A stretch of 64,000 nt of DNA, taken from contig CP131056.1 in assembly GCA_030657355.1 (NCBI GenBank), forward strand, positions 434,001 to 498,000, in the 5' to 3' direction. This stretch comes from Radicibacter daui (lineage in GTDB: Bacteria; Pseudomonadota; Alphaproteobacteria; Radicibacterales; Radicibacteraceae). Under the pieces are notes generated by a model. That model saw nothing but the letters and a program-made list of their open reading frames with translations, ran no database searches and had not been told where the DNA came from. The stretch's first letter is position 1; each line of letters starts with the position of its first letter. Below, piece after piece: positions 1-64,000 of the stretch. Made by a program: the position numbers and the translations under genes.

Positions 1-2
1 AT

Positions 3-1376
3 CTGGCCGCTGGCAGCACGGTGCGCCTGCGCCTTGCCACCCATCTGGGGGTCGATCAGTCCGGCGTCGTCGATTTCAACCCGCTGCCGCCGGGCAGCAT
101 CATTCCGGTGACGGCACCCGATCCCGAGCCGGGCTGTGCCCCGGTTTCCGGTGAATGGCCGCAGCGTTTCTCGGTGCATCTCGCCAATGGCGCCGCCATC
201 GGCGACATAGCGAGCCCCGAGGCCGCTTCTCTTGCCGGCCAGCCGGCCTGGGTCGAGATGGATGCCGTGGTCGATCATATGGGCGACACCGGCGCCAGCG
301 TGCCGGTCGAGATGCATGTCGTCGGCGCGCGCGTGCTGCTGGCCAATGCGCGCCTGCTCAAGACCTATGATGCCGCCGAGCTTGCCGCTGGCGGTGCCGG
401 GGGCACCCTTGCCAGCCCGTTTGCCAGCAATGACCAGAAGGTCGGCCTTGCCTGGTTTGCCTTCAACGGCATGTCGCCGCCTGCCGGTGCGCCGGTGGTG
501 GCGGATCTCGCCGCCAACCCGATGGCAACCAACCAGACCATGGGGCTGGACAGCACGGTCTCCGCGGTTCCGGGCGGTGTCGCCATTACGGCGCTGGCTT
601 CCGGCTGGAGTGTGCCGGTCCAGGCCTTCAACCAGAATTTCTCGCTCGGCTTCGTCAATGCCAGCGAGTTTCATATCGTGCCTGTGCCGGGTGATATGAG
701 TTCGGCGGTGGCGGGCGGTGCGCCGGCAATGGTGGAGGTAACCTTCACCCCCGTTGGCGCAGCCCCGGCTCACGGTGATGCGCCCCGGCTGGTCATGGCT
801 CATATCGAAACCGTAACGCTGACTGTGCGGCCTTTCGGCCAGCCGCCGATGATCCGCACCGTGCGGACCGCCAGCGTGGCTGCGCCCTGGCATCCGTCGG
901 TCGACAGCCGCACGGCGATGGATTTCGATATCAGCGGCATGCGTCCCGGTCAGGATAGCGCTACGGCTATTGCGGCCGCCCGGCAGAATTTCAGTGTGCG
1001 CCTGACGCCGTCCGGCAGCCGTCTTGTGCCGCCAGCTGCAACCTGCCCGCTTGATGGCACCGGCCAGCCGATTCCGCGCGCGGCCGGAGATTACCGCTGT
1101 GTCGTGGCCGATCTGGATGCCGCCGGCCTTGTTCGGCGTGCTCAGGTGGTAAGTGCCGTTCCCGGCGACCAGAGCAATGCGCTCGTCAGCGTGCTGATGG
1201 ACCGTTATGGCGAGCCGACAGCCCGCGGCGGCGAATTGCGGGTTAATGGCGAGCCCGTGCCGGGTATCGTATTGGGCTGGGGTGCCGTGGCGCCGGATGG
1301 CAGCACGCCGATGACCGCCAGGCTCTGGCAGGATGGCAGCTATACCTATGAAATGCTGACGGTCGCCGCCCCCTGA
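3..1376 (+). CDS. Unknown protein, 3' part only
   Basis: The reading frame is open from the window edge to a TGA at 1374-1376, so the true start probably lies upstream. A GTG at 21 is the first possible start inside the window and would give 451 residues. The product is rich in Ala, Gly, Pro and Val, has no obvious membrane span, and looks mostly beta-structured (many short hydrophobic alternations). Only a few cysteines are seen. I recognise no domain. It converges on mnmC with only five bases between the stops. It could be a surface, pilus or filament protein, but nothing in the sequence proves that. Confidence 0.6.
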   Translation: MAAGSTVRLRLATHLGVDQSGVVDFNPLPPGSIIPVTAPDPEPGCAPVSGEWPQRFSVHLANGAAIGDIASPEAASLAGQPAWVEMDAVVDHMGDTGASVPVEMHVVGARVLLANARLLKTYDAAELAAGGAGGTLASPFASNDQKVGLAWFAFNGMSPPAGAPVVADLAANPMATNQTMGLDSTVSAVPGGVAITALASGWSVPVQAFNQNFSLGFVNASEFHIVPVPGDMSSAVAGGAPAMVEVTFTPVGAAPAHGDAPRLVMAHIETVTLTVRPFGQPPMIRTVRTASVAAPWHPSVDSRTAMDFDISGMRPGQDSATAIAAARQNFSVRLTPSGSRLVPPAATCPLDGTGQPIPRAAGDYRCVVADLDAAGLVRRAQVVSAVPGDQSNALVSVLMDRYGEPTARGGELRVNGEPVPGIVLGWGAVAPDGSTPMTARLWQDGSYTYEMLTVAAP

Positions 1377-1381
1377 CCGTG

Positions 1382-2671
1382 TCAGCCGGCAGCACCCTGC
1401 TGCCGGCGGAGCTGCCGGATGATGAAGCGCCCGGGCTGGAGCAGTGCCTGCTCCTCGCCCGGCAACGCTTCCGTGCCCCCGCAAATCTGGCCGGCCAGCA
1501 TCTCGGCGAGCAGGGGCGCCACTGTCAGCCCCCGCGGCCCGAGCCCGGCCATGACATAGAGCCCCGGCAGCCAGCGTGCCGGCGGCAGTCCGCCCCGGTG
1601 GGCGTTTTTGGCAAGCGGCGCATAGTCTTCGAGCCAGCCGGCGTGGTCGGGAACGGGGCCGGCCAGCGGCAGATGGTCCGGCGTCACCGCTCTGAGGGCA
1701 GCCCTGCCTTGCAGCGCCTCTTCCGGTTGGTCCGGCAGAATATCCCCCAGGGCTTCGCTCAGCGTTGCGAGATTGCGCCGGTGATCGGCGGCTTCGACCG
1801 TTTGCGGCCCGCCAGCCGAGTGATCGAAGGTTGCCCCCACAGCATGGCGCCCCTCCACCAGCGGCGTCATATAACCGCCAAAGACCAGCGCTGCCTGCAA
1901 CCGGGCGCTCTGTGTCCCCGGCGGGGTCAGGGTTATCTGCCCGCGCCGGGCGGCCAGCGGCAGCCAGGCCGTTACCTCAAACCGTGCCGCTTCAAGCGCA
2001 CTGGCAATCACGACGGTTTCGCTTTCCAGCGTTTCGCCATTGGCAAGGCTAATGCGCCAGCCAGTGGCGGTCCGGCTCAGCGCTGTTGCTTCCTGCCCCA
2101 GCATCAGCCGGTCTATGCCCGCCGTCAGCCGTGCGCAGGCACGGCGTGGCCGCAGCAGTCCGCCGTCTGCGCTCCATAGTCCGCCGGCGGGCAGTCTCGC
2201 CCCTGTCAGTCCTTGCGCTTCATCGCGGCCTACCATCCGGCCCTCGGCTGTTTCCAGCAGGCCAAGGGCGAGAAAGGCGGCGAGGCGCCGCTCCTCTTTT
2301 CCGGTCAAGGCGAGTTGCAGCACGCCGCAGGCGGAAAAGGCGTCTTCCGTCAGCTCTTCGTAAGTCGCAAGGGCACGGCGAAAGGCGCGGGCAAAAAACC
2401 GGGTTTCGGCATCGTTGCGCGCGGCAGGGCGCGGCATGACGATCCCGGCGGGATTGCCGCTGCCTTCCTGGGCCAATGCCGGGTGGCGCTCGATGAGCAC
2501 CACCTCGCGCCCCCGCTTGAGAAGCGCGGCCGCAAGGGTTGCCGCCGCAATGCCGCCGCCGATCACCGTCACCCGTCCGGGCCGTGTTTCCGGCGGCACT
2601 TCCCAGGGTTGCCGCAGGTTTGTATGCAATTCAATGGTCAAGAGAGCGGTTTCATCCCGTATGTCCGCCAT
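1382..2671 (-). CDS. mnmC: MnmC-type FAD-dependent cmnm5s2U34 oxidoreductase (stand-alone)
   Basis: 429 residues. A Rossmann FAD-binding motif VIGGGIAAATLA begins near residue 35, followed by the GNPAGIVMPR segment typical of the C-terminal half of MnmC. In that family this domain removes the carboxymethyl group from cmnm5(s2)U at the tRNA wobble base, giving nm5U, which the MnmD methyltransferase then methylates. Here the methyltransferase half is absent: the protein starts about 30 residues before the FAD motif. The ATG at 2671 faces the response regulator across a 171-base divergent region. A partner MnmD should be encoded elsewhere. Family assignment is strong; exact substrate is inferred. 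Confidence 0.85.
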   Translation of the reverse strand: MADIRDETALLTIELHTNLRQPWEVPPETRPGRVTVIGGGIAAATLAAALLKRGREVVLIERHPALAQEGSGNPAGIVMPRPAARNDAETRFFARAFRRALATYEELTEDAFSACGVLQLALTGKEERRLAAFLALGLLETAEGRMVGRDEAQGLTGARLPAGGLWSADGGLLRPRRACARLTAGIDRLMLGQEATALSRTATGWRISLANGETLESETVVIASALEAARFEVTAWLPLAARRGQITLTPPGTQSARLQAALVFGGYMTPLVEGRHAVGATFDHSAGGPQTVEAADHRRNLATLSEALGDILPDQPEEALQGRAALRAVTPDHLPLAGPVPDHAGWLEDYAPLAKNAHRGGLPPARWLPGLYVMAGLGPRGLTVAPLLAEMLAGQICGGTEALPGEEQALLQPGRFIIRQLRRQQGAAG

Positions 2672-2842
2672 TAATTCGTGGCGCGATCAAATTACCTTGA
2701 GGCGTAAGTATAGTTCTTTTGGCGGCTTAACTTATCTCTCCGGATAGTGTCGCTGCGCATCGGTGGATGTTATCTATTTGTTGTTGGTAGATTTCTGCCA
2801 TTATTCTCTAATCTTCGTGACCAAATCACTGCGGGGCGCTGA

Positions 2843-3616
2843 ATGGGTCGTTCTCTGGCAGGTTCTGATGTCCCGACGCGCGGTTTGGGCGAGCGCATCC
2901 TGATCGTGGATGACGAGCCCGAGATCCGCTCCTTGCTGGACCGTTATCTCAGCGGCGAGGGGTTTGAGGTTATCTCTGTTTCCGGCGCGGTCGCCTGCAA
3001 GCAGTTTCTCGAACAGCAGACGGTTGAACTCGCCATCGTCGATCTCGGCCTTGGGGGCGGGGAAGACGGCCTGGCGCTGACCCGCTGGCTGCGTGAGCGT
3101 TTCAGCTTCGGCATCATCATCCTCACCGGCAAGAACGATGCGCTCGACCGTGTCATCGGGCTGGAGATGGGAGCTGACGACTATGTCGGCAAACCCTTCC
3201 TGCCGCGCGAGTTGCTGGCGCGCATGCGCAGCGTCCTGCGCCGGGTGCAGGAGGTGGAGCCCAGCCATGCGCTCGAACAGATGTGCTTCCGCGTCGATGG
3301 CATTACCGTCGACCTGCAGGCGCGCAAGGTCACCGGCCGTCAGGGCAGTCAGGTGCATCTCACCTCCACCGAATTCGAGTTGCTGGCCACATTGATGCGG
3401 GGTCGTAACAATCCGATTAGCCGTGATCAGTTGCTGGAAGGTGTGTTTGGCCGCGGCTGGTCGCCCTTCGACCGCTCGATCGATGTTCACGTCGCCAATC
3501 TGCGCCGCAAGATCGAGATCGATCCGAAGAACCCGGAAATCATCAAGACGGTGCGCGGCACCGGTTATGTGCTGGTTGGCCCGGTCGAGGTGATGAGCCA
3601 GCCGCTGCCCGCCTGA
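2843..3616 (+). CDS. OmpR/PhoB-family response regulator
   Basis: 257 residues. An N-terminal receiver domain (about 18-135) carries the acidic pair D23/D24, the phospho-acceptor D67 in AIVDLGL and the conserved Lys in the VGKPF segment. A C-terminal winged-helix domain (about 150-250) ends with the RTVRGTGYVLVG signature of OmpR/PhoB regulators. It is a DNA-binding transcription factor controlled by a histidine kinase. No kinase gene is adjacent, so it is an orphan regulator here. An N-terminal extension of about 17 residues precedes the receiver. Target genes cannot be read from the sequence. Confidence 0.93.
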   Translation: MGRSLAGSDVPTRGLGERILIVDDEPEIRSLLDRYLSGEGFEVISVSGAVACKQFLEQQTVELAIVDLGLGGGEDGLALTRWLRERFSFGIIILTGKNDALDRVIGLEMGADDYVGKPFLPRELLARMRSVLRRVQEVEPSHALEQMCFRVDGITVDLQARKVTGRQGSQVHLTSTEFELLATLMRGRNNPISRDQLLEGVFGRGWSPFDRSIDVHVANLRRKIEIDPKNPEIIKTVRGTGYVLVGPVEVMSQPLPA

Positions 3617-3637
3617 CAGCCGCGCGGGAGCGGTGGC

Positions 3638-4213
3638 TCAGGCGTGGCCGGCATCGCTGGTGAGCATGCGCGGGTCGATGCCGATCTTGGCCATCGCCCG
3701 TTCCCATTTGCTTTCCAGATTTTCATCCCACAGCAGATCGGCATCGGCGGCAACCGTCAGCCAGCCATTGGCCTGCAACTCGTCATCCAGCTGTCCGGCC
3801 GACCAGCCGGCATACCCCAGCGCCATCATCGCCCGCGCAGGGCCTGCGCCGGCGGCAATCGCCCGTAGCACGTCGAAGGTGGCCGTCAGTGCCACGCCGC
3901 CATCCACCAGCATGGTGCCCTCATGCTGGTAATCGGCGCTGTGCAGCACGAAACCCCGCCCCGGCTCCACCGGGCCGCCATAATGCACCGGCTTGTCGGA
4001 GGGCATGTGCTCGCCGGTGACATCCAGCTGCGACATGAGGTCGGAGAAGTTGACGCTGCCGAACAGCCGGTTGACCACCAGACCCATCGCCCCCTCGGCA
4101 TTGTGGGCGCACATGTAGATGACGGTCTTTTCGAAACGCGGGTCGGACATGCCGGGCATGGCGATCAGACACTGGCCGGTCAGGTAGCCATTGGCGGCTT
4201 GTTTGTCAGTCAT
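3638..4213 (-). CDS. YqgE/AlgH family protein (UPF0301)
   Basis: 191 residues, the usual size for the family. The N-terminal block [19 protein letters not shown] and [10 protein letters not shown], and later [13 protein letters not shown], are the recognisable YqgE/AlgH signatures. The biochemical role of the family is unsettled; it has been linked to alginate regulation in Pseudomonas. It ends 21 bases from the convergent response regulator and is divergent from the thiol reductase gene. No membrane segment or signal peptide is visible, so it is likely cytoplasmic. Confidence 0.9.
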
Positions 4214-4408
4214 CGGCGTTCACCCGTCATCCTTGCGCGGCCTGTTATTCCGGTCCCTGTCCGCTCGCAGACGATAAATTCTTCGTGTTGGTGGGTCCGT
4301 GCGGCTATCACCACCCTTGAAACTATCACCGCGCATCGCCTTTCTTGAAGTGCGCTTTAGAGCCTCATCTGGCCGTGGAGCGCAGAAATTCAACAGGAGC
4401 TGCCGAAT

Positions 4409-6511
4409 TTGTCCTCCCGCGCCCCCTGGCCATGGCGTCTTGCCGCCTGCCTCATCCTCGCCCTTGCCGCCATCCCTGCGCTGGCCCGGGCCGAGGCAGG
4501 GCCGTGGGGCAGCGGGCCGCATACCAAGGCGCGGCTGGTCTCCGCGGTTACGGCGACCGGCGACCTCGCCAGTCTGCCCCTGGGGCTTGAAGTAGAGCTT
4601 GATCCCGGCTGGAAAACCTACTGGCGTTCACCGGGCGATGCCGGCCTGCCGCCGGGCCTGACCTTCAAGGGGCCGATCCGGGAAAATGGCTGGCAGCTTT
4701 CCTATCCGGCGCCCATGCGCTTCAGCCTCTTCGGGCTCGAGACTTTCGGCTATCACGACACGGTGTTGTTCCCGCTGACAGTCGAACCGGCCCGGCCGGG
4801 AGCACCGCTGGCGCTGTCCGTCGACGTCAATCTGCTGGTCTGTGCGGAAATCTGCATACCCGTCGACCTGCCGCTTTCCATCGATCTGCCGGCCGGACCG
4901 GCGACCCCTTCGGCCGATGCGCAGCGTCTGGCGATCTGGCGGGCGCGGGTGCCCGGCAATGGACGGATGGCCGGCCTTGCCATCAACAGCGTCGCGGTTG
5001 GTGCTGACGCCCTGACGGTCAATCTTTCCAGCAGCGATGGCACGTTTCGGACGCCGGACGTGATCGTCGAGGCTCCTTCAGGCTGGGCATTCGGTCCGCC
5101 GGAACGCCAGCTTGCTGCCGATGGCCGGCAAGCGACCTTGCGCCTGCCCTATACCGGCAGGCCCGATGCCGGGGCGAGCCTTGCCGGTGCTGCCCTTACC
5201 CTTACCGTGACCGACGGTGACCGGGCGATGGAAGAGGCGGTGACTGCCGGTGCGAGCGGCGGGGCCGCTGCGCCCATGGCGGCCGGTGCCCTGGCCCCGG
5301 CAGGGCTGTTCTCGATGCTGCTGGTGGCGCTGCTCGGGGGCTTTATCCTCAATTTCATGCCCTGCGTGCTACCGGTGCTCTCGCTCAAGGTGGCAAGCCT
5401 TGCCCGTCTGCAGGGGGCGGCGCCAGCCAAGGTGCGCAGCGGCTTTCTGGCAACGGCTGCCGGCATCATCGTCTCCTTCCTCGCGCTCGGGGCGGGGCTT
5501 GCCGGTCTCAAGTCGGCCGGGGCCGCCATTGGATGGGGCATCCAGTTCCAGCAGCCGCTTTTCCTGGCCTTCATGGCAGTGGTGGTCTCGCTTTTTGCCT
5601 GCAACCTTGCCGGCTTCTTCGAGATCCTGCTGCCGCGCCGCATTGTCGATGCCGTAAGCGGCCCGCTGCCGGTCACGGGCCGTGAACCGGGGCTTGCCGG
5701 CAGTTTTGCCGCCGGCGTCTTTGCCACGCTGCTGGCGACGCCCTGCTCCGCGCCCTTTCTCGGTACTGCTCTCGGCTTTGCGCTCTCGCGCGGCTGGAGC
5801 GAGATCATGGCCATCTTTGCCGTTCTGGGCATCGGCCTTGCCCTGCCCTACCTCGCGGTGGCGGCCGTGCCGGCTGTTGCGCGTCTTCTGCCTCGGCCGG
5901 GAGCATGGATGCTGTGGCTGAAGCGTGTGCTGGCGCTGGCCCTTGCCGGCACAGCCTTGTGGCTGCTCAGCGTGCTGGCGAGCCAGATCGGGTTTCTGCC
6001 CGTTCTGCTGGCCGGCGGGCTCCTTGTTCTCGGTGCGATCCTGTTCGCCCTGGCCCGCCGCCGGCAGCGCCTCGCCCTGCCGGCACTCCTTGCGATGCTG
6101 GCCATCCTGCCGCTGGCCTTCTTTGCGGCGTCAGGGGATCGGGGAGCAAACGCGCCGGCTCAGGGCGGCCCGTGGCTGCCCTTCTCCACCGAAGCGGTGG
6201 CCGGGGATGTTGCCGCCGGCAAGGTCGTTCTGGTGGATGTGACCGCCGACTGGTGCCTGACCTGCAAGGTCAACCGCAAGCTGGTGCTGGATGCCCAGCC
6301 GATTGCCGGGCTGCTGGCAAGCGGCGCCGTCACCGGCCGCCTTGCCGACTGGACCAACCCGGATGATGGCATTGCGGCCTATCTGGCGAGTTTCGGCCGC
6401 TACGGCATACCGTTTTACGCAGTCTACGGCCCCTCGGCGCCGCAAGGCATTGCCCTGCCGGAGCTGGTAACGGCCGAGACCATCCAGCAGGCCCTTGCCA
6501 AGGCTAGATAA
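4409..6511 (+). CDS. ScsB/DsbD-type protein-disulfide reductase
   Basis: 700 residues. It has a signal peptide, a periplasmic N-terminal domain (to about 290) with the C145-x3-C149 pair, a CcdA-like multi-span domain (about 295-560) with C319 in NFMPCVLP and C446 in ATPCSAPF, and a C-terminal thioredoxin-like domain with WCLTCK (C616, C619). Such proteins carry electrons from cytoplasmic thioredoxin across the inner membrane to periplasmic thiol proteins. The start is TTG at 4409: an AGGAG at 4395-4399 sits nine bases upstream and the next residues form a proper signal sequence, while the ATG at 4432 is out of frame. A peroxiredoxin gene follows closely. Confidence 0.9.
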   Translation: MSSRAPWPWRLAACLILALAAIPALARAEAGPWGSGPHTKARLVSAVTATGDLASLPLGLEVELDPGWKTYWRSPGDAGLPPGLTFKGPIRENGWQLSYPAPMRFSLFGLETFGYHDTVLFPLTVEPARPGAPLALSVDVNLLVCAEICIPVDLPLSIDLPAGPATPSADAQRLAIWRARVPGNGRMAGLAINSVAVGADALTVNLSSSDGTFRTPDVIVEAPSGWAFGPPERQLAADGRQATLRLPYTGRPDAGASLAGAALTLTVTDGDRAMEEAVTAGASGGAAAPMAAGALAPAGLFSMLLVALLGGFILNFMPCVLPVLSLKVASLARLQGAAPAKVRSGFLATAAGIIVSFLALGAGLAGLKSAGAAIGWGIQFQQPLFLAFMAVVVSLFACNLAGFFEILLPRRIVDAVSGPLPVTGREPGLAGSFAAGVFATLLATPCSAPFLGTALGFALSRGWSEIMAIFAVLGIGLALPYLAVAAVPAVARLLPRPGAWMLWLKRVLALALAGTALWLLSVLASQIGFLPVLLAGGLLVLGAILFALARRRQRLALPALLAMLAILPLAFFAASGDRGANAPAQGGPWLPFSTEAVAGDVAAGKVVLVDVTADWCLTCKVNRKLVLDAQPIAGLLASGAVTGRLADWTNPDDGIAAYLASFGRYGIPFYAVYGPSAPQGIALPELVTAETIQQALAKAR

Positions 6512-6575
6512 AGCCCGGTCAATGGCGCATATCAGAGCGGCCAACCGTCAAGACGAGCCAGAAGGGCCCCAAGCG

Positions 6576-7058
6576 ATGACCATCAAGGTTAATGACAGTT
6601 TCCCCGCGGTGACGTTGAAGCACCTGACCGAAAACGGCATGCAGGAACTGGATGTCGGCGCCTTCCTCAAGGGCAAGAAGATCGTGCTGTTTGCCGTGCC
6701 GGGTGCCTTCACCCCGACCTGCTCGGCCCGCCATCTGCCGGGTTATGTCGACCGTGCCAGGGATTTCGCCGCCAAGGGCGTGGATGCCATCTGCTGCATG
6801 GCCGTCAACGACCCCTTCGTGATGAAGGCCTGGGCCGAAGCCGGCAACGCCGCCGAAGCCATCACCATGCTGCCGGATGGCAATGGCGAGCTGACCGGCA
6901 AGCTGGGCCTTGAGCTCGATGCCCGCGCCAACGGCCTTGGCATGCGCTCCAAGCGCTTTGCCATGCTGATCGAGGATGGCGTGGTCAAGGATGTGCAGGT
7001 TGAGGCGCCGGGCGCCTTCGAAGTTTCCAGCGCCGATTTCATGCTGGGCCGCGTCTGA
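6576..7058 (+). CDS. Prx5-type peroxiredoxin
   Basis: 160 residues. The peroxidatic cysteine is C49 in PGAFTPTCS, typical of the Prx5/AhpE-like group that reduces hydrogen peroxide and organic peroxides using thiols. The ATG at 6576 gives the standard length and N-terminus; a longer in-frame start at 6495 would add 27 unconserved residues and overlap the end of the thiol reductase gene. The gene lies 64 bases after that reductase, so shared redox function is plausible although one is periplasmic and this one, lacking a signal peptide, is cytoplasmic. Confidence 0.93.
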   Translation: MTIKVNDSFPAVTLKHLTENGMQELDVGAFLKGKKIVLFAVPGAFTPTCSARHLPGYVDRARDFAAKGVDAICCMAVNDPFVMKAWAEAGNAAEAITMLPDGNGELTGKLGLELDARANGLGMRSKRFAMLIEDGVVKDVQVEAPGAFEVSSADFMLGRV

Positions 7059-7064
7059 TCCGGC

Positions 7065-7099
7065 AAGCGGCTGCCGGCCCTCGCGGGCGGCAGCCGCTT
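7065..7099. terminator. Bidirectional terminator between peroxiredoxin and VOC genes
   Basis: An 11-bp perfect inverted repeat (7065-7075 with 7089-7099) has an A-rich left edge and T-rich right edge and lies between convergent genes, so it can serve both strands. Confidence 0.75.
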
Positions 7100-7103
7100 T
7101 TCC

Positions 7104-7955
7104 TCAGCTTTCGCAAAACTCCACCACGGTGCCGCAGGCGAATTGCGGCAGCACGACAAGGCGCTTGCCCTTTGCCGGGCTCGTCATAATGCCGGCGCCG
7201 GCCAGATAACGCCCGGTCGCCGTCAGATCCTTTACCAGCACACTCATGACGAACGGGGCGGGCAGGTGCGCCGGCAGCTTCAGCTCCGGATAGCGCTTGG
7301 CAGCCCGGGCCGGGTCAAGGAAGCGCAGATCATGCCGGCCAAGGGCGATGTCGAGCCGCCCCTTGCCAGTAAAGACGGCGTCCTTGCCCACGAGACGGCG
7401 CCACTGGGTTTCGAGGGCCAGCGGGTCCTCGACAATGAAGGTCAACCCCTCGAGGCCGATGGCGCCGTTGGCGTGTTTCAGCCATTCAGGCTCGCGCAGC
7501 AGCTCTGGCGTCAGATGTTCGCAGAAGAAGGTATTGCCGATGCCGGGCAGCAGGCCGGGTGGCGGTGGCAGCAGGCGGAAGGCCGGCTCCCGCATGCCTT
7601 CCGGGGCTTCCAGCAGGCGTGAGAGCGAGCTGGGCACCGGCGCCTCGAACCCCAGCGCAGCAAGGCGGGCCGCTGCAGCCATCGCGCCGCCGGCACCGGG
7701 GGCCAGCGCCAGCGTCATCAGCCCTTCGCCGCGGGTTGCCAGAAACTCTTCCAGCCCGTTGCTGGGTTGGGAGGCATCGACCAGCCCCAGAATCTCGACA
7801 TAGTCCTCCGGAAACATCACGCAGTAATTGGCCGTGCCCCAGCCTTTGTGGCGCCCGCGCGGGCTCAGGGTGAACCCCATCGCGGCAAAGGCGGCGCGCG
7901 CCTTTTCAAGGTCGGCGGCGGCAACAAGCGGATGGTCAATGCCGGTCGCGATCAA
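7104..7955 (-). CDS. VOC-superfamily (glyoxalase-like) protein
   Basis: 283 residues. The N-terminus GIDHPLVAAADLEKA plus a second half containing GLEGLTFIVEDP match glyoxalase-like vicinal-oxygen-chelate proteins, in which paired beta-alpha-beta-beta-beta units bind a metal. The substrate is unknown. The start is TTG at 7955, whose TTGA overlaps the TGA of the DUF924 gene by four bases, and the GGAGG in the end of that gene (about 7972-7976) is its ribosome site. Translation of the two is therefore probably coupled. No ATG fits the conserved N-terminus. Confidence 0.8.
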   Translation of the reverse strand: MIATGIDHPLVAAADLEKARAAFAAMGFTLSPRGRHKGWGTANYCVMFPEDYVEILGLVDASQPSNGLEEFLATRGEGLMTLALAPGAGGAMAAAARLAALGFEAPVPSSLSRLLEAPEGMREPAFRLLPPPPGLLPGIGNTFFCEHLTPELLREPEWLKHANGAIGLEGLTFIVEDPLALETQWRRLVGKDAVFTGKGRLDIALGRHDLRFLDPARAAKRYPELKLPAHLPAPFVMSVLVKDLTATGRYLAGAGIMTSPAKGKRLVVLPQFACGTVVEFCES

Positions 7956-8497
7956 AAGCTCAATCCTCCCTTTTCCATGTAAGCGGCCTCTTTGTCTGTC
8001 GGCATGCGCCCGAGCACGGCATTGCGGTGCGGAAAACGTCCGAACCGCTCGATGACGGCATGGTGCAAGCGGGCAAAATAAAGCCCTTCCTCATTGCCGA
8101 GCTTGGCCATCAGCGCGCAGCACATCGCCTGGTGACCCAGCTCCTCGCTATGCATCAACGGCATATAGAAGAAGTAGCGTTGAGCGGGGGTGAGGCCAGT
8201 GTCAAGGCAGCGTGCAACGCTGTGCATCACGAGTGCCGCCGACCGGCCATCTGCCGCGAAGGCTCTGGCATCGCCGCGATAGAGGTTCCGGCTGACCTGG
8301 TCCAGCAGCAGCAACAGCGCCAGCATGCCTTCCGGTGTTTCCTGCCAGTGATCGAGCTGGCCGGCAGACGCCTGCCCGTGCAGTGCGCCCAGCTCCTCCC
8401 GCACGCGCCGGTCGAAACCGGCATCCTTGTCGAACCAAAAGGGCTCGCTCTCCGGCGCGAACCAGAAGGCAAGAACACCGGCGGTATCATGGGCCAT
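7952..8497 (-). CDS. DUF924 family protein
   Basis: 181 residues starting at the ATG at 8497 (MAHDTAG). Recognisable DUF924 features are VLAFWFAP near the start, LLLLDQVSRNLYRG in the middle and RFPHRNAVLGR near the end. The family is alpha-helical and of unknown biochemical role. The frame stays open upstream to 8719, but that part would overlap the petABC terminator and the end of petC, so I reject it. It is coupled by a four-base overlap to the downstream VOC gene. Confidence 0.88.
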   Translation of the reverse strand: MAHDTAGVLAFWFAPESEPFWFDKDAGFDRRVREELGALHGQASAGQLDHWQETPEGMLALLLLLDQVSRNLYRGDARAFAADGRSAALVMHSVARCLDTGLTPAQRYFFYMPLMHSEELGHQAMCCALMAKLGNEEGLYFARLHHAVIERFGRFPHRNAVLGRMPTDKEAAYMEKGGLSF

Positions 8498-8529
8498 TCG
8501 AAGAAAACCTTTGTGCTGGGAGCAAAGAA

Positions 8530-8557
8530 AAAGGGGCATCCCGCAAGATGCCCCTTT
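8530..8557 (-). terminator. Terminator of the petABC operon
   Basis: A hairpin with a GGGGCATC/GATGCCCC stem (8531-8540 with 8547-8556) and six-base loop is followed on the minus strand by TTTTTCTTT. It lies between the petC stop and the DUF924 start. Confidence 0.88.
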
Positions 8558-8592
8558 CATCGTTCCGGCAGACGGTGCCGGGGGCGATGGGC

Positions 8593-9375
8593 TCAGTGCT
8601 TCACGTCGCGCCACACACGGCGTTTGGTGACGTAGAGGATGCCGGCAAAGATGACGAGGAAGATGATTACCTTCACGCCTGTCTGCTTGCGGGCTTCCAG
8701 CTTGGGCTCGGCGGCCCACATCAGGAAGTTGGCAACGTCGCTCGCCATCTGCCCGCGGGTCGCCTCGGTGCCGTCGCCATAGGTCACCAGCCCGTCGGAG
8801 GCGAGCGGCGGCGGCATGGCAATGACATGGCCGGGGAAGTACTTGTTGTAGTACTGGCTGCCGGTCAGATGCACATCGGCCGGCGGTTCCTCATAGCCGG
8901 TCAGCAGGGAATGGACATAGTTGGGTCCATCCTCGCGGGCCTTGGCGATCAGGCTGAGATCGGGCGGAGCCTTGCCATTGGCATAGGCGGCCGCCTTCTC
9001 GTTCGGGAACGGGTTGGGGATCGGGTCCGCCGGCAGCGCCTTGCGGGTGAACATCTTGCCCTCGTCATCGGGGCCGTCTGTCACCTCGTATTCCATCGCG
9101 ATCACCTTCACCTCGTCATTGGTGAAGCCGAGATCGGTCAGGTCGCGGAAATGCAGATGGTCGAGCCCGTGACAGGCCTGGCAGATACCCTGATAGACCT
9201 GGAAACCACGCTGGACGGCGGCCTTGTCATAGGTGCCGAACGGTCCTTCGAAGCTCCATTGCATCTGCTTGGGCTCTTCCGTGGTGCCGGAGGCGAATGC
9301 CGTACCGGTGGAAGCAGCGCCGAGGCCAAGGGCGAAAGCGGCAAGCGCGGCAGATTTGATGAGGGCGCGCATCAT
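8593..9375 (-). CDS. petC: Cytochrome c1, bc1 complex
   Basis: 260 residues. A signal peptide (about 1-29) is followed by the haem c attachment motif CQACH (C65, C68, H69). The C-terminus has a single membrane anchor ([14 protein letters not shown]) followed by a basic tail, as in all cytochromes c1. It passes electrons from the Rieske centre to soluble or membrane cytochrome c on the periplasmic side. Two adjacent ATG codons (9375, 9372) overlap the cytochrome b stop by four bases, so translation is coupled. The frame is open for a further 290 codons upstream, but that is antisense-frame noise over petB. Confidence 0.96.
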
Positions 9376-10619
9376 GCACTCTCCTTCGCGCCGAGAACCG
9401 GTTCGCTGATGCTCTTGGGCAGGGGCAATGGTTTCTCGATCTTGCCGAGCAGGGGCAGGATCACCAGGAAGTGGAGGAAGTAGTAAGCGGTGCAGATCTG
9501 GCCGATCAGGATGTAGGGCTGCTCCGCCGGGCTGCCGCCCACATAGGTAAGCCCCACCAGATCGATCACCAGCAGCCAGAAGAACCACTTGTAGATCGGC
9601 CGGTAGCGTGCGGACTTGACCTTGGAGGTGTCGAGCCACGGCAGCAGCGCCAGCAGGGCGATGGAGCCAAACATGCAGATCACGCCGCCCAGCTTGGCGG
9701 GCACGATCCAGAAGAACTTGAACGTGATGGAGCGCAGGATCGCGTAGAAGGGCAGGAAGTACCATTCCGGCACGATGTGCGTGGGTGTCACCAGCGGGTT
9801 GGCCGGGATGTAGTTGTCCGCATGGCCCAGCGCGTTGGGATTGAAGAACACCCAGTAGCTGTAGAAGATCAGGAAGCAGGTGAGCGCAAAGGCGTCCTTG
9901 GACGTCATGTAGGGATGGAAGCGCACCGTGTCCTGCGGCCCCTTGACGTCGATGCCGGCCGGGTTGTTGGACCCCACCTCGTGCAGCGCCACCACATGCA
10001 GGATGACGACGCCGAAAATGACGAACGGCAGCAGGTAGTGCAGGGCGAAGAAGCGGTTGAGCGTCGGGTTGTCGACCGAGAAACCGCCCCACAGCCAGGT
10101 CACGATGTGCTCGCCGATGATGGGCAGCGCCGAGAACAGGTTGGTGATGACGGTGGCACCCCAGAAGCTCATCTGGCCCCAGGGCAGCACATACCCCATG
10201 AAGGCGGTTGCCATCATGAGCAGCATGATGACCACGCCGAGGATCCACAGCAGTTCACGCGGCGCCTTGTAGGAGCCGTAGTACATGCCGCGGGCCATGT
10301 GCACATAAACCGCGATGAAGAACATCGAGGCGCCGTTGGCGTGCAGGTAGCGCAGCAACCAGCCGCTGTTCACGTCGCGCATGATGCGTTCGACGCTGTT
10401 GAAGGCCATGTGCACATTGGGCGTGTACTGCATGGCCAGCAGCACGCCGGTCACGATCATGGCCACCAGCATGAAGCCGGCAATACCGCCGAACGACCAA
10501 AGATAATTGGCGTTCTTCGGCATCGGATATTCGTTGTACTCGGCGTTCATGTAGGAAAAGACGGGCAGTCGCTCGTCCACCCACCGGATCACCGGGTTAT
10601 TCCATTGCACCTTTTTCAT
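9372..10619 (-). CDS. petB: Cytochrome b, bc1 complex
   Basis: 415 residues with eight predicted membrane spans. Family signatures seen include the [14 protein letters not shown] Qo-site segment and [14 protein letters not shown]. It carries the two b haems and both quinone sites of ubiquinol:cytochrome c reductase. The middle gene of petABC, 61 bases after petA and overlapping petC by four bases. Confidence 0.97.
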
Positions 10620-10680
10620 TCGCGCAACGCCCCCCTTTGATCTTGTTGTCGGCGTTCAGGGTTCCAGGTCGAGATCGTCT

Positions 10681-11253
10681 TCAGCCGATACGGATCGTCG
10701 TATCGGTAAGGAACTCGTAAGGCGGCACCACGAGGTTGGCCGGAGCCGGGCCCTTGCGGATACGACCGGACGTGTCGTACTGCGAGCCGTGGCACGGGCA
10801 GAACCAGCCGTTGAACTCACCCTTGTTGTCGCCCTCTTTCTGTCCCAGCGGCACGCAGCCGAGATGGGTACAGATGCCGACCATCACCAGCCAGTCCGGC
10901 TTGATCACACGCTCGGAATCCGGCTGCGGATCGGGCAGGTCATCCAGCTTCACGCTGTCCGCCTGGGCAATCTCGTCCGCCGTGCGGTGGCGGATGAAAA
11001 CCGGCTTGCCGCGCCAGGTAACAGTGATCGCCTGCCCGACATCAATGCCGGCCAGGTTCACGTCGATCGATGCCAGCGCCAGCGTATCCGCGGCGGGATT
11101 CATGGAATTGATAAAGGGCCAGATCACCGAACCTGCGCCCACAGCGCCCATGGCGCCGGCCGTCAGGTAAATGAACTCCCGTCGCGTTACCCCATCTGCA
11201 TGCGCTTCTTCATGGCGCTCATCCATCCCTGGGGTCGGGGTCGTTTCTGCCAT
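10681..11253 (-). CDS. petA: Rieske iron-sulfur subunit, bc1 complex
   Basis: 190 residues. A Tat-type N-terminus with the twin arginine R24-R25 precedes one membrane helix (about 30-50). The 2Fe-2S ligands are C128, H130 (CTHLGC, with disulfide C133) and C152, H155 (CPCHGS, with disulfide C154). First gene of petABC. The ATG at 11253 is preceded by AAGGAG at a nine-base spacing on the minus strand. The 287-base divergent space to trmL should hold the operon promoter, but I could not pick convincing -35/-10 boxes. Confidence 0.97.
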   Translation of the reverse strand: MAETTPTPGMDERHEEAHADGVTRREFIYLTAGAMGAVGAGSVIWPFINSMNPAADTLALASIDVNLAGIDVGQAITVTWRGKPVFIRHRTADEIAQADSVKLDDLPDPQPDSERVIKPDWLVMVGICTHLGCVPLGQKEGDNKGEFNGWFCPCHGSQYDTSGRIRKGPAPANLVVPPYEFLTDTTIRIG

Positions 11254-11540
11254 CGCCAGATCGCTCCTTCGCGAACGTCATCGTCCTACGTCTAATAGGC
11301 GTTGTTCACTCAAAGGCATTTCGCCTTGCCTCGTCAGGCCGGCACGGGGGCAGGCCTGGGGCGGAAAAGAGATGGCGCGCACCCGCGAGAGTACGATTCT
11401 GTTATTTCTGCTTCCAGGGATACGCCTCTTTCGGGCCTCTCCTGAATGCGTCTCGCGGTTGTCATTTCCTCCCCGCTTCACCTTGTCCTATACAGGGACT
11501 CTATCGCAAATGCCAAGTATAGAAGATTTCCCGGTACCTT

Positions 11541-12170
11541 ATGCCCAATTGCATCCCCTCGGATGACCCGTTTCCGGCTGCGCCGGACCCGGTGGATTTG
11601 CCGCACCGGACGGCCGGCACCGCTGCCGTTTTTGCCGGCGAAGCGCCGCTGCGGCACGGTGGCCTCGCGGAAAGGCGGCAGGTTGCCGGTGCGCCGGTAC
11701 GCCTTGCGCTGTTCGAGCCCGACATCCCGCAGAACACCGGTACGCTCATGCGCACCGCGGCCTGCCTTGACGTTGCGCTCGACCTTGTGGAGCCCTGCGG
11801 CTTCCTGCTGGACGACAAGCGTCTGCGCCGGGCGGCAATGGATTACTGGGAACATCTGGACCTTGCCCGCCACCGTTCCTTCGCCAGCTTCGAGCGCTGG
11901 CGCCGTGCAGCCGGCCACCGGCTGGTGCTGGTGGAAACGGACGGCGCCGTGCCGCATCACCACTTTACCTTCCAGCGCGGCGACATCCTCATGATGGGGC
12001 GCGAAAGTGCCGGGGTGACGCCGCAGGTCTATGCGGCGGCCGAGGCCAGCGTCTTTATTCCCCAGCGTGCAGAATTGCGCTCGCTCAATGTCGCCGTCGC
12101 CGGTGCCATGTTACTTGGCGAGGCATTGAGACAACTTGGCGGCTTTGCAGAAGCAGGCGCGGCTGGTTGA
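11541..12170 (+). CDS. trmL: tRNA (cytidine/uridine(34)-2'-O)-methyltransferase
   Basis: 209 residues. The SPOUT core runs from about residue 52 (RLALFEPDIPQNTGTLMRTAACL) through LMMGRESAGV to RSLNVAVAGAMLLGEAL, all characteristic of TrmL, which methylates the wobble ribose of tRNA-Leu isoacceptors. The family is usually near 155 residues, so about 50 extra N-terminal residues are present. No start codon occurs between codons 21 and 52, so at least part of this Pro/Ala-rich extension must be translated. Alternative starts are GTG at codon 18 and TTG at codon 20. Coproporphyrinogen oxidase follows 87 bases later. Confidence 0.88.
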   Translation: MPNCIPSDDPFPAAPDPVDLPHRTAGTAAVFAGEAPLRHGGLAERRQVAGAPVRLALFEPDIPQNTGTLMRTAACLDVALDLVEPCGFLLDDKRLRRAAMDYWEHLDLARHRSFASFERWRRAAGHRLVLVETDGAVPHHHFTFQRGDILMMGRESAGVTPQVYAAAEASVFIPQRAELRSLNVAVAGAMLLGEALRQLGGFAEAGAAG

Positions 12171-12257
12171 TCTCGGTGCCATGGGCCGCGTGCCGCCAAT
12201 CCGGGCGGCCAGCGCGGCAGATCAGGTGGGCGCATCATGGCGTCCCAAGGAGATAGA

Positions 12258-13166
12258 ATGGGTTTCGAGAAGCTTGCTCCCGGCCAGATTCCTGACGGTT
12301 CGCTGCCGGATGCCGAGATGAAGATTGCGGCCGAGACCTGGTTCCGCGGCCTGCGCGATCGCATCTGCGCCGATTTCGAGCGGCTTGAGGATCAGTTGAC
12401 GGGCACCCGCCATGCCGCACTTCCCGCTGGCCGCTTCGAGCGCAAGGGCTGGGAACGGTCCAATGCCGACGGTACGCCGGGCGGTGGCGGCACCATGTCG
12501 ATCATGCGCGGGCGGGTGTTCGAGAAGGTGGGGGTTAATATCTCCACCACGTTCGGCACCTTCTCCGAGGAGTTCCGCAAGCAGATTCCCGGTGCGGCCG
12601 AAACCGGTGCCTTCTGGGCCTCGGGCATTTCGCTGGTGGCGCACATGCGCTCGCCGCTGGTACCGGCCGTGCACATGAACACGCGCATGATCGTGACCGG
12701 CAAGCGCTGGTTCGGTGGTGGCGGCGACCTCAACCCGATGTTTCCGCTGGAGGAGGATACTGCCGCCTTCCATGCGGCCTACAAGGCTGCCTGCGATAAG
12801 GCCGATCCGACCTATTACGAGCGCTTCAAGGCCTGGTGCGACGAGTATTTCTATATCCCCCACCGGGGTGAAGCGCGCGGTGTCGGCGGCATCTTCTTCG
12901 ACTATCTCAACACCGGCGATTTCGAGGCTGACTTCGCCTTCACCCGCGATGTGGGTGAGGCCTTCCGCAAGGCCTATGTGCCGCTGGTCGAAAAGCACCT
13001 CAACGAGGACTGGACCGAGGAGCAGCGCGAGCACCAGCTCTTCAAGCGCGGCCGTTATGCCGAGTTCAATCTCATCTATGACCGCGGCACCGTGTTCGGC
13101 CTCAAGACCGGCGGCAATACCGAAGCGATCCTGATGTCGCTGCCGCCGGAAGCCAAATGGCCCTGA
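12258..13166 (+). CDS. hemF: Oxygen-dependent coproporphyrinogen III oxidase
   Basis: 302 residues, the usual length. Conserved blocks include [31 protein letters not shown] and [11 protein letters not shown]. It decarboxylates two propionates of coproporphyrinogen III to vinyls using O2 in haem synthesis. The ATG at 12258 is chosen because AAGGAG at 12247-12252 lies five bases before it; the ATG at 12237 adds seven residues and lacks a good ribosome site. An aerobic haem step fits with the bc1 genes nearby. Confidence 0.96.
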
Positions 13167-13181
13167 GAGACTGAGCCTGGA

Positions 13182-14426
13182 TCAGGAGGCGGCGGCCTGC
13201 GCAAGCAGGCTGCGTGCCTCTGCTTCCAGTTGTTCGCGCTCCAGCGTGCAGCCGGAGGCAAGCCACAGCTCCTCCAGCTGGCCGATTGTATCGCCAAGGC
13301 CCGGCCCCGGCAGGGCGCCGAGGGCGATGAGGTCGCGCCCGCGGAACGGAAAGTCCGGCACCGGCAGCTCTGCGTGGGCAAGGCGCCCGACCGCCTCTGC
13401 GGCTGAAAGTTCGGGCTCCCGGCGGGCGAGGGAAAGCGCCGTCATCTCCCGGTAAGCCGGACCGTAACGATAAAGCCGGGTACGCGCGGTAGCGGCCGTT
13501 GCCGGCACTTCCTCCGGCGTCAGCGCGGCGACGAGGCCGCCTTTTTCGACATTGGAAAGACGCAGGCGTTTTGCCAGCGGCGCCACGCTCTGCAGGCCGC
13601 CATCGACAACGGCGGCAAGGCGTGTCTCGGCGAGGCCGCGGCCCCAGCGCACCAGCGCGGCAAGGCGCCGGTTGTCATGCCAGATGATTTCCGGCACCAG
13701 CAGGGCAGGGATGCTCGCCTCGTAAAGCATCTGCCAGACTTCGGCGGCAAGGGGCGCCAGTAGCAGCTTGCGCAGTTCCTGCCAGATACGCTCCCCGGAA
13801 AGGGCCGGCAGCAGGGCCGCTTCGGCAAGGCAGGCGGCAAGGCCGTCCGCATCCGGCTGCCCATGGCCATACTGGGCGTGGAAACGGAAGAACCGCAGCA
13901 GCCGGAGCGCATCTTCGCGCAGCCGCTCCCGCGCATCGCCGACAAAACGCACCTGCCGCGCCCTGGCGTCGCCAACGCCCTTGCCGGTCGGGTCATAGAG
14001 CGTGCCGTCGCCGTCGAGATAAAGCGCGTTCATGGTGAAGTCGCGCCGGGCAGCGTCCTCGGCCCAATCAGCTGTGAAGGCAACGGTTGCCCGCCGCCCG
14101 TCGGTGCTGACATCGCGCCGCAGCGTCGTCACCTCGAACAGGGACTTTTGCCTGCTGCCCTCCGGGCCCTCGACAACAGCCGTTACCGTGCCGTGCTCGA
14201 TGCCGGTCGGGATCGCCTTGAGGCCGGCGGCCTTAAGCCTGGTTATTACCTCCGCCGGCTCCAGCGGAGTGGCGATGTCGATATCGCTTGCCGGCAGGCC
14301 GAGCAGCGCGTTGCGCACGCAGCCGCCCACGAAACGGGCTTCGCCCTCAAGTGCTGCCAGCAGCGCTCGGGAGGCGGGAGCGGTCAGCCAGTCCGGCGTC
14401 AGGCGCTCAGCGCTGGGGTTGGCCAT
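13182..14426 (-). CDS. cca: CCA-adding enzyme / tRNA nucleotidyltransferase
   Basis: 414 residues. The class II nucleotidyltransferase head has G34-G35 (VGGCVRNALLG) and the metal-binding D48-x-D50 (SDIDIAT), followed by the DFTMNALYLD and RLREDALRLLRFFRFHAQYG neck motifs. It adds or repairs the tRNA 3' CCA, although tRNA-Val in this window already encodes CCA. Its start overlaps the end of the CoA pyrophosphatase gene by 20 bases, giving the common alphaproteobacterial order DUF1285-NUDIX-CCA. Confidence 0.94.
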   Translation of the reverse strand: MANPSAERLTPDWLTAPASRALLAALEGEARFVGGCVRNALLGLPASDIDIATPLEPAEVITRLKAAGLKAIPTGIEHGTVTAVVEGPEGSRQKSLFEVTTLRRDVSTDGRRATVAFTADWAEDAARRDFTMNALYLDGDGTLYDPTGKGVGDARARQVRFVGDARERLREDALRLLRFFRFHAQYGHGQPDADGLAACLAEAALLPALSGERIWQELRKLLLAPLAAEVWQMLYEASIPALLVPEIIWHDNRRLAALVRWGRGLAETRLAAVVDGGLQSVAPLAKRLRLSNVEKGGLVAALTPEEVPATAATARTRLYRYGPAYREMTALSLARREPELSAAEAVGRLAHAELPVPDFPFRGRDLIALGALPGPGLGDTIGQLEELWLASGCTLEREQLEAEARSLLAQAAAS

Positions 14427-15090
14427 TCGCCACCCAGCGGCCCATCAGATCGACCAGATTGACCAGCATGCCCGCCGTTGCTCCCCAGATGTAATAATGC
14501 TGCCAGCGATAGGCGTAGAACAGCCGTTCTACGCCCTCGAACAGGCGTTTTTCCAGCGCCCGGTTGGCCGGATCGAGCAGAAAGGCGAGCGGCACCTCGA
14601 AAACGGCGTCCACCTCCTCGGGATTGGGTCTGAGCTCGAAGGGGGGGCGCACATGACCGACCACCGGGGTCACGGAAAAGCCGGTGCGGGTCACGTAGGT
14701 GTCGAGCCGCCCCAGAAGCTCGATATGGGTGGGGTCGAGGCCGATTTCCTCCTGCGTCTCGCGCAGGGCGGTAAATTCCTCGTCGCGGTCCCCTGCATCC
14801 ATGCGGCCGCCGGGAAAACTCACCTGGCCGGCATGGGTGGAGAGGCTGTCGGTACGGCGGGTCAGCAGCACCGTGGTGCCTTCCGGCCGGCCGACCAGCG
14901 GCACAAGCACGGCAGCGCGAACCGGATCGGGCGCGTCCGGTGCCCGATCGTCGCGTATCCCCGTGCCCGGCCGGGCCGTCTTGGCGCCGGCCGGCAGGAT
15001 GCCGGGGCTATCCCCGGCCAGGATCCGGCGTACCGTTTCGAGCTCGTCCGCGCTCAACTCTGTTGTTCCCCCGGAAGCCGCCGCCGTCAT
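14407..15090 (-). CDS. NUDIX CoA pyrophosphatase
   Basis: 227 residues. The Nudix box is at GGRMDAGDRDEEFTALRE and ends TQEEIGL; it is preceded by the UPF0035-type segment LSTHAGQVSFPGG that distinguishes CoA pyrophosphatases. These enzymes cut CoA to 3',5'-ADP and phosphopantetheine. The Glu normally eight positions before the RE of the box is replaced by a charged DRD stretch, as seen in other CoA-type members. It lies between DUF1285 and cca on the same strand. Confidence 0.9.
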   Translation of the reverse strand: MTAAASGGTTELSADELETVRRILAGDSPGILPAGAKTARPGTGIRDDRAPDAPDPVRAAVLVPLVGRPEGTTVLLTRRTDSLSTHAGQVSFPGGRMDAGDRDEEFTALRETQEEIGLDPTHIELLGRLDTYVTRTGFSVTPVVGHVRPPFELRPNPEEVDAVFEVPLAFLLDPANRALEKRLFEGVERLFYAYRWQHYYIWGATAGMLVNLVDLMGRWVANGQPQR

Positions 15091-15120
15091 GGCAGCGCTC
15101 CAAATCGCCTGTCTTGCCTG

Positions 15121-15702
15121 TTACTCGATGGCGCCAAGGCGGAAATACCGTCCGGCGCTCATAACCTGCAGCACGGGTCCGGCCGGCCCCCCGGCCGCCT
15201 CGCCCTCTGCTACAGTGTTATCCGTGCCGGCGGTCTCGGCAAGGGCGACGAGATCATAGAAGACCGACCGGCTGAGCCGGGCCTCGATGCCGTCTTCTAC
15301 CAGTATGTAGGGAGCCGGCTGGCCCTTTTCATCCTCTGCCACGCGTAGCGGGTGCGCCTCATCCAGCGTTACCCACGCGTCGATATTTGTGCGAAATCGC
15401 AGGGTTTGCGCCCCGGTGCCGGCTGCTTCCACCGCCATCTCCACCGCGATGAAAGGCACGTCCTCCACCTCGATACGTCCGCGTTCCACCGGGGTCTGCA
15501 GCCAGTAATCCCCCTGCTCGTCCCGGCGCAGCACGGTTGCGAACAGCTTGACCAGAGCCATGCGCCCGATGGGGGTGCCCTCATGGTACCAGGTGCCGTC
15601 GCGGGCAATGCGCATGCCGAATCCGCCGGCACATTCCGGGGGCAGACGGTCAGATGTCCTGCGCGGGGGCTTGTCTGCTTGCGGGCCGGGCTTCATCTTC
15701 AT
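15121..15702 (-). CDS. DUF1285 domain protein
   Basis: 193 residues. The DUF1285 core includes GMRIARDGTWYHEGTPIGR and LVKLFATVLRRDEQGDYWLQTP, then VEDVPFIAVEM. Function is unknown; structures of the family show two small beta-rich domains. It begins the three-gene set with CoA pyrophosphatase and CCA enzyme and is divergent from the moxR operon across 199 bases. No signal peptide. Confidence 0.9.
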   Translation of the reverse strand: MKMKPGPQADKPPRRTSDRLPPECAGGFGMRIARDGTWYHEGTPIGRMALVKLFATVLRRDEQGDYWLQTPVERGRIEVEDVPFIAVEMAVEAAGTGAQTLRFRTNIDAWVTLDEAHPLRVAEDEKGQPAPYILVEDGIEARLSRSVFYDLVALAETAGTDNTVAEGEAAGGPAGPVLQVMSAGRYFRLGAIE

Positions 15703-15901
15703 TTATCAGGGTTGTCGTGCGGGCAGCGTCACGTCCAAGGGTGTTGTCAGCCTTGGACGAGATCAAGCCGAAAGCGTGGCGCTGTTCGAACTTGCGGTTT
15801 CCCGGCGGCTGTCCGGCAAGCCATATCTTTGACGCGGTTGCCTGTTTTGTTGTTTGCCTGTTCGTCCCGCCTTGTTTACCCCGCCAGGGAGGTTCCGCCC
15901 C

Positions 15902-16942
<1,041 letters not shown>

Positions 16943-16953
16943 GGAGAGCCGCG

Positions 16954-17883
16954 CTGGCCCCCCGTTTCTTCCGTCCGGATAACAAGGCGCCGGCCGCTGG
17001 CGGTGCCCTGCAACGCCGCCATGAGGCGGAGGCTGCGGCTGCGTCGCTGCCAGCACTGATGGTGGCTGCCGGCCATCTGGCGGATTCGGTGGTGCATGGC
17101 CTGCATGGCCGCCGCCGCGCCGGTCCGGGGGATGGTTTCTGGCAATACCGCCCCTATGAAGCCGGAGAGCCGGCGCACCGCATCGACTGGCGCCGCTCCG
17201 CCCGTTCGCAGGGGCTCTATGTGCGCCAGCGCGAGAACGAGATCGCCCAGGGTGTCTGGCTCTGGCGTAGCGCCGATGCCGGCATGGACTGGCAGAGCGC
17301 TCCGGAGCTACCGGCCAAGCGGTCGGCTGCCGATCTGCTGCTGCTGGCCCTCGCCAGCCTGCTGGTGCGCGGCGGCGAGCGTGTGGCGCTGGCGGGCAGC
17401 GGCGAGCGGCCGGGTATTGGCCGCACCGCGCTTGACCGGGTGGCGCTCGGGCTTGAGCACGGGCTTGCCACCTCTGCCCCCTTCGCCCTCGGCCATCTGC
17501 CGCGCGGGGCCGATCTGGTGCTGGTCAGCGATTTTCTGGCGCCGTGGGAGGAAACGCAGGCGCTGCTGGATACGCTGCGCGCTTCGGGCGTGCGCGTCCA
17601 TCTGCTCCAGTTGCTGGACCCGGCGGAAGAGACGCTGCCCTATGAAGGGCGTATCGAGTTTCTCTCCGCCACCGGAGCCGGCGATCATCTGACGGTGCCG
17701 CGCGTCGAGGCGGTGCGGGAGGGGTACCTCCAGCGCCTTGCTGCCCTGCGCGGCAGCCTTGCCGATTTCTGTGCCCGCTGCGGCTGGAGCTATCTGCAGC
17801 ACCGCACCGACCGGCCGGCGACCATCGCGCTGATGGCCCTCTGGGCTTCGCTCAGCGGCCGCAGCCTTGAGGAGGCGGTGTGA
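16954..17883 (+). CDS. DUF58 family protein, probable CTG start
   Basis: About 309 residues if started at the CTG at 16954. The DUF58 signature is YRPYEAGEPAHRIDWRRSARSQGLYVR (given in part: GEPAHRIDWRRSA), followed by a VWA-like half. The first ATG in frame (17059) would cut off RRHEAEAAAASLPALMVAAG, a stretch that resembles the start of other alphaproteobacterial DUF58 proteins. Upstream to the in-frame stop at 16906 there is no ATG, GTG or TTG, but GGAGAG at 16943-16948 precedes CTG 16954 by a normal distance. DUF58 proteins work with MoxR ATPases. The stop TGA overlaps the next ATG by one base. Confidence 0.85.
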   Translation: MAPRFFRPDNKAPAAGGALQRRHEAEAAAASLPALMVAAGHLADSVVHGLHGRRRAGPGDGFWQYRPYEAGEPAHRIDWRRSARSQGLYVRQRENEIAQGVWLWRSADAGMDWQSAPELPAKRSAADLLLLALASLLVRGGERVALAGSGERPGIGRTALDRVALGLEHGLATSAPFALGHLPRGADLVLVSDFLAPWEETQALLDTLRASGVRVHLLQLLDPAEETLPYEGRIEFLSATGAGDHLTVPRVEAVREGYLQRLAALRGSLADFCARCGWSYLQHRTDRPATIALMALWASLSGRSLEEAV

Positions 17884-20663
17884 TGGGCAGCCTTCTCGGT
17901 TTCATCGGTTTTACCTCGCCCTGGCTCTTGCTCGGCTTGTTGTCGCTGCCGGTGCTGTGGCTGCTGATGCGGCTTACCCCGCCGGCTCCGCGGCAGGTGG
18001 TGTTTCCCGCCCTCAGGCTGTTGATCGGCCTCAAGGCGGAGGAAGAGACACCCGCCCGACTGCCCTGGTGGCTGGTTCTTCTGCGCATGGCGGCGGTTTT
18101 CCTGCTGGTGCTGGGGCTCTCCGGCCCGGTGCTTGACCCCAATGCCGCCATTTCCGGCAAGGGGCCACTGGTCCTGGTCATCGACAACGACTGGTCGGTA
18201 ACCGCGAGCTGGAACGAGCGCCGCACCGCCGCGCTGCAGCTGGTCTCCCAGGCGGAGCGGGAAGAAAGGCCGGTGCTGCTGCTCTGGACCGCTCCCGACC
18301 CCCAGCTTCTTGCCCGTGGCGAATCCCGGCTGGCCGATGCCGCCCCTGCTCCGGTGCCGGCCCAGATCGCCCGCCAGACGCTTGAAACCCTTGCCCCCCG
18401 GCCATGGCCGGCAGACCGCGCCCTGCTCGCGCGCGAGGTCGAGAGGCTCTCCCTCCACGGCGTGCCGGTGGTGTGGATCGCGTCCAGCGTGGTCTCGGGC
18501 AAGGATGATCAGACCGGCACGACCCGCTTGATGGAGGCCTTGCGCCGGCTCGGCGGGCTCGCCGTGCTGCGCGCGCCTGTTCCCGATGCGCCGGTGGCGC
18601 TTACGGGCATAGAGGAGGATGACGGTGCCCTTGCCGTCAGCCTCGTATGGGCGGGCGGTGGGCCGCAGCAACATCTCACCGTCAGGGCGCGTGATGCCAG
18701 CGGGCGCCTGCTGGAAGAGCAGGGGGTCGATTATGCCGCCGGCCAGCGTGCCGCCGAGGCACGGTTTACCCTGCCACTGGAGCTGCGCAACCGTGTTGCC
18801 CGCATCGACGCTTCCGCTTCGGCGGCAGAGGGCAGCGCCGCGTCGGTGATGCTGCTGGACAGCCGCCACCGCCAGCCGCTGCTCGGCCTCATCGAAGCCC
18901 CCGGCTCCGAAGCGCAGCCGCTGCTGGACGATGCCTTTTATCTCGAGCGCGCTCTGGAGCCCTACGGGCAGATGCGCAAGGGCGGGCTGCAGCAGCTTAT
19001 TGGCGCCGGCGTCAACGTTCTGGTCATGGGCGATGCCCCGAACCCGCCGGAAGCCGAGACGGCAAGCCTTACCCGCTGGGTCGAGGCCGGCGGAGTTCTG
19101 GTGCGGTTTGCCGGCTCTGCCCTGGCCAATGCGGAGGATCCGCTGGTGCCGGTGCGCCTGCGCCATGGCGAACGTCAGCTCTCCGGCGCCCTCTCCTGGT
19201 CCGAGCCGGAAAAACTGGCTCCCTTTTCAGAGAACAGTCCGTTTTATGGCCTGCCGGTGCCCCCGGACGTCACGGTTTCCCGTCAGGTGCTGGCGGAGCC
19301 TTCCATTGATCTTGATGATCACACCTGGGCCCGCCTTGTCGACGGCACGCCGCTGGTTACCGCCGCTCATCGCGGCAAGGGACTGCTGGTGCTGGTGCAC
19401 ACCACGGCCGAACCGGGCTGGTCCAACCTTGCCCTGTCCGGCCTCTTCGTCGACATGCTGCGCCGGGTGGTGACATTGGCGGAGGGATCGTCAGTGGCGC
19501 CGCCGGACAAGCCACTGGCCCCGGCAGCGCTCATGGATGCTTACGGTCACCTCTCCAGCAGCGACGACGCCATGCCCATTGACGGCAAGACCTTTGCCGA
19601 AACTGTGGCCGGGCCCCGCCATCCTCCCGGTTATTACGGTGATGAAACGGAGCGTTTTGCCCTCAATCTCGGCCCTGCCCTTGCCGGCGTCGCGCTATTC
19701 CCGGCCCTGCCGGCCGGTGTTGCCACCGGCGGGCTCGTCGCTCATGCCGAACGGGCAATCGGGCCGCTGGCATTGACGCTGGCGCTGGCTCTTGCCCTTA
19801 TCGATTTTGCGCTGTCGGTGCTGATGCGTGGCGCTTCCGGCCGGTTGCGTCGCCGGGCCGCCAGCACTGTGGCCCTGCTCGGCCTGCTGCTGGCAGGTGG
19901 CGGGGCGTTCCTGCCCGGTGCGGCCCGCGCCGATGCGGCGCTGAGCCCGGCGGAAGAAGAATTCGCCCTCAAGGCGACCGGCGATACCCAGCTTGCCTGG
20001 GTGCGTACCGGCGATGAGGAAACCGACCGTGTGGTGGAGGCCGGACTCAAGTCGCTTGCCGGCGTGCTGCGCCAGCGCACCGCGCTTGACGATGTCGGCA
20101 CCATGGCGGTCGATCCGGAGAAGGACGAGCTTTCCTTCTTCCCGCTCCTCTACTGGGCGATTACCGACGATGCCGCTCCGCCCAGCCAGCAGGCGATCGA
20201 GAAACTGGAAGATTATATCCGTCTCGGCGGGACCATCTTCTTCGATACCCGCGATGCCGATGCCACCTTCTCCGGCCCGCGCGGACAGGCGCTGCGCCGT
20301 GTTGCCGCCGATCTTTCCTTGCCGCCGCTGGGGCCGATGCCCACCCAGCATGTGATGACCAAGGCCTTTTACCTGCTGCAGGATTTCCCCGGCCGTTATT
20401 CCGGCGGCGCACTCTGGGTCGAGGCGCGCGATGAAGGGGACCAGGACGGGGTTTCCTCCGTCATCGTTGGCTCCAACGACTATGTCGGTGCGTGGGCGAC
20501 GGACGAATTCGGCCGGCCGCTCTACGCCGCCGTGCCGGGCGGCGAGCAGCAGCGCGAAATGGCGTTTCGCACCGGCATCAATCTTGTCATGTACACGCTC
20601 ACCGGTAACTACAAGGCCGATCAGGTGCATGTGCCCGCCATTCTTGAGCGTCTGGGGCAATAG
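17883..20663 (+). CDS. DUF4159 / BatA-N-terminal membrane protein
   Basis: 926 residues. The N-terminus (1-90) is a BatA-type double membrane anchor: FTSPWLLLGLLSLPVLWLLMRLTPPAP with a second span about 62-80. A large periplasmic part follows, then one or two further spans near 630-690, and a C-terminal DUF4159 domain (about 690-920) with SFFPLLYWAIT and GGTIFFDTRDAD. In BatA-type systems such proteins act in cell-envelope integrity with MoxR and DUF58 partners; the exact function is unknown. ATG at 17883 forms TGATG with the DUF58 stop; GTG at 17880 is an alternative. Confidence 0.9.
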   Translation: MGSLLGFIGFTSPWLLLGLLSLPVLWLLMRLTPPAPRQVVFPALRLLIGLKAEEETPARLPWWLVLLRMAAVFLLVLGLSGPVLDPNAAISGKGPLVLVIDNDWSVTASWNERRTAALQLVSQAEREERPVLLLWTAPDPQLLARGESRLADAAPAPVPAQIARQTLETLAPRPWPADRALLAREVERLSLHGVPVVWIASSVVSGKDDQTGTTRLMEALRRLGGLAVLRAPVPDAPVALTGIEEDDGALAVSLVWAGGGPQQHLTVRARDASGRLLEEQGVDYAAGQRAAEARFTLPLELRNRVARIDASASAAEGSAASVMLLDSRHRQPLLGLIEAPGSEAQPLLDDAFYLERALEPYGQMRKGGLQQLIGAGVNVLVMGDAPNPPEAETASLTRWVEAGGVLVRFAGSALANAEDPLVPVRLRHGERQLSGALSWSEPEKLAPFSENSPFYGLPVPPDVTVSRQVLAEPSIDLDDHTWARLVDGTPLVTAAHRGKGLLVLVHTTAEPGWSNLALSGLFVDMLRRVVTLAEGSSVAPPDKPLAPAALMDAYGHLSSSDDAMPIDGKTFAETVAGPRHPPGYYGDETERFALNLGPALAGVALFPALPAGVATGGLVAHAERAIGPLALTLALALALIDFALSVLMRGASGRLRRRAASTVALLGLLLAGGGAFLPGAARADAALSPAEEEFALKATGDTQLAWVRTGDEETDRVVEAGLKSLAGVLRQRTALDDVGTMAVDPEKDELSFFPLLYWAITDDAAPPSQQAIEKLEDYIRLGGTIFFDTRDADATFSGPRGQALRRVAADLSLPPLGPMPTQHVMTKAFYLLQDFPGRYSGGALWVEARDEGDQDGVSSVIVGSNDYVGAWATDEFGRPLYAAVPGGEQQREMAFRTGINLVMYTLTGNYKADQVHVPAILERLGQ

Positions 20664-20666
20664 ACG

Positions 20667-22766
20667 ATGACGCTCGATCTCTTCAACGGTTGGGGCATCG
20701 CCTTTACGCCTTATGTCGGCTGGCCGCTGCTGGCCGTGCTGGGCGGGCTTGGTCTCATCATCTGCCTCGTCGCTTTCTGGCGTCGCCTGCGCGGTGCCGG
20801 CTGGCGGGCGGGGTTGCTGGTCCTCATGCTGCTGCTGCTGGCCAATCCCGGCCTTATCAAGCAGGAGCGCCAGCCCATTCATGACGTGGCGGTGGCGGTG
20901 GTCGATACCAGCCCCAGCCAGCAGGTGGGTAAGCGGCGGGCGCGCAGCGAGCGGGCGCTCGCCAGCCTGCAGCGCCAGGCTGAGGCCGCCGGCAATCTTG
21001 ATCTCAGGGTTATTCGTGCGCCGGCCGGCGGCGATGCGGTGCTGGCGGACAAGACACAGCTTTTCGGCCCGCTCATGGAAGCCTTCGCCGATGTACCGCC
21101 GGCCCGCCGGGCCGGGGCCGTCATCATCAGCGATGGCCAGATTCACGATGTGCCCGCTCCGGGCGACCTGCCGCGCATCGGCCCGGTGCATCTGCTGCTG
21201 ACCGGCGATCATGATGAGGTGGACCGGCGCCTTACCGTCGTGCGGGCTCCCAGTTTCGCGCTGGTGGGCAAGCCGGTCGAGTTCACCATCCGGGTGGATG
21301 ATCAGGCGCGGGGGGATCAGGGCTCTGCCCGCGTCGTTGTCCGGCAGGACGGACAGGTGGTGGGCACGCTGGAAGTGCAGCCGGGTGTCGACCAGACCCT
21401 GACCTACACGCTGGGCCATGCCGGCAGCACCGCCTTTGAGATCGAGGCCGATGCGCTGCCCGGAGAGCTGACCGAAGCCAATAACCGGGCGGCCATCGTG
21501 GTCAACGGCGTGCGCGACCGGCTGCGCGTGCTGCTGGTCTCCGGTGAGCCGCATCCCGGCGAGCGGACATGGCGCAGTCTGCTGAAGTCCGATCCGGCAG
21601 TCGATCTGGTGCATTTCACCATCCTGCGCCCGCCGGAAAAGAATGACGGCACCCCCATCCGCGAACTGTCGCTGATCGCCTTTCCCATTCTGGAACTGTT
21701 CGAGGTCAAGCTCGATGAGTTCGATCTGGTGATCTTTGACCGTTATCGCCGGCGCGGTGTGCTCCCCGGCGTCTATCTGGAGAATATCGCCCGCTATGTG
21801 CGGAATGGCGGTGCGCTGCTGGTCTCCTCCGGGCCCAGTTTTGCCGGCCCTTTCAGCCTTTATGGCACCGAGCTTGGCGCCGTGCTGCCGGCCGGGCCGA
21901 CTGGCCGTATGCTGGAAGGCCCCTTCAAACCCGAAGTGACCGAGGTCGGTGCGCGGCATCCGGTCACCGAAACATTGCAGCCGCCGGGTGCGGATCGGGC
22001 AAACCCGGCCTGGGGCCACTGGTTCCGCCAGGTGGAGGCGGAGGTGCATAGCGGCTCTGTCGTGATGCAGGGAGAGGACGGCAAGCCGCTGGTCGTACTG
22101 GACCATGTCGGCGAAGGCCGGGTGGCGCAGGTGCTCTCCGACCAGCTCTGGCTGTGGGCGCGCGGTTATGATGGTGGCGGCCCGCAGGCCGAGCTGCTGC
22201 GCCGTCTCGCTCACTGGCTGATGAAGGAACCGGAGCTGGAGGAAGAAGCGTTGCGCGCCACTGTTGAGGGCCGGCGTGTTTCCGTTGAGCGGCAGAGCAT
22301 GAAGCCCGCAGCCGGGCCGGTGGAGGTCACCAGCCCGTCGGGTCAGAAAACGACGCTTCAGCTGGAGCCGGGGCCGGACGGCCTTACTCACGGGGCCCTG
22401 ATGGCCGATGAAGCCGGCCTCTGGCAGTTTGTCGACAACCGCGATGGCACCGAGCGGCGCGCCGTGGCGGTGGTCGGGTCAGTCAACCCGCCCGAGCGTG
22501 CCGATCTGCGCACGACTTCCGAGCTGATGGCGCCGGTGCTGTCGGCCACGGGCGGCGGAGCTCTCTGGCTGGCCGATACGCCGGAGCCGGAGTTGCGTCG
22601 CCCCAGTCCGCACCAGAGCAAGGCCGGGCGCAGCTGGATCGGCCTTACCGCCAATGGCGATTATGTCGTGACGGGCAGTTCGCGCCGGCCGGCGCTGCCG
22701 CTTGCTCCGGCACTCATCGCTGCCCTCTTGCTGTTTGCCGCCGCCTGGCGGCGGGAGTCTCGCTGA
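20667..22766 (+). CDS. Large membrane protein of the MoxR/DUF58 operon
   Basis: 699 residues. Two membrane spans lie near residues 15-65, a long periplasmic region follows, and a last span sits near 675-693. The DTSPSQQ segment near residue 80 resembles the start of a VWA fold but lacks the full MIDAS pattern. A middle region (YVRNGGALLVSSGPSFAGP) looks like a glutamine-amidotransferase-type domain without a catalytic Cys. The gene begins three bases after the DUF4159 stop. I infer that it forms an envelope complex with its neighbours; function unknown. Confidence 0.85.
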   Translation: MTLDLFNGWGIAFTPYVGWPLLAVLGGLGLIICLVAFWRRLRGAGWRAGLLVLMLLLLANPGLIKQERQPIHDVAVAVVDTSPSQQVGKRRARSERALASLQRQAEAAGNLDLRVIRAPAGGDAVLADKTQLFGPLMEAFADVPPARRAGAVIISDGQIHDVPAPGDLPRIGPVHLLLTGDHDEVDRRLTVVRAPSFALVGKPVEFTIRVDDQARGDQGSARVVVRQDGQVVGTLEVQPGVDQTLTYTLGHAGSTAFEIEADALPGELTEANNRAAIVVNGVRDRLRVLLVSGEPHPGERTWRSLLKSDPAVDLVHFTILRPPEKNDGTPIRELSLIAFPILELFEVKLDEFDLVIFDRYRRRGVLPGVYLENIARYVRNGGALLVSSGPSFAGPFSLYGTELGAVLPAGPTGRMLEGPFKPEVTEVGARHPVTETLQPPGADRANPAWGHWFRQVEAEVHSGSVVMQGEDGKPLVVLDHVGEGRVAQVLSDQLWLWARGYDGGGPQAELLRRLAHWLMKEPELEEEALRATVEGRRVSVERQSMKPAAGPVEVTSPSGQKTTLQLEPGPDGLTHGALMADEAGLWQFVDNRDGTERRAVAVVGSVNPPERADLRTTSELMAPVLSATGGGALWLADTPEPELRRPSPHQSKAGRSWIGLTANGDYVVTGSSRRPALPLAPALIAALLLFAAAWRRESR

Positions 22767-22767
22767 G

Positions 22768-23340
22768 ATGACGCAGGACCCGGCCTCCTTCGCCACGGTG
22801 CGTCCGTCGCTGATCCTCGATACGGTCGGCTTCGAACCCGGGCAGCGCATTTTCGCCGTCGGCGAGACTGTGGGCGCCACCTTCCTGGTGCGGTCGGGTG
22901 ATGCCTTGCTGTGGGCGCAGGGCACGCCGCGCGAAGCGGCGCTCGTCTTCCATGAAGGGCAGATTTTCGGCGGCGAGATGCTGGGGGAAGACCCCAAGGC
23001 CCGTTTTCATGCCGAGGCCGGACCGTCCGGCTGCCAGCTGGTGCGGGTGGAGCGCAGTCAGATAACCCAGCGCCTGAGTGCGGGCGACGCGCTGATCCGC
23101 ACAGTGCTGCGGCTGCTGGCAGAAAACTCCGGCCGCATGTCGGCACGCACCGTTGCCCTTGCGGCAGAGGTTACCCAGCTTGCGGCAGATCAGGGGGCAC
23201 TTGCGGCAACCATCGAAGAGGCTCGCGCGCAAGAAGAACGCGCCGCCGGCAACGCCGTGCGGCTTGCCGCCGAAAATGCCCAGCTTGCAGAGCTTATCGA
23301 GAAGCGCAGCGCAGCCGGCCGCCGGCCGGCAACACCCTGA
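22768..23340 (+). CDS. Cyclic-nucleotide-binding-like protein with C-terminal coiled coil
   Basis: 190 residues. The first 110 residues have the spacing of a cNMP-binding beta-roll (FEPGQRIFAVGETVGATFLVRSG, then FHEGQIFGGEMLG), though the phosphate-binding cassette is not clear. The rest (about 130-185) is a strongly Ala/Glu-rich heptad region typical of a coiled coil. ATG at 22768 lies one base after the previous stop, so it is the last gene of the moxR operon. No DNA-binding domain is present, so it is unlikely to be a Crp/Fnr regulator. Confidence 0.7.
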   Translation: MTQDPASFATVRPSLILDTVGFEPGQRIFAVGETVGATFLVRSGDALLWAQGTPREAALVFHEGQIFGGEMLGEDPKARFHAEAGPSGCQLVRVERSQITQRLSAGDALIRTVLRLLAENSGRMSARTVALAAEVTQLAADQGALAATIEEARAQEERAAGNAVRLAAENAQLAELIEKRSAAGRRPATP

Positions 23341-23349
23341 TTCTGCGGC

Positions 23350-24456
23350 TTAGCTGAACAGACGCTCGCGCGCCGCCAGATAGGCGCTGTCCGTCACCGT
23401 GCTCCAGCGGTTGGCCTGCTTCAGGAACTTGTTGAAGCTTTCCAGCACCTTCAGCGCAAAACTGTCGCCGCTCATGATGTCGGCGATGACGCTCTGGCTG
23501 GTCTTGGCAAAGGCATCCAGCATTTCCGGCGAAAAGGCAGCCAGGGTGACGCCGCCGCCATGCTCCATCTGATCCAGCACGACCGGATTATTGAAGTCGT
23601 AGTAGCTCAGCACATAGGCATTGCTCTCGCGTGTGGCGAAAGCCAGCAGTTCCTGGTCGACCGGGTCGAGCGAATGCCAGACGTCGAGATTGATGCCGAG
23701 GCTGGTGACCCCGCCGGCTTCATGCCAGCCGGGATAGACATAGTAGGGCGCGATGCTCTGGAAGCCGAGCGACAGGTCCGAGGCCGGGCCCACCCACTCG
23801 ACGGCATCGAGCGCACCTGCCTGCAGCGCCGGCAGGATGTCGGAGGCGGGCAGGTTCACGGTAATGACGCCGAACTTCTCCAGCACCTGCGAGGCAAGGC
23901 CCGGAATGCGGTATCTGAGACCGCGCAGATCTTCCATGCTCTGCGGCGGTTTCTTGAACCACCCGCCCATCTGGATGCCGGCATTGGCGATGTAGAAGGG
24001 CTTGATGTTGAAGCGCGCCGCCAGCTGGTCCCACAGCGCCTGCCCGTCACCGAAGTCGATCCAGGCACACATTTCGCGTGCCGTCAGGCCGAAGGGCACG
24101 CTGGTGAAGAAGTGATAGGCGGGGCTGCGGCCTTCGGCATAATAGAACTCGGCCGACACATACATGTCGGCAAGGCCCTTGGCCACGGCGTCGAAGGATT
24201 CGAAGGCGCGCACAAACTGGCCGGCGCCATGGGCCTCGATCCTGAGCCGTCCGGCCGACAGGCGGGACACCAGATCGGCAAAACGTTTGGTTGCCCTGAA
24301 CGAGCTCGACTTTTCCGGGTAGTCGCTGACCAGCTTCAGCACGCGGGTTTTGCCCGCGGCGCTTTCCTGGGCGGCAGCGCTGCCGACGGGCAGCAGCGTC
24401 GCACCGGCGAGACCTGCACCGGCCTGGCCCAGGATCTGGCGTCGTTTCAGCTTCAC
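23350..24456 (-). CDS. TRAP transporter substrate-binding protein (DctP family), orphan
   Basis: 368 residues from a GTG at 24456. The N-terminus KLKRRQILGQAGAGLAG ending in AAAQ is a Tat-like signal peptide. The rest matches TRAP solute receptors of the 2-oxoacid/mannitol-chloroaromatic type, with LRGLRYRIPG and LPASDILPALQAGALDAVEWVGP. Such proteins bind organic acids for a DctQM membrane pair, but no DctQ or DctM gene is present. Instead it is divergent, across 249 bases, from a hybrid sensor kinase with a large periplasmic domain, suggesting a role in sensing. The longer frame to 24594 lacks a signal peptide and is rejected. Confidence 0.9.
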   Translation of the reverse strand: MKLKRRQILGQAGAGLAGATLLPVGSAAAQESAAGKTRVLKLVSDYPEKSSSFRATKRFADLVSRLSAGRLRIEAHGAGQFVRAFESFDAVAKGLADMYVSAEFYYAEGRSPAYHFFTSVPFGLTAREMCAWIDFGDGQALWDQLAARFNIKPFYIANAGIQMGGWFKKPPQSMEDLRGLRYRIPGLASQVLEKFGVITVNLPASDILPALQAGALDAVEWVGPASDLSLGFQSIAPYYVYPGWHEAGGVTSLGINLDVWHSLDPVDQELLAFATRESNAYVLSYYDFNNPVVLDQMEHGGGVTLAAFSPEMLDAFAKTSQSVIADIMSGDSFALKVLESFNKFLKQANRWSTVTDSAYLAARERLFS

Positions 24457-24705
24457 TTTTTCATCCTCGGCAATTCCCCGGTCTTTCCTTCCATTCCAGT
24501 CCCTAAAGCCTCTGGAGCCGAAGAGGCCCGATGCCCGGGAGATGGATGGTGGACGCCTGTTTGTTGGTTGCGTGCGGATACGGACTTCCGGCACAGTACA
24601 ACGTTTTTTACTTTTTCCTGAGATTCATCGTGCCTTTGGGCAGGCAGGACTGGCCCATTGGAAAACTGACCATATAATAGAGCCTATCAGACAAAAGGTG
24701 TAGGC

Positions 24706-27603
24706 GTGAAAAGTATGGGGCCTGCGGGACAGGGGGAAAAACGTCGCTGGTCCAAGCGTATCGCGGGCCGGCTCATCATTGCTTTCGTGGCCACCAGCCT
24801 GCTGACCGGATTTGCGGCTGTAACCGGTATCATTGCCATCAACAATGTTGGCCGCGTGCTGGACGAGACGACCTCGCAGCAGCTGCCGGCCATGCTCAAT
24901 GCCCTTAGCCTCTCCCGTCAGGTCGAGCGGGTCACCTCACTCGCGCCCGCCCTCTTTGCCGCCCCCGATGCGGACAGCCAGCAGGCGGTCCGCCGCCGCG
25001 TCGAGCCCGAGCTCACCCGGATGCGCACCGAGCTGGAGATGCTGCGCAAATGGGCGCCGGATCCCAATGTGGTGGATGCACTGCAAGCGGATGTGACCGA
25101 GCTGGAGCGGTTGATCGACGAAAGTTTCGATCTGATCCGTCAGCGTCGTGAGCTTTCCGTTCGCCGGGACGTGCTGCGCGACCGCATCTTTGCCTTTCGC
25201 AGCCGGCTGGAAAACCTGATCGAACCCTGGCTTCAGGTGGCCGGCAAAGGGCTCGACCTTCTGGATGGCAACCCGGCCCCGTCGGGCGGCACGGCGGCTC
25301 AACCTTCCGGTGAGAGCGCGCTCTCCGCGATGGCCGCCCGCTCGCTGACGATCTCGCGGACCCGCGACCGCGCCGGTGAGCTGGTAGACAGGCTGCTGCA
25401 AGCCGACAGCGTCAGCGATGCCGACAAGCTGGATGTGCTCTCCTTCCAGGCTGATCGCGCTGCCGACGGCCTCAAGGGTCTCGCCCGCGAGGTAAGTCCG
25501 GAGCTCGGCGCGGTTGTGGCGCAGGAGGTGGATCAGTTTGCGCCGGTTCTCTCGCCGTCACAGGGGCTCATTGCCCTGCGCAAGTCCGAGCTGGCGCTCG
25601 ATCGCCGCGCTTCCGATCTGGTCGAGGAGACCCGGCAGCTTTCCAGTGCGCTTTCCCACGCCGTCGACACCATGCTGGATGATCGCAATGGCCGCCTCGA
25701 TAGCGCGCTCGCCAAGACTGGCGCGGTGCGTGGCGGTGCATTCCTCGCCCTGGCGCTGGCCGGCGGCGCCAGCATCCTCGGCACGCTCTGCATCGTTGTC
25801 TTCTACGTCATGCGGCGGGTGCTTTCCCGCCTCAATGGTCTCACCCAGGCAATGGGTTCGCTCGCGGCCGGCGATCTGGCCACCAACATCCCTTACGGCG
25901 GCGATACCGACGAGATCGGCGATCTGGCCGGTGCGCTGGAGACCTTCCGGGGCGCCATGCGTGAGCGTGCGGAGCTGGCCGCCAGCATGGAGCAGGTCAA
26001 CGAGCAGCTTGAGCACAAGGTGGCGATCCGTACCCGCGAGCTGGCAGAGGCCAACGCCGCCAAATCCATGTTCCTTGCCTCCATGACGCATGAAATCCGC
26101 ACGCCTCTCAGCGGCATCGTCGGCATGGCCGAGCTGGCGCAGGATGCGGGCGGTAGTTCGGAACAGGGCAGCTACCTCAAGGTGATGCGGGAATCAGCGC
26201 AAAGCCTGCTCACTGTCGTCAATGACATGCTGGACTTCTCACGACTGGAAGCCGGGGCGCTCGAGTATGAAATGGCGCCCTTCAATCCGCGTGATGTCAT
26301 CACCAGCGTGATGACGCTGCTGGGCCCGAGTGCCAACGACAAGCGGCTTGACCTCGACTTCCAGGAAGAGGCGGGTGTGCCCACTCTCGTGGAGGGCGAT
26401 AGCGCCCGTTACCGCCAGGTGCTGCTGAACCTGATCGGCAATGCGGTGAAATTTACTGACAAGGGCAAGGTGACGGTCGCGCTTTCCATCGTCGAGCGCG
26501 ACCAGATTCCCCATGTGCGCACACAGATAACCGACACCGGTATCGGCATCGCCCCGGCAGCGCGCTCGCGCCTGTTCCGCAGTTACGGTCAGGCTGATGC
26601 GACCATCGTGCGGCGCTTCGGCGGCAGTGGCCTCGGGCTTTCCATCTGCCGGCAGATCGTCGAGCAGCAGGCTGGCCGTATCGACTTTTCCTCGGTTGAG
26701 GGTGAAGGCAGCCGCTTCTGGTTCGATCTGCCTCTACGCGAGGCCGGGGCCGCCACTCCGGCGCCGACTGTCGCCTCACCGGTTGCCATTCCGGCCAATC
26801 TCAATGTGCTGCTGTGCGAGGATACGCCGGTCAACCGCACCGTTGCACTCGGCTTTCTGCGCCGCTGGGGCCACAAGGTCGATGTCGCCGAAGACGGACG
26901 GGTGGCGGTCGAGATGGCGGCGCGCGGCGGATATGACGTGATCCTGATGGACATCCATATGCCGGAACTGGATGGCATTGCCGCAACACGGCTCATCCGC
27001 CAGCTCGCCGGTAAACCCGGCGCGGTGCCGATCATCGCCGCAACGGCCGGCGCTGCGGATGTGGAGATGGAGGCCTGTCGTAACGCCGGGATGAACGGCT
27101 TCCTCGCCAAGCCTTTCGACGGCGCCATGCTGGCGAGTTCGCTTGCCGATGCGCTCGGGGCGCCGGGGGCCGGTGCCATCAACCGCGAGGCGAATGCGGC
27201 TCCGACCGAGGCTCCGCCGGCCAGTCAGGCTATGGTCGAGGCGCTGAGCCAGTTGATCCATGATTTCGGGGAGAACTGGACCCGGGATCTGACCGGTATC
27301 TTCATCAGCCAGTCCGAAACATTTCTGCGCGACATCGAACGGTATCTGGATGAGGGTCGTGCGGCGGATGCCGCCTTCGCTGCCCATGCCATGATCGCCC
27401 CGGCCCGCTCCGTCGGCTGCATTGATCTCGCCCGTTGCGCCCGCAACCTGCAGGCCGCCTGCTCCAACGAGGAGGTCGATCAGGCCCGGCAGCAGCTGGC
27501 AACGGCTGAAAGGCTGTTCGAGACGGCCCGCCAGGCCTTTGCCCCCGATAGCCGCACCTGGCTTCTGGTGCGCGAGCATCTGTCGGAGGTTGCCGCCGGA
27601 TAG
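24706..27603 (+). CDS. Hybrid sensor histidine kinase (TorS-like architecture) with REC and HPt
   Basis: 965 residues. Membrane spans near 23-45 and 345-370 enclose a helical periplasmic domain of about 300 residues. Then come HAMP (about 371-425), a coiled coil, HisKA with H462 in MTHEIRTPLSG, HATPase_c (NLIGNAVKFT, DTGIGIA), a receiver with D749 in LMDIHMPE, and a C-terminal HPt-like domain with H894 in AAHAMIAPARS. The last is atypical: the usual H-x-L-K-G is replaced by H-A-M-I-A. The order matches TorS-type kinases that read a periplasmic binding protein. GTG at 24706 or ATG at 24715 can start it. No cognate regulator is adjacent. Confidence 0.92.
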   Translation: MKSMGPAGQGEKRRWSKRIAGRLIIAFVATSLLTGFAAVTGIIAINNVGRVLDETTSQQLPAMLNALSLSRQVERVTSLAPALFAAPDADSQQAVRRRVEPELTRMRTELEMLRKWAPDPNVVDALQADVTELERLIDESFDLIRQRRELSVRRDVLRDRIFAFRSRLENLIEPWLQVAGKGLDLLDGNPAPSGGTAAQPSGESALSAMAARSLTISRTRDRAGELVDRLLQADSVSDADKLDVLSFQADRAADGLKGLAREVSPELGAVVAQEVDQFAPVLSPSQGLIALRKSELALDRRASDLVEETRQLSSALSHAVDTMLDDRNGRLDSALAKTGAVRGGAFLALALAGGASILGTLCIVVFYVMRRVLSRLNGLTQAMGSLAAGDLATNIPYGGDTDEIGDLAGALETFRGAMRERAELAASMEQVNEQLEHKVAIRTRELAEANAAKSMFLASMTHEIRTPLSGIVGMAELAQDAGGSSEQGSYLKVMRESAQSLLTVVNDMLDFSRLEAGALEYEMAPFNPRDVITSVMTLLGPSANDKRLDLDFQEEAGVPTLVEGDSARYRQVLLNLIGNAVKFTDKGKVTVALSIVERDQIPHVRTQITDTGIGIAPAARSRLFRSYGQADATIVRRFGGSGLGLSICRQIVEQQAGRIDFSSVEGEGSRFWFDLPLREAGAATPAPTVASPVAIPANLNVLLCEDTPVNRTVALGFLRRWGHKVDVAEDGRVAVEMAARGGYDVILMDIHMPELDGIAATRLIRQLAGKPGAVPIIAATAGAADVEMEACRNAGMNGFLAKPFDGAMLASSLADALGAPGAGAINREANAAPTEAPPASQAMVEALSQLIHDFGENWTRDLTGIFISQSETFLRDIERYLDEGRAADAAFAAHAMIAPARSVGCIDLARCARNLQAACSNEEVDQARQQLATAERLFETARQAFAPDSRTWLLVREHLSEVAAG

Positions 27604-27640
27604 GCGCCAGGACCCGGTGTCGATAGAGCCCAAAAGAAAA

Positions 27641-27670
27641 CCGCCCCGCGAAGCCTCGCGGGGCGGTTTT
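27641..27670. terminator. Bidirectional terminator between sensor kinase and bioY
   Basis: An 11-bp perfect stem (27641-27651 with 27656-27666, loop AGCC) is flanked by AAAA on the left and TTTTT on the right, serving both convergent genes. Confidence 0.92.
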
Positions 27671-27696
27671 TCTATCCGTTCCCTTGCGGGAAAGGT

Positions 27697-28281
27697 TTAG
27701 CTGCGGCGGCGGTAGAGCTGCAGCGCACCGGCGGTGGCGAGCGCGATCTTCAGCGCTTCGGCTGGCAGGAACGGCACGAGGCCGACGGCAACCGCCTTCG
27801 CCGGAGCGAGGCCGATGCCGACGACAAGCCAGCCAAGGCCAAGCGCGTAGAGAACGGCGGTCGCAGCAACCATCGCAGCAAGCGCGGTAGACAGACGGGC
27901 AAAGAGCCCGGCCTGGGCAGCGACACCGGCAATCACGGCAGCGGCGAAGAAGCCGGCGAGATAACCGCCGGTCGGTCCGGCCATGTAGACGAGACCGGCG
28001 CCAGAGGCGAACACCGGCAGGCCAAGGGCGCCTTCAAGCAGGTAGGCGCCGACGGTGGCGGCAGCCAGACGCGGGCCGCAGCTCGCGCCGATCAGCAGCG
28101 TCACGGCGACCTGCATGGTCATCGGCACCGGCCAGAACGGTACCTGGATGCGGGCGGAGGCCGCCAGGGCGAGGCTGCCAACCAGCACCGCCAGCACGGC
28201 AATCAGCGCACGCGGCAGCACCCGGGTGCCGTTGGCACGGGTGAAGGCAAGCCGCTCGACGGGAAGCATGCGATTGGACAT
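27697..28281 (-). CDS. bioY: BioY biotin-uptake S component
   Basis: 194 residues with about six hydrophobic spans. The BioY signatures VPFWPVPMTMQVAVTLL, GAYLLEGALGLPVF and GPTGGYLAGF are all present. BioY is the biotin-binding membrane subunit of an energy-coupling-factor transporter and can act alone in some bacteria. No BioM/BioN genes are adjacent. I looked for a BioR box or a BirA operator in the 130 bases upstream and saw neither. Confidence 0.95.
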   Translation of the reverse strand: MSNRMLPVERLAFTRANGTRVLPRALIAVLAVLVGSLALAASARIQVPFWPVPMTMQVAVTLLIGASCGPRLAAATVGAYLLEGALGLPVFASGAGLVYMAGPTGGYLAGFFAAAVIAGVAAQAGLFARLSTALAAMVAATAVLYALGLGWLVVGIGLAPAKAVAVGLVPFLPAEALKIALATAGALQLYRRRS

Positions 28282-28411
28282 GTGAGCGAGGTCTCCAGAT
28301 GAACTGTTTTAATAGCGTTTTATTGAGGGCCTGCGGCTTTACCGCGCCCCGCTTTCTTGTCGAACCTGAACCGTTCGGCGCTCCGGCCCTGTGATACAGG
28401 GCAAGGGTCGC

Positions 28412-28978
28412 TTATTTTACGCGGTTCAGATCCGCTTCGATGGTCTTGGTTTTAGTCCCATCGATCGACCGGAAGAACATCAAATGTAATCCGCTGGCCG
28501 TCAATCTCCGAACGTAGCTCTGCACTTCGAAACGGCCGTCATCGGCAATGATGAGCGCATTTACCGTCAGCGTATCCGCGTCGATGGTCGCCCACAGGTA
28601 GGGCTCGCCCTTCATCGGGTCGAGCGGGACATCATGGCCGAACATGTCGTGCCGCATGGCGGCGGAATAGACATTGCCGCGTCCGGAGGAGCGGAAGGAA
28701 ACATCGAGCCGTTTTTCGTCGATGCTACCATCGGGGCGGTAGATCAGCGCCTGCCAGTCGACATTGAAGCCTTGCCCGTCATCCAGCGTCTTGATGGTCA
28801 CGGCGAGGTCGCGCTTTTCCACGACCCCGCTGCCCTTCTCGATCGTGCTGCCGGCAAAGGTGCCGATGAAGGGGGACCAGAGGTCACTTGCCGCTGCCTG
28901 TCCGGCAAGAGTGCTGACGGCAAGAACAAGCATCAGGGCCAATGCCCGGGCGGCGTTGGGAGCAGCTGCCTTCTTCAT
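28412..28978 (-). CDS. Secreted protein of unknown function
   Basis: 188 residues. A clear Sec signal peptide (basic KK start, ALALMLVLAVSTLAG core, cleavage after QAAAS) leads to a Trp/Phe/Asp-containing, apparently beta-rich domain with WSPFIGTFAGS at the mature N-terminus. The pattern suggests a small periplasmic beta-barrel or lipocalin-like fold, but I recognise no named family. It is separated from bioY by 130 bases and from the glk end by 97 bases, so probably has its own promoter. Confidence 0.75.
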   Translation of the reverse strand: MKKAAAPNAARALALMLVLAVSTLAGQAAASDLWSPFIGTFAGSTIEKGSGVVEKRDLAVTIKTLDDGQGFNVDWQALIYRPDGSIDEKRLDVSFRSSGRGNVYSAAMRHDMFGHDVPLDPMKGEPYLWATIDADTLTVNALIIADDGRFEVQSYVRRLTASGLHLMFFRSIDGTKTKTIEADLNRVK

Positions 28979-29075
28979 CCCGCGTTTCCTTCACGTCTGG
29001 CCGCCCGGCACTCTGCCGGGCCGGCGTCGCCCGCACTTTTTCGTCTGCGCGCCGCTTTCGGCGGCAGGCTGGCCT

Positions 29076-30056
29076 TCAGCCCTGGTCCGGTCCCTGCTCA
29101 AGCAGGCCCCGCAACCCGACGAAGGCCGGCAGTTCGTGCGTTATCAGATATGTGGGGATCGGCTCGAGGAAATAGGAGAGGCGCCCCTTGGAGACGAAAC
29201 GGGCCCGGAAGGAGCTGTCGTCGAGGAAACTGCCGAGCCGGGGCGGAATACCGCCCCCGATGAAGACGCCGCCGCGGGCGCCCAATGTCAGCGCCACATT
29301 GCCGGCGACGTTGCCGAGGATGGAGCAGAAAATCTCCAGGGCCTCGCGCGCCGCCGGGTCGGCGCCGGCCAGGGCCTGCTCGGTGATCTCGTGCGGCTTG
29401 TAGTGCGGGCGCACATGGCCGTCGATCTCGTTGATGCCTTCATAAAGGTTCACGAGGCCCATGCCGGAGAGCACGCGCTCAAACGAGATATGGTCAAAGC
29501 GGCGGCGCAGGCGCGCAGTAATCGCTGCCTCGCGTTCGGTTGCCGGCGAAAAGGTGGCGTGCCCGCCTTCACCGGCAAGGCTGATCCAGCGGCCTCGGAA
29601 GGGCACGAGGCCGGAGACACCAAGGCCGGTGCCCGGGCCGACCACGGCGACGGGCGCACCTTCCAGCGGCCGGCCACCGCCGATCTGCCGGCGGTCTTTT
29701 TCCTGAAGGAAGGGCATCGACATGGCAACGGCGGTAAAGTCGTTGACGACCTGCAGCGTGCCCAGTTCCAGCGCCTTGCGCACGTCTTCGATGGAGAAGG
29801 ACCAGCTGTTGTTGGTCAGCGAGACGCGGTCGCCGGTAACGGCGGTCGCCACGCAAAAGGCGCCGTGCCGCGGCTTTTCATCCACCGTTTCCAGAAACGC
29901 CCGCGCCGCGCCGATCACGTCGCGATAGTCGGCGCATTGCAGCACCTTGGAGACGTAACTGCCATCCTCCTGCATCAGGGCGAAGCGCGCATTGGTGCCG
30001 CCGATATCGGCGATCAGGGCGGGGTAGGCGTCCGGATTGCGGGAGGTCTCGGTCAT
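29076..30056 (-). CDS. glk: Glucokinase
   Basis: 326 residues. The bacterial (non-ROK) glucokinase signatures are the ATP site ADIGGTNARFAL (about 16-27), VVNDFTAVAMS, GPGTGLGVSGLVP and the EGGHATFSP segment. It phosphorylates glucose with ATP in the cytoplasm. The ATG at 30056 shares one base with the otsA stop (TAATG), so it is translated together with the trehalose genes. Glucose released from trehalose could be recycled by it. The frame upstream to 30134 is only overlap with otsA. Confidence 0.95.
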   Translation of the reverse strand: MTETSRNPDAYPALIADIGGTNARFALMQEDGSYVSKVLQCADYRDVIGAARAFLETVDEKPRHGAFCVATAVTGDRVSLTNNSWSFSIEDVRKALELGTLQVVNDFTAVAMSMPFLQEKDRRQIGGGRPLEGAPVAVVGPGTGLGVSGLVPFRGRWISLAGEGGHATFSPATEREAAITARLRRRFDHISFERVLSGMGLVNLYEGINEIDGHVRPHYKPHEITEQALAGADPAAREALEIFCSILGNVAGNVALTLGARGGVFIGGGIPPRLGSFLDDSSFRARFVSKGRLSYFLEPIPTYLITHELPAFVGLRGLLEQGPDQG

Positions 30057-31441
30057 TATCCAGCCGTTGCGTGAAGAGCTTTGAGGTAGGCCTTGCGCCA
30101 GTGCTCGATGGTGTTCGCCTCCAGCACTGCCCACATGGTTTGCCAGCGCTCCTTTCTTTCGTCCAGCGGCATGGAGAGGCCGCGGCGAAGGTTCTCGGCT
30201 GAATCTTCAATATCATAGGGATTGACCAGCAGGGCCCCGCCGCCGAGCTCGGAAGCGGCGCCGGCAAATTGCGACAGTACCAGCACACCGGGATCTTCCG
30301 GATCCTGGGCGGCGACGAATTCCTTGGCGACAAGGTTCATGCCGTCGCGCAGCGGGGTGACGAGGCCGATGCGGGCAATACGGTAGAAACCGGCGAGCGT
30401 GCGCCGGCCGTAACCCTTGTTGATGTAGCGCAGCGGCTGCCAGTCGAACTCGGCATGCTGGCCGTTGATATGGCCGGCAATCTGCTCCAGCTCAGCCCGG
30501 ATCGCCTGGTATTCCGGCACGTTTTCCCGCGAGGGCGGAGCGATCTGCATCATCGTTACCCGGTTGTTCATGTCCGGATAGTTTTCGAGCAGTTTGCCAA
30601 AGGCCTCGAACCGCTGGGGCATTCCCTTGGAGTAATCGAGCCGGTCGACCCCCAGCACCAGCTGGCGCTCGTTGAGCGAGCGCACGAAGCGCCGGAGTGT
30701 GGGAGTTTTGGCAATCTGGGCCGCCAGCGTCGACATGCCGGCAACATCGATGGAAATCGGAAATACCTGCGTTTCGACAGTGCGGCCGAACGCCTCGATG
30801 CGTCCGTCTTCAAGCACGTGTCCGCCGGCCCAGTCGGTCAGGTAACGGCGCAGGGCCGCATTATCGGATTCCGTCTGGAAACCGATGAGGTCGTAGGCGC
30901 AGAAGCTGCGCATCAGCAGCTTGAGGTTGGGCAGCGCGCCCAGCACCTCCGGAACCGGAAATGGCGTGTGCAGGAAAAAGCCGATGCGGTTGGTATAGCC
31001 CATCTGCCGCAGCTCTTCGGCGATGGGGATCAGGTGATAGTCATGCACCCAGATCACATCATCGGGGCGCAGCAGTTGCGCCAGCTTGTGGGCGAAGAGG
31101 GCGTTGACCCGGTGGTATCCGGCATAGGTGCGCTGGCGGAACGCGGCCAGATCGAGACGGTAGTGAAAGAGCGGCCACAGCGTCGAGTTGGCGTAGCCGT
31201 TGTAATATTCGTCATAGTCGGTAGCCGACAGGTCGAGCTGGGCATAGGTCACGCCCGCATGTTCGGCGATATGCGGCTCAGACTGCGGGCTATCGCTGGC
31301 ATGGCCGGACCAGCCGAACCAGAGCCCCCCGGTGGTGGAGAGCGCCTCCTGCATGGCAACGGCAAGGCCGCCGCCGTTGGCGGCGGCCTTGCCGGGGTTC
31401 GGGGCGGCAACACGGTTGGAAACGACGACGAGCCGACTCAT
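30056..31441 (-). CDS. otsA: Trehalose-6-phosphate synthase
   Basis: 461 residues, a normal length for GT20 enzymes. Seen are the N-terminal VVVSNRVA with the glycine loop [35 protein letters not shown] and [12 protein letters not shown] near the end. It joins UDP-glucose (or another NDP-glucose) to glucose-6-phosphate. ATG at 31441 overlaps the otsB stop by four bases. The open frame to 31495 lies inside otsB. Trehalose serves as an osmolyte and desiccation protectant. Confidence 0.96.
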
Positions 31442-32295
31442 GGTTGCTGGTCTCCCGGACGCGGCTGCACCTGGCTGATGAAGTCTGTAAGCCATCTGTG
31501 AAGCTCCTTCGGGGTTGGAAAGCTGGTCGTCGCCCGCGTAGGCCGACGCTCGCCGACGATCACGCCGCTGCCGCCAAAGGGGAGCACGGCTTCAAACCCG
31601 GCCTCGTCGGTCAGATCGTCGCCGATGAAAACAGGTCTGCGGCCCGCAAAGAGCGGCTCGGCCATCATGTGGCGCACCGTGCTGCCCTTGTCGCCGCCGC
31701 TCTGGCGCAGCTCGTAGACGCATTTGCCGGCTTGCAGTTCGAAGCTGCCGGCAAATTTCCGGGCCAGTGCTTCGGCAACCTCGGCGGCGGCCGGATCGGC
31801 CCCGGGAGCGCCTCGCGTATGAAGCGCCGCACCATGCGGCTTGTTTTCAACCCTGAGGCCGGGATGGAGGCCAGCCAGCTGTTGCATTCTGCCGGTAATG
31901 GTGGCCAGAGCGGCGCGGTCAGGTTCCGGGCTTTCGACGGGAAGTTCTGCCGCCCGGCGCCACTCCAGCCCGTGCTGTCCGCCGGCCGGGCCGGCAAAGG
32001 GGGCCAGCAGCTGGTCTATCTGTTCCAGCGGCCGGCCGGAGACGATGGCGAGGGCACCGCCCAGCAGATCATGTGCGGTTTGCAGCAGCGCCGGTAATCC
32101 GGCGGGGATGATGACGGCATCGGGAGTGGCGGCGATATCGATCAGCGTGCCATCGAAATCCAGAAAAAGGCAGTCATCCACGCCCAGTGCCGGTGGTGGT
32201 GGCAGGGTGTCCCCGTCTGTACCTGGTACACCCTGAAAGCCCGTTACTCGGCTGTCGATTGTCTGGTGAGTTGATGGAACGCCTTCTCCGGCCAT
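31438..32295 (-). CDS. otsB: Trehalose-6-phosphate phosphatase
   Basis: About 285 residues from ATG 32295 (an alternative ATG at 32337 adds 14). HAD motif I is FLDFDGTLIDIA, motif II is IVSGRPLEQI, and motif IV is FIGDDLTDEAGFE. The enzyme dephosphorylates trehalose-6-phosphate. It is the first gene of otsB-otsA-glk, all joined by short overlaps. The promoter should lie in the 32296-32663 gap, which also holds a TGCATTGCA dyad at 32530-32538. Confidence 0.94.
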   Translation of the reverse strand: MAGEGVPSTHQTIDSRVTGFQGVPGTDGDTLPPPPALGVDDCLFLDFDGTLIDIAATPDAVIIPAGLPALLQTAHDLLGGALAIVSGRPLEQIDQLLAPFAGPAGGQHGLEWRRAAELPVESPEPDRAALATITGRMQQLAGLHPGLRVENKPHGAALHTRGAPGADPAAAEVAEALARKFAGSFELQAGKCVYELRQSGGDKGSTVRHMMAEPLFAGRRPVFIGDDLTDEAGFEAVLPFGGSGVIVGERRPTRATTSFPTPKELHRWLTDFISQVQPRPGDQQP

Positions 32296-32529
32296 GGTGA
32301 TTACTGTCTCCCTTTTTGAGCGTCCTTTGCCCGGCACCCCGGCAGGCGAGAGGGTCCGAAGAGCCTCTGGAGGGGGAAACGAGCGCCCTTTTCCCTTCAG
32401 CCGTCAGTCGGCAGGGCGGGGTGGCATGGGACGCCTTGCGGATGGTTTTGCTCATGTGCCGGAGTCCCCGGCGCATTCCTGCACAAACGCTCAACGCGCA
32501 AGAGCGGCAATTGGCTGCAATCTTTAATG

Positions 32530-32538
32530 TGCATTGCA
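32530..32538. promoter_or_regulatory. TGC-dyad, candidate PhaR site upstream of otsB
   Basis: TGCATTGCA is a perfect TGC-N3-GCA dyad, the same 9-mer (on the other strand) as that downstream of the phasin promoter. Published PhaR sites have the form CTGC-N3/4-GCAG; here the flanks are G and G. It lies 235 bases upstream of otsB. Confidence 0.5.
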
Positions 32539-32632
32539 GCATCTTTTAGGGGCGGGTTCCAGTTTTTCTGGCCGTTTTGGGGCAAAAAATGTGAAGCGGG
32601 CCCTTGAAATTTATGCGGAAAAGGCCAAATGT

Positions 32633-32641
32633 TGCAGTGCG
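32633..32641. promoter_or_regulatory. TGC-dyad, candidate PhaR site at the sRNA promoter
   Basis: TGCAGTGCG matches the TGCARTGCA 9-mer at eight positions and, with the preceding T, equals TTGCAGTGC found in the upstream phasin site. It lies just upstream of the probable sRNA start. Confidence 0.45.
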
Positions 32642-32663
32642 GCATGGCTGGAGGCTTTCGCTG

Positions 32664-32740
32664 GCCAACCATTCCGCAGCGCACTTTATTGGGCGTTTCC
32701 TCCCTAGACTTGGGCCGCGCTTGTCGCGGCCTTTCTTTTT
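32664..32740 (+). ncRNA. mmgR: MmgR-like (alpha-r8 family) small RNA
   Basis: The plus strand carries TTTCCTCCCT at 32696-32705, the invariant single-stranded 10-mer reported for the alphaproteobacterial alpha-r8/MmgR family, followed 7 bases later by a Rho-independent terminator (stem 32713-32719 with 32725-32731, then TTTCTTTTT). Both adjacent genes are on the minus strand, so this terminator is otherwise unexplained. The family is known to be syntenic with N-formylglutamate amidohydrolase, present here at 33.5 kb. In Sinorhizobium MmgR limits polyhydroxybutyrate accumulation. The 5' end is set by analogy with the 77-nt Sinorhizobium RNA and is uncertain by tens of bases. Confidence 0.82.
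32713..32740 (+). terminator. Terminator of the MmgR-like sRNA
   Basis: GGCCGCG/CGCGGCC stem with loop CTTGT, followed by TTTCTTTTT on the plus strand only; the minus strand has no T-run after the hairpin. Confidence 0.88.
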
Positions 32741-32762
32741 GGGAGTTTCCTTGCGTGGGCGA

Positions 32763-33413
32763 TCAGAGAATCGCCGGCCGGATCAGCGGAATGAATTCGC
32801 GCTCGAAGCCTTCGGGCGGGGGCGGCAGGGTGGCATCACCGTCGCCGAGCGAGCGCTGCAGCATCACGATATCGACCCACTGGTTCTGCTTGAAGCCCAC
32901 GCCCTTGAGGTGCGCCACGCGTTCAAAGCCCAGCCGCTCGTGCAGCAGGGTGGAGCGGGTATCCTGCGCCGTCACGCCGGTCACCGCGATCATCTGCCGG
33001 TAACCCATCATGGTGCAGCGGTCGATAAGCGCGGTCAGCAGCGCGCGGCCGACACCGCGACCCTCGATGCCCGGCTTCACATAGATCGAATCCTCGACCA
33101 GGAAGCGGTAGGCCGAGCGCGCGCGGAACGGCGCTGCATAACAGAAGCCAGAGACCTCCCCTTCCAGCTCGGCGGCCAGGTAAGGCAGGCCTGCGCTCTG
33201 CACGGCGCGCAGTCGGCGCAGCATCTCCTCGCGCGCTGGCGGCACTTCCTCGAACGTGGCGATGGTGGTCGTCACGTGATGGGCATAAAGCTGCTGGAAA
33301 GCGGGCACGTCGCTGTCGCGCGCCGGACGAACCGTCACATCGGTAAAACGCGCCGGACGCGGCTGCGCGGGATCGATGAGATGAGGGGTCTCGGGGCGGG
33401 GTTGACGGGACAT
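32763..33413 (-). CDS. GNAT acetyltransferase, phosphinothricin-acetyltransferase-like
   Basis: 216 residues. The GNAT core starts at VRPARDSDVPAFQQLY (about residue 27) with the acetyl-CoA loop GRGVGRALL (the Q/R-x-x-G-x-G/A pattern) and the C-terminal GFERVAHLKGVGFKQNQWVDIV, typical of the PAT/methionine sulfoximine acetyltransferase group. An N-terminal stretch of about 26 residues is not conserved. It converges on the MmgR-like sRNA, ending 23 bases from its terminator. Substrate is unknown. Confidence 0.88.
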   Translation of the reverse strand: MSRQPRPETPHLIDPAQPRPARFTDVTVRPARDSDVPAFQQLYAHHVTTTIATFEEVPPAREEMLRRLRAVQSAGLPYLAAELEGEVSGFCYAAPFRARSAYRFLVEDSIYVKPGIEGRGVGRALLTALIDRCTMMGYRQMIAVTGVTAQDTRSTLLHERLGFERVAHLKGVGFKQNQWVDIVMLQRSLGDGDATLPPPPEGFEREFIPLIRPAIL

Positions 33414-33533
33414 CGGCGGCGCCTCGGCAAGATGTCGGTCACAAGAATGGGCGCGGCAGAGCCGGCCCGGGCGGAGTGAAAGAGACCCGGTCCATCCACG
33501 GGGTTGCCGGGATGCCGGGTCTTGCGGGACCCC

Positions 33534-34469
33534 TTATGCGGCGGGAGGGGGGCGCCTGCCAAGTGTCTTGCGGGCCTGAACGTCAATCGCGGCTGCAATG
33601 TGATATAAATCCCCGGCCAGCTTGCCGAAATCTTCTTCGCGGCGCTCCAGCGTCGCCTCATCCATGTAAAGCCAGCGGCCGATCTCGATCTGCAGCACAT
33701 GGATGCCGGCTTCTGGCCGGCCGTAATGCCGGGTGATGAAGCCGCCGGCATAAGGGCTGTTGCGCGCGACCTCGAAGCCGCGCGTACGGGCTGCCGCCTC
33801 CGCGGCGCCCACCAGTGCGGGATCGCACGAGGCACCGAAAAAGTCGCCGAACACGATATCGGAAGCGTGGCGGCCCCCGCGGGCGCGTTGGGTGGTTTGC
33901 GATTCGGACGGCATTGAGTGACAGTCCAGCAGCACGCAGAGGCCAAAGCGCTCCTGCGTGCGTTCAATGAGCCGGTCGAGCGCATCGTGATAGGGGCGGT
34001 AGTGTTCCTCGATGCGGCGCTCCACCTCGGCGAAGTCGAGCTTGTGGCGGTAGATTTCCTGCCCCTGCGCCACCACCTTCGCCACGGTGCCAAGGCCGTT
34101 GATGACACGCGGGCTGCGGGCATTGACGAAACCGGGCAGGTCGCCGGTAAACATGCCGGGGTCGAGCTCCCACGGTTCGCGATTCACATCCACATAGGCG
34201 CGCGGGAACAGCGCTTTCAGCAGCGGCGCTCCCAGAAGACGCGCGGCGGGTTCGGCCAGGGCATCGACGTGGCAATCTTCCGAGCGGCGCAAGCTCAACC
34301 GGTCGAGCCTGCTCTGGGCCAGGAAACTGTCGGGATAGAAGCTGCCGCTGTGCGGGGAGGCGAGCACGATGGGGGTTTTCTGGAGGGCTGGCTCCAGAAT
34401 GTCGATCACCTGGCCGGCCGGAGAAAGGGCGGCCACGGTGCCAGACTGCCGTGCGCTGAGTGCATCCAT
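33534..34469 (-). CDS. N-formylglutamate amidohydrolase family protein
   Basis: 311 residues from ATG 34469 (MDALSARQ). Family signatures are LASPHSGSFYPD, the RRSEDCHVDAL segment, YVDVNREPWELD, LLDCHSMPS and IEIGRWLYMDE, containing the likely zinc-binding His/Glu/Asp residues. Such enzymes cleave N-formylglutamate to formate and glutamate in histidine breakdown, but no hut genes are nearby, so the real substrate is open. In other alphaproteobacteria this gene is linked to mmgR; here a GNAT gene lies between them. Confidence 0.92.
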   Translation of the reverse strand: MDALSARQSGTVAALSPAGQVIDILEPALQKTPIVLASPHSGSFYPDSFLAQSRLDRLSLRRSEDCHVDALAEPAARLLGAPLLKALFPRAYVDVNREPWELDPGMFTGDLPGFVNARSPRVINGLGTVAKVVAQGQEIYRHKLDFAEVERRIEEHYRPYHDALDRLIERTQERFGLCVLLDCHSMPSESQTTQRARGGRHASDIVFGDFFGASCDPALVGAAEAAARTRGFEVARNSPYAGGFITRHYGRPEAGIHVLQIEIGRWLYMDEATLERREEDFGKLAGDLYHIAAAIDVQARKTLGRRPPPAA

Positions 34470-34593
34470 AACCAACCGTTTATCCCACAGGGCCACGATA
34501 GTCACCCGTGGCAAAAGTCTAATCGTTGCCGGCCAGCCGCGCTGTTATGCCCATCGTCGCGGGAGCCATGCGTGACGGAGCGTTCAAAAAGGC

Positions 34594-34622
34594 TTGCACG
34601 GGCCCGGCCCCTTTGCTAACTA
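34594..34622 (+). promoter_or_regulatory. Possible promoter of tRNA-Val
   Basis: TTGCAC (34594-34599), a 17-base spacer, and TAACTA (34617-34622) would start transcription about 70 bases before the mature tRNA. The -35 is good, the -10 moderate. Confidence 0.4.
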
Positions 34623-34700
34623 CCCGGCACCCGACGCGCAGGGCGCTTCGGAGCCGGCCCTTTCAGCCTGCCTTGCGGTGACTGAAAAGGTTTCAAGAGT

Positions 34701-34775
34701 GGGCGGTTAGCTCAGCGGTAGAGCACTGTGTTGACATCGCAGTGGCCACTGGTTCGATCCCAGTACCGCCCACCA
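34701..34775 (+). tRNA. tRNA-Val (anticodon GAC)
   Basis: The cloverleaf is complete: acceptor GGGCGGT (34701-34707) pairs with ACCGCCC (34765-34771); D-arm GCTC/GAGC; anticodon stem CTGTG/CGCAG with loop TTGACAT, anticodon GAC; T-arm ACTGG-TTCGATC-CCAGT. The 3' CCA is encoded (34773-34775). It reads GUC and GUU. No integrase or repeat of its 3' end is visible nearby. Confidence 0.97.
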
Positions 34776-34868
34776 TCTTTCCCCTGAAAATTCAAAAAAC
34801 CGATGCCGCGTGGCTTATGCCTCCAGGCGCCTGCTGCCATGTGCGCGCTTGCGCTGCGGGGGCATGAA

Positions 34869-34899
34869 AAGAAGGGCGACGCCGGGCGCTGCCCTTTCT
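34869..34899 (-). terminator. Weak terminator candidate after the GlcG/HbpS gene
   Basis: On the minus strand an imperfect GGGC...GCCC hairpin is followed by TTCTTTTC. The stem has internal mismatches, so this is tentative. Confidence 0.35.
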
Positions 34900-34909
34900 G
34901 CACGGCCGG

Positions 34910-35320
34910 TCAGGCGAAGACGGCGACGCCAGCCTTGCCCACCTGCTCGTCCCGCTCCGGCGTCAGGCCGCTGACGCCGATGGAGCCGATTACGGCGCCG
35001 TTCTGGACGATGGGCAGGCCGCCTCGCAGCGGTGTGCCGTCGGCCGTGCCGACAAAGGCCGTACGCCCGCCATTGATCATGTCCTCAAGGGCAGCCGTCG
35101 GCCGGCCAAAACGGATGGCGGAGGCAGCCTTGCCTAGGGCTACATCGACGCTCGCCGCCCATGCCTTTTCGTCGCGCTCCAGCAGCAGCGCCACCCCGGC
35201 GGCATCGGCAACCACGATAGTGGCGGCCCAGCCGTTGCGGGTCGCTTCCGCCTTGGCGGCTTCCATCACTTTACGGGCGCCTTCGACGGTCAGGCTCGGC
35301 CGGTTTGCAGTATCGGACAT
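34910..35320 (-). CDS. GlcG/HbpS family protein
   Basis: 136 residues, typical for the family. Motifs seen: LTVEGARKVMEAAKAEA, the ATIVVADAAGVALLLERDE strand pair, GGLPIVQNGAVIGSIGVSG and a C-terminal D-E-Q-V-G-K-AG helix. Members include the haem-binding HbpS of Streptomyces and GlcG of glycolate operons; the cellular role here is unknown. No signal peptide. It follows nnrU-like by 41 bases on the same strand. Confidence 0.9.
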   Translation of the reverse strand: MSDTANRPSLTVEGARKVMEAAKAEATRNGWAATIVVADAAGVALLLERDEKAWAASVDVALGKAASAIRFGRPTAALEDMINGGRTAFVGTADGTPLRGGLPIVQNGAVIGSIGVSGLTPERDEQVGKAGVAVFA

Positions 35321-35361
35321 GTCTTTTCTTTCAGGGTTTCAGGAGAAGCTTCAGGACAACG

Positions 35362-36048
35362 TCAGGCCGGCAGGACACTGACGCCGATGACATAGGGGTG
35401 GAGCGCCATCAGGGCGACCCAAAGCAGGGCGCCGGCAGCCGGCCGCCACGGCGCTACTTCGCCGAAAGGCAGCCTCTGCCGTCCGGCAACGATGGCCGCA
35501 AAAGGAAGATTGGAGGTGGCGGCGGCAAAATCACGCCATCTTTCCGCATCGCGGAGCGCGTGCTTGGCATCGATGGCAAGCGTGCCCGCCAGCGCGAGGA
35601 TCGTCATGCCGCCAAAAAGGACGAGCCCGGCCAGATGACCGTTGGCGATGGCATGTACGATGCCCCACAGGCCAAAGCCCCACATCATCGGGTGCCGCGT
35701 CACCCGCAGGGCTCCCCGCGCCATGTCGCTGCCGTGAGGCGGCAGTTTCCCGCCGCCGACGGCGGTCGGGTTGGGCTGGGTCATGCCGCACACGATGAGG
35801 ATCGTTGCCGGCAGCATGAGGATGATGGCGAGCCAGTGCTGCCAGGCGGCTGGTGCCCACAGGCTGATGTAGGGCGCGCTGCGATAGGCGAGCGCAACCC
35901 AGACGATCAGCACCGTGGCCGCCAGTGAAAACAGGCCGCGGTAGGCCATCTCGCCGGTGAGGGCGATGATCCGGCCTCGTACCGGCGGGGCGGCGAGCCC
36001 GAAATGCAGGACAAGAAAGAGTACTGTCGCGACAACAAGCTGGGTCAT
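35362..36048 (-). CDS. NnrU family membrane protein
   Basis: 228 residues, about six membrane spans. The NnrU signature MTQPNPTAVGGG, ALRVTRHPMMWGFGLW and the WRDFAAATSNLPFAAI segment are clear. NnrU relatives are linked to denitrification in some Rhodobacterales and are related to isoprenylcysteine methyltransferase-like and methanethiol membrane proteins; no nitrogen-oxide genes are nearby. ATG at 36048 is chosen because GGGAG lies nine bases upstream; GTG at 36054 is too close to that site. Confidence 0.9.
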   Translation of the reverse strand: MTQLVVATVLFLVLHFGLAAPPVRGRIIALTGEMAYRGLFSLAATVLIVWVALAYRSAPYISLWAPAAWQHWLAIILMLPATILIVCGMTQPNPTAVGGGKLPPHGSDMARGALRVTRHPMMWGFGLWGIVHAIANGHLAGLVLFGGMTILALAGTLAIDAKHALRDAERWRDFAAATSNLPFAAIVAGRQRLPFGEVAPWRPAAGALLWVALMALHPYVIGVSVLPA

Positions 36049-36097
36049 GCGCACTCACTCCCTTTGTTGAGCCTTTGCCCCTGCCGTGGCGGGGCTG

Positions 36098-36613
36098 TCA
36101 GGAAAGCTCGGCAAGGCCGGCCACGCCGGTCAGTGCCGAAGCCGCTGCCGCAAGGCGCGCCTGCCAGCTTCCCCGTCCTTCCAGCCGGGCGCGGCGTCCG
36201 CCGGTCGCGGTCATCTCCAGCCGCACCAGCAGATGGTTTCGCGGCGTGTGCGGTCCAAGCCTGGCCGGCCACTCCACCAGGCAGATACTGTCCTGCACCA
36301 GTTCTTCCCAGCCGATCTCGAGCACTTCGTCGGGCTCTTCCAGCCGGTAAAGGTCAAGATGGGCCAGCGGTCCGGCAGCTGTCTCGTAGGTCTGCACCAG
36401 CGTGAAGGTGGGGCTGGGTACGGCCGTTTCCGATCCGGCAAGGCGGCGAATGAGGGCACGGCAGAGCGCCGTCTTGCCGGTGCCGAGATCCCCTTCCAGC
36501 AGTACCGAATCGCCGGGGGCGAGCAGCGGCCCCAACGCCTCGCCCAGACGGTCGGTGGCTGCCGGGTCCGGCAGGTCCAGTTGCAGGCCGGCAGCAGAGC
36601 TTCTGGCACTCAT
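36098..36613 (-). CDS. tsaE: TsaE, t6A ATPase: internal start of the kinase-TsaE frame
   Basis: 171 residues if started at the internal ATG 36613, the normal TsaE length. Walker A is EGDLGTGKTALCRAL, followed by SPTFTLVQTY, HLDLYRLEEPDE and CLVEWPARL, all canonical. TsaE is the ATPase of the TsaBDE complex that makes t6A37 in ANN-decoding tRNAs and is generally essential. A GAGG sits about eight bases upstream of the ATG (minus strand), so independent translation within the longer frame is plausible. This entry lies wholly inside the preceding one. Confidence 0.8.
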   Translation of the reverse strand: MSARSSAAGLQLDLPDPAATDRLGEALGPLLAPGDSVLLEGDLGTGKTALCRALIRRLAGSETAVPSPTFTLVQTYETAAGPLAHLDLYRLEEPDEVLEIGWEELVQDSICLVEWPARLGPHTPRNHLLVRLEMTATGGRRARLEGRGSWQARLAAAASALTGVAGLAELS

Positions 36614-39064
36614 GGCAAAATCCTCAAGGGCATCGTCCGGCAGCAGCGGCAGGGCCTGGGTGGCGGGCAGGGTCAGGCACACCCGCGTGCCGCCACCCGG
36701 CTGGGCACCGAGCGTCAGGCTGCCGCCATGCAGTTCTATGATGTTGCGGGCCAGCGTCAGGCCCAATGCCGGCCCTTCGCCGTCGCGCCCGCGGGCGGCG
36801 CGGTCAAAGGGGGTAAAGAGCAGTCCCGGCTCGATGCCAGGGCCGCCGAGGCCGGTATCGCTGACGGTAATCTCCAGCCCGTCCGGGCTGCGCCGGGCGC
36901 TCAGCAGCACGCGCCCGCCCGCTGGCGTCGCGCGGATGGCACTGCTGACGAGGCGGAACAGCACCTGGACCAGCCGGCGCCGGTCACCGAGAATAAGGCC
37001 GGCATCGCTCGCACAATCGATCACCAGTGCCACGTCGCTGCGGCGGGCCCAGTCGCGGGTAATCTCCCCGGCTTCGGACAGCAGCGTTGCCACCGGCACC
37101 AGCGCGAGATCGAGCGACAGCATGCCGGCTTCGATGGTGGCAAGGTCAAGGATGTCGTCGATCAGCCGGCGCAGCTTTTCGCTGGCTTCCAGAATGCCGT
37201 CGACCTGATCGTTCTGCCGTTGTGTCAGTTCGCCGAACTGGCCGCGCTGCAGGATGTCGGCATAACCCTGTACAGCGTTGATCGGGCTTCTGAGCTGCGA
37301 TGTGACATTGGCGAGGAATTCGCTCTTGATGCGCCCCACCTCGGTCAGGGCCGCGTTGTCGGCGCGCAGGGAGCGTTCCACCTGCACGGTGTCGGTGATG
37401 TCGACCACGGTGTTGAGCATCGCTCCGTCGGGCAGCGGCACGCTGCTGATCTCCACCACCAGCCCCTGATTGAGCTCGGCCCGCAGGGCCCGTGAGGAGC
37501 GCTCGAGCGCCAGCGACAGAAGCTCGCGCCGCAGTTCCGCATCGGGATGCGGGAACACCGTCAGCATCCGGTCGACCAGTTCGGCGGCGTGGGGGCCGCG
37601 TGCCGTCTCCGGCGGGCTCAGCTGGAAGAGGCGCATGAAGGCGGGGTTGAGCAGCGTCAGGCGGCCGTCACTGGAGAACACGGCAACACCTTCGGCAAGG
37701 TTATCCAGCGTCTCGCGCTGTACCGCCATCAGCGTATCGTAGGAGGCCTGCAGCTCCAGGGCATTCGTTACGTCTTCGTAACTGAACAGCAATCCGCCGG
37801 GTGGATGCGCGGCGATAACCACGCGCAGCGTACGTCCGTCCGGCAGGTGCAGCACCTCTTCTTCCGTTGCCGGCAGTGCTGTGAAGCGGGCAAGCTGGCG
37901 GGAGCGGAAGTCACGGAAATTTTCCGTCTCCGGAATGGCGCCGCGGGCGCGCAGGCTGTCCAGCAGCTCGGCATAGGAAGGGGCGCCGTCAAGCCAGCGC
38001 TCCTCCAGCCGCCAGAGGCGGGCGAAGTTGCTGTTGTAGAAGGTCAGGCGCGTATCCTGACCGAAGATGGCGATGGCGGCGCCCATGGCCTCCAGAATCT
38101 CGGCCTGTGCCTGCCGGTGCCGCTCGAATTCCCGGGAAAGGGCTGCTGCCGCGCTTTCGTCGAGCGCCCAGCCCAGGTAGCCCGGCGCGCCGGGAGCTGC
38201 GGCTTGCAAGGGCATTTCGCTGAGCGAGATCTGCCGGCGCTCACCTTTCACGATCACCGGCAGGCTGTGGGTTTCCAGCGTGTGGCTTTCGCGGGCCTTT
38301 TCCGCAAGGCGGCGCGGCGTGCCGAAGGCGGGGGTTGCGGCCAGCTCGCGCTGGTCCTCCAGCACGCCTGTGCGGTCATTGCCTTCGACAAAATCCACGA
38401 AGGCACGGTTGATCCAGGCAAGGCGCAGCGAGGCATCGCGTCGCCACACCGGTAGTGGCAGCGTATCCAGCATTGCGGTGAGCTGCTCAAGCTGTTCGCG
38501 GGTCGCCTGCAATTCATCCATCGTTCCCAGGAGGGAGCTGGCGGGGGAAAGGCAGATGCGGCGGGTGGCGGAAAGGCTCTCCGGTGCTTCCTGTGCCGGC
38601 CAGCCGAGCAGATAACGCTCCTGCCCGCCCTGTGTCAGATGCATCATCCAGGGCGGCGGCGAGCCGGCAAGGCTGTCGCCGGGGAGCAGTGCCACGGTCA
38701 GGAAGCTTGCCGGCAGCCCGTCCTCGACCGGCGCAAGGCCAAGGCTATCGGCCCCGGTGAGCCGTTTGATGCGCCCTTCGCCATCCACCGTGGCGATGAG
38801 CGGGGTTGCGGCATGGCGCAGGCGCCATTCATCATGCAGCTGTTCCGCAAGCTGCTGGGAGCGCCGGCGGGCGCGCAGGGCAAAAAACAGGGTCACGGCG
38901 AGAGCAAGGGTCAGACCGGCGAGCGTTGCCAGAAGCGCCGGGTTTGCGGACACGACGGTTGCCTCGGCGGCCAGGGCCCTGCCCGCTGATGTCACGACCA
39001 AGAGGCCGGCGGCCGTCGCCGCCGGCCACGTTCTGCCGGTTACCTTGCCCCTGCGGTTCATCAT
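36098..39064 (-). CDS. Three-PAS kinase-like protein, phospho-acceptor His missing, fused in frame to TsaE
   Basis: 988 residues. A signal/membrane segment and a span near 43-65 precede three PAS-like regions (about 190-300, 325-440, 450-560), a HisKA-like helix pair, HATPase_c (about 690-805; SDTGLGGPGIEPG) and, from 818, a complete TsaE domain. In the H-box, FLANVTSQLRSPINAVQGY has S589-Q590 where His-Glu is expected, so autophosphorylation at this site is impossible. The N-box is also weak (FRLVSSAIRATP). Kinase-like genes beside tsaE are known in Alphaproteobacteria; here no stop separates the two. It could be a real fusion or two products made from one frame (see the internal tsaE start). 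Confidence 0.85.
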   Translation of the reverse strand: MMNRRGKVTGRTWPAATAAGLLVVTSAGRALAAEATVVSANPALLATLAGLTLALAVTLFFALRARRRSQQLAEQLHDEWRLRHAATPLIATVDGEGRIKRLTGADSLGLAPVEDGLPASFLTVALLPGDSLAGSPPPWMMHLTQGGQERYLLGWPAQEAPESLSATRRICLSPASSLLGTMDELQATREQLEQLTAMLDTLPLPVWRRDASLRLAWINRAFVDFVEGNDRTGVLEDQRELAATPAFGTPRRLAEKARESHTLETHSLPVIVKGERRQISLSEMPLQAAAPGAPGYLGWALDESAAAALSREFERHRQAQAEILEAMGAAIAIFGQDTRLTFYNSNFARLWRLEERWLDGAPSYAELLDSLRARGAIPETENFRDFRSRQLARFTALPATEEEVLHLPDGRTLRVVIAAHPPGGLLFSYEDVTNALELQASYDTLMAVQRETLDNLAEGVAVFSSDGRLTLLNPAFMRLFQLSPPETARGPHAAELVDRMLTVFPHPDAELRRELLSLALERSSRALRAELNQGLVVEISSVPLPDGAMLNTVVDITDTVQVERSLRADNAALTEVGRIKSEFLANVTSQLRSPINAVQGYADILQRGQFGELTQRQNDQVDGILEASEKLRRLIDDILDLATIEAGMLSLDLALVPVATLLSEAGEITRDWARRSDVALVIDCASDAGLILGDRRRLVQVLFRLVSSAIRATPAGGRVLLSARRSPDGLEITVSDTGLGGPGIEPGLLFTPFDRAARGRDGEGPALGLTLARNIIELHGGSLTLGAQPGGGTRVCLTLPATQALPLLPDDALEDFAMSARSSAAGLQLDLPDPAATDRLGEALGPLLAPGDSVLLEGDLGTGKTALCRALIRRLAGSETAVPSPTFTLVQTYETAAGPLAHLDLYRLEEPDEVLEIGWEELVQDSICLVEWPARLGPHTPRNHLLVRLEMTATGGRRARLEGRGSWQARLAAAASALTGVAGLAELS

Positions 39065-39141
39065 CCCCGCTTATCCCCCAAGGGCGGACGGTAACCCGTT
39101 GCCGCCACAGCGACAAGTAAGCTGCCGGACCCTGAAACAAG

Positions 39142-39197
39142 CATGCCCCCGTTTTCCGGCGCCCCCTCGGAAGGCGGCAAAGGAGAACGGGGGCATG
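39142..39197. other. 12-bp inverted repeat between aspC and the kinase-TsaE gene
   Basis: CATGCCCCCGTT (39142-39153) and its exact complement (39186-39197) flank a 32-base loop that contains a further TTCCG/CGGAA pairing. It follows the aspartate aminotransferase stop. There is no T-run, so it may be a weak terminator or an RNA 3' stabiliser. Confidence 0.5.
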
Positions 39198-39257
39198 GGA
39201 CACTTCAGAAGCCTGATCGGGCCGGCACAGACGGCCAGGCCCGTTCAGGGCACCTGA

Positions 39258-40547
<1,290 letters not shown>

Positions 40548-40708
40548 TTAGGCAAACTGCCGGCTGCAACCCTTCTTCCGCCTCAAATCGGGCCATTGAG
40601 CGAAGGCTGGTTAACTTTCCTTAATAAGTTTGCGGTAAAAATGGCAGCTGGGTCCGTCTGCGCTCGTTTCGCTGGCGGCTTTGGGTGTCGCTACCAGGTC
40701 GGTGATTG

Positions 40709-41863
40709 ATGTTTTCTCGCAACTCCAAGTTCGAGGTGTACGTCCAGAAGGAAAACCGCTGGGCGCTGCAATCTGCCTTCGACGAGGAGGCCCCTGCCGT
40801 CCAGAGTGCGCGCAATCATCTGGGCGTGCCCGGCGTGCAGGCGGTGCGCGTGGTGGAAGAGTGGTCCGGGCTCGGCGGGCGCCGCAAGGAGCGCGAAGTG
40901 CTGAGCCAGCAGGCCGTAGCTGGCGCCAAGAAAGCGACTATCTGCCTCGAGCCGGACCCCTTCAACTGCAAGTTCGAGACGCTGGAAGACATCTATCACC
41001 CGGTCGTGCGCCGGGCGGTCGGCCAGATCATGAAAAATTTCCTGACCGAACTCGTCATCTCCCCGACCGAGTTCGTGCATGGCGGCCAGCACATGAAGCG
41101 CTTCTTCCGCGAGGAACGGCTGCCGGGTGCCTTCTATTTCATCTTCGTCAAGTTCTGGCAGGACGCGCCCAAGGATGTGGATGCTGGGGTGCTGACCAGC
41201 CGGATGGACAAGATCTTTGCCGAGGCGATGAACCGGGCCACCGGCTTTTCCACCGGCCGCAAGCTGGTGATCAAGTCACGCGAGGATGCCGTGGCCGCGC
41301 TGGCGCGATCGGCTGAACTGTCGCCGGAAGATGGCGGGCGTTTTGCCTTCAATGCAGCGCTCAGCGAATATCTGGGCGAATTCCGCGCCTGGCCGGCCAA
41401 GCTGGATGAGGTCTTCAACATCGCCATCATGGCGAAGGAAGACCGCATGTGGCAGCTGACGGACGAGATCTGCGCCGAAGTGCTGGAAATGTCGGAGATG
41501 ATCCGCGACCTGCTGGGCGATCACAAGAATCTGGCCGCGGCCCTCATGGTGCTGGCCGATTATGTGATGGGCGAAAGCGCCGTTCCCGGTGCCGGCGGCT
41601 GGAATAATCACCTCTGGATTTCCAAGGGCATCAGCCGGGGGCGCCTGCCGCGTACCCAGGCATCCCTGCTGCTGCGCCTCGTGCGTGCGCTCAACGGCAA
41701 TAATCCACTGACCAAGACCGGCGCCCGTGCCGATGGCCAGGCGCTTGGCGACCTGCGCAAGAAGCTGACGCTGCCGACCCGCGATCTCATCGGTGGCAAG
41801 CACATGGAAAGCGCCTTTGAGCGGCGCTGGTCCCGCGTGCGCGAAACGCTGTTGCAGGAATGA
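40709..41863 (+). CDS. Conserved-looking protein of unknown function
   Basis: 384 residues from ATG 40709 (a TTG precedes it directly). It is soluble, mixed alpha/beta at the N-terminus (FSRNSKFEVYVQKENRWALQ) and strongly helical afterwards, with no signal peptide or transmembrane segment. I recognise no domain. It has its own divergent promoter region and a strong terminator, and base composition and codon use match its neighbours, so it looks like a stable gene. An RNA- or nucleoid-related role cannot be read from the sequence. Confidence 0.85.
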   Translation: MFSRNSKFEVYVQKENRWALQSAFDEEAPAVQSARNHLGVPGVQAVRVVEEWSGLGGRRKEREVLSQQAVAGAKKATICLEPDPFNCKFETLEDIYHPVVRRAVGQIMKNFLTELVISPTEFVHGGQHMKRFFREERLPGAFYFIFVKFWQDAPKDVDAGVLTSRMDKIFAEAMNRATGFSTGRKLVIKSREDAVAALARSAELSPEDGGRFAFNAALSEYLGEFRAWPAKLDEVFNIAIMAKEDRMWQLTDEICAEVLEMSEMIRDLLGDHKNLAAALMVLADYVMGESAVPGAGGWNNHLWISKGISRGRLPRTQASLLLRLVRALNGNNPLTKTGARADGQALGDLRKKLTLPTRDLIGGKHMESAFERRWSRVRETLLQE

Positions 41864-41888
41864 CCGGCTCCGGCGTTTGAGGACGCTG

Positions 41889-41930
41889 AAAACAAAAGCG
41901 CCGACGGGGAGCCGCCGGCGCTTTTGTTTT
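41889..41930. terminator. Strong bidirectional terminator before phaR
   Basis: A 15-bp perfect inverted repeat (41889-41903 with 41916-41930) with AAAACAAAA on one edge and TTTTGTTTT on the other serves the unknown gene and phaR, which converge. Confidence 0.92.
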
Positions 41931-41946
41931 CCGTCTCCGGAAGGCG

Positions 41947-42561
41947 TTATTTGCTCAGCTTGTCGATCTTCTGCTGCAATTCGTCGAGACGCGATTGCAG
42001 CATGTTGAGTGCATCCTCGGCCGGATTGCCGGTACTGGCCGGGCGCTGCGGAGCGGCGCTTCCGGAAGCCGGCGGAGAGTAGGGCGAGAACACCTGGAAC
42101 GCCCGGTCGAAGAGCGCCATGTTCTGCTTGGCCATTTCCTCCAGCGCGGCGCCGAAGGGAAACATCGCCGGCATCCCGCCCATCGGGGCCAGCGAGTTCT
42201 TCATATAGTCGCGCATGCGCTCCTGATTGGAGGAGAAGGCCTGCATTGAATGTTCGAGGTAGCGCGGCACCGCCCACTGCATGCTGTCGCCATAAAAGGC
42301 GATAAGCTGGCGCAGGAAGCTGATGGGCAGCAGGTTCTGCCCGCCCTTGCTCTCTTCCTCGACGATGATCTGGGTCAGCACCGAGCGGGTGATGTCCTCG
42401 CCTGTCTTGGCGTCATAGACCACGAAGTCGGCACCCTCCTTGACCAGGCCGGCAAGGTGATCAAGGGTCACATAGCTGCTGGTTGCGGTATTGTAGAGGC
42501 GCCGGTTCGCATATTTCTTGATGGTAATCGGAGCGGGTTTTTCTTCGTCAGCCTTTGTCAT
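41947..42561 (-). CDS. phaR: Polyhydroxyalkanoate synthesis repressor PhaR
   Basis: 204 residues from ATG 42561. The N-terminal PHB/PHA accumulation-regulator DNA-binding domain is at ITIKKYANRRLYNT...YVTLDHLAGLV, followed by two PHB_acc repeats (LTQIIVEEESKG and LIAFYGDSMQ) and a C-terminal coiled coil (SRLDELQQKIDKLS). PhaR binds PHB granules and, when no granule is available, represses phasin and its own gene. It is divergent from the PHB-linked gene pair across 157 bases containing CGCAATGCA at 42662. The longer frame to 42612 is unconserved. Confidence 0.95.
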   Translation of the reverse strand: MTKADEEKPAPITIKKYANRRLYNTATSSYVTLDHLAGLVKEGADFVVYDAKTGEDITRSVLTQIIVEEESKGGQNLLPISFLRQLIAFYGDSMQWAVPRYLEHSMQAFSSNQERMRDYMKNSLAPMGGMPAMFPFGAALEEMAKQNMALFDRAFQVFSPYSPPASGSAAPQRPASTGNPAEDALNMLQSRLDELQQKIDKLSK

Positions 42562-42661
42562 TGTCTTGTTGTTCCTCCGCTGGCCTGACCGGCTCTTCGC
42601 TTCCTCACTCAAGCTAAGCGTGTAGGAGGTGACTTAGCAAGGGCTTGCGCGGACGCGGTGT

Positions 42662-42670
42662 CGCAATGCA
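42662..42670. promoter_or_regulatory. TGC-dyad, candidate PhaR site in the phaR divergent promoter
   Basis: CGCAATGCA matches eight of nine bases of TGCAATGCA found at the phasin promoter. It lies between phaR (minus) and the coiled-coil gene (plus), where autoregulation would be expected. Confidence 0.4.
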
Positions 42671-42718
42671 ACAGGCGGGCAGGATGTCCGGCCGGCACAA
42701 AAGGGAGGAAGGCGTCAC

Positions 42719-43195
42719 ATGGGTGCCGATCACGGCGATGACGGTTCGGCGGGCCCCGGCCGGACTGCGGAGCTGGCCGGGCTTGCCCGCGAGTTTGTCG
42801 ATCTCTGGCAGGACCAGGTGGCGGCGAACCTTGCCGATCCCGAAACCGCCGAGACGCTGACACGGTTGACGGCGATGTGGAGCGGGGCTGCCAGCGCCAT
42901 GATAGCGGCACTTGCCGGCGCGGGTGAAAGCAGATCGGGGCAGAAGACGGGTGCCGGTACCGGCGGCGGGAGTGGAACGCATGACAGGCAAGCGGACGCC
43001 GGCACCGACGCCGATTTCGCAGGAGAAACCGCCAGCAGCAAGGCTGGGTCCACGGCCGCTCTGGCTGCATCTGGGGCTGGCGGCGATGCCCTGGCTCGGC
43101 TCGCCGGCCGCCTGGACGCAGTGGAAGCAAGGCTCGCCGCCCTGGAAGGGCGCGCAGGCAAGCGATCTGGAGGCCGTCGCCCGAAAGCTGGCTGA
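42719..43195 (+). CDS. Small PHB-cluster protein with C-terminal coiled coil (PhaE-like in position)
   Basis: 158 residues. The N-terminal helix AREFVDLWQDQVAANLADPETAE resembles small PHA-synthase-associated proteins, a Gly/Ser/Ala-rich linker follows, and the end (LARLAGRLDAVEARLAALEGR) is a heptad coiled coil with a basic tail. GGGAGG at 42703-42708 lies ten bases before the ATG, so it is surely translated. Its last 215 bases overlap the PhaC-like gene in another frame. I infer a granule or synthase partner; no family name is certain. Confidence 0.75.
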   Translation: MGADHGDDGSAGPGRTAELAGLAREFVDLWQDQVAANLADPETAETLTRLTAMWSGAASAMIAALAGAGESRSGQKTGAGTGGGSGTHDRQADAGTDADFAGETASSKAGSTAALAASGAGGDALARLAGRLDAVEARLAALEGRAGKRSGGRRPKAG

Positions 43196-44261
43196 CTATC
43201 CGGCAGAGGCGGTAGAAGCGGCGCTGGCTGCCGAGGGCGTGCGCCGCCTTGCTCGCATGATGGCCGGCGTCAGCCGCTATCGGGCCCATCCCTGGCACCG
43301 GCCTCCGGAGGCGGCGCCGGTGCTGTGGCAGGAGGGGTCAACCCGGCTTCTCGATTATGGGGCAGAGGGCGGGCGGCCGCTCCTCATCGTGCCATCGCTC
43401 ATCAACCGGGCCTATGTGCTGGATCTGATGGCGGAGCGCTCTTTCCTGCGCTTCCTCGCCGGGGCCGGCCTGCGTCCTTTGCTGGTGGACTGGGGTGTTC
43501 CCGGTGCAGCCGAGACCAACTTCGGACTCGATGATTATGTGGCCGGGCGGCTTGCCCGGGCGCTGGCTGTTACCCGCACCCTGGCGGGCGGGCCGGTGCC
43601 GGTGATCGGCTACTGCATGGGCGGCCTGCTGGCTGCCGGCCTTGCGGCGCTGGAGCCGGCCGCCATCTCGGCGCTCGTCTTCCTCGCCACACCCTGGGAT
43701 TTTTATGTGGCCGACGATGGGGTGACCGGACGGCAGATGGCGGCACTGCATGCCGTATTGGCACCTGCCCTTTCGGCCTGGGGGGCGATGCCCACCGACA
43801 TGCTGCAGCTGTTTTTCACCGCGCTCGATCCGTTGCTCGCTGCCCGCAAGTTTTCGCGATTCGCTGCTGCAGAAGCCGGAGAACCGCCGCCTGAAGGCCG
43901 GCCCGATAGCGCCTTTGTGGCGGTGGAGGACTGGCTTAATGACGGCGTGCCGCTCGTCGCCCGCGTTGCCGGGGAGTGCCTTGCCGGTTGGTGGGGCGCC
44001 AATACGCCCGCCACTGGAAAGTGGGAGGTGGCGGGCTGCCCCGTTGTCGCCGGAAAGCTGGCGCAGCCTTCCCTCGTGGTCGTGCCTTCCGCCGACCGCA
44101 TCGTGCCGCCGGCCAGCGCGCTGGCGCTGGCTTCGGCCCTGCCGCGCCGCGATCTCATCGAACCGCCGCTCGGCCATATCGGCATGATGGTCAGTGCCAA
44201 GGCGCCGGGCTGGGTTTGGCAACCCTTGCGCGACTGGCTCGTCACTATGACGGCCTCGTGA
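42981..44261 (+). CDS. PhaC-like alpha/beta hydrolase
   Basis: 426 residues. The lipase-like box is GYCMGG with nucleophile C212, as in PHA synthases, in which Cys forms the acyl-enzyme. Other synthase-like segments are LLIVPSLINRAYVLDL, PLLVDWG and FLATPWDFY, with a late HIGMM His. It is shorter than class I PhaC (near 590 residues) and lacks much of the N-terminal domain, so it may be a divergent synthase or an accessory hydrolase. ATG 42981 has GGGAG eight bases upstream, although it lies inside the preceding gene. Followed by phaA. Confidence 0.85.
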   Translation: MTGKRTPAPTPISQEKPPAARLGPRPLWLHLGLAAMPWLGSPAAWTQWKQGSPPWKGAQASDLEAVARKLADYPAEAVEAALAAEGVRRLARMMAGVSRYRAHPWHRPPEAAPVLWQEGSTRLLDYGAEGGRPLLIVPSLINRAYVLDLMAERSFLRFLAGAGLRPLLVDWGVPGAAETNFGLDDYVAGRLARALAVTRTLAGGPVPVIGYCMGGLLAAGLAALEPAAISALVFLATPWDFYVADDGVTGRQMAALHAVLAPALSAWGAMPTDMLQLFFTALDPLLAARKFSRFAAAEAGEPPPEGRPDSAFVAVEDWLNDGVPLVARVAGECLAGWWGANTPATGKWEVAGCPVVAGKLAQPSLVVVPSADRIVPPASALALASALPRRDLIEPPLGHIGMMVSAKAPGWVWQPLRDWLVTMTAS

Positions 44262-44404
44262 CTGCCCCGACGGTTGGCACGGCGCGCCGCCTGTGCTTGA
44301 GTTGTCCGGTCACTTGACGCAGATCATCGACAGCCTGCCGGTACCCGCTACGGTTGAGGCATCAGCGGTTCCGGCCAGGGCCCATATCCCCGGGGAGAAA
44401 TCGA

Positions 44405-45577
44405 ATGTCCGATATCGTCATTGCCAGTGCGGCCCGTACGCCGATTGGCAGTTTTTCCGGGGGCCTTTCCAGCCTGCCCGCGCATGATCTCGGCAAGGTG
44501 ATGATCACCGAGCTGCTCAGGCGCTCGGGCGTGGCGGCGGACGAGGTCGACGAGGTGGTGCTGGGCCAGGTCCTCACTGCCGGCCAGGGCCAGAATCCGG
44601 CCCGCCAGGCAGCGGTCAATGCCGGCATCCCCACCGACAAGACGGCTTACGGCATCAACCAGGTTTGCGGCTCGGGCCTGCGCACCGTGGCGCTCGGCAT
44701 GCAGGCGATCCAGACCGGTGCGGCCGGTATCGTCATTGCCGGCGGCATGGAGAGCATGAGCCTTGCCCATCACAGCGCCTTCCTGCGCTCCGGCGCCAAG
44801 ATGGGCAGCCTCGAGCTTACCGACACCATGATCAAGGACGGCCTGTGGGAAGCGTTCCACGGCTATCACATGGGCATCACCGCCGAGAACGTGGCCGAGC
44901 GCTGGCAGATCAGCCGCGATGAGCAGGATGCCTTCGCCCTTGCGTCGCAAAACAAGGCCGAGGCGGCGCAGAAGGCCGGCAAGTTCAAGGACGAGATCGT
45001 CCCGGTGACCATCTCCACCCGCAAGGGCGATGTGGTTGTCGACAGTGACGAGCATCCCCGCCATGGCACCACGATCGAGGCGCTCGCCAAGCTGCGCCCG
45101 GCCTTTTCCAAGGAAGGCAGCGTGACGGCGGGCAATGCCAGCGGCCTTAATGACGGAGCGGCCGGTGTTATCCTGATGACGGCTGCGGAAGCAGCGCGCC
45201 GCGGTATCACGCCGCTCGCCCGCATTGCCAGCTGGGCCACCTGCGGCGTCGAGCCGGCGGTAATGGGCTCCGGTCCGATTCCCGCCAGCCGCAGCGCGCT
45301 CAAGAAGGCCGGCTGGTCGGTTGGCGATCTCGATCTTGTCGAGGCGAATGAGGCGTTCGCCGCCCAGGCTCTGGCTGTTAACAAGGACCTCGGCTGGGAC
45401 CCGGCGCGGGTCAATGTCAATGGCGGCGCCATTGCGCTTGGTCATCCCATCGGGGCTTCGGGCGCACGCGTGCTCGTTACCCTGCTGCATGAGATGGCGC
45501 GCCGCGATGCGCACAAGGGCCTCGCCACGCTGTGCATCGGTGGCGGCATGGGCATTGCCCTGTGCGTGGAACGCTGA
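44405..45577 (+). CDS. phaA: Acetyl-CoA acetyltransferase (beta-ketothiolase)
   Basis: 390 residues. Active-site residues are C88 (NQVCGSGLR), H347 ([10 protein letters not shown]) and C377 (TLCIGGGMG). It condenses two acetyl-CoA to acetoacetyl-CoA, the first step of PHB synthesis. The ATG at 44405 has GGGGAGA upstream; the earlier ATG at 44354 adds unconserved residues. It is followed by phaB after a hairpin. Confidence 0.96.
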
Positions 45578-45607
45578 GGAACAAGAGATCAACTGAATAG
45601 ATTTCCG

Positions 45608-45630
45608 GGGGCAGCCGGCAAGGCTGCCCC
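45608..45630 (+). other. Intercistronic hairpin between phaA and phaB
   Basis: GGGGCAGCC (45608-45616) pairs exactly with GGCTGCCCC (45622-45630), loop GGCAA. No T-run follows, so it is more likely a stabilising or partial-termination element than a full terminator. Confidence 0.55.
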
Positions 45631-45681
45631 GCCAGGGAATCATAACGTCCAGGTCAGGACATCACGATAAGGGAGGCAGGC

Positions 45682-46404
45682 ATGGCACGCTTGGCGGTGG
45701 TTACCGGTGGTACCCGTGGTATCGGCGAGGCGATTTCCGTCGCGCTCAAGAATGCAGGCTACCAGGTGGTGGCCAACTATGCCGGCAATGACGAAAAGGC
45801 AGCTGCCTTTACCGAGCGCACCGGCATTCCGGCCCGCAAGTTCGACGTGGCGGATTTTGCGGCCGTTACCAAGGCTATCGGCGAGATCGAGGCCGAGTTC
45901 GGCCCGGTGGATATTGTCGTCAACAATGCCGGCATCACCCGCGATGCCACCATGCACCGCATGGATCACGACATGTGGCAGGCGGTGATCGATACCAATC
46001 TCGGCTCCTGCTTCAACATGAGCCGGGCGGTGATCGACGGCATGCGCGGCCGTGGCTTTGGCCGTATCGTCAATATCGGCTCCATCAACGGTCAGGCCGG
46101 CCAGTATGGCCAGGTAAACTATGCTGCCGCCAAGTCCGGCATCCATGGTTTCACCAAGGCGCTGGCGCAGGAAACCGCCAACCGAGGTATCACCGTCAAC
46201 GCCATCGCTCCGGGTTATATCGATACCGATATGGTCCGCGCTGTGCCTGAGGCGGTGCTGGAAAAGATCATCGCGCGCATTCCGGTTGGCCGTCTCGGCA
46301 AGGCGGATGAGATTGCCCGCGCCGTACTGTTCCTCATCGCCGACGATGCCGGCTTCATCACCGGCTCCACATTGTCGATCAATGGTGGCCAGCATATGTA
46401 TTAA
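45682..46404 (+). CDS. phaB: Acetoacetyl-CoA reductase
   Basis: 240 residues, a classical short-chain dehydrogenase. VTGGTRGIG binds NADPH, NNAGITRD follows, and the catalytic pair is Y147-x3-K151 (NYAAAKSG). The C-terminal GFITGSTLSINGGQHM is typical of PhaB. It reduces acetoacetyl-CoA to (R)-3-hydroxybutyryl-CoA. GGGAGG precedes the ATG at 45682. Second enzyme of the PHB pathway, 104 bases after phaA. Confidence 0.96.
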   Translation: MARLAVVTGGTRGIGEAISVALKNAGYQVVANYAGNDEKAAAFTERTGIPARKFDVADFAAVTKAIGEIEAEFGPVDIVVNNAGITRDATMHRMDHDMWQAVIDTNLGSCFNMSRAVIDGMRGRGFGRIVNIGSINGQAGQYGQVNYAAAKSGIHGFTKALAQETANRGITVNAIAPGYIDTDMVRAVPEAVLEKIIARIPVGRLGKADEIARAVLFLIADDAGFITGSTLSINGGQHMY

Positions 46405-46443
46405 GGCTCTGGTCCTGCGCAGGATGCGCATAGGGAGAGCCTG

Positions 46444-46893
46444 TTGAGCCGCGAATATCCCGATCGGCCCTGGGTGGGTGTGGGCGTCATCGTCTGGAAG
46501 GACAACTGCGTTCTTCTGGTCCGGCGTGCACGCCCGCCCGAGCTGGGTTCCTGGTCGCTGCCCGGCGGGGCGCAGGAATTGGGCGAGAGCCTGTTCGAGG
46601 CCGCCCGGCGCGAGGTTGCGGAGGAAACCGGCCTCGTCATTGAGCCGGTCGCCGTCGTCAGCGCCTTCGACAAGATCGTGCGGGACGAGGCGGACCGGGT
46701 GCAGTTCCACTACACACTGGTGGATGTGGCGGCGAGCTGGGTTTCCGGTGAGGCGATGGCCGAGGACGATATCGACGCCGCCTGCTGGGCGGACGCCGCG
46801 ATGCTGGCGGAGATGGAGCTCCACGCCGATGTCCGGCAGGTGGTCGAGCAATCACGCCGGCTGCTGCAGGACATGCTGCCGCCCCCTCCCTGA
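46444..46893 (+). CDS. NUDIX hydrolase
   Basis: 149 residues from a TTG at 46444, preceded by GGGAGAG. The Nudix box GGAQELGESLFEAARREV..EETGL is complete (G-x5-E-x7-REV-x-EE-x-G-L). The N-terminus PWVGVGVIVWKDNCVLLVRRAR resembles ADP-ribose pyrophosphatase-like members. Substrate is unknown. It follows phaB by 39 bases and may be cotranscribed with it, but nothing ties it to PHB chemistry. Confidence 0.88.
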   Translation: MSREYPDRPWVGVGVIVWKDNCVLLVRRARPPELGSWSLPGGAQELGESLFEAARREVAEETGLVIEPVAVVSAFDKIVRDEADRVQFHYTLVDVAASWVSGEAMAEDDIDAACWADAAMLAEMELHADVRQVVEQSRRLLQDMLPPPP

Positions 46894-46918
46894 ACGGAAG
46901 AAGACAGGGCTCGGCCCT

Positions 46919-47638
46919 TTAGAGCTTTTCCAGTCTTTCGCGCAGCTTCTGCGTGCGCGGATCGTCGATGCCGAAGATGGCTTCGCGCATCGCGATGGCC
47001 CGGTCGAGCGCGGCGCGCCCCTGTGCTACCTCACCCATGGCGACATGGGCGCTGGAGAGATTGGCCAGCCAGGTCGACAAGCGGCTGCGGTCGGGGTTCG
47101 GTCGGCTCTCCGTCAGCTGGATGGCCTGACGGAAATAGCTGAGCGCGGCGGCATGGTCGCCTTCCGCCCCAAGGCAGACCCCCAGTGCATTGAGCGCCTC
47201 GGCCAGCAATGTCGGATCCGATCCGGGTTGGCGCATCAGTCCGGAAATCGCCCGGTCCAGACAGGCGGCGGCATCGTCCAGCCGGTTGAGATTGAAGAAG
47301 CAGAGCCCCATTACTGCCTGCGCCTGGGCGGCCAGCGGGCTGTCGAGGCCATGAATCGCCTCTGCAAGCGCGCGTGCCTGTGCGGCGGCGGCGGCGGCTT
47401 CGCCGGCCCGGTCGACATTGCGCAGAAAACTTGCCTGTTCCAGCAGCGGAGCAATCAGCTCCGGCGCGTCATACCCCAGCTGCGTCTCGATGCGCGATAT
47501 CCGGCGCCGCAGTTCGTCCTCGATCGAACTGACGGCAAGCGGGTCGGTCTGGAGCCGACTCTGCGGTGGGTGGGGAGTTCTGGTCACGGCGATGCGAGGT
47601 CCTTGTGCGGGTGCCGGCTGTAGGTCGCCGGCCGCCAC
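46919..47638 (-). CDS. Tetratricopeptide-repeat protein
   Basis: 239 residues from a GTG at 47638. After a Pro-rich N-terminus of about 35 residues there are four to five helical repeats with TPR/kinesin-light-chain spacing (AEALNALGVCLGAEGDHAAALSYFRQA, in part). No signal peptide or catalytic domain. It probably serves as a protein-interaction scaffold. It converges with the NUDIX gene, 25 bases apart, and follows csaA by 17 bases on the same strand. The start is uncertain because no good ribosome site is visible. Confidence 0.75.
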   Translation of the reverse strand: MAAGDLQPAPAQGPRIAVTRTPHPPQSRLQTDPLAVSSIEDELRRRISRIETQLGYDAPELIAPLLEQASFLRNVDRAGEAAAAAAQARALAEAIHGLDSPLAAQAQAVMGLCFFNLNRLDDAAACLDRAISGLMRQPGSDPTLLAEALNALGVCLGAEGDHAAALSYFRQAIQLTESRPNPDRSRLSTWLANLSSAHVAMGEVAQGRAALDRAIAMREAIFGIDDPRTQKLRERLEKL

Positions 47639-47655
47639 ACTCTGTTCCGGGTGTT

Positions 47656-48018
47656 CTAGAAGAGACGGCCTCCGTTCGGCACTGGCCGGCCGGGTGACAG
47701 GATAACCGGTTCGCCCGCCTCATCGGGAAAACCGACGACCAGACATTCGGAGACGAACTTGCCGATCTGTTTGGCCGGAAAATTCACCACGGCGGCGACC
47801 TGCCGGCCGATCAGGGTTTCGGGCGTATAATGCCGGGTCAGCTGGGCCGAGCTGCGCCGCTCACCGATCTCGGGGCCGAAATCCAGCCACAGCTTGATCG
47901 CCGGCCGGCGCGCTTCGGGATAAGGTTCGGCGCGGATGATCGTGCCGACACGCAGTTCGACTCTTTCGAACTCCTGCCAGCTAAGATCGCGCCCTGCCTG
48001 GGCTTCGGTGACGGACAT
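47656..48018 (-). CDS. csaA: CsaA-type tRNA-binding-domain protein
   Basis: 120 residues, the whole length being one OB-fold tRNA-binding domain with FERVELRVGTIIRAEPYPEARRPAIKL (partial motif VELRVGTI), VVNFPAKQIGKF and the ECLVVGF segment. CsaA proteins bind tRNA and have been described as export chaperones in Bacillus. It is transcribed toward the TPR gene. Upstream is the phasin terminator. Confidence 0.93.
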   Translation of the reverse strand: MSVTEAQAGRDLSWQEFERVELRVGTIIRAEPYPEARRPAIKLWLDFGPEIGERRSSAQLTRHYTPETLIGRQVAAVVNFPAKQIGKFVSECLVVGFPDEAGEPVILSPGRPVPNGGRLF

Positions 48019-48141
48019 TATTCGCCCCCAGATTATGTAATTTTAAAATAAATCCGCCCTTTGTTTAATAACGCATCTGTCCGGACGTGCATAGGGTTGC
48101 CCCGGCCAGAGGCTGGCGGCCACGGGCCCTGCAGTGACGCG

Positions 48142-48193
48142 GGCAAAAAAGAAACCCGCCACGCGGCTGCCGCGGGCGGGTTTCTTTTTTGCC
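48142..48193. terminator. Terminator of the phasin gene
   Basis: A 19-bp perfect inverted repeat (48142-48160 with 48175-48193) carries AAAAAAG/CTTTTTT edges and can work on both strands; it lies downstream of phaP. Confidence 0.93.
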
Positions 48194-48239
48194 GAGACCC
48201 CGGGCCTGCGGCTGACCGCAGGCCCGGGACAGCGAAGAC

Positions 48240-48677
48240 TTACTTGGAAGCGGTCTTCAGCTTGGTCACGAGCGTCTTGACCTCATCGAGGCTGGCGACG
48301 ACGCGCTTGCTGATAACGTCAGCGGCTTCCTTGTTGGACTTGGAAACCATCTCGGCCAGCTCGGTCATGTTGCCGAGCGCCTTCTCGAAGGCGGCCTTGA
48401 GGAGTTCGGTCTCCTTGGCAACCTTCTCTTCCGGCGCGCTGGCGGCCATCAGTTCGCGCAGCATGACATTGGCTTCTTCCATGGTCTGGCGGAAGATTTC
48501 GGTCTGGCGGCGCAGGACGGCCTGCACGCCTTCGAAGGCAAGCTGGTTGGCCTGGGTCAGCGCTTCGATGTTCTTGCGCTGGGCGGTCACCAGGGCGTTC
48601 ATGTCGACGCCCGGAACCTTGAAGTCAGCCATGAGCTTGGTGAAATCGATATCGAGGAACGGGTTGGTGGCGGTCAT
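48240..48677 (-). CDS. phaP: Phasin family protein
   Basis: 145 residues from ATG 48677. It is amphipathic-helical throughout, with NPFLDIDFTKLMADFKVPGVDMNALV at the start (partial motif FTKLMADFKVPGVD) and the AQRKNIEALTQANQLAFEG phasin core. Phasins coat PHB granules and set their number and size. The gene stands alone between a strong terminator and a readable promoter with two TGC-dyads, the expected pattern for PhaR control. It is transcribed in the same direction as pgeF. Confidence 0.94.
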   Translation of the reverse strand: MTATNPFLDIDFTKLMADFKVPGVDMNALVTAQRKNIEALTQANQLAFEGVQAVLRRQTEIFRQTMEEANVMLRELMAASAPEEKVAKETELLKAAFEKALGNMTELAEMVSKSNKEAADVISKRVVASLDEVKTLVTKLKTASK

Positions 48678-48743
48678 GTCCTTATCCCTTTCTTTGCGCT
48701 CGTGCTTGCGGGTGCCGTTGGCCCCTGCGGCGCGGCGCTTTGG

Positions 48744-48752
48744 TGCAATGCA
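48744..48752. promoter_or_regulatory. TGC-dyad operator candidate downstream of the phasin promoter
   Basis: TGCAATGCA lies inside the 11-bp perfect palindrome GTGCAATGCAC (48743-48753), at about +11 to +19 from the predicted start, a position suited to repression by PhaR. Confidence 0.65.
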
Positions 48753-48769
48753 CAATTTGATCTGAGGGC

Positions 48770-48798
48770 ACTATGAGCGCGAGGCATCCCGCCGTCAA
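48770..48798 (-). promoter_or_regulatory. Phasin promoter
   Basis: On the minus strand: TTGACG (48798-48793) as -35, a 17-base spacer, and CATAGT (48775-48770) as -10. The -35 is near consensus; the -10 matches at four positions. It is bracketed by TGC-dyads at 48744-48752 and 48811-48819. Confidence 0.65.
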
Positions 48799-48810
48799 TA
48801 TGAAAATTGC

Positions 48811-48819
48811 TGCACTGCA
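48811..48819. promoter_or_regulatory. TGC-dyad operator candidate upstream of the phasin promoter
   Basis: TGCACTGCA sits within ATTGC-TGCACT-GCAAT (48806-48821), about 50 bases before the predicted start and only four bases from the end of pgeF. Confidence 0.6.
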
Positions 48820-48822
48820 ATA

Positions 48823-49608
48823 TCACGTAAAAAGAGATATAACTGATATATTGCGCCCGTAATCGCTGTGGCCTTGCCGGCGGCTGGCGCGATAACTGAA
48901 GTGGGTATCCGCCCCCAGCGTGCCAAGGCCGCACCAGCGCGCCGCCGCCACGCCAGCCCGCTGCAGCCGGGCCACCACATAACCCGGCAGATCGAACAGC
49001 GGATGCCCTTCACGGGTGCCGGGGCGGAAGAAGCGGGCACTGGCCGGGTCCTCGGCCAGGAAGTTCTGCTCGAACTCCGGCCCCACCTCATACTGGTCAG
49101 GGCCGATACAGGGGCCAACGCAGGTTACGATGTCGCTGCGCCGTGCTCCGAGCGCCTCCATGGCGGCAATTGCACTGTCGGTTACGCCGCCGATGGCACC
49201 CTTCCACCCGGCATGCACCGCCCCGATAACGCCGGCCTTGCCATCTGCCAGCAGTACCGGCGCACAGTCCGCGGCGAGCGCGCCGAGGGCGATGCCCGGC
49301 GTGCGCGTAACCATGCCATCTACCCGTGGCAGTGGCGTGCCGGCCTCCCAGGGGGCGGTTACCGTCACGACATCGGCGCTGTGGCACTGGTGCACGGTCA
49401 GCAGCCGGTCGGGCTGGACCCCCATCAGGGCCGCTACCCGGGCGCGGTTTTCCGTCACTGCCGCGCCATCGTCATCGGACCCGAGCCCGCAATTGAGGCT
49501 GGTATAAATGCCGCCGCTGACACCGCCGGCCTTGCCGCAGAAGGCGTGACGAATGCCGGGCAGGCCTGCAAGTACCGGGTCGGTGGCATGGGCCAGAGCG
49601 GTGGTCAT
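48823..49608 (-). CDS. pgeF: PgeF/YfiH laccase-domain protein (peptidoglycan editing factor)
   Basis: 261 residues. The copper/zinc-site motifs of the family are present: TVHQCHSADV, AADCAPVLLAD, AVHAGWKG and CVGPCIGPDQYEVG. In E. coli the protein removes wrong amino acids (such as L-Ser) from cytoplasmic muropeptides; other members oxidise purine nucleosides. It is third in the lgt-methyltransferase-pgeF set, 65 bases after the methyltransferase gene. No terminator separates it from phaP. Confidence 0.93.
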   Translation of the reverse strand: MTTALAHATDPVLAGLPGIRHAFCGKAGGVSGGIYTSLNCGLGSDDDGAAVTENRARVAALMGVQPDRLLTVHQCHSADVVTVTAPWEAGTPLPRVDGMVTRTPGIALGALAADCAPVLLADGKAGVIGAVHAGWKGAIGGVTDSAIAAMEALGARRSDIVTCVGPCIGPDQYEVGPEFEQNFLAEDPASARFFRPGTREGHPLFDLPGYVVARLQRAGVAAARWCGLGTLGADTHFSYRASRRQGHSDYGRNISVISLFT

Positions 49609-49673
49609 CTGCGGCAGCCTTTCGTTTTCGGTTGGATTGTGGTCGATGGTTCCGGGGGGCGCCCCGGGCGTTG

Positions 49674-50804
49674 TCAGCCCGGGCGATAAAGGGTGAGGGC
49701 CGGCAACGCCTTGAGCCCACTTCCGGCAAGTCCCAGCACCTTGAACAGGTGGCCCATCTGCTGCACGTCGGCAAGCCGGGTGGCCGCCTCGGCAATTGCA
49801 CGCCGTCCGGCCTCGTCGGCCCTTGCCATCAGTTGCGTCGCCCGGGTTTCCAGCCCCAGCGCTTGCAGGAAACCGCCCTGCGTGCCAATGCCATAGGCCA
49901 CGGCTCCGGCGCTGGTTGCCGCTTCGGCCAGAGCGGCAAAATCGACATGGGCGGTCAGATCAGCGTGGCCGGGTTCGGCCAGCGGGTCGGCAAAACGATG
50001 GGCGGCGAGCGCCTGAAAACTGTCGCCCACCGCCGCTGCATCGGCATAGCCATAGTCAATGAAGAGTGCGGCACCGGATTGCCGCACGAGCCTGCCTGCA
50101 AGCTCGTGCGAAATTGCGGCACCGGCCGGGCAAAGTTCGACAATCGCCGGCGCTGCCGCCGGATGGCTTGCCGCCAGCGCGGCGCTGCGGGCCGGCGATA
50201 CACTGGCGACGAGCGCCTGTGGGGCCGGCTGGCTGCCCCAGCAGAGTGTGCCGTCCGGGGTCAAATCGACCGCCCGCTCCCGCCAGCCTGCCGGTCCATG
50301 GAGCAACTGGTGAATCGGCAGGGCGTCGAAAAACTCATTGGCGATGATGAGCAGCGGCAGGTTGCCCGGCAGCGTATCAATGCCGTCGTGCCAGTGCGGT
50401 GTGGCATCCGGCAGTGCCGCCTTCTGCCGCGCCCGCAAGGCCGGGCTCATCTCGACCAGATGAATTTGAGCTGCCGCGCCAAAGCCGTGTACGCGGGCAG
50501 TAGAACGCAGCATGTCCGCCATCAGCGTGCCGCGGCCGGGACCGAGTTCGACAAGGGCAAACTGCCCGGGGCTGCTGAGATCGAGCCAGACTTGCGCCGC
50601 CCACAGGCCAATCAACTCCCCGAACATCTGGCTGATTTCCGGCGCGGTAATGAAGTCGCCGCTACGACCGAAGGGTTCGCGGCTCATATAGTAACCGAAC
50701 TGCGGGTGGCCGAGGGCCAGCGCCATGTAGTCGGCAACGCTGATTGGCCCTTCGCGGCGGATACGGTCCGCCAGAACGGGCAGCAGCCCGTTCGGCTCGC
50801 TCAC
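49674..50804 (-). CDS. MidA/NDUFAF7-type SAM-dependent methyltransferase
   Basis: 376 residues from a GTG at 50804 that overlaps the lgt stop as GTGA. The family block ALGHPQFGYYMSREPFGRSGDFITAPEIS (partial motif GYYMSREPFG) and the SAM motif ELGPGRGTLMADML are clear. In mitochondria the homologue NDUFAF7 dimethylates an arginine of a complex I subunit; the bacterial role is likely similar but unproven. Placed between lgt and pgeF, an arrangement common in Alphaproteobacteria. Confidence 0.92.
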   Translation of the reverse strand: MSEPNGLLPVLADRIRREGPISVADYMALALGHPQFGYYMSREPFGRSGDFITAPEISQMFGELIGLWAAQVWLDLSSPGQFALVELGPGRGTLMADMLRSTARVHGFGAAAQIHLVEMSPALRARQKAALPDATPHWHDGIDTLPGNLPLLIIANEFFDALPIHQLLHGPAGWRERAVDLTPDGTLCWGSQPAPQALVASVSPARSAALAASHPAAAPAIVELCPAGAAISHELAGRLVRQSGAALFIDYGYADAAAVGDSFQALAAHRFADPLAEPGHADLTAHVDFAALAEAATSAGAVAYGIGTQGGFLQALGLETRATQLMARADEAGRRAIAEAATRLADVQQMGHLFKVLGLAGSGLKALPALTLYRPG

Positions 50805-51688
50805 CGTGCCGGCTCCGGGGTTGCCGGAACCGGTTCGGCCGGGCTCAGCGGGGCAAGGCCCCGGCGCCAGCACCAGACGGCCAGTGCCACGCCGGCGGCA
50901 ATCATCGGCAGCGACAGGATCTGGCCCATGGTCAGGCCGAAGGCCAGATAGTTGAGCTGCGCGTCCGGCTGGCGGAAATGCTCCACCACCACACGGGCAA
51001 GGCCATAACCGATGACGAAGATGCCCGAGAGCACGCCCGGCCGACGGCGCACTGCCGGTACCCGCGCCAGCAGCGCCAGCACGCTGAAGAGCACGATCCC
51101 TTCAAGCGCCGCCTCATAAAGCTGCGAGGGGTGACGGGGCAGATGGTCCTTGTCGCCCGGAAAGACCATCGACCACGGCCCGTCCCACGGGCGGCCCCAG
51201 AGCTCGCCATTGATGAAGTTGGCAATCCGGCCAAAGAACAGGCCAATGGGGGCGGCGGCGCAGGCAAGGTCTGCCAGCGCCAGCGGCGCGATGCCCCGGC
51301 GCCGGGAGAAGAGGAAAGTCACCATCGCCACGCCGAGGAACCCGCCATGGAACGACATGCCGCCATGCCAGACCATGAAGATGTCGAGCGGATTCACGAC
51401 ATAGAAGGAGAGGTTATAGAACAGCACGTAGCCGATCCGCCCGCCGAGGATGACGCCAACCACGATCCAGGTCAGGTAATCGTCGATGTCGGAGACCTTC
51501 GGCGCCCCGATGAAATTGGCGCCGCGTTTGGCGAGCGAGATCGCATAGCGCCAGCCGAGGACGAAACCGGCCAGATAGGCAAGCCCGTACCAGCGCACGG
51601 CCAGTGGGCCGAGATGGAAGGCAATGGGGTCGATGTCGGGATAGGGAAGGCCAGGCATCGGGTAAAAGGCTCCGCCAGCGGGTGCCAT
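50801..51688 (-). CDS. lgt: Prolipoprotein diacylglyceryl transferase
   Basis: 295 residues with about seven membrane spans. The Lgt signature is GRIANFINGELWGR; HGGLSFHGG-like catalytic loop appears as HGGMSFHGGFLG. It moves diacylglycerol from phosphatidylglycerol to the lipobox Cys of prelipoproteins. ATG 51688 is used; ATG 51658 (MPGLPYP), with GGAG upstream, is an equally good start. It is divergent from ubiK across 351 bases. Confidence 0.95.
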   Translation of the reverse strand: MAPAGGAFYPMPGLPYPDIDPIAFHLGPLAVRWYGLAYLAGFVLGWRYAISLAKRGANFIGAPKVSDIDDYLTWIVVGVILGGRIGYVLFYNLSFYVVNPLDIFMVWHGGMSFHGGFLGVAMVTFLFSRRRGIAPLALADLACAAAPIGLFFGRIANFINGELWGRPWDGPWSMVFPGDKDHLPRHPSQLYEAALEGIVLFSVLALLARVPAVRRRPGVLSGIFVIGYGLARVVVEHFRQPDAQLNYLAFGLTMGQILSLPMIAAGVALAVWCWRRGLAPLSPAEPVPATPEPAR

Positions 51689-52039
51689 TCAGGGAGCCCG
51701 GCCCCCGGCCGGCGTCCCGGCGACAACACCGGATCGATTTTAGGTCGAAAAAGGGCAGAAGGTTCCCCCGCCCCTCAAGCGGTCCTTATAGGGGTGGGGG
51801 GCGGGTGGCCGCAATGGCGCGCCAGCCCCTTGCCGGGAGATTGAGGCGTGGTTCATAGTCGCGCGCCCGGGCAGCAGCCCTTCGCCGCCGCACTCTGGCA
51901 ACCTTTGCCGGCTGGCAGGCGTTCCTGCCCATCGGCGGCATTTGGGGGTATGATGACGGGCTGGGGCCCTGCCCCGTCAGATTCCCGGCAAGGCAGGGGC
52001 GGCCACAAGGGCCGGCCCCTTGGGATAAGGATGATCGAG
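51689..52039. other. Divergent region between lgt and ubiK
   Basis: 351 bases without a credible gene. A TATGAT at 51949-51954 could be a plus-strand -10 for ubiK, but the matching -35 is poor. A GACGGG/CCCGTC hairpin follows it in the would-be 5' leader. The G-rich stretch near 51790-51810 has no recognisable function. Confidence 0.5.
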
Positions 52040-52348
52040 ATGCAGACCGAAAGCAAAATCCTGGATGATCTGGCCCGCCTGGTCGGCGGCGCGGTGGGCG
52101 CAGCCAACGGCGCGCGGCAGGAGCTGGAGCAGATCATCCGTGCCCGCATGGAGCGCATGCTGGCCCATATGGATCTGGTGCCGCGCGAGGAGTTCGAGGC
52201 GGTGCGCACCATGGCCATCAAGGCGCGCGAGGAGCAGGAGGTGCTGGCCGCCCGGATCGCCGCACTGGAAGAAAAGCTGGCCGCTACATCGGCTGCGGCC
52301 GCGCCGGCCGCACCGGCACGTCGCCGCAAGCCTGCCGCCAAGTCCTGA
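52040..52348 (+). CDS. ubiK: UbiK/BMFP-domain accessory protein
   Basis: 102 residues from ATG 52040, with AAGGA at 52027-52031 upstream; ATG 52031 is too close to that site. The BMFP pattern is clear: KILDDLARLVGGAVGAANGARQE, MDLVPREEFEAVRTMA, then a coiled coil (ARIAALEEKLAA) and an Ala/Lys/Arg-rich tail. UbiK helps assemble the ubiquinone-synthesis complex near the membrane. The upstream open frame to 51848 is unconserved. Confidence 0.92.
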   Translation: MQTESKILDDLARLVGGAVGAANGARQELEQIIRARMERMLAHMDLVPREEFEAVRTMAIKAREEQEVLAARIAALEEKLAATSAAAAPAAPARRRKPAAKS

Positions 52349-52548
52349 TCGCCTGAACGCCGGTCAAAGCGGCCGGCACGGAACCGGGGAAATCTTGCCT
52401 TCCCCCTTTGCCCGCCTTGCGGCCTGCCGGCCCTTCTGGCAGGGTCACGCACTTGTTTGGCAAACGGGGCGCGGGGGGCGCTTCGTCTTGAGAGAAGGCT
52501 GTGCGGGCATCGGCGGAAAAGCTGGCCCCGGCCGTGGAGTTTCGGGTT

Positions 52549-53052
52549 ATGGAGACGGTCACGTTCGAATCCATCGATGCGGGGTTCAATCCGCTTGATT
52601 CGGTGGAGGAGCTCGTCGCAGCCAATCAATGGACGTTCGACCGGGTGACGGATACCCAGATGGTGGTCGATATCCAGGGGCGCTGGTGCGACTACCGCCT
52701 GTTTTTCATGTGGAACGAAGAAAATTCGGGCATGCAGTTCGCCTGCCAGTTCGACATGAAGGTACCCGATGCGCGCCGCCCGGCGCTCAACGAACTGCTG
52801 GTGTCCATGAACGAGCGGCTCTGGCTCGGCCATTTCGACATCTGCTCGACCGAACATACGCCACTTTTCCGTTACACCATGCTTCTGCGCGGCGTGCCGA
52901 TGGTAAGCCTCGAGCAGCTTGAGGATCTGGTGGAGATCGCGCTCAGCGAGTGCGAGCGTTATTTCCCCGCCGTGCAATTCGTCATCTGGGGCGGCAAGAC
53001 GGCCGAGGAAGCCATCGCCGCTGCTGTACTTGATACCGTTGGGGAGGCCTGA
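52549..53052 (+). CDS. YbjN-domain protein
   Basis: 167 residues from ATG 52549, with GGAG nine bases upstream; the GTG at 52501 is less likely. The type III-chaperone-like YbjN fold is indicated by the alternating strands and the QFACQFDMKVP, LNERLWLGHFD-like (here MNERLWLGHFDIC) and ALSECERYFPAVQFVIWGG segments. The family's function is unknown; it is conserved next to proC in Alphaproteobacteria, as here (6 bases apart). Confidence 0.88.
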   Translation: METVTFESIDAGFNPLDSVEELVAANQWTFDRVTDTQMVVDIQGRWCDYRLFFMWNEENSGMQFACQFDMKVPDARRPALNELLVSMNERLWLGHFDICSTEHTPLFRYTMLLRGVPMVSLEQLEDLVEIALSECERYFPAVQFVIWGGKTAEEAIAAAVLDTVGEA

Positions 53053-53058
53053 GTTACG

Positions 53059-53871
53059 ATGCCGGCACATTTGCTTCTGGTCGGTTGCGGCAAGATGGGT
53101 GGGGCGCTGCTGAAAGGCTGGCTCGACCGCGATGTGGATTATCGCGTCACCATCGTCGATCCGTTCGGCCTGCCCGCGGGCCTGACCGATCTGCCGAACA
53201 TCAAGCAGGTGGCCGATTTCGACGCGGTGCCGGACGATGTCGATCCGTCGGTGGTGGTGTTCGCCGTCAAGCCGCAGGTGCTGCCGGGCGTCATCGACCG
53301 CTACAAGCGCTTCGTGCGGCCGGAGACGTTCTTCGTCTCCATCGTCGCGGGCAAGACCATCGCCTTCTTCGAAAAGCATCTCGGCAGCGAAGCTGCCATC
53401 GTGCGCGCCATGCCCAACACCCCGGCAGCCATCGGCCGCGGCATCACCGTCATGTGCGGCAATGCCAGCGTCACCGAGGCGCATCGGGATGAAAGCAGCG
53501 TGCTGATGCGCGCGGCTGGCAAGGTTGCCTGGATTGACGACGAGAGCCAGATGGATGCCGTTACCGCCGTTTCCGGCAGCGGCCCGGCCTATGTGTTCCA
53601 GCTGATCGAGACCATGGCCGAATCCGGCGTGCGCCTCGGCCTGCCGCTGGAGCTGGCAATGGATCTGGCGCGTGAGACCGTGGCCGGCGCCGGCGAACTT
53701 GCCCGCCGCCAGTCCGATGAGCGCATCACCCAGCTGCGCCGCAATGTGACCAGCCCGGGCGGCACCACCGAAGCCGCGCTGGAAGTGCTGCGCGCTTCCA
53801 ATGGCATTCAGCCGCTGTTCGACCGTGCGCTCAGGGCCGCGGCCGACCGGTCGCGCAAGCTTTCCGACTGA
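53059..53871 (+). CDS. proC: Pyrroline-5-carboxylate reductase
   Basis: 270 residues. The Rossmann start LLVGCGKMGGALLKGWL binds NADPH, and the family signature near the end is NVTSPGGTTEAALEVL. AVSGSGPAYVFQLIE is also typical. It makes proline from pyrroline-5-carboxylate. Last gene of ubiK-ybjN-proC, followed by a terminator. Confidence 0.96.
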   Translation: MPAHLLLVGCGKMGGALLKGWLDRDVDYRVTIVDPFGLPAGLTDLPNIKQVADFDAVPDDVDPSVVVFAVKPQVLPGVIDRYKRFVRPETFFVSIVAGKTIAFFEKHLGSEAAIVRAMPNTPAAIGRGITVMCGNASVTEAHRDESSVLMRAAGKVAWIDDESQMDAVTAVSGSGPAYVFQLIETMAESGVRLGLPLELAMDLARETVAGAGELARRQSDERITQLRRNVTSPGGTTEAALEVLRASNGIQPLFDRALRAAADRSRKLSD

Positions 53872-53900
53872 CCTTCTGAAAAGGGCGGTCGGCAGGTTAA

Positions 53901-53938
53901 AAGAAACCGGCGGCTTTCGGGTCGCCGGTTTCTTTTTG
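53901..53938 (+). terminator. Terminator after proC
   Basis: AAGAAACCGGCG (53901-53912) pairs with CGCCGGTTTCTT (53923-53934), followed by TTTTG. Confidence 0.9.
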
Positions 53939-54020
53939 TTGCTGTCTCTTATGACGGTTTTAACCTGCGTCCGGATAAAGTCTCTTTGAGGGAAATGTCG
54001 GCAAGGAACTGCACCCTGAG

Positions 54021-54926
54021 ATGGTTGGTGTTGTCGATTTTGCGCTGAGCGACGCCGTCGAGGCGATCGCCGTGGAAACCGCCCCGGCTGCCGAGGCGCG
54101 TGGTCTGCGGTTGCTCGCCGATATCGCTCCTGATCTGCCCGAGGCCCTGTCGGGTGACTTCGCCGCCATCGAAACCCTGCTGCGGGCTTTTGCAGCCCAT
54201 GCGCTCGTCCGCACCGAGGCAGGCGGCATCAGCCTGCGCGCCCGCCCGGCGAGCCATTTTGCCGAAGCGGCCGATGGCCGGTCCTTCCTGCGTCTGGAAG
54301 TCAGCGATACCGGTACCGGTTATACGCAGGAGCAACTGGCAACCCTGTTCACCGCTGGAGCGGATGGCCCTGTTCCCGCCGGCCCCGCCGCACTCACGCT
54401 GGCCCGGTGCAGGGTTCTTGCACGGGCAGCGGGCGGTGAGGCGGGGGCGGATTCGATAGAAGGGCTTGGCTGCTGCTACTGGGCGGAGATTCCGATTTCG
54501 GTGCGCGACCCGTCACCGCTTGCCCCGGCCATTGCCATCGAGGATGCGCGCCTTGTCGTTGCCGGTTTCGGCCAGCGCTGGACGGAGGGGCTGCGCAGTA
54601 CCTTCAAGGTTGCCGGGCTCGGCCTTGCCCTGTGGGCAGTGGAAGATGACGACCCGGTCGAACTTGCAGCCCGGCTTGCCGTTGGCGCAGCTGAGCCCGT
54701 GCTGGTGCTGCTGCGTGTCGGGGCGGCGGTGGACGACGTGGGGGCGCTCTGCGCAAGGCTGGCGGCGGCAAGCAAGCCGGCGGTCATCCTTGCCTGTCAG
54801 GAGGGGCAACGGGCGGCGCTTGAGGCGTCCGGGCTGCCCGGGGTGAGTGCCATCATTACCCTGCCGCTACGACGGCAGCCGCTCTGGCGGGCAATTGCCC
54901 TGGCGATGGGGCGGACGGAAGCCTAG
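54021..54926 (+). CDS. Kinase-like ATPase domain plus receiver-like domain, no His domain
   Basis: 301 residues. The first 165 correspond to the part of a hybrid histidine kinase that follows HisKA: DFALSDAVEAIAVE, then LLADIAPDLPEALSGD, then the G1 box SDTGTGYTQEQL. The N-box asparagine is lost (LLRAFAAHALVRT). The last 130 residues look like a receiver fold without a phospho-acceptor Asp in the normal place. There is no DHp helix, membrane span or sensor. It may be a truncated hybrid kinase or a regulatory partner. The start lacks a good ribosome site. Its stop shares CTAG with the convergent sigma factor. Confidence 0.7.
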   Translation: MVGVVDFALSDAVEAIAVETAPAAEARGLRLLADIAPDLPEALSGDFAAIETLLRAFAAHALVRTEAGGISLRARPASHFAEAADGRSFLRLEVSDTGTGYTQEQLATLFTAGADGPVPAGPAALTLARCRVLARAAGGEAGADSIEGLGCCYWAEIPISVRDPSPLAPAIAIEDARLVVAGFGQRWTEGLRSTFKVAGLGLALWAVEDDDPVELAARLAVGAAEPVLVLLRVGAAVDDVGALCARLAAASKPAVILACQEGQRAALEASGLPGVSAIITLPLRRQPLWRAIALAMGRTEA

Positions 54927-55822
54927 CCGCTGAAGCAGCCTGCAAAGGTGCCGCCCAGCAGGGTGCGCAGCCGCTTCATCGCGTTCGCTTCGATCTGACG
55001 CACGCGGTCCCGGCTAAGGCCCAGTTCGTGGCCGATCTTCTCGAAGGAAAGGCGGCTCTCGGTCAGGTGGCGGCGGCGGATCACCAGGGCTTCCTGCCCC
55101 GGCAGGCGCTCCAGCGCCCGTTCCACCAGCCCCTTCCAGTAGGATTGCAACGAGCGTTCTTCGGCAATCTGGTCGGGGCCGGGCATGGCGCAGCCGATCT
55201 CTTCCTGCCAGTCCGGCGCGGTCTCTCCGGCCGCATCGGCGCTGGCAAAGAAGCGGGGGCGGGAGAGGCTGAGGTCGCTGGCCGCGATACGGGCGGCAAG
55301 ATCGCGCACCTCGCCGATGCTCAGGCGAAAACGGGCGGCAAGGCGGGACAGCGTGGCTTCGCCGGGAATTTCGGTGCCGGAGAGAAGGGTGCTGGCCAGC
55401 TTGCGCAGCGAGAAGAACAGCGAGCGATGGGCGCTCGTCTTGCCCGGCCGCACCAGCGACCAGTTGCGCACCACATAGTCCTGCATGGTGGAGCGAATCC
55501 ACCAGCGGGCATAGGTGGCAAAGCGGGCGCCGTTTTCCGGGTGGAAGCGGCCGGTCGCATGCATCAGGCCGATAAGGCCCTCCTGCATCAAATCTTCAAG
55601 CGCCGGACCGAGGCGGGCATAGCGCCGTGCCGCCATCACCACCACGCGCATGTGGCTGAGCGCCAGTGCCTGCGCGGCCTGCACGTCGCCGGCAAGGCTG
55701 CGTTCGGCAAGCGCGCGCTCCTCATCCGCGCTCAGCATTGGCTGGCGGCGGGCGCTGCGGATCAGGTGCAGGGAGGCCTCGGATGTCGGCATGCGCGGGC
55801 GTTTGCGGGGGCTGATGACCAA
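54923..55822 (-). CDS. RpoH-type sigma factor
   Basis: 299 residues from TTG 55822, or about 289 from ATG 55792. Region 2 includes EDLMQEGLIGLMHATGRFHPENGARFATYARWWIRS (partial motif FATYARWWIRS) and the RpoH box appears as RSLFFSLRKL; region 4.2 ends SFEKIGHELGLSRDRVRQIEANAMKRLR. Most heat-shock sigma factors in Alphaproteobacteria have paralogues, and this may be a secondary RpoH. It is divergent from prs across 392 bases and converges on the kinase-like gene. Confidence 0.9.
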   Translation of the reverse strand: MVISPRKRPRMPTSEASLHLIRSARRQPMLSADEERALAERSLAGDVQAAQALALSHMRVVVMAARRYARLGPALEDLMQEGLIGLMHATGRFHPENGARFATYARWWIRSTMQDYVVRNWSLVRPGKTSAHRSLFFSLRKLASTLLSGTEIPGEATLSRLAARFRLSIGEVRDLAARIAASDLSLSRPRFFASADAAGETAPDWQEEIGCAMPGPDQIAEERSLQSYWKGLVERALERLPGQEALVIRRRHLTESRLSFEKIGHELGLSRDRVRQIEANAMKRLRTLLGGTFAGCFSG

Positions 55823-56214
55823 GTAAAGTTATTCCCATACCGGTTTGCTCGGATGAAGCGCCTCCGGATGGGGGTGTTATTCAGCGAACATAGCGCAAAA
55901 ACCGCAGCCGGACTACAGTTGGCGGCCCTTCTGGCCTCCATTTCCGGCGCTGCGCTTCATGCCTTATCTTATCTCCTTCATGCTCATTGCTTTTGTCGGC
56001 CTGATGGTGGTCGGTTGCTGGCCGGTTTGACGGCGTCCCGGGCAGGGTTTTGTGCCCTCGTCATAAAGCTGAAATGAAATTGCTGCGGCAGGTTTGCCAT
56101 TGTCGGGGGGCGCTGTTATGGTGCGCCGCATTCAAGGACGGGCCGCCTCAGGGCTGCCCCTTCCCTGGCACCGGGGTTATCCCCTTCCCTTTGACATAGC
56201 CTCGCGGCCCGCCA
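55823..56214. other. Divergent region between the sigma factor and prs
   Basis: 392 bases. The prs promoter is at 56094-56122. A 23-codon hydrophobic frame (55959-56030) is the only small ORF that caught the eye. No sigma-factor promoter could be assigned with confidence on the minus strand. Confidence 0.55.
56094..56122 (+). promoter_or_regulatory. prs promoter
   Basis: TTGCCA (56094-56099), exactly 17 bases, then TATGGT (56117-56122). The predicted start leaves a leader of about 85 bases before the prs ATG. Confidence 0.6.
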
Positions 56215-57147
56215 ATGAAACTGCTTGCCTGCAATAGCAACGTCCCGCTGGCAGAGGAGATTGCAAAACATCTCCATGTGCCGCTCACCCAGGTCACCAT
56301 CAAGCGCTTCGCTGACCAGGAAGTCTTCGTTGAGATCAACGAGAATGTCCGTGGCCAGGATTGCTTCGTCATCCAGTCGACCTCGCGGCCGGCCAATGAC
56401 CATCTGATGGAACTCCTGGTGATGATCGACGCGTTGCGTCGCGGCTCTGCCCGCCGGATCACCGCCGTCATCCCCTATTTCGGTTACGCCCGCCAGGACC
56501 GCAAGACCGGCCCGCGTACGCCGATCTCGGCCAAGCTGGTGGCAAACCTCATCTCCACCGCCGGCGCCGACCGCGTGCTGACGATGGATCTGCATGCCGG
56601 CCAGATTCAGGGTTTCTTCGACATTCCGCTCGATAACCTGATTGCCGCTCCGCTCTTCAGCCGCGACATGGAGCTGAAGTACGGCCGCGGCGAGCAGGTG
56701 ATGGTCATCTCGCCGGACGTCGGCGGCGTGGTCCGTGCCCGCTCGGTTGCCAAGCGCATCGATGCCCAGCTCGCTATCGTCGACAAGCGTCGCGAGCGTG
56801 CCGGTGTCTCCGAGGTCATGAACATCATCGGTGATGTGAAGGACCGCCGCTGTATCCTCATCGACGACATTGCCGACAGCGCCGGCACGCTGTGCAATGC
56901 CGCCGTCGCGCTGATGGACAAGGGTGCAGCTTCGGTTGCCGCCTATGTTACCCACGGCGTGCTCTCCGGCCAGGCGGTGGAGCGTATCTCCGCCTCGCCG
57001 CTGACCGAGCTGGTGACCACCGACAGCATCCGCCCGACCGAAGCGGTCGAGGCCTGCAAGAACATCCGCGTCGTCTCCGTTGGCCCGCTGATGGCAGAAG
57101 CCATCGACCGCGTCGCCCATGAGCGTTCGGTGTCGGTTCTGTTCTAG
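56215..57147 (+). CDS. prs: Ribose-phosphate pyrophosphokinase
   Basis: 310 residues. Typical blocks are [40 protein letters not shown] and the PRPP loop [10 protein letters not shown]. It makes PRPP from ribose-5-phosphate and ATP for nucleotide, His and Trp synthesis. Monocistronic between its promoter and a strong terminator. Confidence 0.97.
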
Positions 57148-57170
57148 GCTTCCTTTCGAAGCTGAAATGA

Positions 57171-57201
57171 AAAGGGCGCCGTTCTCGGCGCCCTTTTTGT
57201 T
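57171..57201. terminator. Bidirectional terminator after prs
   Basis: AAAGGGCGCCG (57171-57181) pairs with CGGCGCCCTTT (57186-57196), loop TTCT, followed by TTTGTTTG; AT-rich flanks on both sides suit the convergent LysE gene as well. Confidence 0.9.
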
Positions 57202-57218
57202 TGTGTGGCGTCAGCCGC

Positions 57219-57875
57219 TCAGTTGCGGGCGGTGCGCTCCAGCGCAAGGCGCAGGCCAAAGCCCAGCAGCACGGTGCCGGTCAGCGCATCCATCACCCGG
57301 CTGACGGCCGGATGGCGCAGCAGTCGCGCAAAAGGCTGGGCGGCCAGCGTCAGCGCCACAAACCAGCCGATACCCATCACGGCATGGATGCCCGCCAGCA
57401 GCAGGCTGAAGGCAATGACATACCCGTTGGAAAAGCTGCCTGCCGGGATGAACTGCGGCAGGAAGGTTACGTAGAACACGCCGACCTTGGGGTTCAGCAG
57501 ATTGGTGGTAAAGCCACGGCGCAGCCACTGGTGGCCGGCCGCCGCAACGGCATCTTCGCCCGGTAGGGTGGCCGGCGAACGTTTGCCGAGTGCGCCCCGA
57601 ATCATGCCAAAGCCCATCCAGATCAGATAGGCGGCGCCGGCATAACGCAAAATCTCATAGGCAAGCTGCGAGAGGGCAAGCAGCGCACCGAGCCCCACCG
57701 AGGCAGCTATGCCCCAGGCAAGACAGCCGGCGCAGATGCCGAGCCCCGCCATCAGCGCCGGGCGCGGGCCTTCCACCAGTGCGGTGCGCAGCACCAGCGC
57801 AGTATCGAGGCCGGGGGTCAGGGTCAGAAGGCCGGCAGCAACGCTGAAGGCCATGAGGGCATGCACCGGATCCAT
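57219..57875 (-). CDS. LysE/RhtB-family exporter
   Basis: 218 residues, about six spans. Family signatures: GLLTLTPGLDTALVLRTAL, GAAYLIWMGFGMIRG and FTTNLLNPKVGVFYVTFLPQF. These proteins export amino acids such as Thr, Leu or homoserine lactone. ATG 57875 gives the right N-terminus. The frame is open to 58883 but that part is antisense to ade. It is divergent from ade across 153 bases; I saw no purine riboswitch there. Confidence 0.92.
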   Translation of the reverse strand: MDPVHALMAFSVAAGLLTLTPGLDTALVLRTALVEGPRPALMAGLGICAGCLAWGIAASVGLGALLALSQLAYEILRYAGAAYLIWMGFGMIRGALGKRSPATLPGEDAVAAAGHQWLRRGFTTNLLNPKVGVFYVTFLPQFIPAGSFSNGYVIAFSLLLAGIHAVMGIGWFVALTLAAQPFARLLRHPAVSRVMDALTGTVLLGFGLRLALERTARN

Positions 57876-58031
57876 TTTGCCAAAGCTCGCAATGAGAGGT
57901 TGGTGAAGAAAGGAGATAGCCCTGCCGGCGCCGTGCCGTCCAGTGAGCAGCCAAGGGGCGGTTGCGGGCCTTCCGTGTGCTGGTACACAGTGTCGGCAAC
58001 AGGACTTACCCCGCGCCGCTGGAGCCAGATG

Positions 58032-59777
58032 ATGAAGTTCACCGAAGCCACGCTTGCCCGCCGTATCGATCAGGGCACCGGCCGCAGTCCGGCCGATCTG
58101 GTGCTGAAGGGCGGCAAGTTCCTCAATGTGGTGACGGGCGAAGTGGCCGAGGGCGATATCGCCATCTGCGGCGACACCATTGTCGGCACCTATGAAAGTT
58201 ATGCCGGTACCGAGGAGATCGATATCAGCGGCCTTACCGCCGTGCCGGGCTTCATCGATACCCATCTGCATGTCGAAAGCTCGCTCGTGACCCCGCACGA
58301 GTTCGACCGCTGCGTGCTGCCGCGCGGTACCACCACGGCCATTTGCGATCCGCATGAGATTGCCAATGTGCTGGGCATCGAGGGCATCGAGTTCTTTTTG
58401 CAGAGCGCGCGCGAGCTGGTGATGGACCTGCATGTCCAGCTCAGCTCCTGTGTGCCGGCGACCGACCATCTGGAGACCTCCGGCGCCAATCTTTCTGCCG
58501 CCGACCTCCTGCCTTACAAGGACGATCCCGCCGTCATCGGCCTTGCCGAATTCATGAATTTCCCCGGCGTGCTGTTCAAGGATCCGGGCTGCCTTGCCAA
58601 GCTCTCCGCCTTTTCCGGCGGCCATATCGACGGTCATGCCCCGCTGGTGCGCGGCTATGACATCAACGGCTATCTGAGCGCCGGTATCCTGACCGACCAT
58701 GAATGCACGCAGCTTGAGGAAGCGCGCGAGAAGCTGCGCAAGGGCATGCACATCCTGATGCGCGAAGGCTCGGTTACCAAGGATATCAAGGCGCTCGCCT
58801 CGCTGATCGACGAGGTGAATTCTCCCTTCATCTCCTTCTGCACCGATGATCGCAATCCGCTGGAAATCGCGCATGAGGGGCATCTGGATTTTGCCCTGCG
58901 CAAGGCCATCCGCCTCGGTGCGCCGGTGGCGGCGGTCTATCGCGCAGCCAGCTGGTCGGCGGCGCGCGGCTTTGGCCTGCGCGGCAAGGGCCTCATTGCG
59001 CCGGGTTATCGTGCCGACATCGTGCTGGTGGAAGATCTGGCCGAGGTCAGCGTGCGCAAGGTCATCAAGGATGGCCGGTCCGTCACCGATGCCAGTTTTG
59101 CCGCCCGCAAGCCGGTGGCGCCGGTTGGCCTCAGGTCAGTCAAGCTGCCGGTGCTGGAAGCGTCCGATTTCGCCATCCGCACCAACAATGCCGGCCCCAC
59201 GGTCAAGGCGCCGCTCATCGGCATCCTGCCTGACCGCATCATCACCGAACGGCGCACGGCAGAGCTGGCAGTCAGCGCCGGCGGCGTTGCCGCCGACCCG
59301 GCGCAGGATGCGCTCAAGATCTGTGTGGTCGAGCGTCATGGCCGCACCGGCAATGGCGGCAAGCCCAATATCGGGCGTGGTTTCGTGCAGGGCTTCGGCT
59401 TCAAGCGCGGTGCGCTCGGCTCTTCCGTCGGGCATGACAGCCACAATGTCTGCGTCGTCGGTACCAGCGACGAGGACATGGCGATTGCCGCCAACCGTCT
59501 CACCGAAATCCAGGGCGGCTTCGTTGCCGTGCTGGACGGCAAGATCGTCGGCGAGCTGCCGCTGCCGGTGGCCGGCCTGATGAGCGACCAGCCTTTTGAT
59601 GTGGTGGAAAAGAAGCTGGTGGAAATCCGCGCCGCAGCGAAGGAGATGGGCTGCACCTTGCCGGAGCCCTATCTGCTGCTCGCCTTCCTGCCGCTGTCGG
59701 TCATCCCGCACCTCAAGATCACCGACAAGGGTCTGGTTGATGTCGACCAGTTTGCCCTCATCGAGGCTTTTGCCTGA
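58032..59777 (+). CDS. ade: Adenine deaminase
   Basis: 581 residues. The amidohydrolase metal motif is DTHLHVESS, followed by CDPHEIANVLG and the characteristic SGGHIDGHAP; the C-terminal adenine-deaminase domain has GRTGNGGKPNIGRGF and SVGHDSHNVCVVG. It converts adenine to hypoxanthine. GGAG at 58021 fits the second of two tandem ATGs (58032) better than the first (58029). The frame upstream to 57861 is the shadow of the LysE start. Confidence 0.95.
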   Translation: MKFTEATLARRIDQGTGRSPADLVLKGGKFLNVVTGEVAEGDIAICGDTIVGTYESYAGTEEIDISGLTAVPGFIDTHLHVESSLVTPHEFDRCVLPRGTTTAICDPHEIANVLGIEGIEFFLQSARELVMDLHVQLSSCVPATDHLETSGANLSAADLLPYKDDPAVIGLAEFMNFPGVLFKDPGCLAKLSAFSGGHIDGHAPLVRGYDINGYLSAGILTDHECTQLEEAREKLRKGMHILMREGSVTKDIKALASLIDEVNSPFISFCTDDRNPLEIAHEGHLDFALRKAIRLGAPVAAVYRAASWSAARGFGLRGKGLIAPGYRADIVLVEDLAEVSVRKVIKDGRSVTDASFAARKPVAPVGLRSVKLPVLEASDFAIRTNNAGPTVKAPLIGILPDRIITERRTAELAVSAGGVAADPAQDALKICVVERHGRTGNGGKPNIGRGFVQGFGFKRGALGSSVGHDSHNVCVVGTSDEDMAIAANRLTEIQGGFVAVLDGKIVGELPLPVAGLMSDQPFDVVEKKLVEIRAAAKEMGCTLPEPYLLLAFLPLSVIPHLKITDKGLVDVDQFALIEAFA

Positions 59778-59801
59778 CGGCCCGGTTCACCGGGCTTCCC
59801 G

Positions 59802-59844
59802 GCCGCTGCCGGCCTTCCCGGTAAGGGAGAGGGCCGGCAGCGGC
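59802..59844. terminator. Large hairpin between ade and the ABC transporter
   Basis: A 13-bp perfect stem (59802-59814 with 59832-59844) with an inner TTCCC/GGGA pairing lies between convergent genes. There is no T-run, so it is a 3' end structure rather than a classical terminator. Confidence 0.6.
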
Positions 59845-59871
59845 TGATGGTCCGCCGTTATTCAGGCGCCT

Positions 59872-60897
59872 TCAGCCCGCACGGGGTTTCCCGTGGGAGA
59901 AGCGGGATGCGTGTGCCTGAATGACGATGACCACCAGCAGGAAGCCCCCCCGGATGACGGACTGCCAGTAAGCGCTGAGGCTGATGAGCCCCTTGCCGTT
60001 CTCGAAATTGAGGATGTTGAAGATAAGGCCCAGCAGCAGCGCACCGGCGAGCGTGGCGGGGATGGAGCCAAGGCCGCCGGTCAGCAGCGTACCGCCGACG
60101 ACGACGGAAGCGATGGCGGAAAGCTCCCATCCCAAGCCTTCCAGCGGTTGCCCGGCGCCAAAGCCGGAAGCGAGCACCACGCCGGCGAGCCCTGCCGCCG
60201 CACCGCTGATCATATAGGCACCCCACTGCACCCGCTCGACGCGCAGGCCCATGAGTTTTGCGGCCTCGGTATCGCCGCCCACGGCCAGTACATGCCGGCC
60301 GAAAGGCAGCTTCTCCAGCGTGACCCAGGCGATGAGGAAGATGCCGGCCATCAGCACCACCGGCCAGGGCACCACACCAAAGGCGCTGCCCATGCCGAAC
60401 TGGGTGAAGTTGCTGTCCCACGAAACCGGCACCGACTGGTTGCCCGATATCACCAGCGCCAGCCCGCGCGCGGCCAGCATCATGGCGAGCGTGGTGATGA
60501 AGGGCACGATGCGCATGCGGGTGATGATGAAGGCGTTGATGACGCCGCAAAGGATGCCGACACCCAGCCCCGCGGGCAGCGCCACCTCGATGCCATAGGG
60601 GCTGGCGAAGGCGCTGACCACGCTGCTGAGCGCGGCGACCGACCCCACGGAAAGATCGATGCCGCCGGTTAGTATGACAAAGCACATGCCAAGCGCGATG
60701 AGCACGAACATCGAGTTGTAGGAGAGGAAGCTGAAGATGTTGTACTCGGTCAGAAACCGGTCGTAGCGCAGGGCGGCAAACAGGATGAGCAGCGCCAGCG
60801 CCACCCATACCCCGCCGGTGCGCAGGTCGCTCTGGCCCCGGCGCATGAAGCGGCTGAAATTGAAAAGCCGGGAGAGGTCGGCGTTGAGATCGGCCAT
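59872..60897 (-). CDS. yjfF: Sugar ABC transporter permease, YjfF-like
   Basis: 341 residues, about nine spans, of the RbsC-type BPD_transp_2 family: IALGMCFVILTGGIDLSVGSVAALS and VGGTLLTGGLGSIPATLAGA are diagnostic. With the neighbouring YtfT-like permease it forms the membrane channel of a galactofuranose-type importer. Last gene of the operon, five bases after ytfT. Confidence 0.88.
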   Translation of the reverse strand: MADLNADLSRLFNFSRFMRRGQSDLRTGGVWVALALLILFAALRYDRFLTEYNIFSFLSYNSMFVLIALGMCFVILTGGIDLSVGSVAALSSVVSAFASPYGIEVALPAGLGVGILCGVINAFIITRMRIVPFITTLAMMLAARGLALVISGNQSVPVSWDSNFTQFGMGSAFGVVPWPVVLMAGIFLIAWVTLEKLPFGRHVLAVGGDTEAAKLMGLRVERVQWGAYMISGAAAGLAGVVLASGFGAGQPLEGLGWELSAIASVVVGGTLLTGGLGSIPATLAGALLLGLIFNILNFENGKGLISLSAYWQSVIRGGFLLVVIVIQAHASRFSHGKPRAG

Positions 60898-60902
60898 GGT
60901 CG

Positions 60903-61916
60903 TCAGTCCCGGCGGTTTTGTTGCAGATAGACGGCGGCGATGATGATGCCGGCCTTGGCGATGAGGGCGACGGCATCCGGCACGCCGTTGGCGAGCAGCG
61001 TGTACCGCACCAGCTGGATGATCAGCGCGCCGATGATGACGTTGAAAACCGGAGCCTTGCCGCCGGTCAGCAGTGTGCCGCCCACCACGGCGGCAGCAAT
61101 GGCATCCAGCTCCATCAAAAGGCCGGCCTGATTGGCATCGGAAGCCGAGTTGATGGCGCTGACGATAAGGCCGGCGATACCGGCCAATGCCGCGCAGAGC
61201 GAATAGACAACCAGCTTCACCCGCCGCACCGGTACGCCAGCCAGCCTTGCTGCCCGCTCATTGCCGCCCACGGCCAGCAGGTAGCGGCCAAAGAGCGTGC
61301 GCCTGACGAGGAACCACGCCCCGGCCGCCAGGGCCAGGCAAAGCCAGGCCTGCACCGGCAGCCCCAGCAGGCGGCCGGTGGCAATGAAGCTGAAGCCGGG
61401 GTTGGAGAAGGTCTGCAGGTTGCCGTTGGTCAGCACCTGCGCAATGCCGCGCCCGGAGATGAAAAGAATGAGCGTCGCCACGATGGGCTGGACGCCATAA
61501 CGGCTGACAAGCCAGCCATTGAAGAGGCCGCAAAGCGCCGCCACGGCGACGGGCACTATGAACGCAGCGGCAAGGCCGATGGCCGGATGGGCCGTTGCAA
61601 ACCCGGAGAGAAAGATGAGCGGGGCGAGCGCGCCGGAGAGCGCCATGACCGAGCCGACCGAAAGATCGATGCCGCCGCTCGCAATCACCAGCGTCATACC
61701 CAGCGCCACGATAGCGATGGTCGCGACCTGGGTGAGGTTGATGTAGAGCGTCTGCATCGCCAGAAAATTCGGCGTCAGCACCACATTGACCACCAGCAGC
61801 ACGGCAAAGGCGATGAGCGTGCCGTGGCGCGTCAACAGCCCGGCGCGGCGCGGCGGCTTCGGGGTGTTCAGTGCCGTATCCGTCTTGGTGACCATCTGAT
61901 CCGCCGTCCCGCTCAT
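60903..61916 (-). CDS. ytfT: Sugar ABC transporter permease, YtfT-like
   Basis: 337 residues, the same family as the next permease: VALGMTLVIASGGIDLSVGSVMALSG and VVGGTLLTGGKAPVFNVIIGA. Its ATG overlaps the ATPase stop by four bases (ATGA). It pairs with the YjfF-like subunit. Confidence 0.88.
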   Translation of the reverse strand: MSGTADQMVTKTDTALNTPKPPRRAGLLTRHGTLIAFAVLLVVNVVLTPNFLAMQTLYINLTQVATIAIVALGMTLVIASGGIDLSVGSVMALSGALAPLIFLSGFATAHPAIGLAAAFIVPVAVAALCGLFNGWLVSRYGVQPIVATLILFISGRGIAQVLTNGNLQTFSNPGFSFIATGRLLGLPVQAWLCLALAAGAWFLVRRTLFGRYLLAVGGNERAARLAGVPVRRVKLVVYSLCAALAGIAGLIVSAINSASDANQAGLLMELDAIAAAVVGGTLLTGGKAPVFNVIIGALIIQLVRYTLLANGVPDAVALIAKAGIIIAAVYLQQNRRD

Positions 61917-63478
61917 GCCCGCGCCTCCCCCGCCGGGGGTACTTCAATCGCAACCGCCCGCAGCAGCGCGTCTTCGCTAAGGCCGTCACCGTCCAGTTCT
62001 TCCACGGTGCGGCCCTCATGAACGACGATCACCCGGTCGCCGCCCTCCACCAGTTCCTCGAACTCGGAGGAGACCATCAGCACGGCAAGGCCGCGGTCGG
62101 CGAGCTGGCGGATCAGGGTCTGGATTTCGTGTTTGGCGCCGACATCAATGCCGCGCGTGGGCTCGTCCAGCATCAGCAGCTTCGGCTGCATGGCCATCCA
62201 GCGGGCGAGCAGCACTTTTTGCTGGTTGCCGCCGGAAAGCTCGCGGATGGGCTGGTCCATATCCGCGGTCTTGATGCCCAGGCGGCCGATGTAACTCTCC
62301 ACCAGCTTGCGCTCCTCCCCCTCCGGCAGCACGCCGCGCCGGGCAAGACGGGGAAGGAGGGCCAGCGTCAGGTTCTCGCGCACGGAAAGGCCGGGCACGA
62401 TGCCATCGATCTTGCGGTCCTCCGGGCACAGCGCAAAACCGGCGGCAATCGCAAGGCGCGGGTCGGCCTCGTTTATCTCGCCGCCCGCGATATGGATGCT
62501 GCCGCGCTCATGGGCATCGAGGCCAAACAAGGCGCGCAGGATTTCGGTGCGGCCGGAGCCGAGCAATCCGGCAAGGCCGACAATCTCGCCCTCGCGCACG
62601 GCAAGGTCGGCGGATTTGAGCCGGGTGCCGGCGCCGAGCCCGTCGGTGCGCACCACCTCGGCGCCGGGGGCGCGGGCGGCGCGGGAAAAACCGGTGAGGC
62701 CGGCGCTCTCCAGCTCGCTGGCGTCCCGCCCCAGCATCGCGGCGATGAGGCCGAGCTTTGTCACCTCACTCATGCGGTGGCGGGCGATGGTGCGCCCGTC
62801 GCGCATGATCGTCACGCTGTCGCAGATGCGAAACAGCTCATCGAGATGGTGGCTTACATATAGGACTGAAACGCCGCTGGCCTTGAGGTTGTTAATGACC
62901 CGGAACAACACTTCCGTCTCATTGTCATCCAGCGAGGAGGTGGGTTCGTCCATGATGACGAGCCGGGCATCGAAGGAAACGGCCCGGGCAATCGCCACCA
63001 TCTGCTGCAGGGCGATGTTGTAGTGCCTGAGCGGCCGGGTCACATCGATGTCGATCTCGAAACGCGCCAGCACCTCGCGGGCACGGGCGTTTGCTGCTTT
63101 CCAGTCGATCATGCCCCAGCGCTTCGGCTCGTGGCCGAGGCAGATATTTTCTGCCACCGACCGGTAACCGACCAGATTCACTTCCTGGAAGATGGTGCTG
63201 ATGCCGCCAAGCTGCGCGTCGTGCGGGGAGGTGAAGCTCACCGGCTGGCCCGCGAACAGGATCTCGCCCTCGTCGCGGCGATAGGCCCCGTTCAAAACCT
63301 TGATCATGGAGGATTTGCCGGCGCCGTTCTGGCCGATCAGGGCATGAACCTCGCCGGGGGCAATTTCCAGCGTGCCGTCTGCGATAGCGGGAATGCCGGC
63401 GAAGGATTTGCGGATCCCCCGCATGCTCAAAAGCGGTGCCGGCGCTGCGGTGTCGGCAGTCGCGCTGGTAGCGGCCAT
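61913..63478 (-). CDS. ytfR: Sugar ABC transporter ATPase (two domains), YtfR-like
   Basis: 521 residues with two ABC domains. Domain 1 has Walker A GQNGAGKSS near residue 52 and Walker B ARLVIMDEPTSSLD; domain 2 has a degenerate Walker A (LLGSGRTEILRALF, Lys replaced) as in RbsA/MglA-type proteins, then LSGGNQQKVLLARW and LLMLDEPTRGID. AGGGG eight bases before ATG 63478 is the ribosome site. Between it and ytfQ lie 192 bases with a large hairpin. Confidence 0.93.
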   Translation of the reverse strand: MAATSATADTAAPAPLLSMRGIRKSFAGIPAIADGTLEIAPGEVHALIGQNGAGKSSMIKVLNGAYRRDEGEILFAGQPVSFTSPHDAQLGGISTIFQEVNLVGYRSVAENICLGHEPKRWGMIDWKAANARAREVLARFEIDIDVTRPLRHYNIALQQMVAIARAVSFDARLVIMDEPTSSLDDNETEVLFRVINNLKASGVSVLYVSHHLDELFRICDSVTIMRDGRTIARHRMSEVTKLGLIAAMLGRDASELESAGLTGFSRAARAPGAEVVRTDGLGAGTRLKSADLAVREGEIVGLAGLLGSGRTEILRALFGLDAHERGSIHIAGGEINEADPRLAIAAGFALCPEDRKIDGIVPGLSVRENLTLALLPRLARRGVLPEGEERKLVESYIGRLGIKTADMDQPIRELSGGNQQKVLLARWMAMQPKLLMLDEPTRGIDVGAKHEIQTLIRQLADRGLAVLMVSSEFEELVEGGDRVIVVHEGRTVEELDGDGLSEDALLRAVAIEVPPAGEARA

Positions 63479-63564
63479 GCGGTAAAGCCCCTCCCCGGGC
63501 TTTGAGGGTGCCGGTTAGGCCCGGCTTTTCCTCGGCTGGCTTTTTTATCTATTGCCTGACTGTG

Positions 63565-63606
63565 AGGGGCGGCCGGCGATTTCGCGTCGGCCGCCCCTCT
63601 TTTTTT
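63565..63606 (+). other. GC-rich hairpin with T-run on the plus strand, between ytfQ and ytfR
   Basis: AGGGGCGGCCG (63565-63575) pairs exactly with CGGCCGCCCCT (63588-63598); C-TTTTTTT follows on the plus strand, whereas the operon runs on the minus strand and has no T-run after the stem. In the mRNA it would be a stabilising 3' hairpin for ytfQ; as a terminator it would act only on antisense transcripts. Confidence 0.65.
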
Positions 63607-63670
63607 AAGGGTCAGGTCAGGGTGCCGGCTCTCGGCACGGCTCTATCGTCACGCCGAAAGCCGGCTCGCA

Positions 63671-64000
63671 TCAATAGGCGCCGGCAATGCTCGCGGCAGC
63701 ATTGTCGATGGTGAAGATGCGGTCAGAGACCTTCACCCACGGCTCGATCTTCTCGCCGGCGGCATAGCGCTTCATCGTCTCGCAGGAGAGCGGGCCGAAG
63801 AAGGGGCTCGATTCCACCGTCACACCCAGCTTGCCATCGATGATGGCCTGCATGGCATCGCGGGTGCCATCGATGGAGGCGATGATCACATCCTTGCCCG
63901 GCTTGCGGCCGGCGGCTTCCAGCGCCTGGATGGCACCGATGGCCATTTCGTCATTGTGAGCGTAGACGGCGGTCACGTCCGGATGGGCCTGCAGCAGCGT
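63671..64000 (-). CDS. ytfQ: Sugar ABC transporter substrate-binding protein, YtfQ-like (3' part)
   Basis: Only the last 110 or so codons are in the window; the gene continues beyond 64000. The visible part YAHNDEMAIGAIQALEAAGRKPGKD, SIDGTRDAMQAIIDGKLGVTVE and FGPLSCETMKRY (partial motifs) matches the C-terminal lobe of type I periplasmic sugar-binding proteins and is closest in pattern to YtfQ, the galactofuranose binder of E. coli. With ytfR, ytfT and yjfF behind it the operon matches the E. coli order. The real sugar is unproven. Confidence 0.88.
   Translation of the reverse strand, partial: TLLQAHPDVTAVYAHNDEMAIGAIQALEAAGRKPGKDVIIASIDGTRDAMQAIIDGKLGVTVESSPFFGPLSCETMKRYAAGEKIEPWVKVSDRIFTIDNAAASIAGAY

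Follow-up and report, generated by a model that had tools for sequence, protein, structure and literature searches.

An alpha-r8/MmgR-family small RNA gene beside an N-formylglutamate amidohydrolase gene in Radicibacter daui, with predicted PhaR-type operators upstream

Between the trehalose operon and an N-formylglutamate amidohydrolase (FGase) gene of Radicibacter daui, the plus strand carries a conserved 10-mer followed by a terminator. Does this locus hold a small RNA (sRNA) gene of the alpha-r8/MmgR family and, if so, what would control that RNA and what would it act upon? The window that we analysed is a stretch of 64,000 nucleotides (assembly GCA_030657355.1, contig CP131056.1, positions 434,001 to 498,000), and coordinates given without a locus name refer to it. 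An earlier note, made from the letters alone, had proposed an MmgR homologue here and had named beforehand the lack of a covariance-model hit as an outcome that would refute it. We ran that search, and the proposal survived it: Rfam family RF00519 (suhB, described as mmgR RNA) matched with 45.6 bits against a gathering score of 41 (E 3.6e-6, 64 kb against all of Rfam). The features of the predicted RNA are as follows:

32675..32747, plus strand: alpha-r8/MmgR sRNA body, Rfam RF00519 over the full model (1-77)
32696..32705, plus strand: conserved 10-mer TTTCCTCCCT, predicted anti-Shine-Dalgarno seed (from the sequence and the centroid fold)
32712..32740, plus strand: Rho-independent terminator, an 8-pair stem (7 G-C) and a T-run (predicted)

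The 10-mer thus lies on the strand and at the position claimed for it, and the strong plus-strand terminator claimed at 32713-32740 is found with one further base. In the centroid fold the seed of the RNA, UUUCCUCCCU, has eight of its ten bases unpaired, the first two U being paired. The 4-pair 5' hairpin that Rfam places upstream of the 10-mer is poorly kept in the window copy and includes non-standard pairs; the fold of the single sequence predicts a different 5' stem, and the weak 5' hairpin is absent from the consensus fold.

The flanking genes place the predicted RNA in its neighbourhood:

32763..33413, minus strand: GNAT acetyltransferase between the sRNA and FGase (PF13420/PF00583; start chosen by eye)
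33534..34475, minus strand: FGase, convergent with the sRNA (PF05013, E 3.1e-75; start uncertain)
31438..32298, minus strand: trehalose-phosphatase otsB, the other neighbour of the sRNA (PF02358; start chosen by eye, uncertain)
30056-31495: otsA, after otsB (PF00982)
29076-30056: glucokinase, after otsA (PF02685)

Both adjacent protein genes are on the minus strand, GNAT on one side and otsB on the other, and the end of FGase, at 33534, is some 800 bases away from the sRNA terminator, all in line with the earlier note. Linkage to FGase has been reported for most species of the alpha-r8 family (PMC12559287). We compared the best 80 of at least 327 FGase relatives from named genomes (48-62% identity), and the exact 10-mer was present at 62 of these 80 loci. 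At all 62, as in the window, it is on the strand opposite to FGase and downstream of that gene; at 57 of them it is 56-301 bases from the end of the FGase match. Sixty-two is a lower bound, because the loci were recognised by 10-mer and position and not by the covariance model, and because some flanks are short.

Two features that had been read as departures from the usual synteny, a reversed hydrolase and an inserted GNAT gene, do not survive this comparison. The hydrolase is not reversed, because its order in the window is that of every 10-mer-bearing locus among these best 80 of at least 327, and a GNAT homologue adjoins FGase at 3 of the 80 (L034 of Tagaea, L047 of Elioraea and L061 of an Azospirillum MAG). 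The otsB/otsA genes likewise recur beyond the sRNA at two of the best 80 loci, L035 and L077. An unusual synteny is accordingly ruled out, convergence being the norm and neighbours such as GNAT or otsBA being found elsewhere as well. At six further loci otsB follows FGase (L056, L067, L076, L086, L098 and L108), and the exact 10-mer was not found there.

Aligning the window copy with the best-scoring copy elsewhere in the genome and with 27 of the 62 10-mer-bearing loci revealed changes on both sides, with pairing kept, at six of the eight predicted pairs of the terminator stem. The invariance of the 10-mer in this alignment is not counted as evidence, because the loci were selected by it. The fold energy itself does not stand out (z -1.33; it is equalled in 24 of 200 shuffles), and an energy only 1.3 s.d. 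below shuffles would fit the view that there is no sRNA gene here at all, just a terminator and a chance 10-mer. We consider this highly improbable in view of the full-length RF00519 match over the cut-off, the conserved position together with the upstream site described below, and a plus-strand T-run flanked by two minus-strand neighbours. With 10-mer, terminator, FGase linkage and a covariance-model score above gathering all in place, the proposed homology holds: judged by its sequence, the locus is a genuine member of the alpha-r8/MmgR family in the family's usual genomic place. We predict it to be the FGase-linked alpha-r8 gene (MmgR/SisA-type) of this genome and the positional counterpart of Sinorhizobium mmgR and Caulobacter sisA.

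It is one of several relatives. The genome (5.06 Mb, two contigs) yields four RF00519 matches at E <=0.001, two above the cut-off and two below it. The best-scoring copy (C1:3757832, or L001:1501-1582; 50.2 bits) has a glutamine-synthetase-like gene on one side and a MerR/citrate-synthase-like gene on the other; it shares its seed with the window copy and, to a large extent, the terminator stem, but has no PhaR site. The second of these neighbours looks like a MerR-citrate synthase fusion. One match below the cut-off (L003:1501-1576, 36.6 bits, core GATTCCTCCCT) lies just downstream of RNase J. The weakest, at 30.8 bits and without the full 10-mer, may be a chance match, because the same search also gave a match in a Thermus control genome. 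Across the class, 30 of 58 genomes (this one included) had a match at E 0.001 and 27 had one over the cut-off, under stricter filters that lose weak matches. Among the best matches from 29 other families (L005-L033), TCCTCCCT stands at the expected place in 23.

What would control such an RNA? In S. meliloti, PhaR (AniA) recognises the palindrome WNWD2NYGCRNYGCRNH2WNW and binds the mmgR promoter in vitro (PMC12542648). We built a PhaR matrix from 17 S. meliloti sites that were EMSA-positive and efficiently bound (PMC12542648), excluding that of mmgR itself, and the held-out mmgR site scored 21.9. Scanning the window with this matrix, and inspecting the region upstream of the 10-mer, gave the following candidates:

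32524..32544, plus strand: distal PhaR/AniA-like operator TTAATGTGCATTGCAGCATCT, score 22.5, third in the window
32627..32647, plus strand: proximal PhaR/AniA-like operator AAATGTTGCAGTGCGGCATGG, score 17.6, fourth in the window
32669..32689, plus strand: weaker third PhaR-like sequence, score 10.3 (within the random range), one mismatch to the consensus
48738-48758 and 48805-48825 (no strand assigned): two PhaR-like operators upstream of the phasin gene phaP, scores 25.8 and 23.9, the two best in the window
32604..32632, plus strand: candidate promoter TTGAAA-N17-AAATGT, weak, found by eye from comparison with L035 and L077

The four top scores of the whole 64 kb (17.6-25.8) therefore fall at two places, 48738 and 48805 before the phasin gene and 32524 and 32627 before the sRNA. 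Among 20 equally long first-order random sequences the maxima were 10.3-17.0, so that the proximal site, at 17.6 versus 17.0, is only just outside the random range. The YGCRNYGCR palindrome with AT-rich arms is thus predicted upstream of the sRNA, exactly at the distal operator and with one mismatch at the proximal one. The centres of the distal and proximal sites precede the 10-mer by 162 and 59 nt, respectively, the distal site falling on the otsB side of the sRNA, in the gap between the two genes; the weak third sequence overlaps the 5' part of the sRNA. Matches to the exact consensus WNWDDNYGCRNYGCRNHHWNW number two in 64 kb (32524-32544 and 48805-48825) where 0.21 are expected, and 3 of 100 shuffles reach two. 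Allowing one mismatch gave 9 window-wide against 5.8 expected (12 of 100 shuffles reach 9), and two looser patterns were not enriched across the window (5 against 6.1 expected, and 123 against 128.7).

A simple consensus scan of 32340-32780 found no sigma-70 promoter. The candidate promoter picked by eye overlaps the proximal operator and has a poor -10; the sRNA may start near 32639 if this TTGAAA/AAATGT pair is its promoter, or near 32660 if the S. meliloti spacing holds.

We then asked how often such sites recur. Among the 62 10-mer-bearing loci (from the best 80 of at least 327), 61 have a site scoring >=10 within 130 nt upstream of the 10-mer, as compared to 1 of 583 control stretches taken at random from the same loci. 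With near-duplicates removed, 47 of 48 loci from the same best 80 of at least 327 have a site, over a background of 0.004 per stretch. Their centres cluster 41-45, 50-56 and 89-94 nt before the 10-mer; the strict 21-base consensus is matched by only 13 of the 62 (again from the best 80 of at least 327). By eye, the Rhizobiales loci carry TTGACA on the sRNA strand and then a TTGTGC..GCACAA dyad, and many non-Rhizobiales loci have a TTGTGCA..GCAGCAA element nearer the RNA. A second set, which may overlap the first, comprised one locus of about 3 kb from each other family (L005-L033), and 6 loci in which the core was not located were left out of its counts. Of its FGase-linked loci, 11 of 16 score >=10, the exceptions being L007, L018, L020, L021 and L022; with no FGase within about 1.5 kb, 3 of 7 still do so. 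The other three RF00519 matches of the R. daui genome, at -1.9, 1.0 and 5.1, have no site.

Predicted PhaR-type operators thus recur in nearly all positional counterparts examined. Because they are found at loci of Rhizobiales, Acetobacteraceae and other non-rhizobial Alphaproteobacteria, these data suggest that PhaR control would be an old part of the FGase-linked locus rather than a rhizobial detail. We found no statement of this recurrence in the open-licence literature, of which our coverage was limited, and we make no claim of priority.

The same sites could instead serve the trehalose operon, or a shared divergent region, with the sRNA expressed weakly or not at all. The distal site sits between the sRNA and otsB and could act on otsBA, the scan described above found no promoter for the sRNA, and L077, where otsB is arranged in this way too, likewise carries two sites between sRNA core and otsB (L035 has one). 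Nevertheless, the sites recur where there is no otsB homologue, one being present at only 2 of the 62 10-mer loci (from the best 80 of at least 327), and in Rhizobiales, by eye, a clear TTGACA on the strand of the sRNA precedes the dyad. We therefore regard service to the trehalose genes as improbable and return to PhaR control of the sRNA.

In Sinorhizobium, MmgR limits PHB accumulation. The genes that PhaR control would involve lie close by, in agreement with the earlier remark that PHB genes are near: phaR, phaC, phaA, phaB and phaP are 9-16 kb from the sRNA. That remark is strengthened by the PhaR-like operators upstream of the sRNA.

41947..42561, minus strand: phaR, likely regulator of the operators (PF07879, E 1.3e-30; PF05233)
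42981-44261: phaC, overlapped by a 158-aa ORF
48240..48677, minus strand: phasin gene phaP (PF09361, E 4.3e-20)

The phaR gene is the single match in the genome, with phaC, phaA and phaB as neighbours and the sRNA 9 kb away, and an hfq gene is present in the genome. The two PhaR-like operators at phaP parallel S. meliloti, in which phaP1 and phaP2 are also reported with two each. The PHB synthase matches PhaC_N weakly (E 1.4e-5), and the 158-aa ORF (42719-43195), preceded by a strong ribosome-binding site, runs into the start of phaC; it is possibly an accessory subunit. Elsewhere in the window, an ORF at 54923-55822 (minus strand) resembles an RpoH-type sigma factor by eye only.

The upstream PhaR-like sites suggest that the sRNA restrains carbon uptake or storage once stores are full. 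The account that we think probable, while leaving it considerable room to be wrong, is that of an FGase-linked alpha-r8 sRNA under the control of PhaR and PHB, which acts with the aid of Hfq as an anti-Shine-Dalgarno brake on carbon import and storage. PhaR, the PHB-binding repressor, would repress the sRNA gene while stores are low; when stores are full, PHB granules would pull PhaR off and the sRNA would come on. An RNA of about 80-100 nt would then act with Hfq, its UUUCCUCCCU stretch pairing with Shine-Dalgarno sequences and blocking translation. The likeliest targets would be carbon-uptake genes (those of periplasmic solute-binding proteins) and PHB genes (the phaC leader), and the net outcome would be less carbon import and storage at full stores. 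This circuit is drawn from S. meliloti and Caulobacter; the identity, position, seed, terminator and operator-like sites come from the present sequence.

Caulobacter also offers a different model. There, SisA is expressed almost constitutively, is under the control of the sponge RNA CrfA, and acts on TonB receptors (PMC12559287). An RNA with the same seed could be a general anti-Shine-Dalgarno regulator of that kind, with a sponge as its main control and the link to PHB incidental, and the genome's further three RF00519 matches, which lack a PhaR site, fit such a role. An incidental link is, however, hard to hold against two operator-like sites here and at least one in 61 of 62 counterparts (from the best 80 of at least 327), and we consider the general regulator rather unlikely.

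Turning to targets of the PhaR-controlled brake, we note that direct targets of MmgR have been described as unknown (PMC7143759, 2020; PMC12559287, 2025), and that SisA targets the 5' UTR of a TonB-receptor mRNA with the same 10-mer (PMC12559287). The 5.06 Mb genome contains 15 exact complements of the 10-mer, versus 0 for the pattern read backward; two of the 15 are alpha-r8 genes themselves, and four sit 2-7 nt before the ATG of ORFs of >=259 aa. Within the window, one predicted target lies at the PHB genes:

42702..42711, plus strand: AGGGAGGAAG, ribosome-binding site of the phaC-overlapping ORF (start 42719), predicted to form 9 pairs and a G-U with the seed

By duplex energy with the 10-mer it ranks 8th of 1994 ATGs in the window.

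Genome-wide, GGGAGGAAA-N1-8-ATG has 47 matches, and 23 of the 40 ORFs of >=90 aa behind it encode solute-binding proteins by Pfam, belonging to ABC, TRAP and TTT importers. The control, HGGAGGAAA (another first base; 41 matches in the same genome), gave 8 of 27 (p 0.045 for the difference), so that these proteins are common in the control set too; it was used because a composition-matched control, GGAGGGAAA-ATG, had 4 sites, too few. Signal-peptide-like starts hardly differ (23 of 40, versus 14 of 28 in the control). At chosen ribosome-binding sites, counted by eye, GGGAGGA occurs in 7 of 18 DctP genes as compared to 2 of 29 SDR genes (p 0.018), and GGGAGG in 8 of 18 as compared to 5 of 29 (p 0.054); the SDR set comprises the best 30 of 76 matches minus one with a stop, with starts selected for the best pairing to the 16S end. 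Five DctP genes figure in both target tests, which are not independent, and the p-values are uncorrected.

Across the class, AGGGAGGAAA-ATG is as dense in the 30 genomes with an alpha-r8 match (0.68/Mb) as in the 28 without one (0.62/Mb). The motif may be no more than a strong Shine-Dalgarno sequence, because it is equally frequent without alpha-r8, and for the same reason this test counts against the target part of the account. When a single site was taken per genome in 30 genomes, 25 ORFs of >=60 aa resulted, several of them binding-protein-like by eye, and two of these stand in genomes without an alpha-r8 match (L229 of G016 and L241 of G022). The S. meliloti mutant has raised phasin levels (PMC8401924); the phasin ribosome-binding site of R. 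daui pairs poorly with the seed region (-14.9 kcal/mol). Given the equal motif density, the similar signal-peptide starts and the weak phasin pairing, the predicted targets, solute-binding proteins and the phaC leader, have modest support and are a lead.

The closest known systems share parts of this arrangement. With MmgR of S. meliloti the locus has in common the Rfam family, the 10-mer, the terminator and an upstream PhaR (AniA) site, to which PhaR binds in vitro in the case of S. meliloti (PMC12542648). That species has only one mmgR copy (PMC12559287), for which one site is listed (PMC12542648), whereas R. daui has four matches, two of them over the cut-off and two weaker, and at this locus two operator-like sites and a weak third. 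SisA-D of Caulobacter crescentus have the same 10-mer seed, in several copies per genome of which one is FGase-linked (PMC12559287). In Caulobacter, TonB receptors are prominent among the targets, and the main text of PMC12559287 has 0 mentions of PhaR; in R. daui, a search for exact 10-mer complements identified no CrfA-like sponge. AbcR1/AbcR2 (alpha-r15) and NfeR1 of S. meliloti likewise act on Shine-Dalgarno sequences and silence mRNAs of solute-binding proteins (PMC8844928), although they belong to RNA families other than alpha-r8.

PhaR control is already known for mmgR of S. meliloti, and the R. daui locus is an ordinary counterpart of known ones. For the class as a whole, we offer as a tentative and quite possibly mistaken proposal that FGase-linked alpha-r8 is the RNA arm of PhaR, through which full PHB stores would close ABC, TRAP and TTT import as well as phaC, while duplicate copies would have lost the operator and answer other signals. 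If true, this would join carbon storage, a small RNA and nutrient uptake in one testable circuit.
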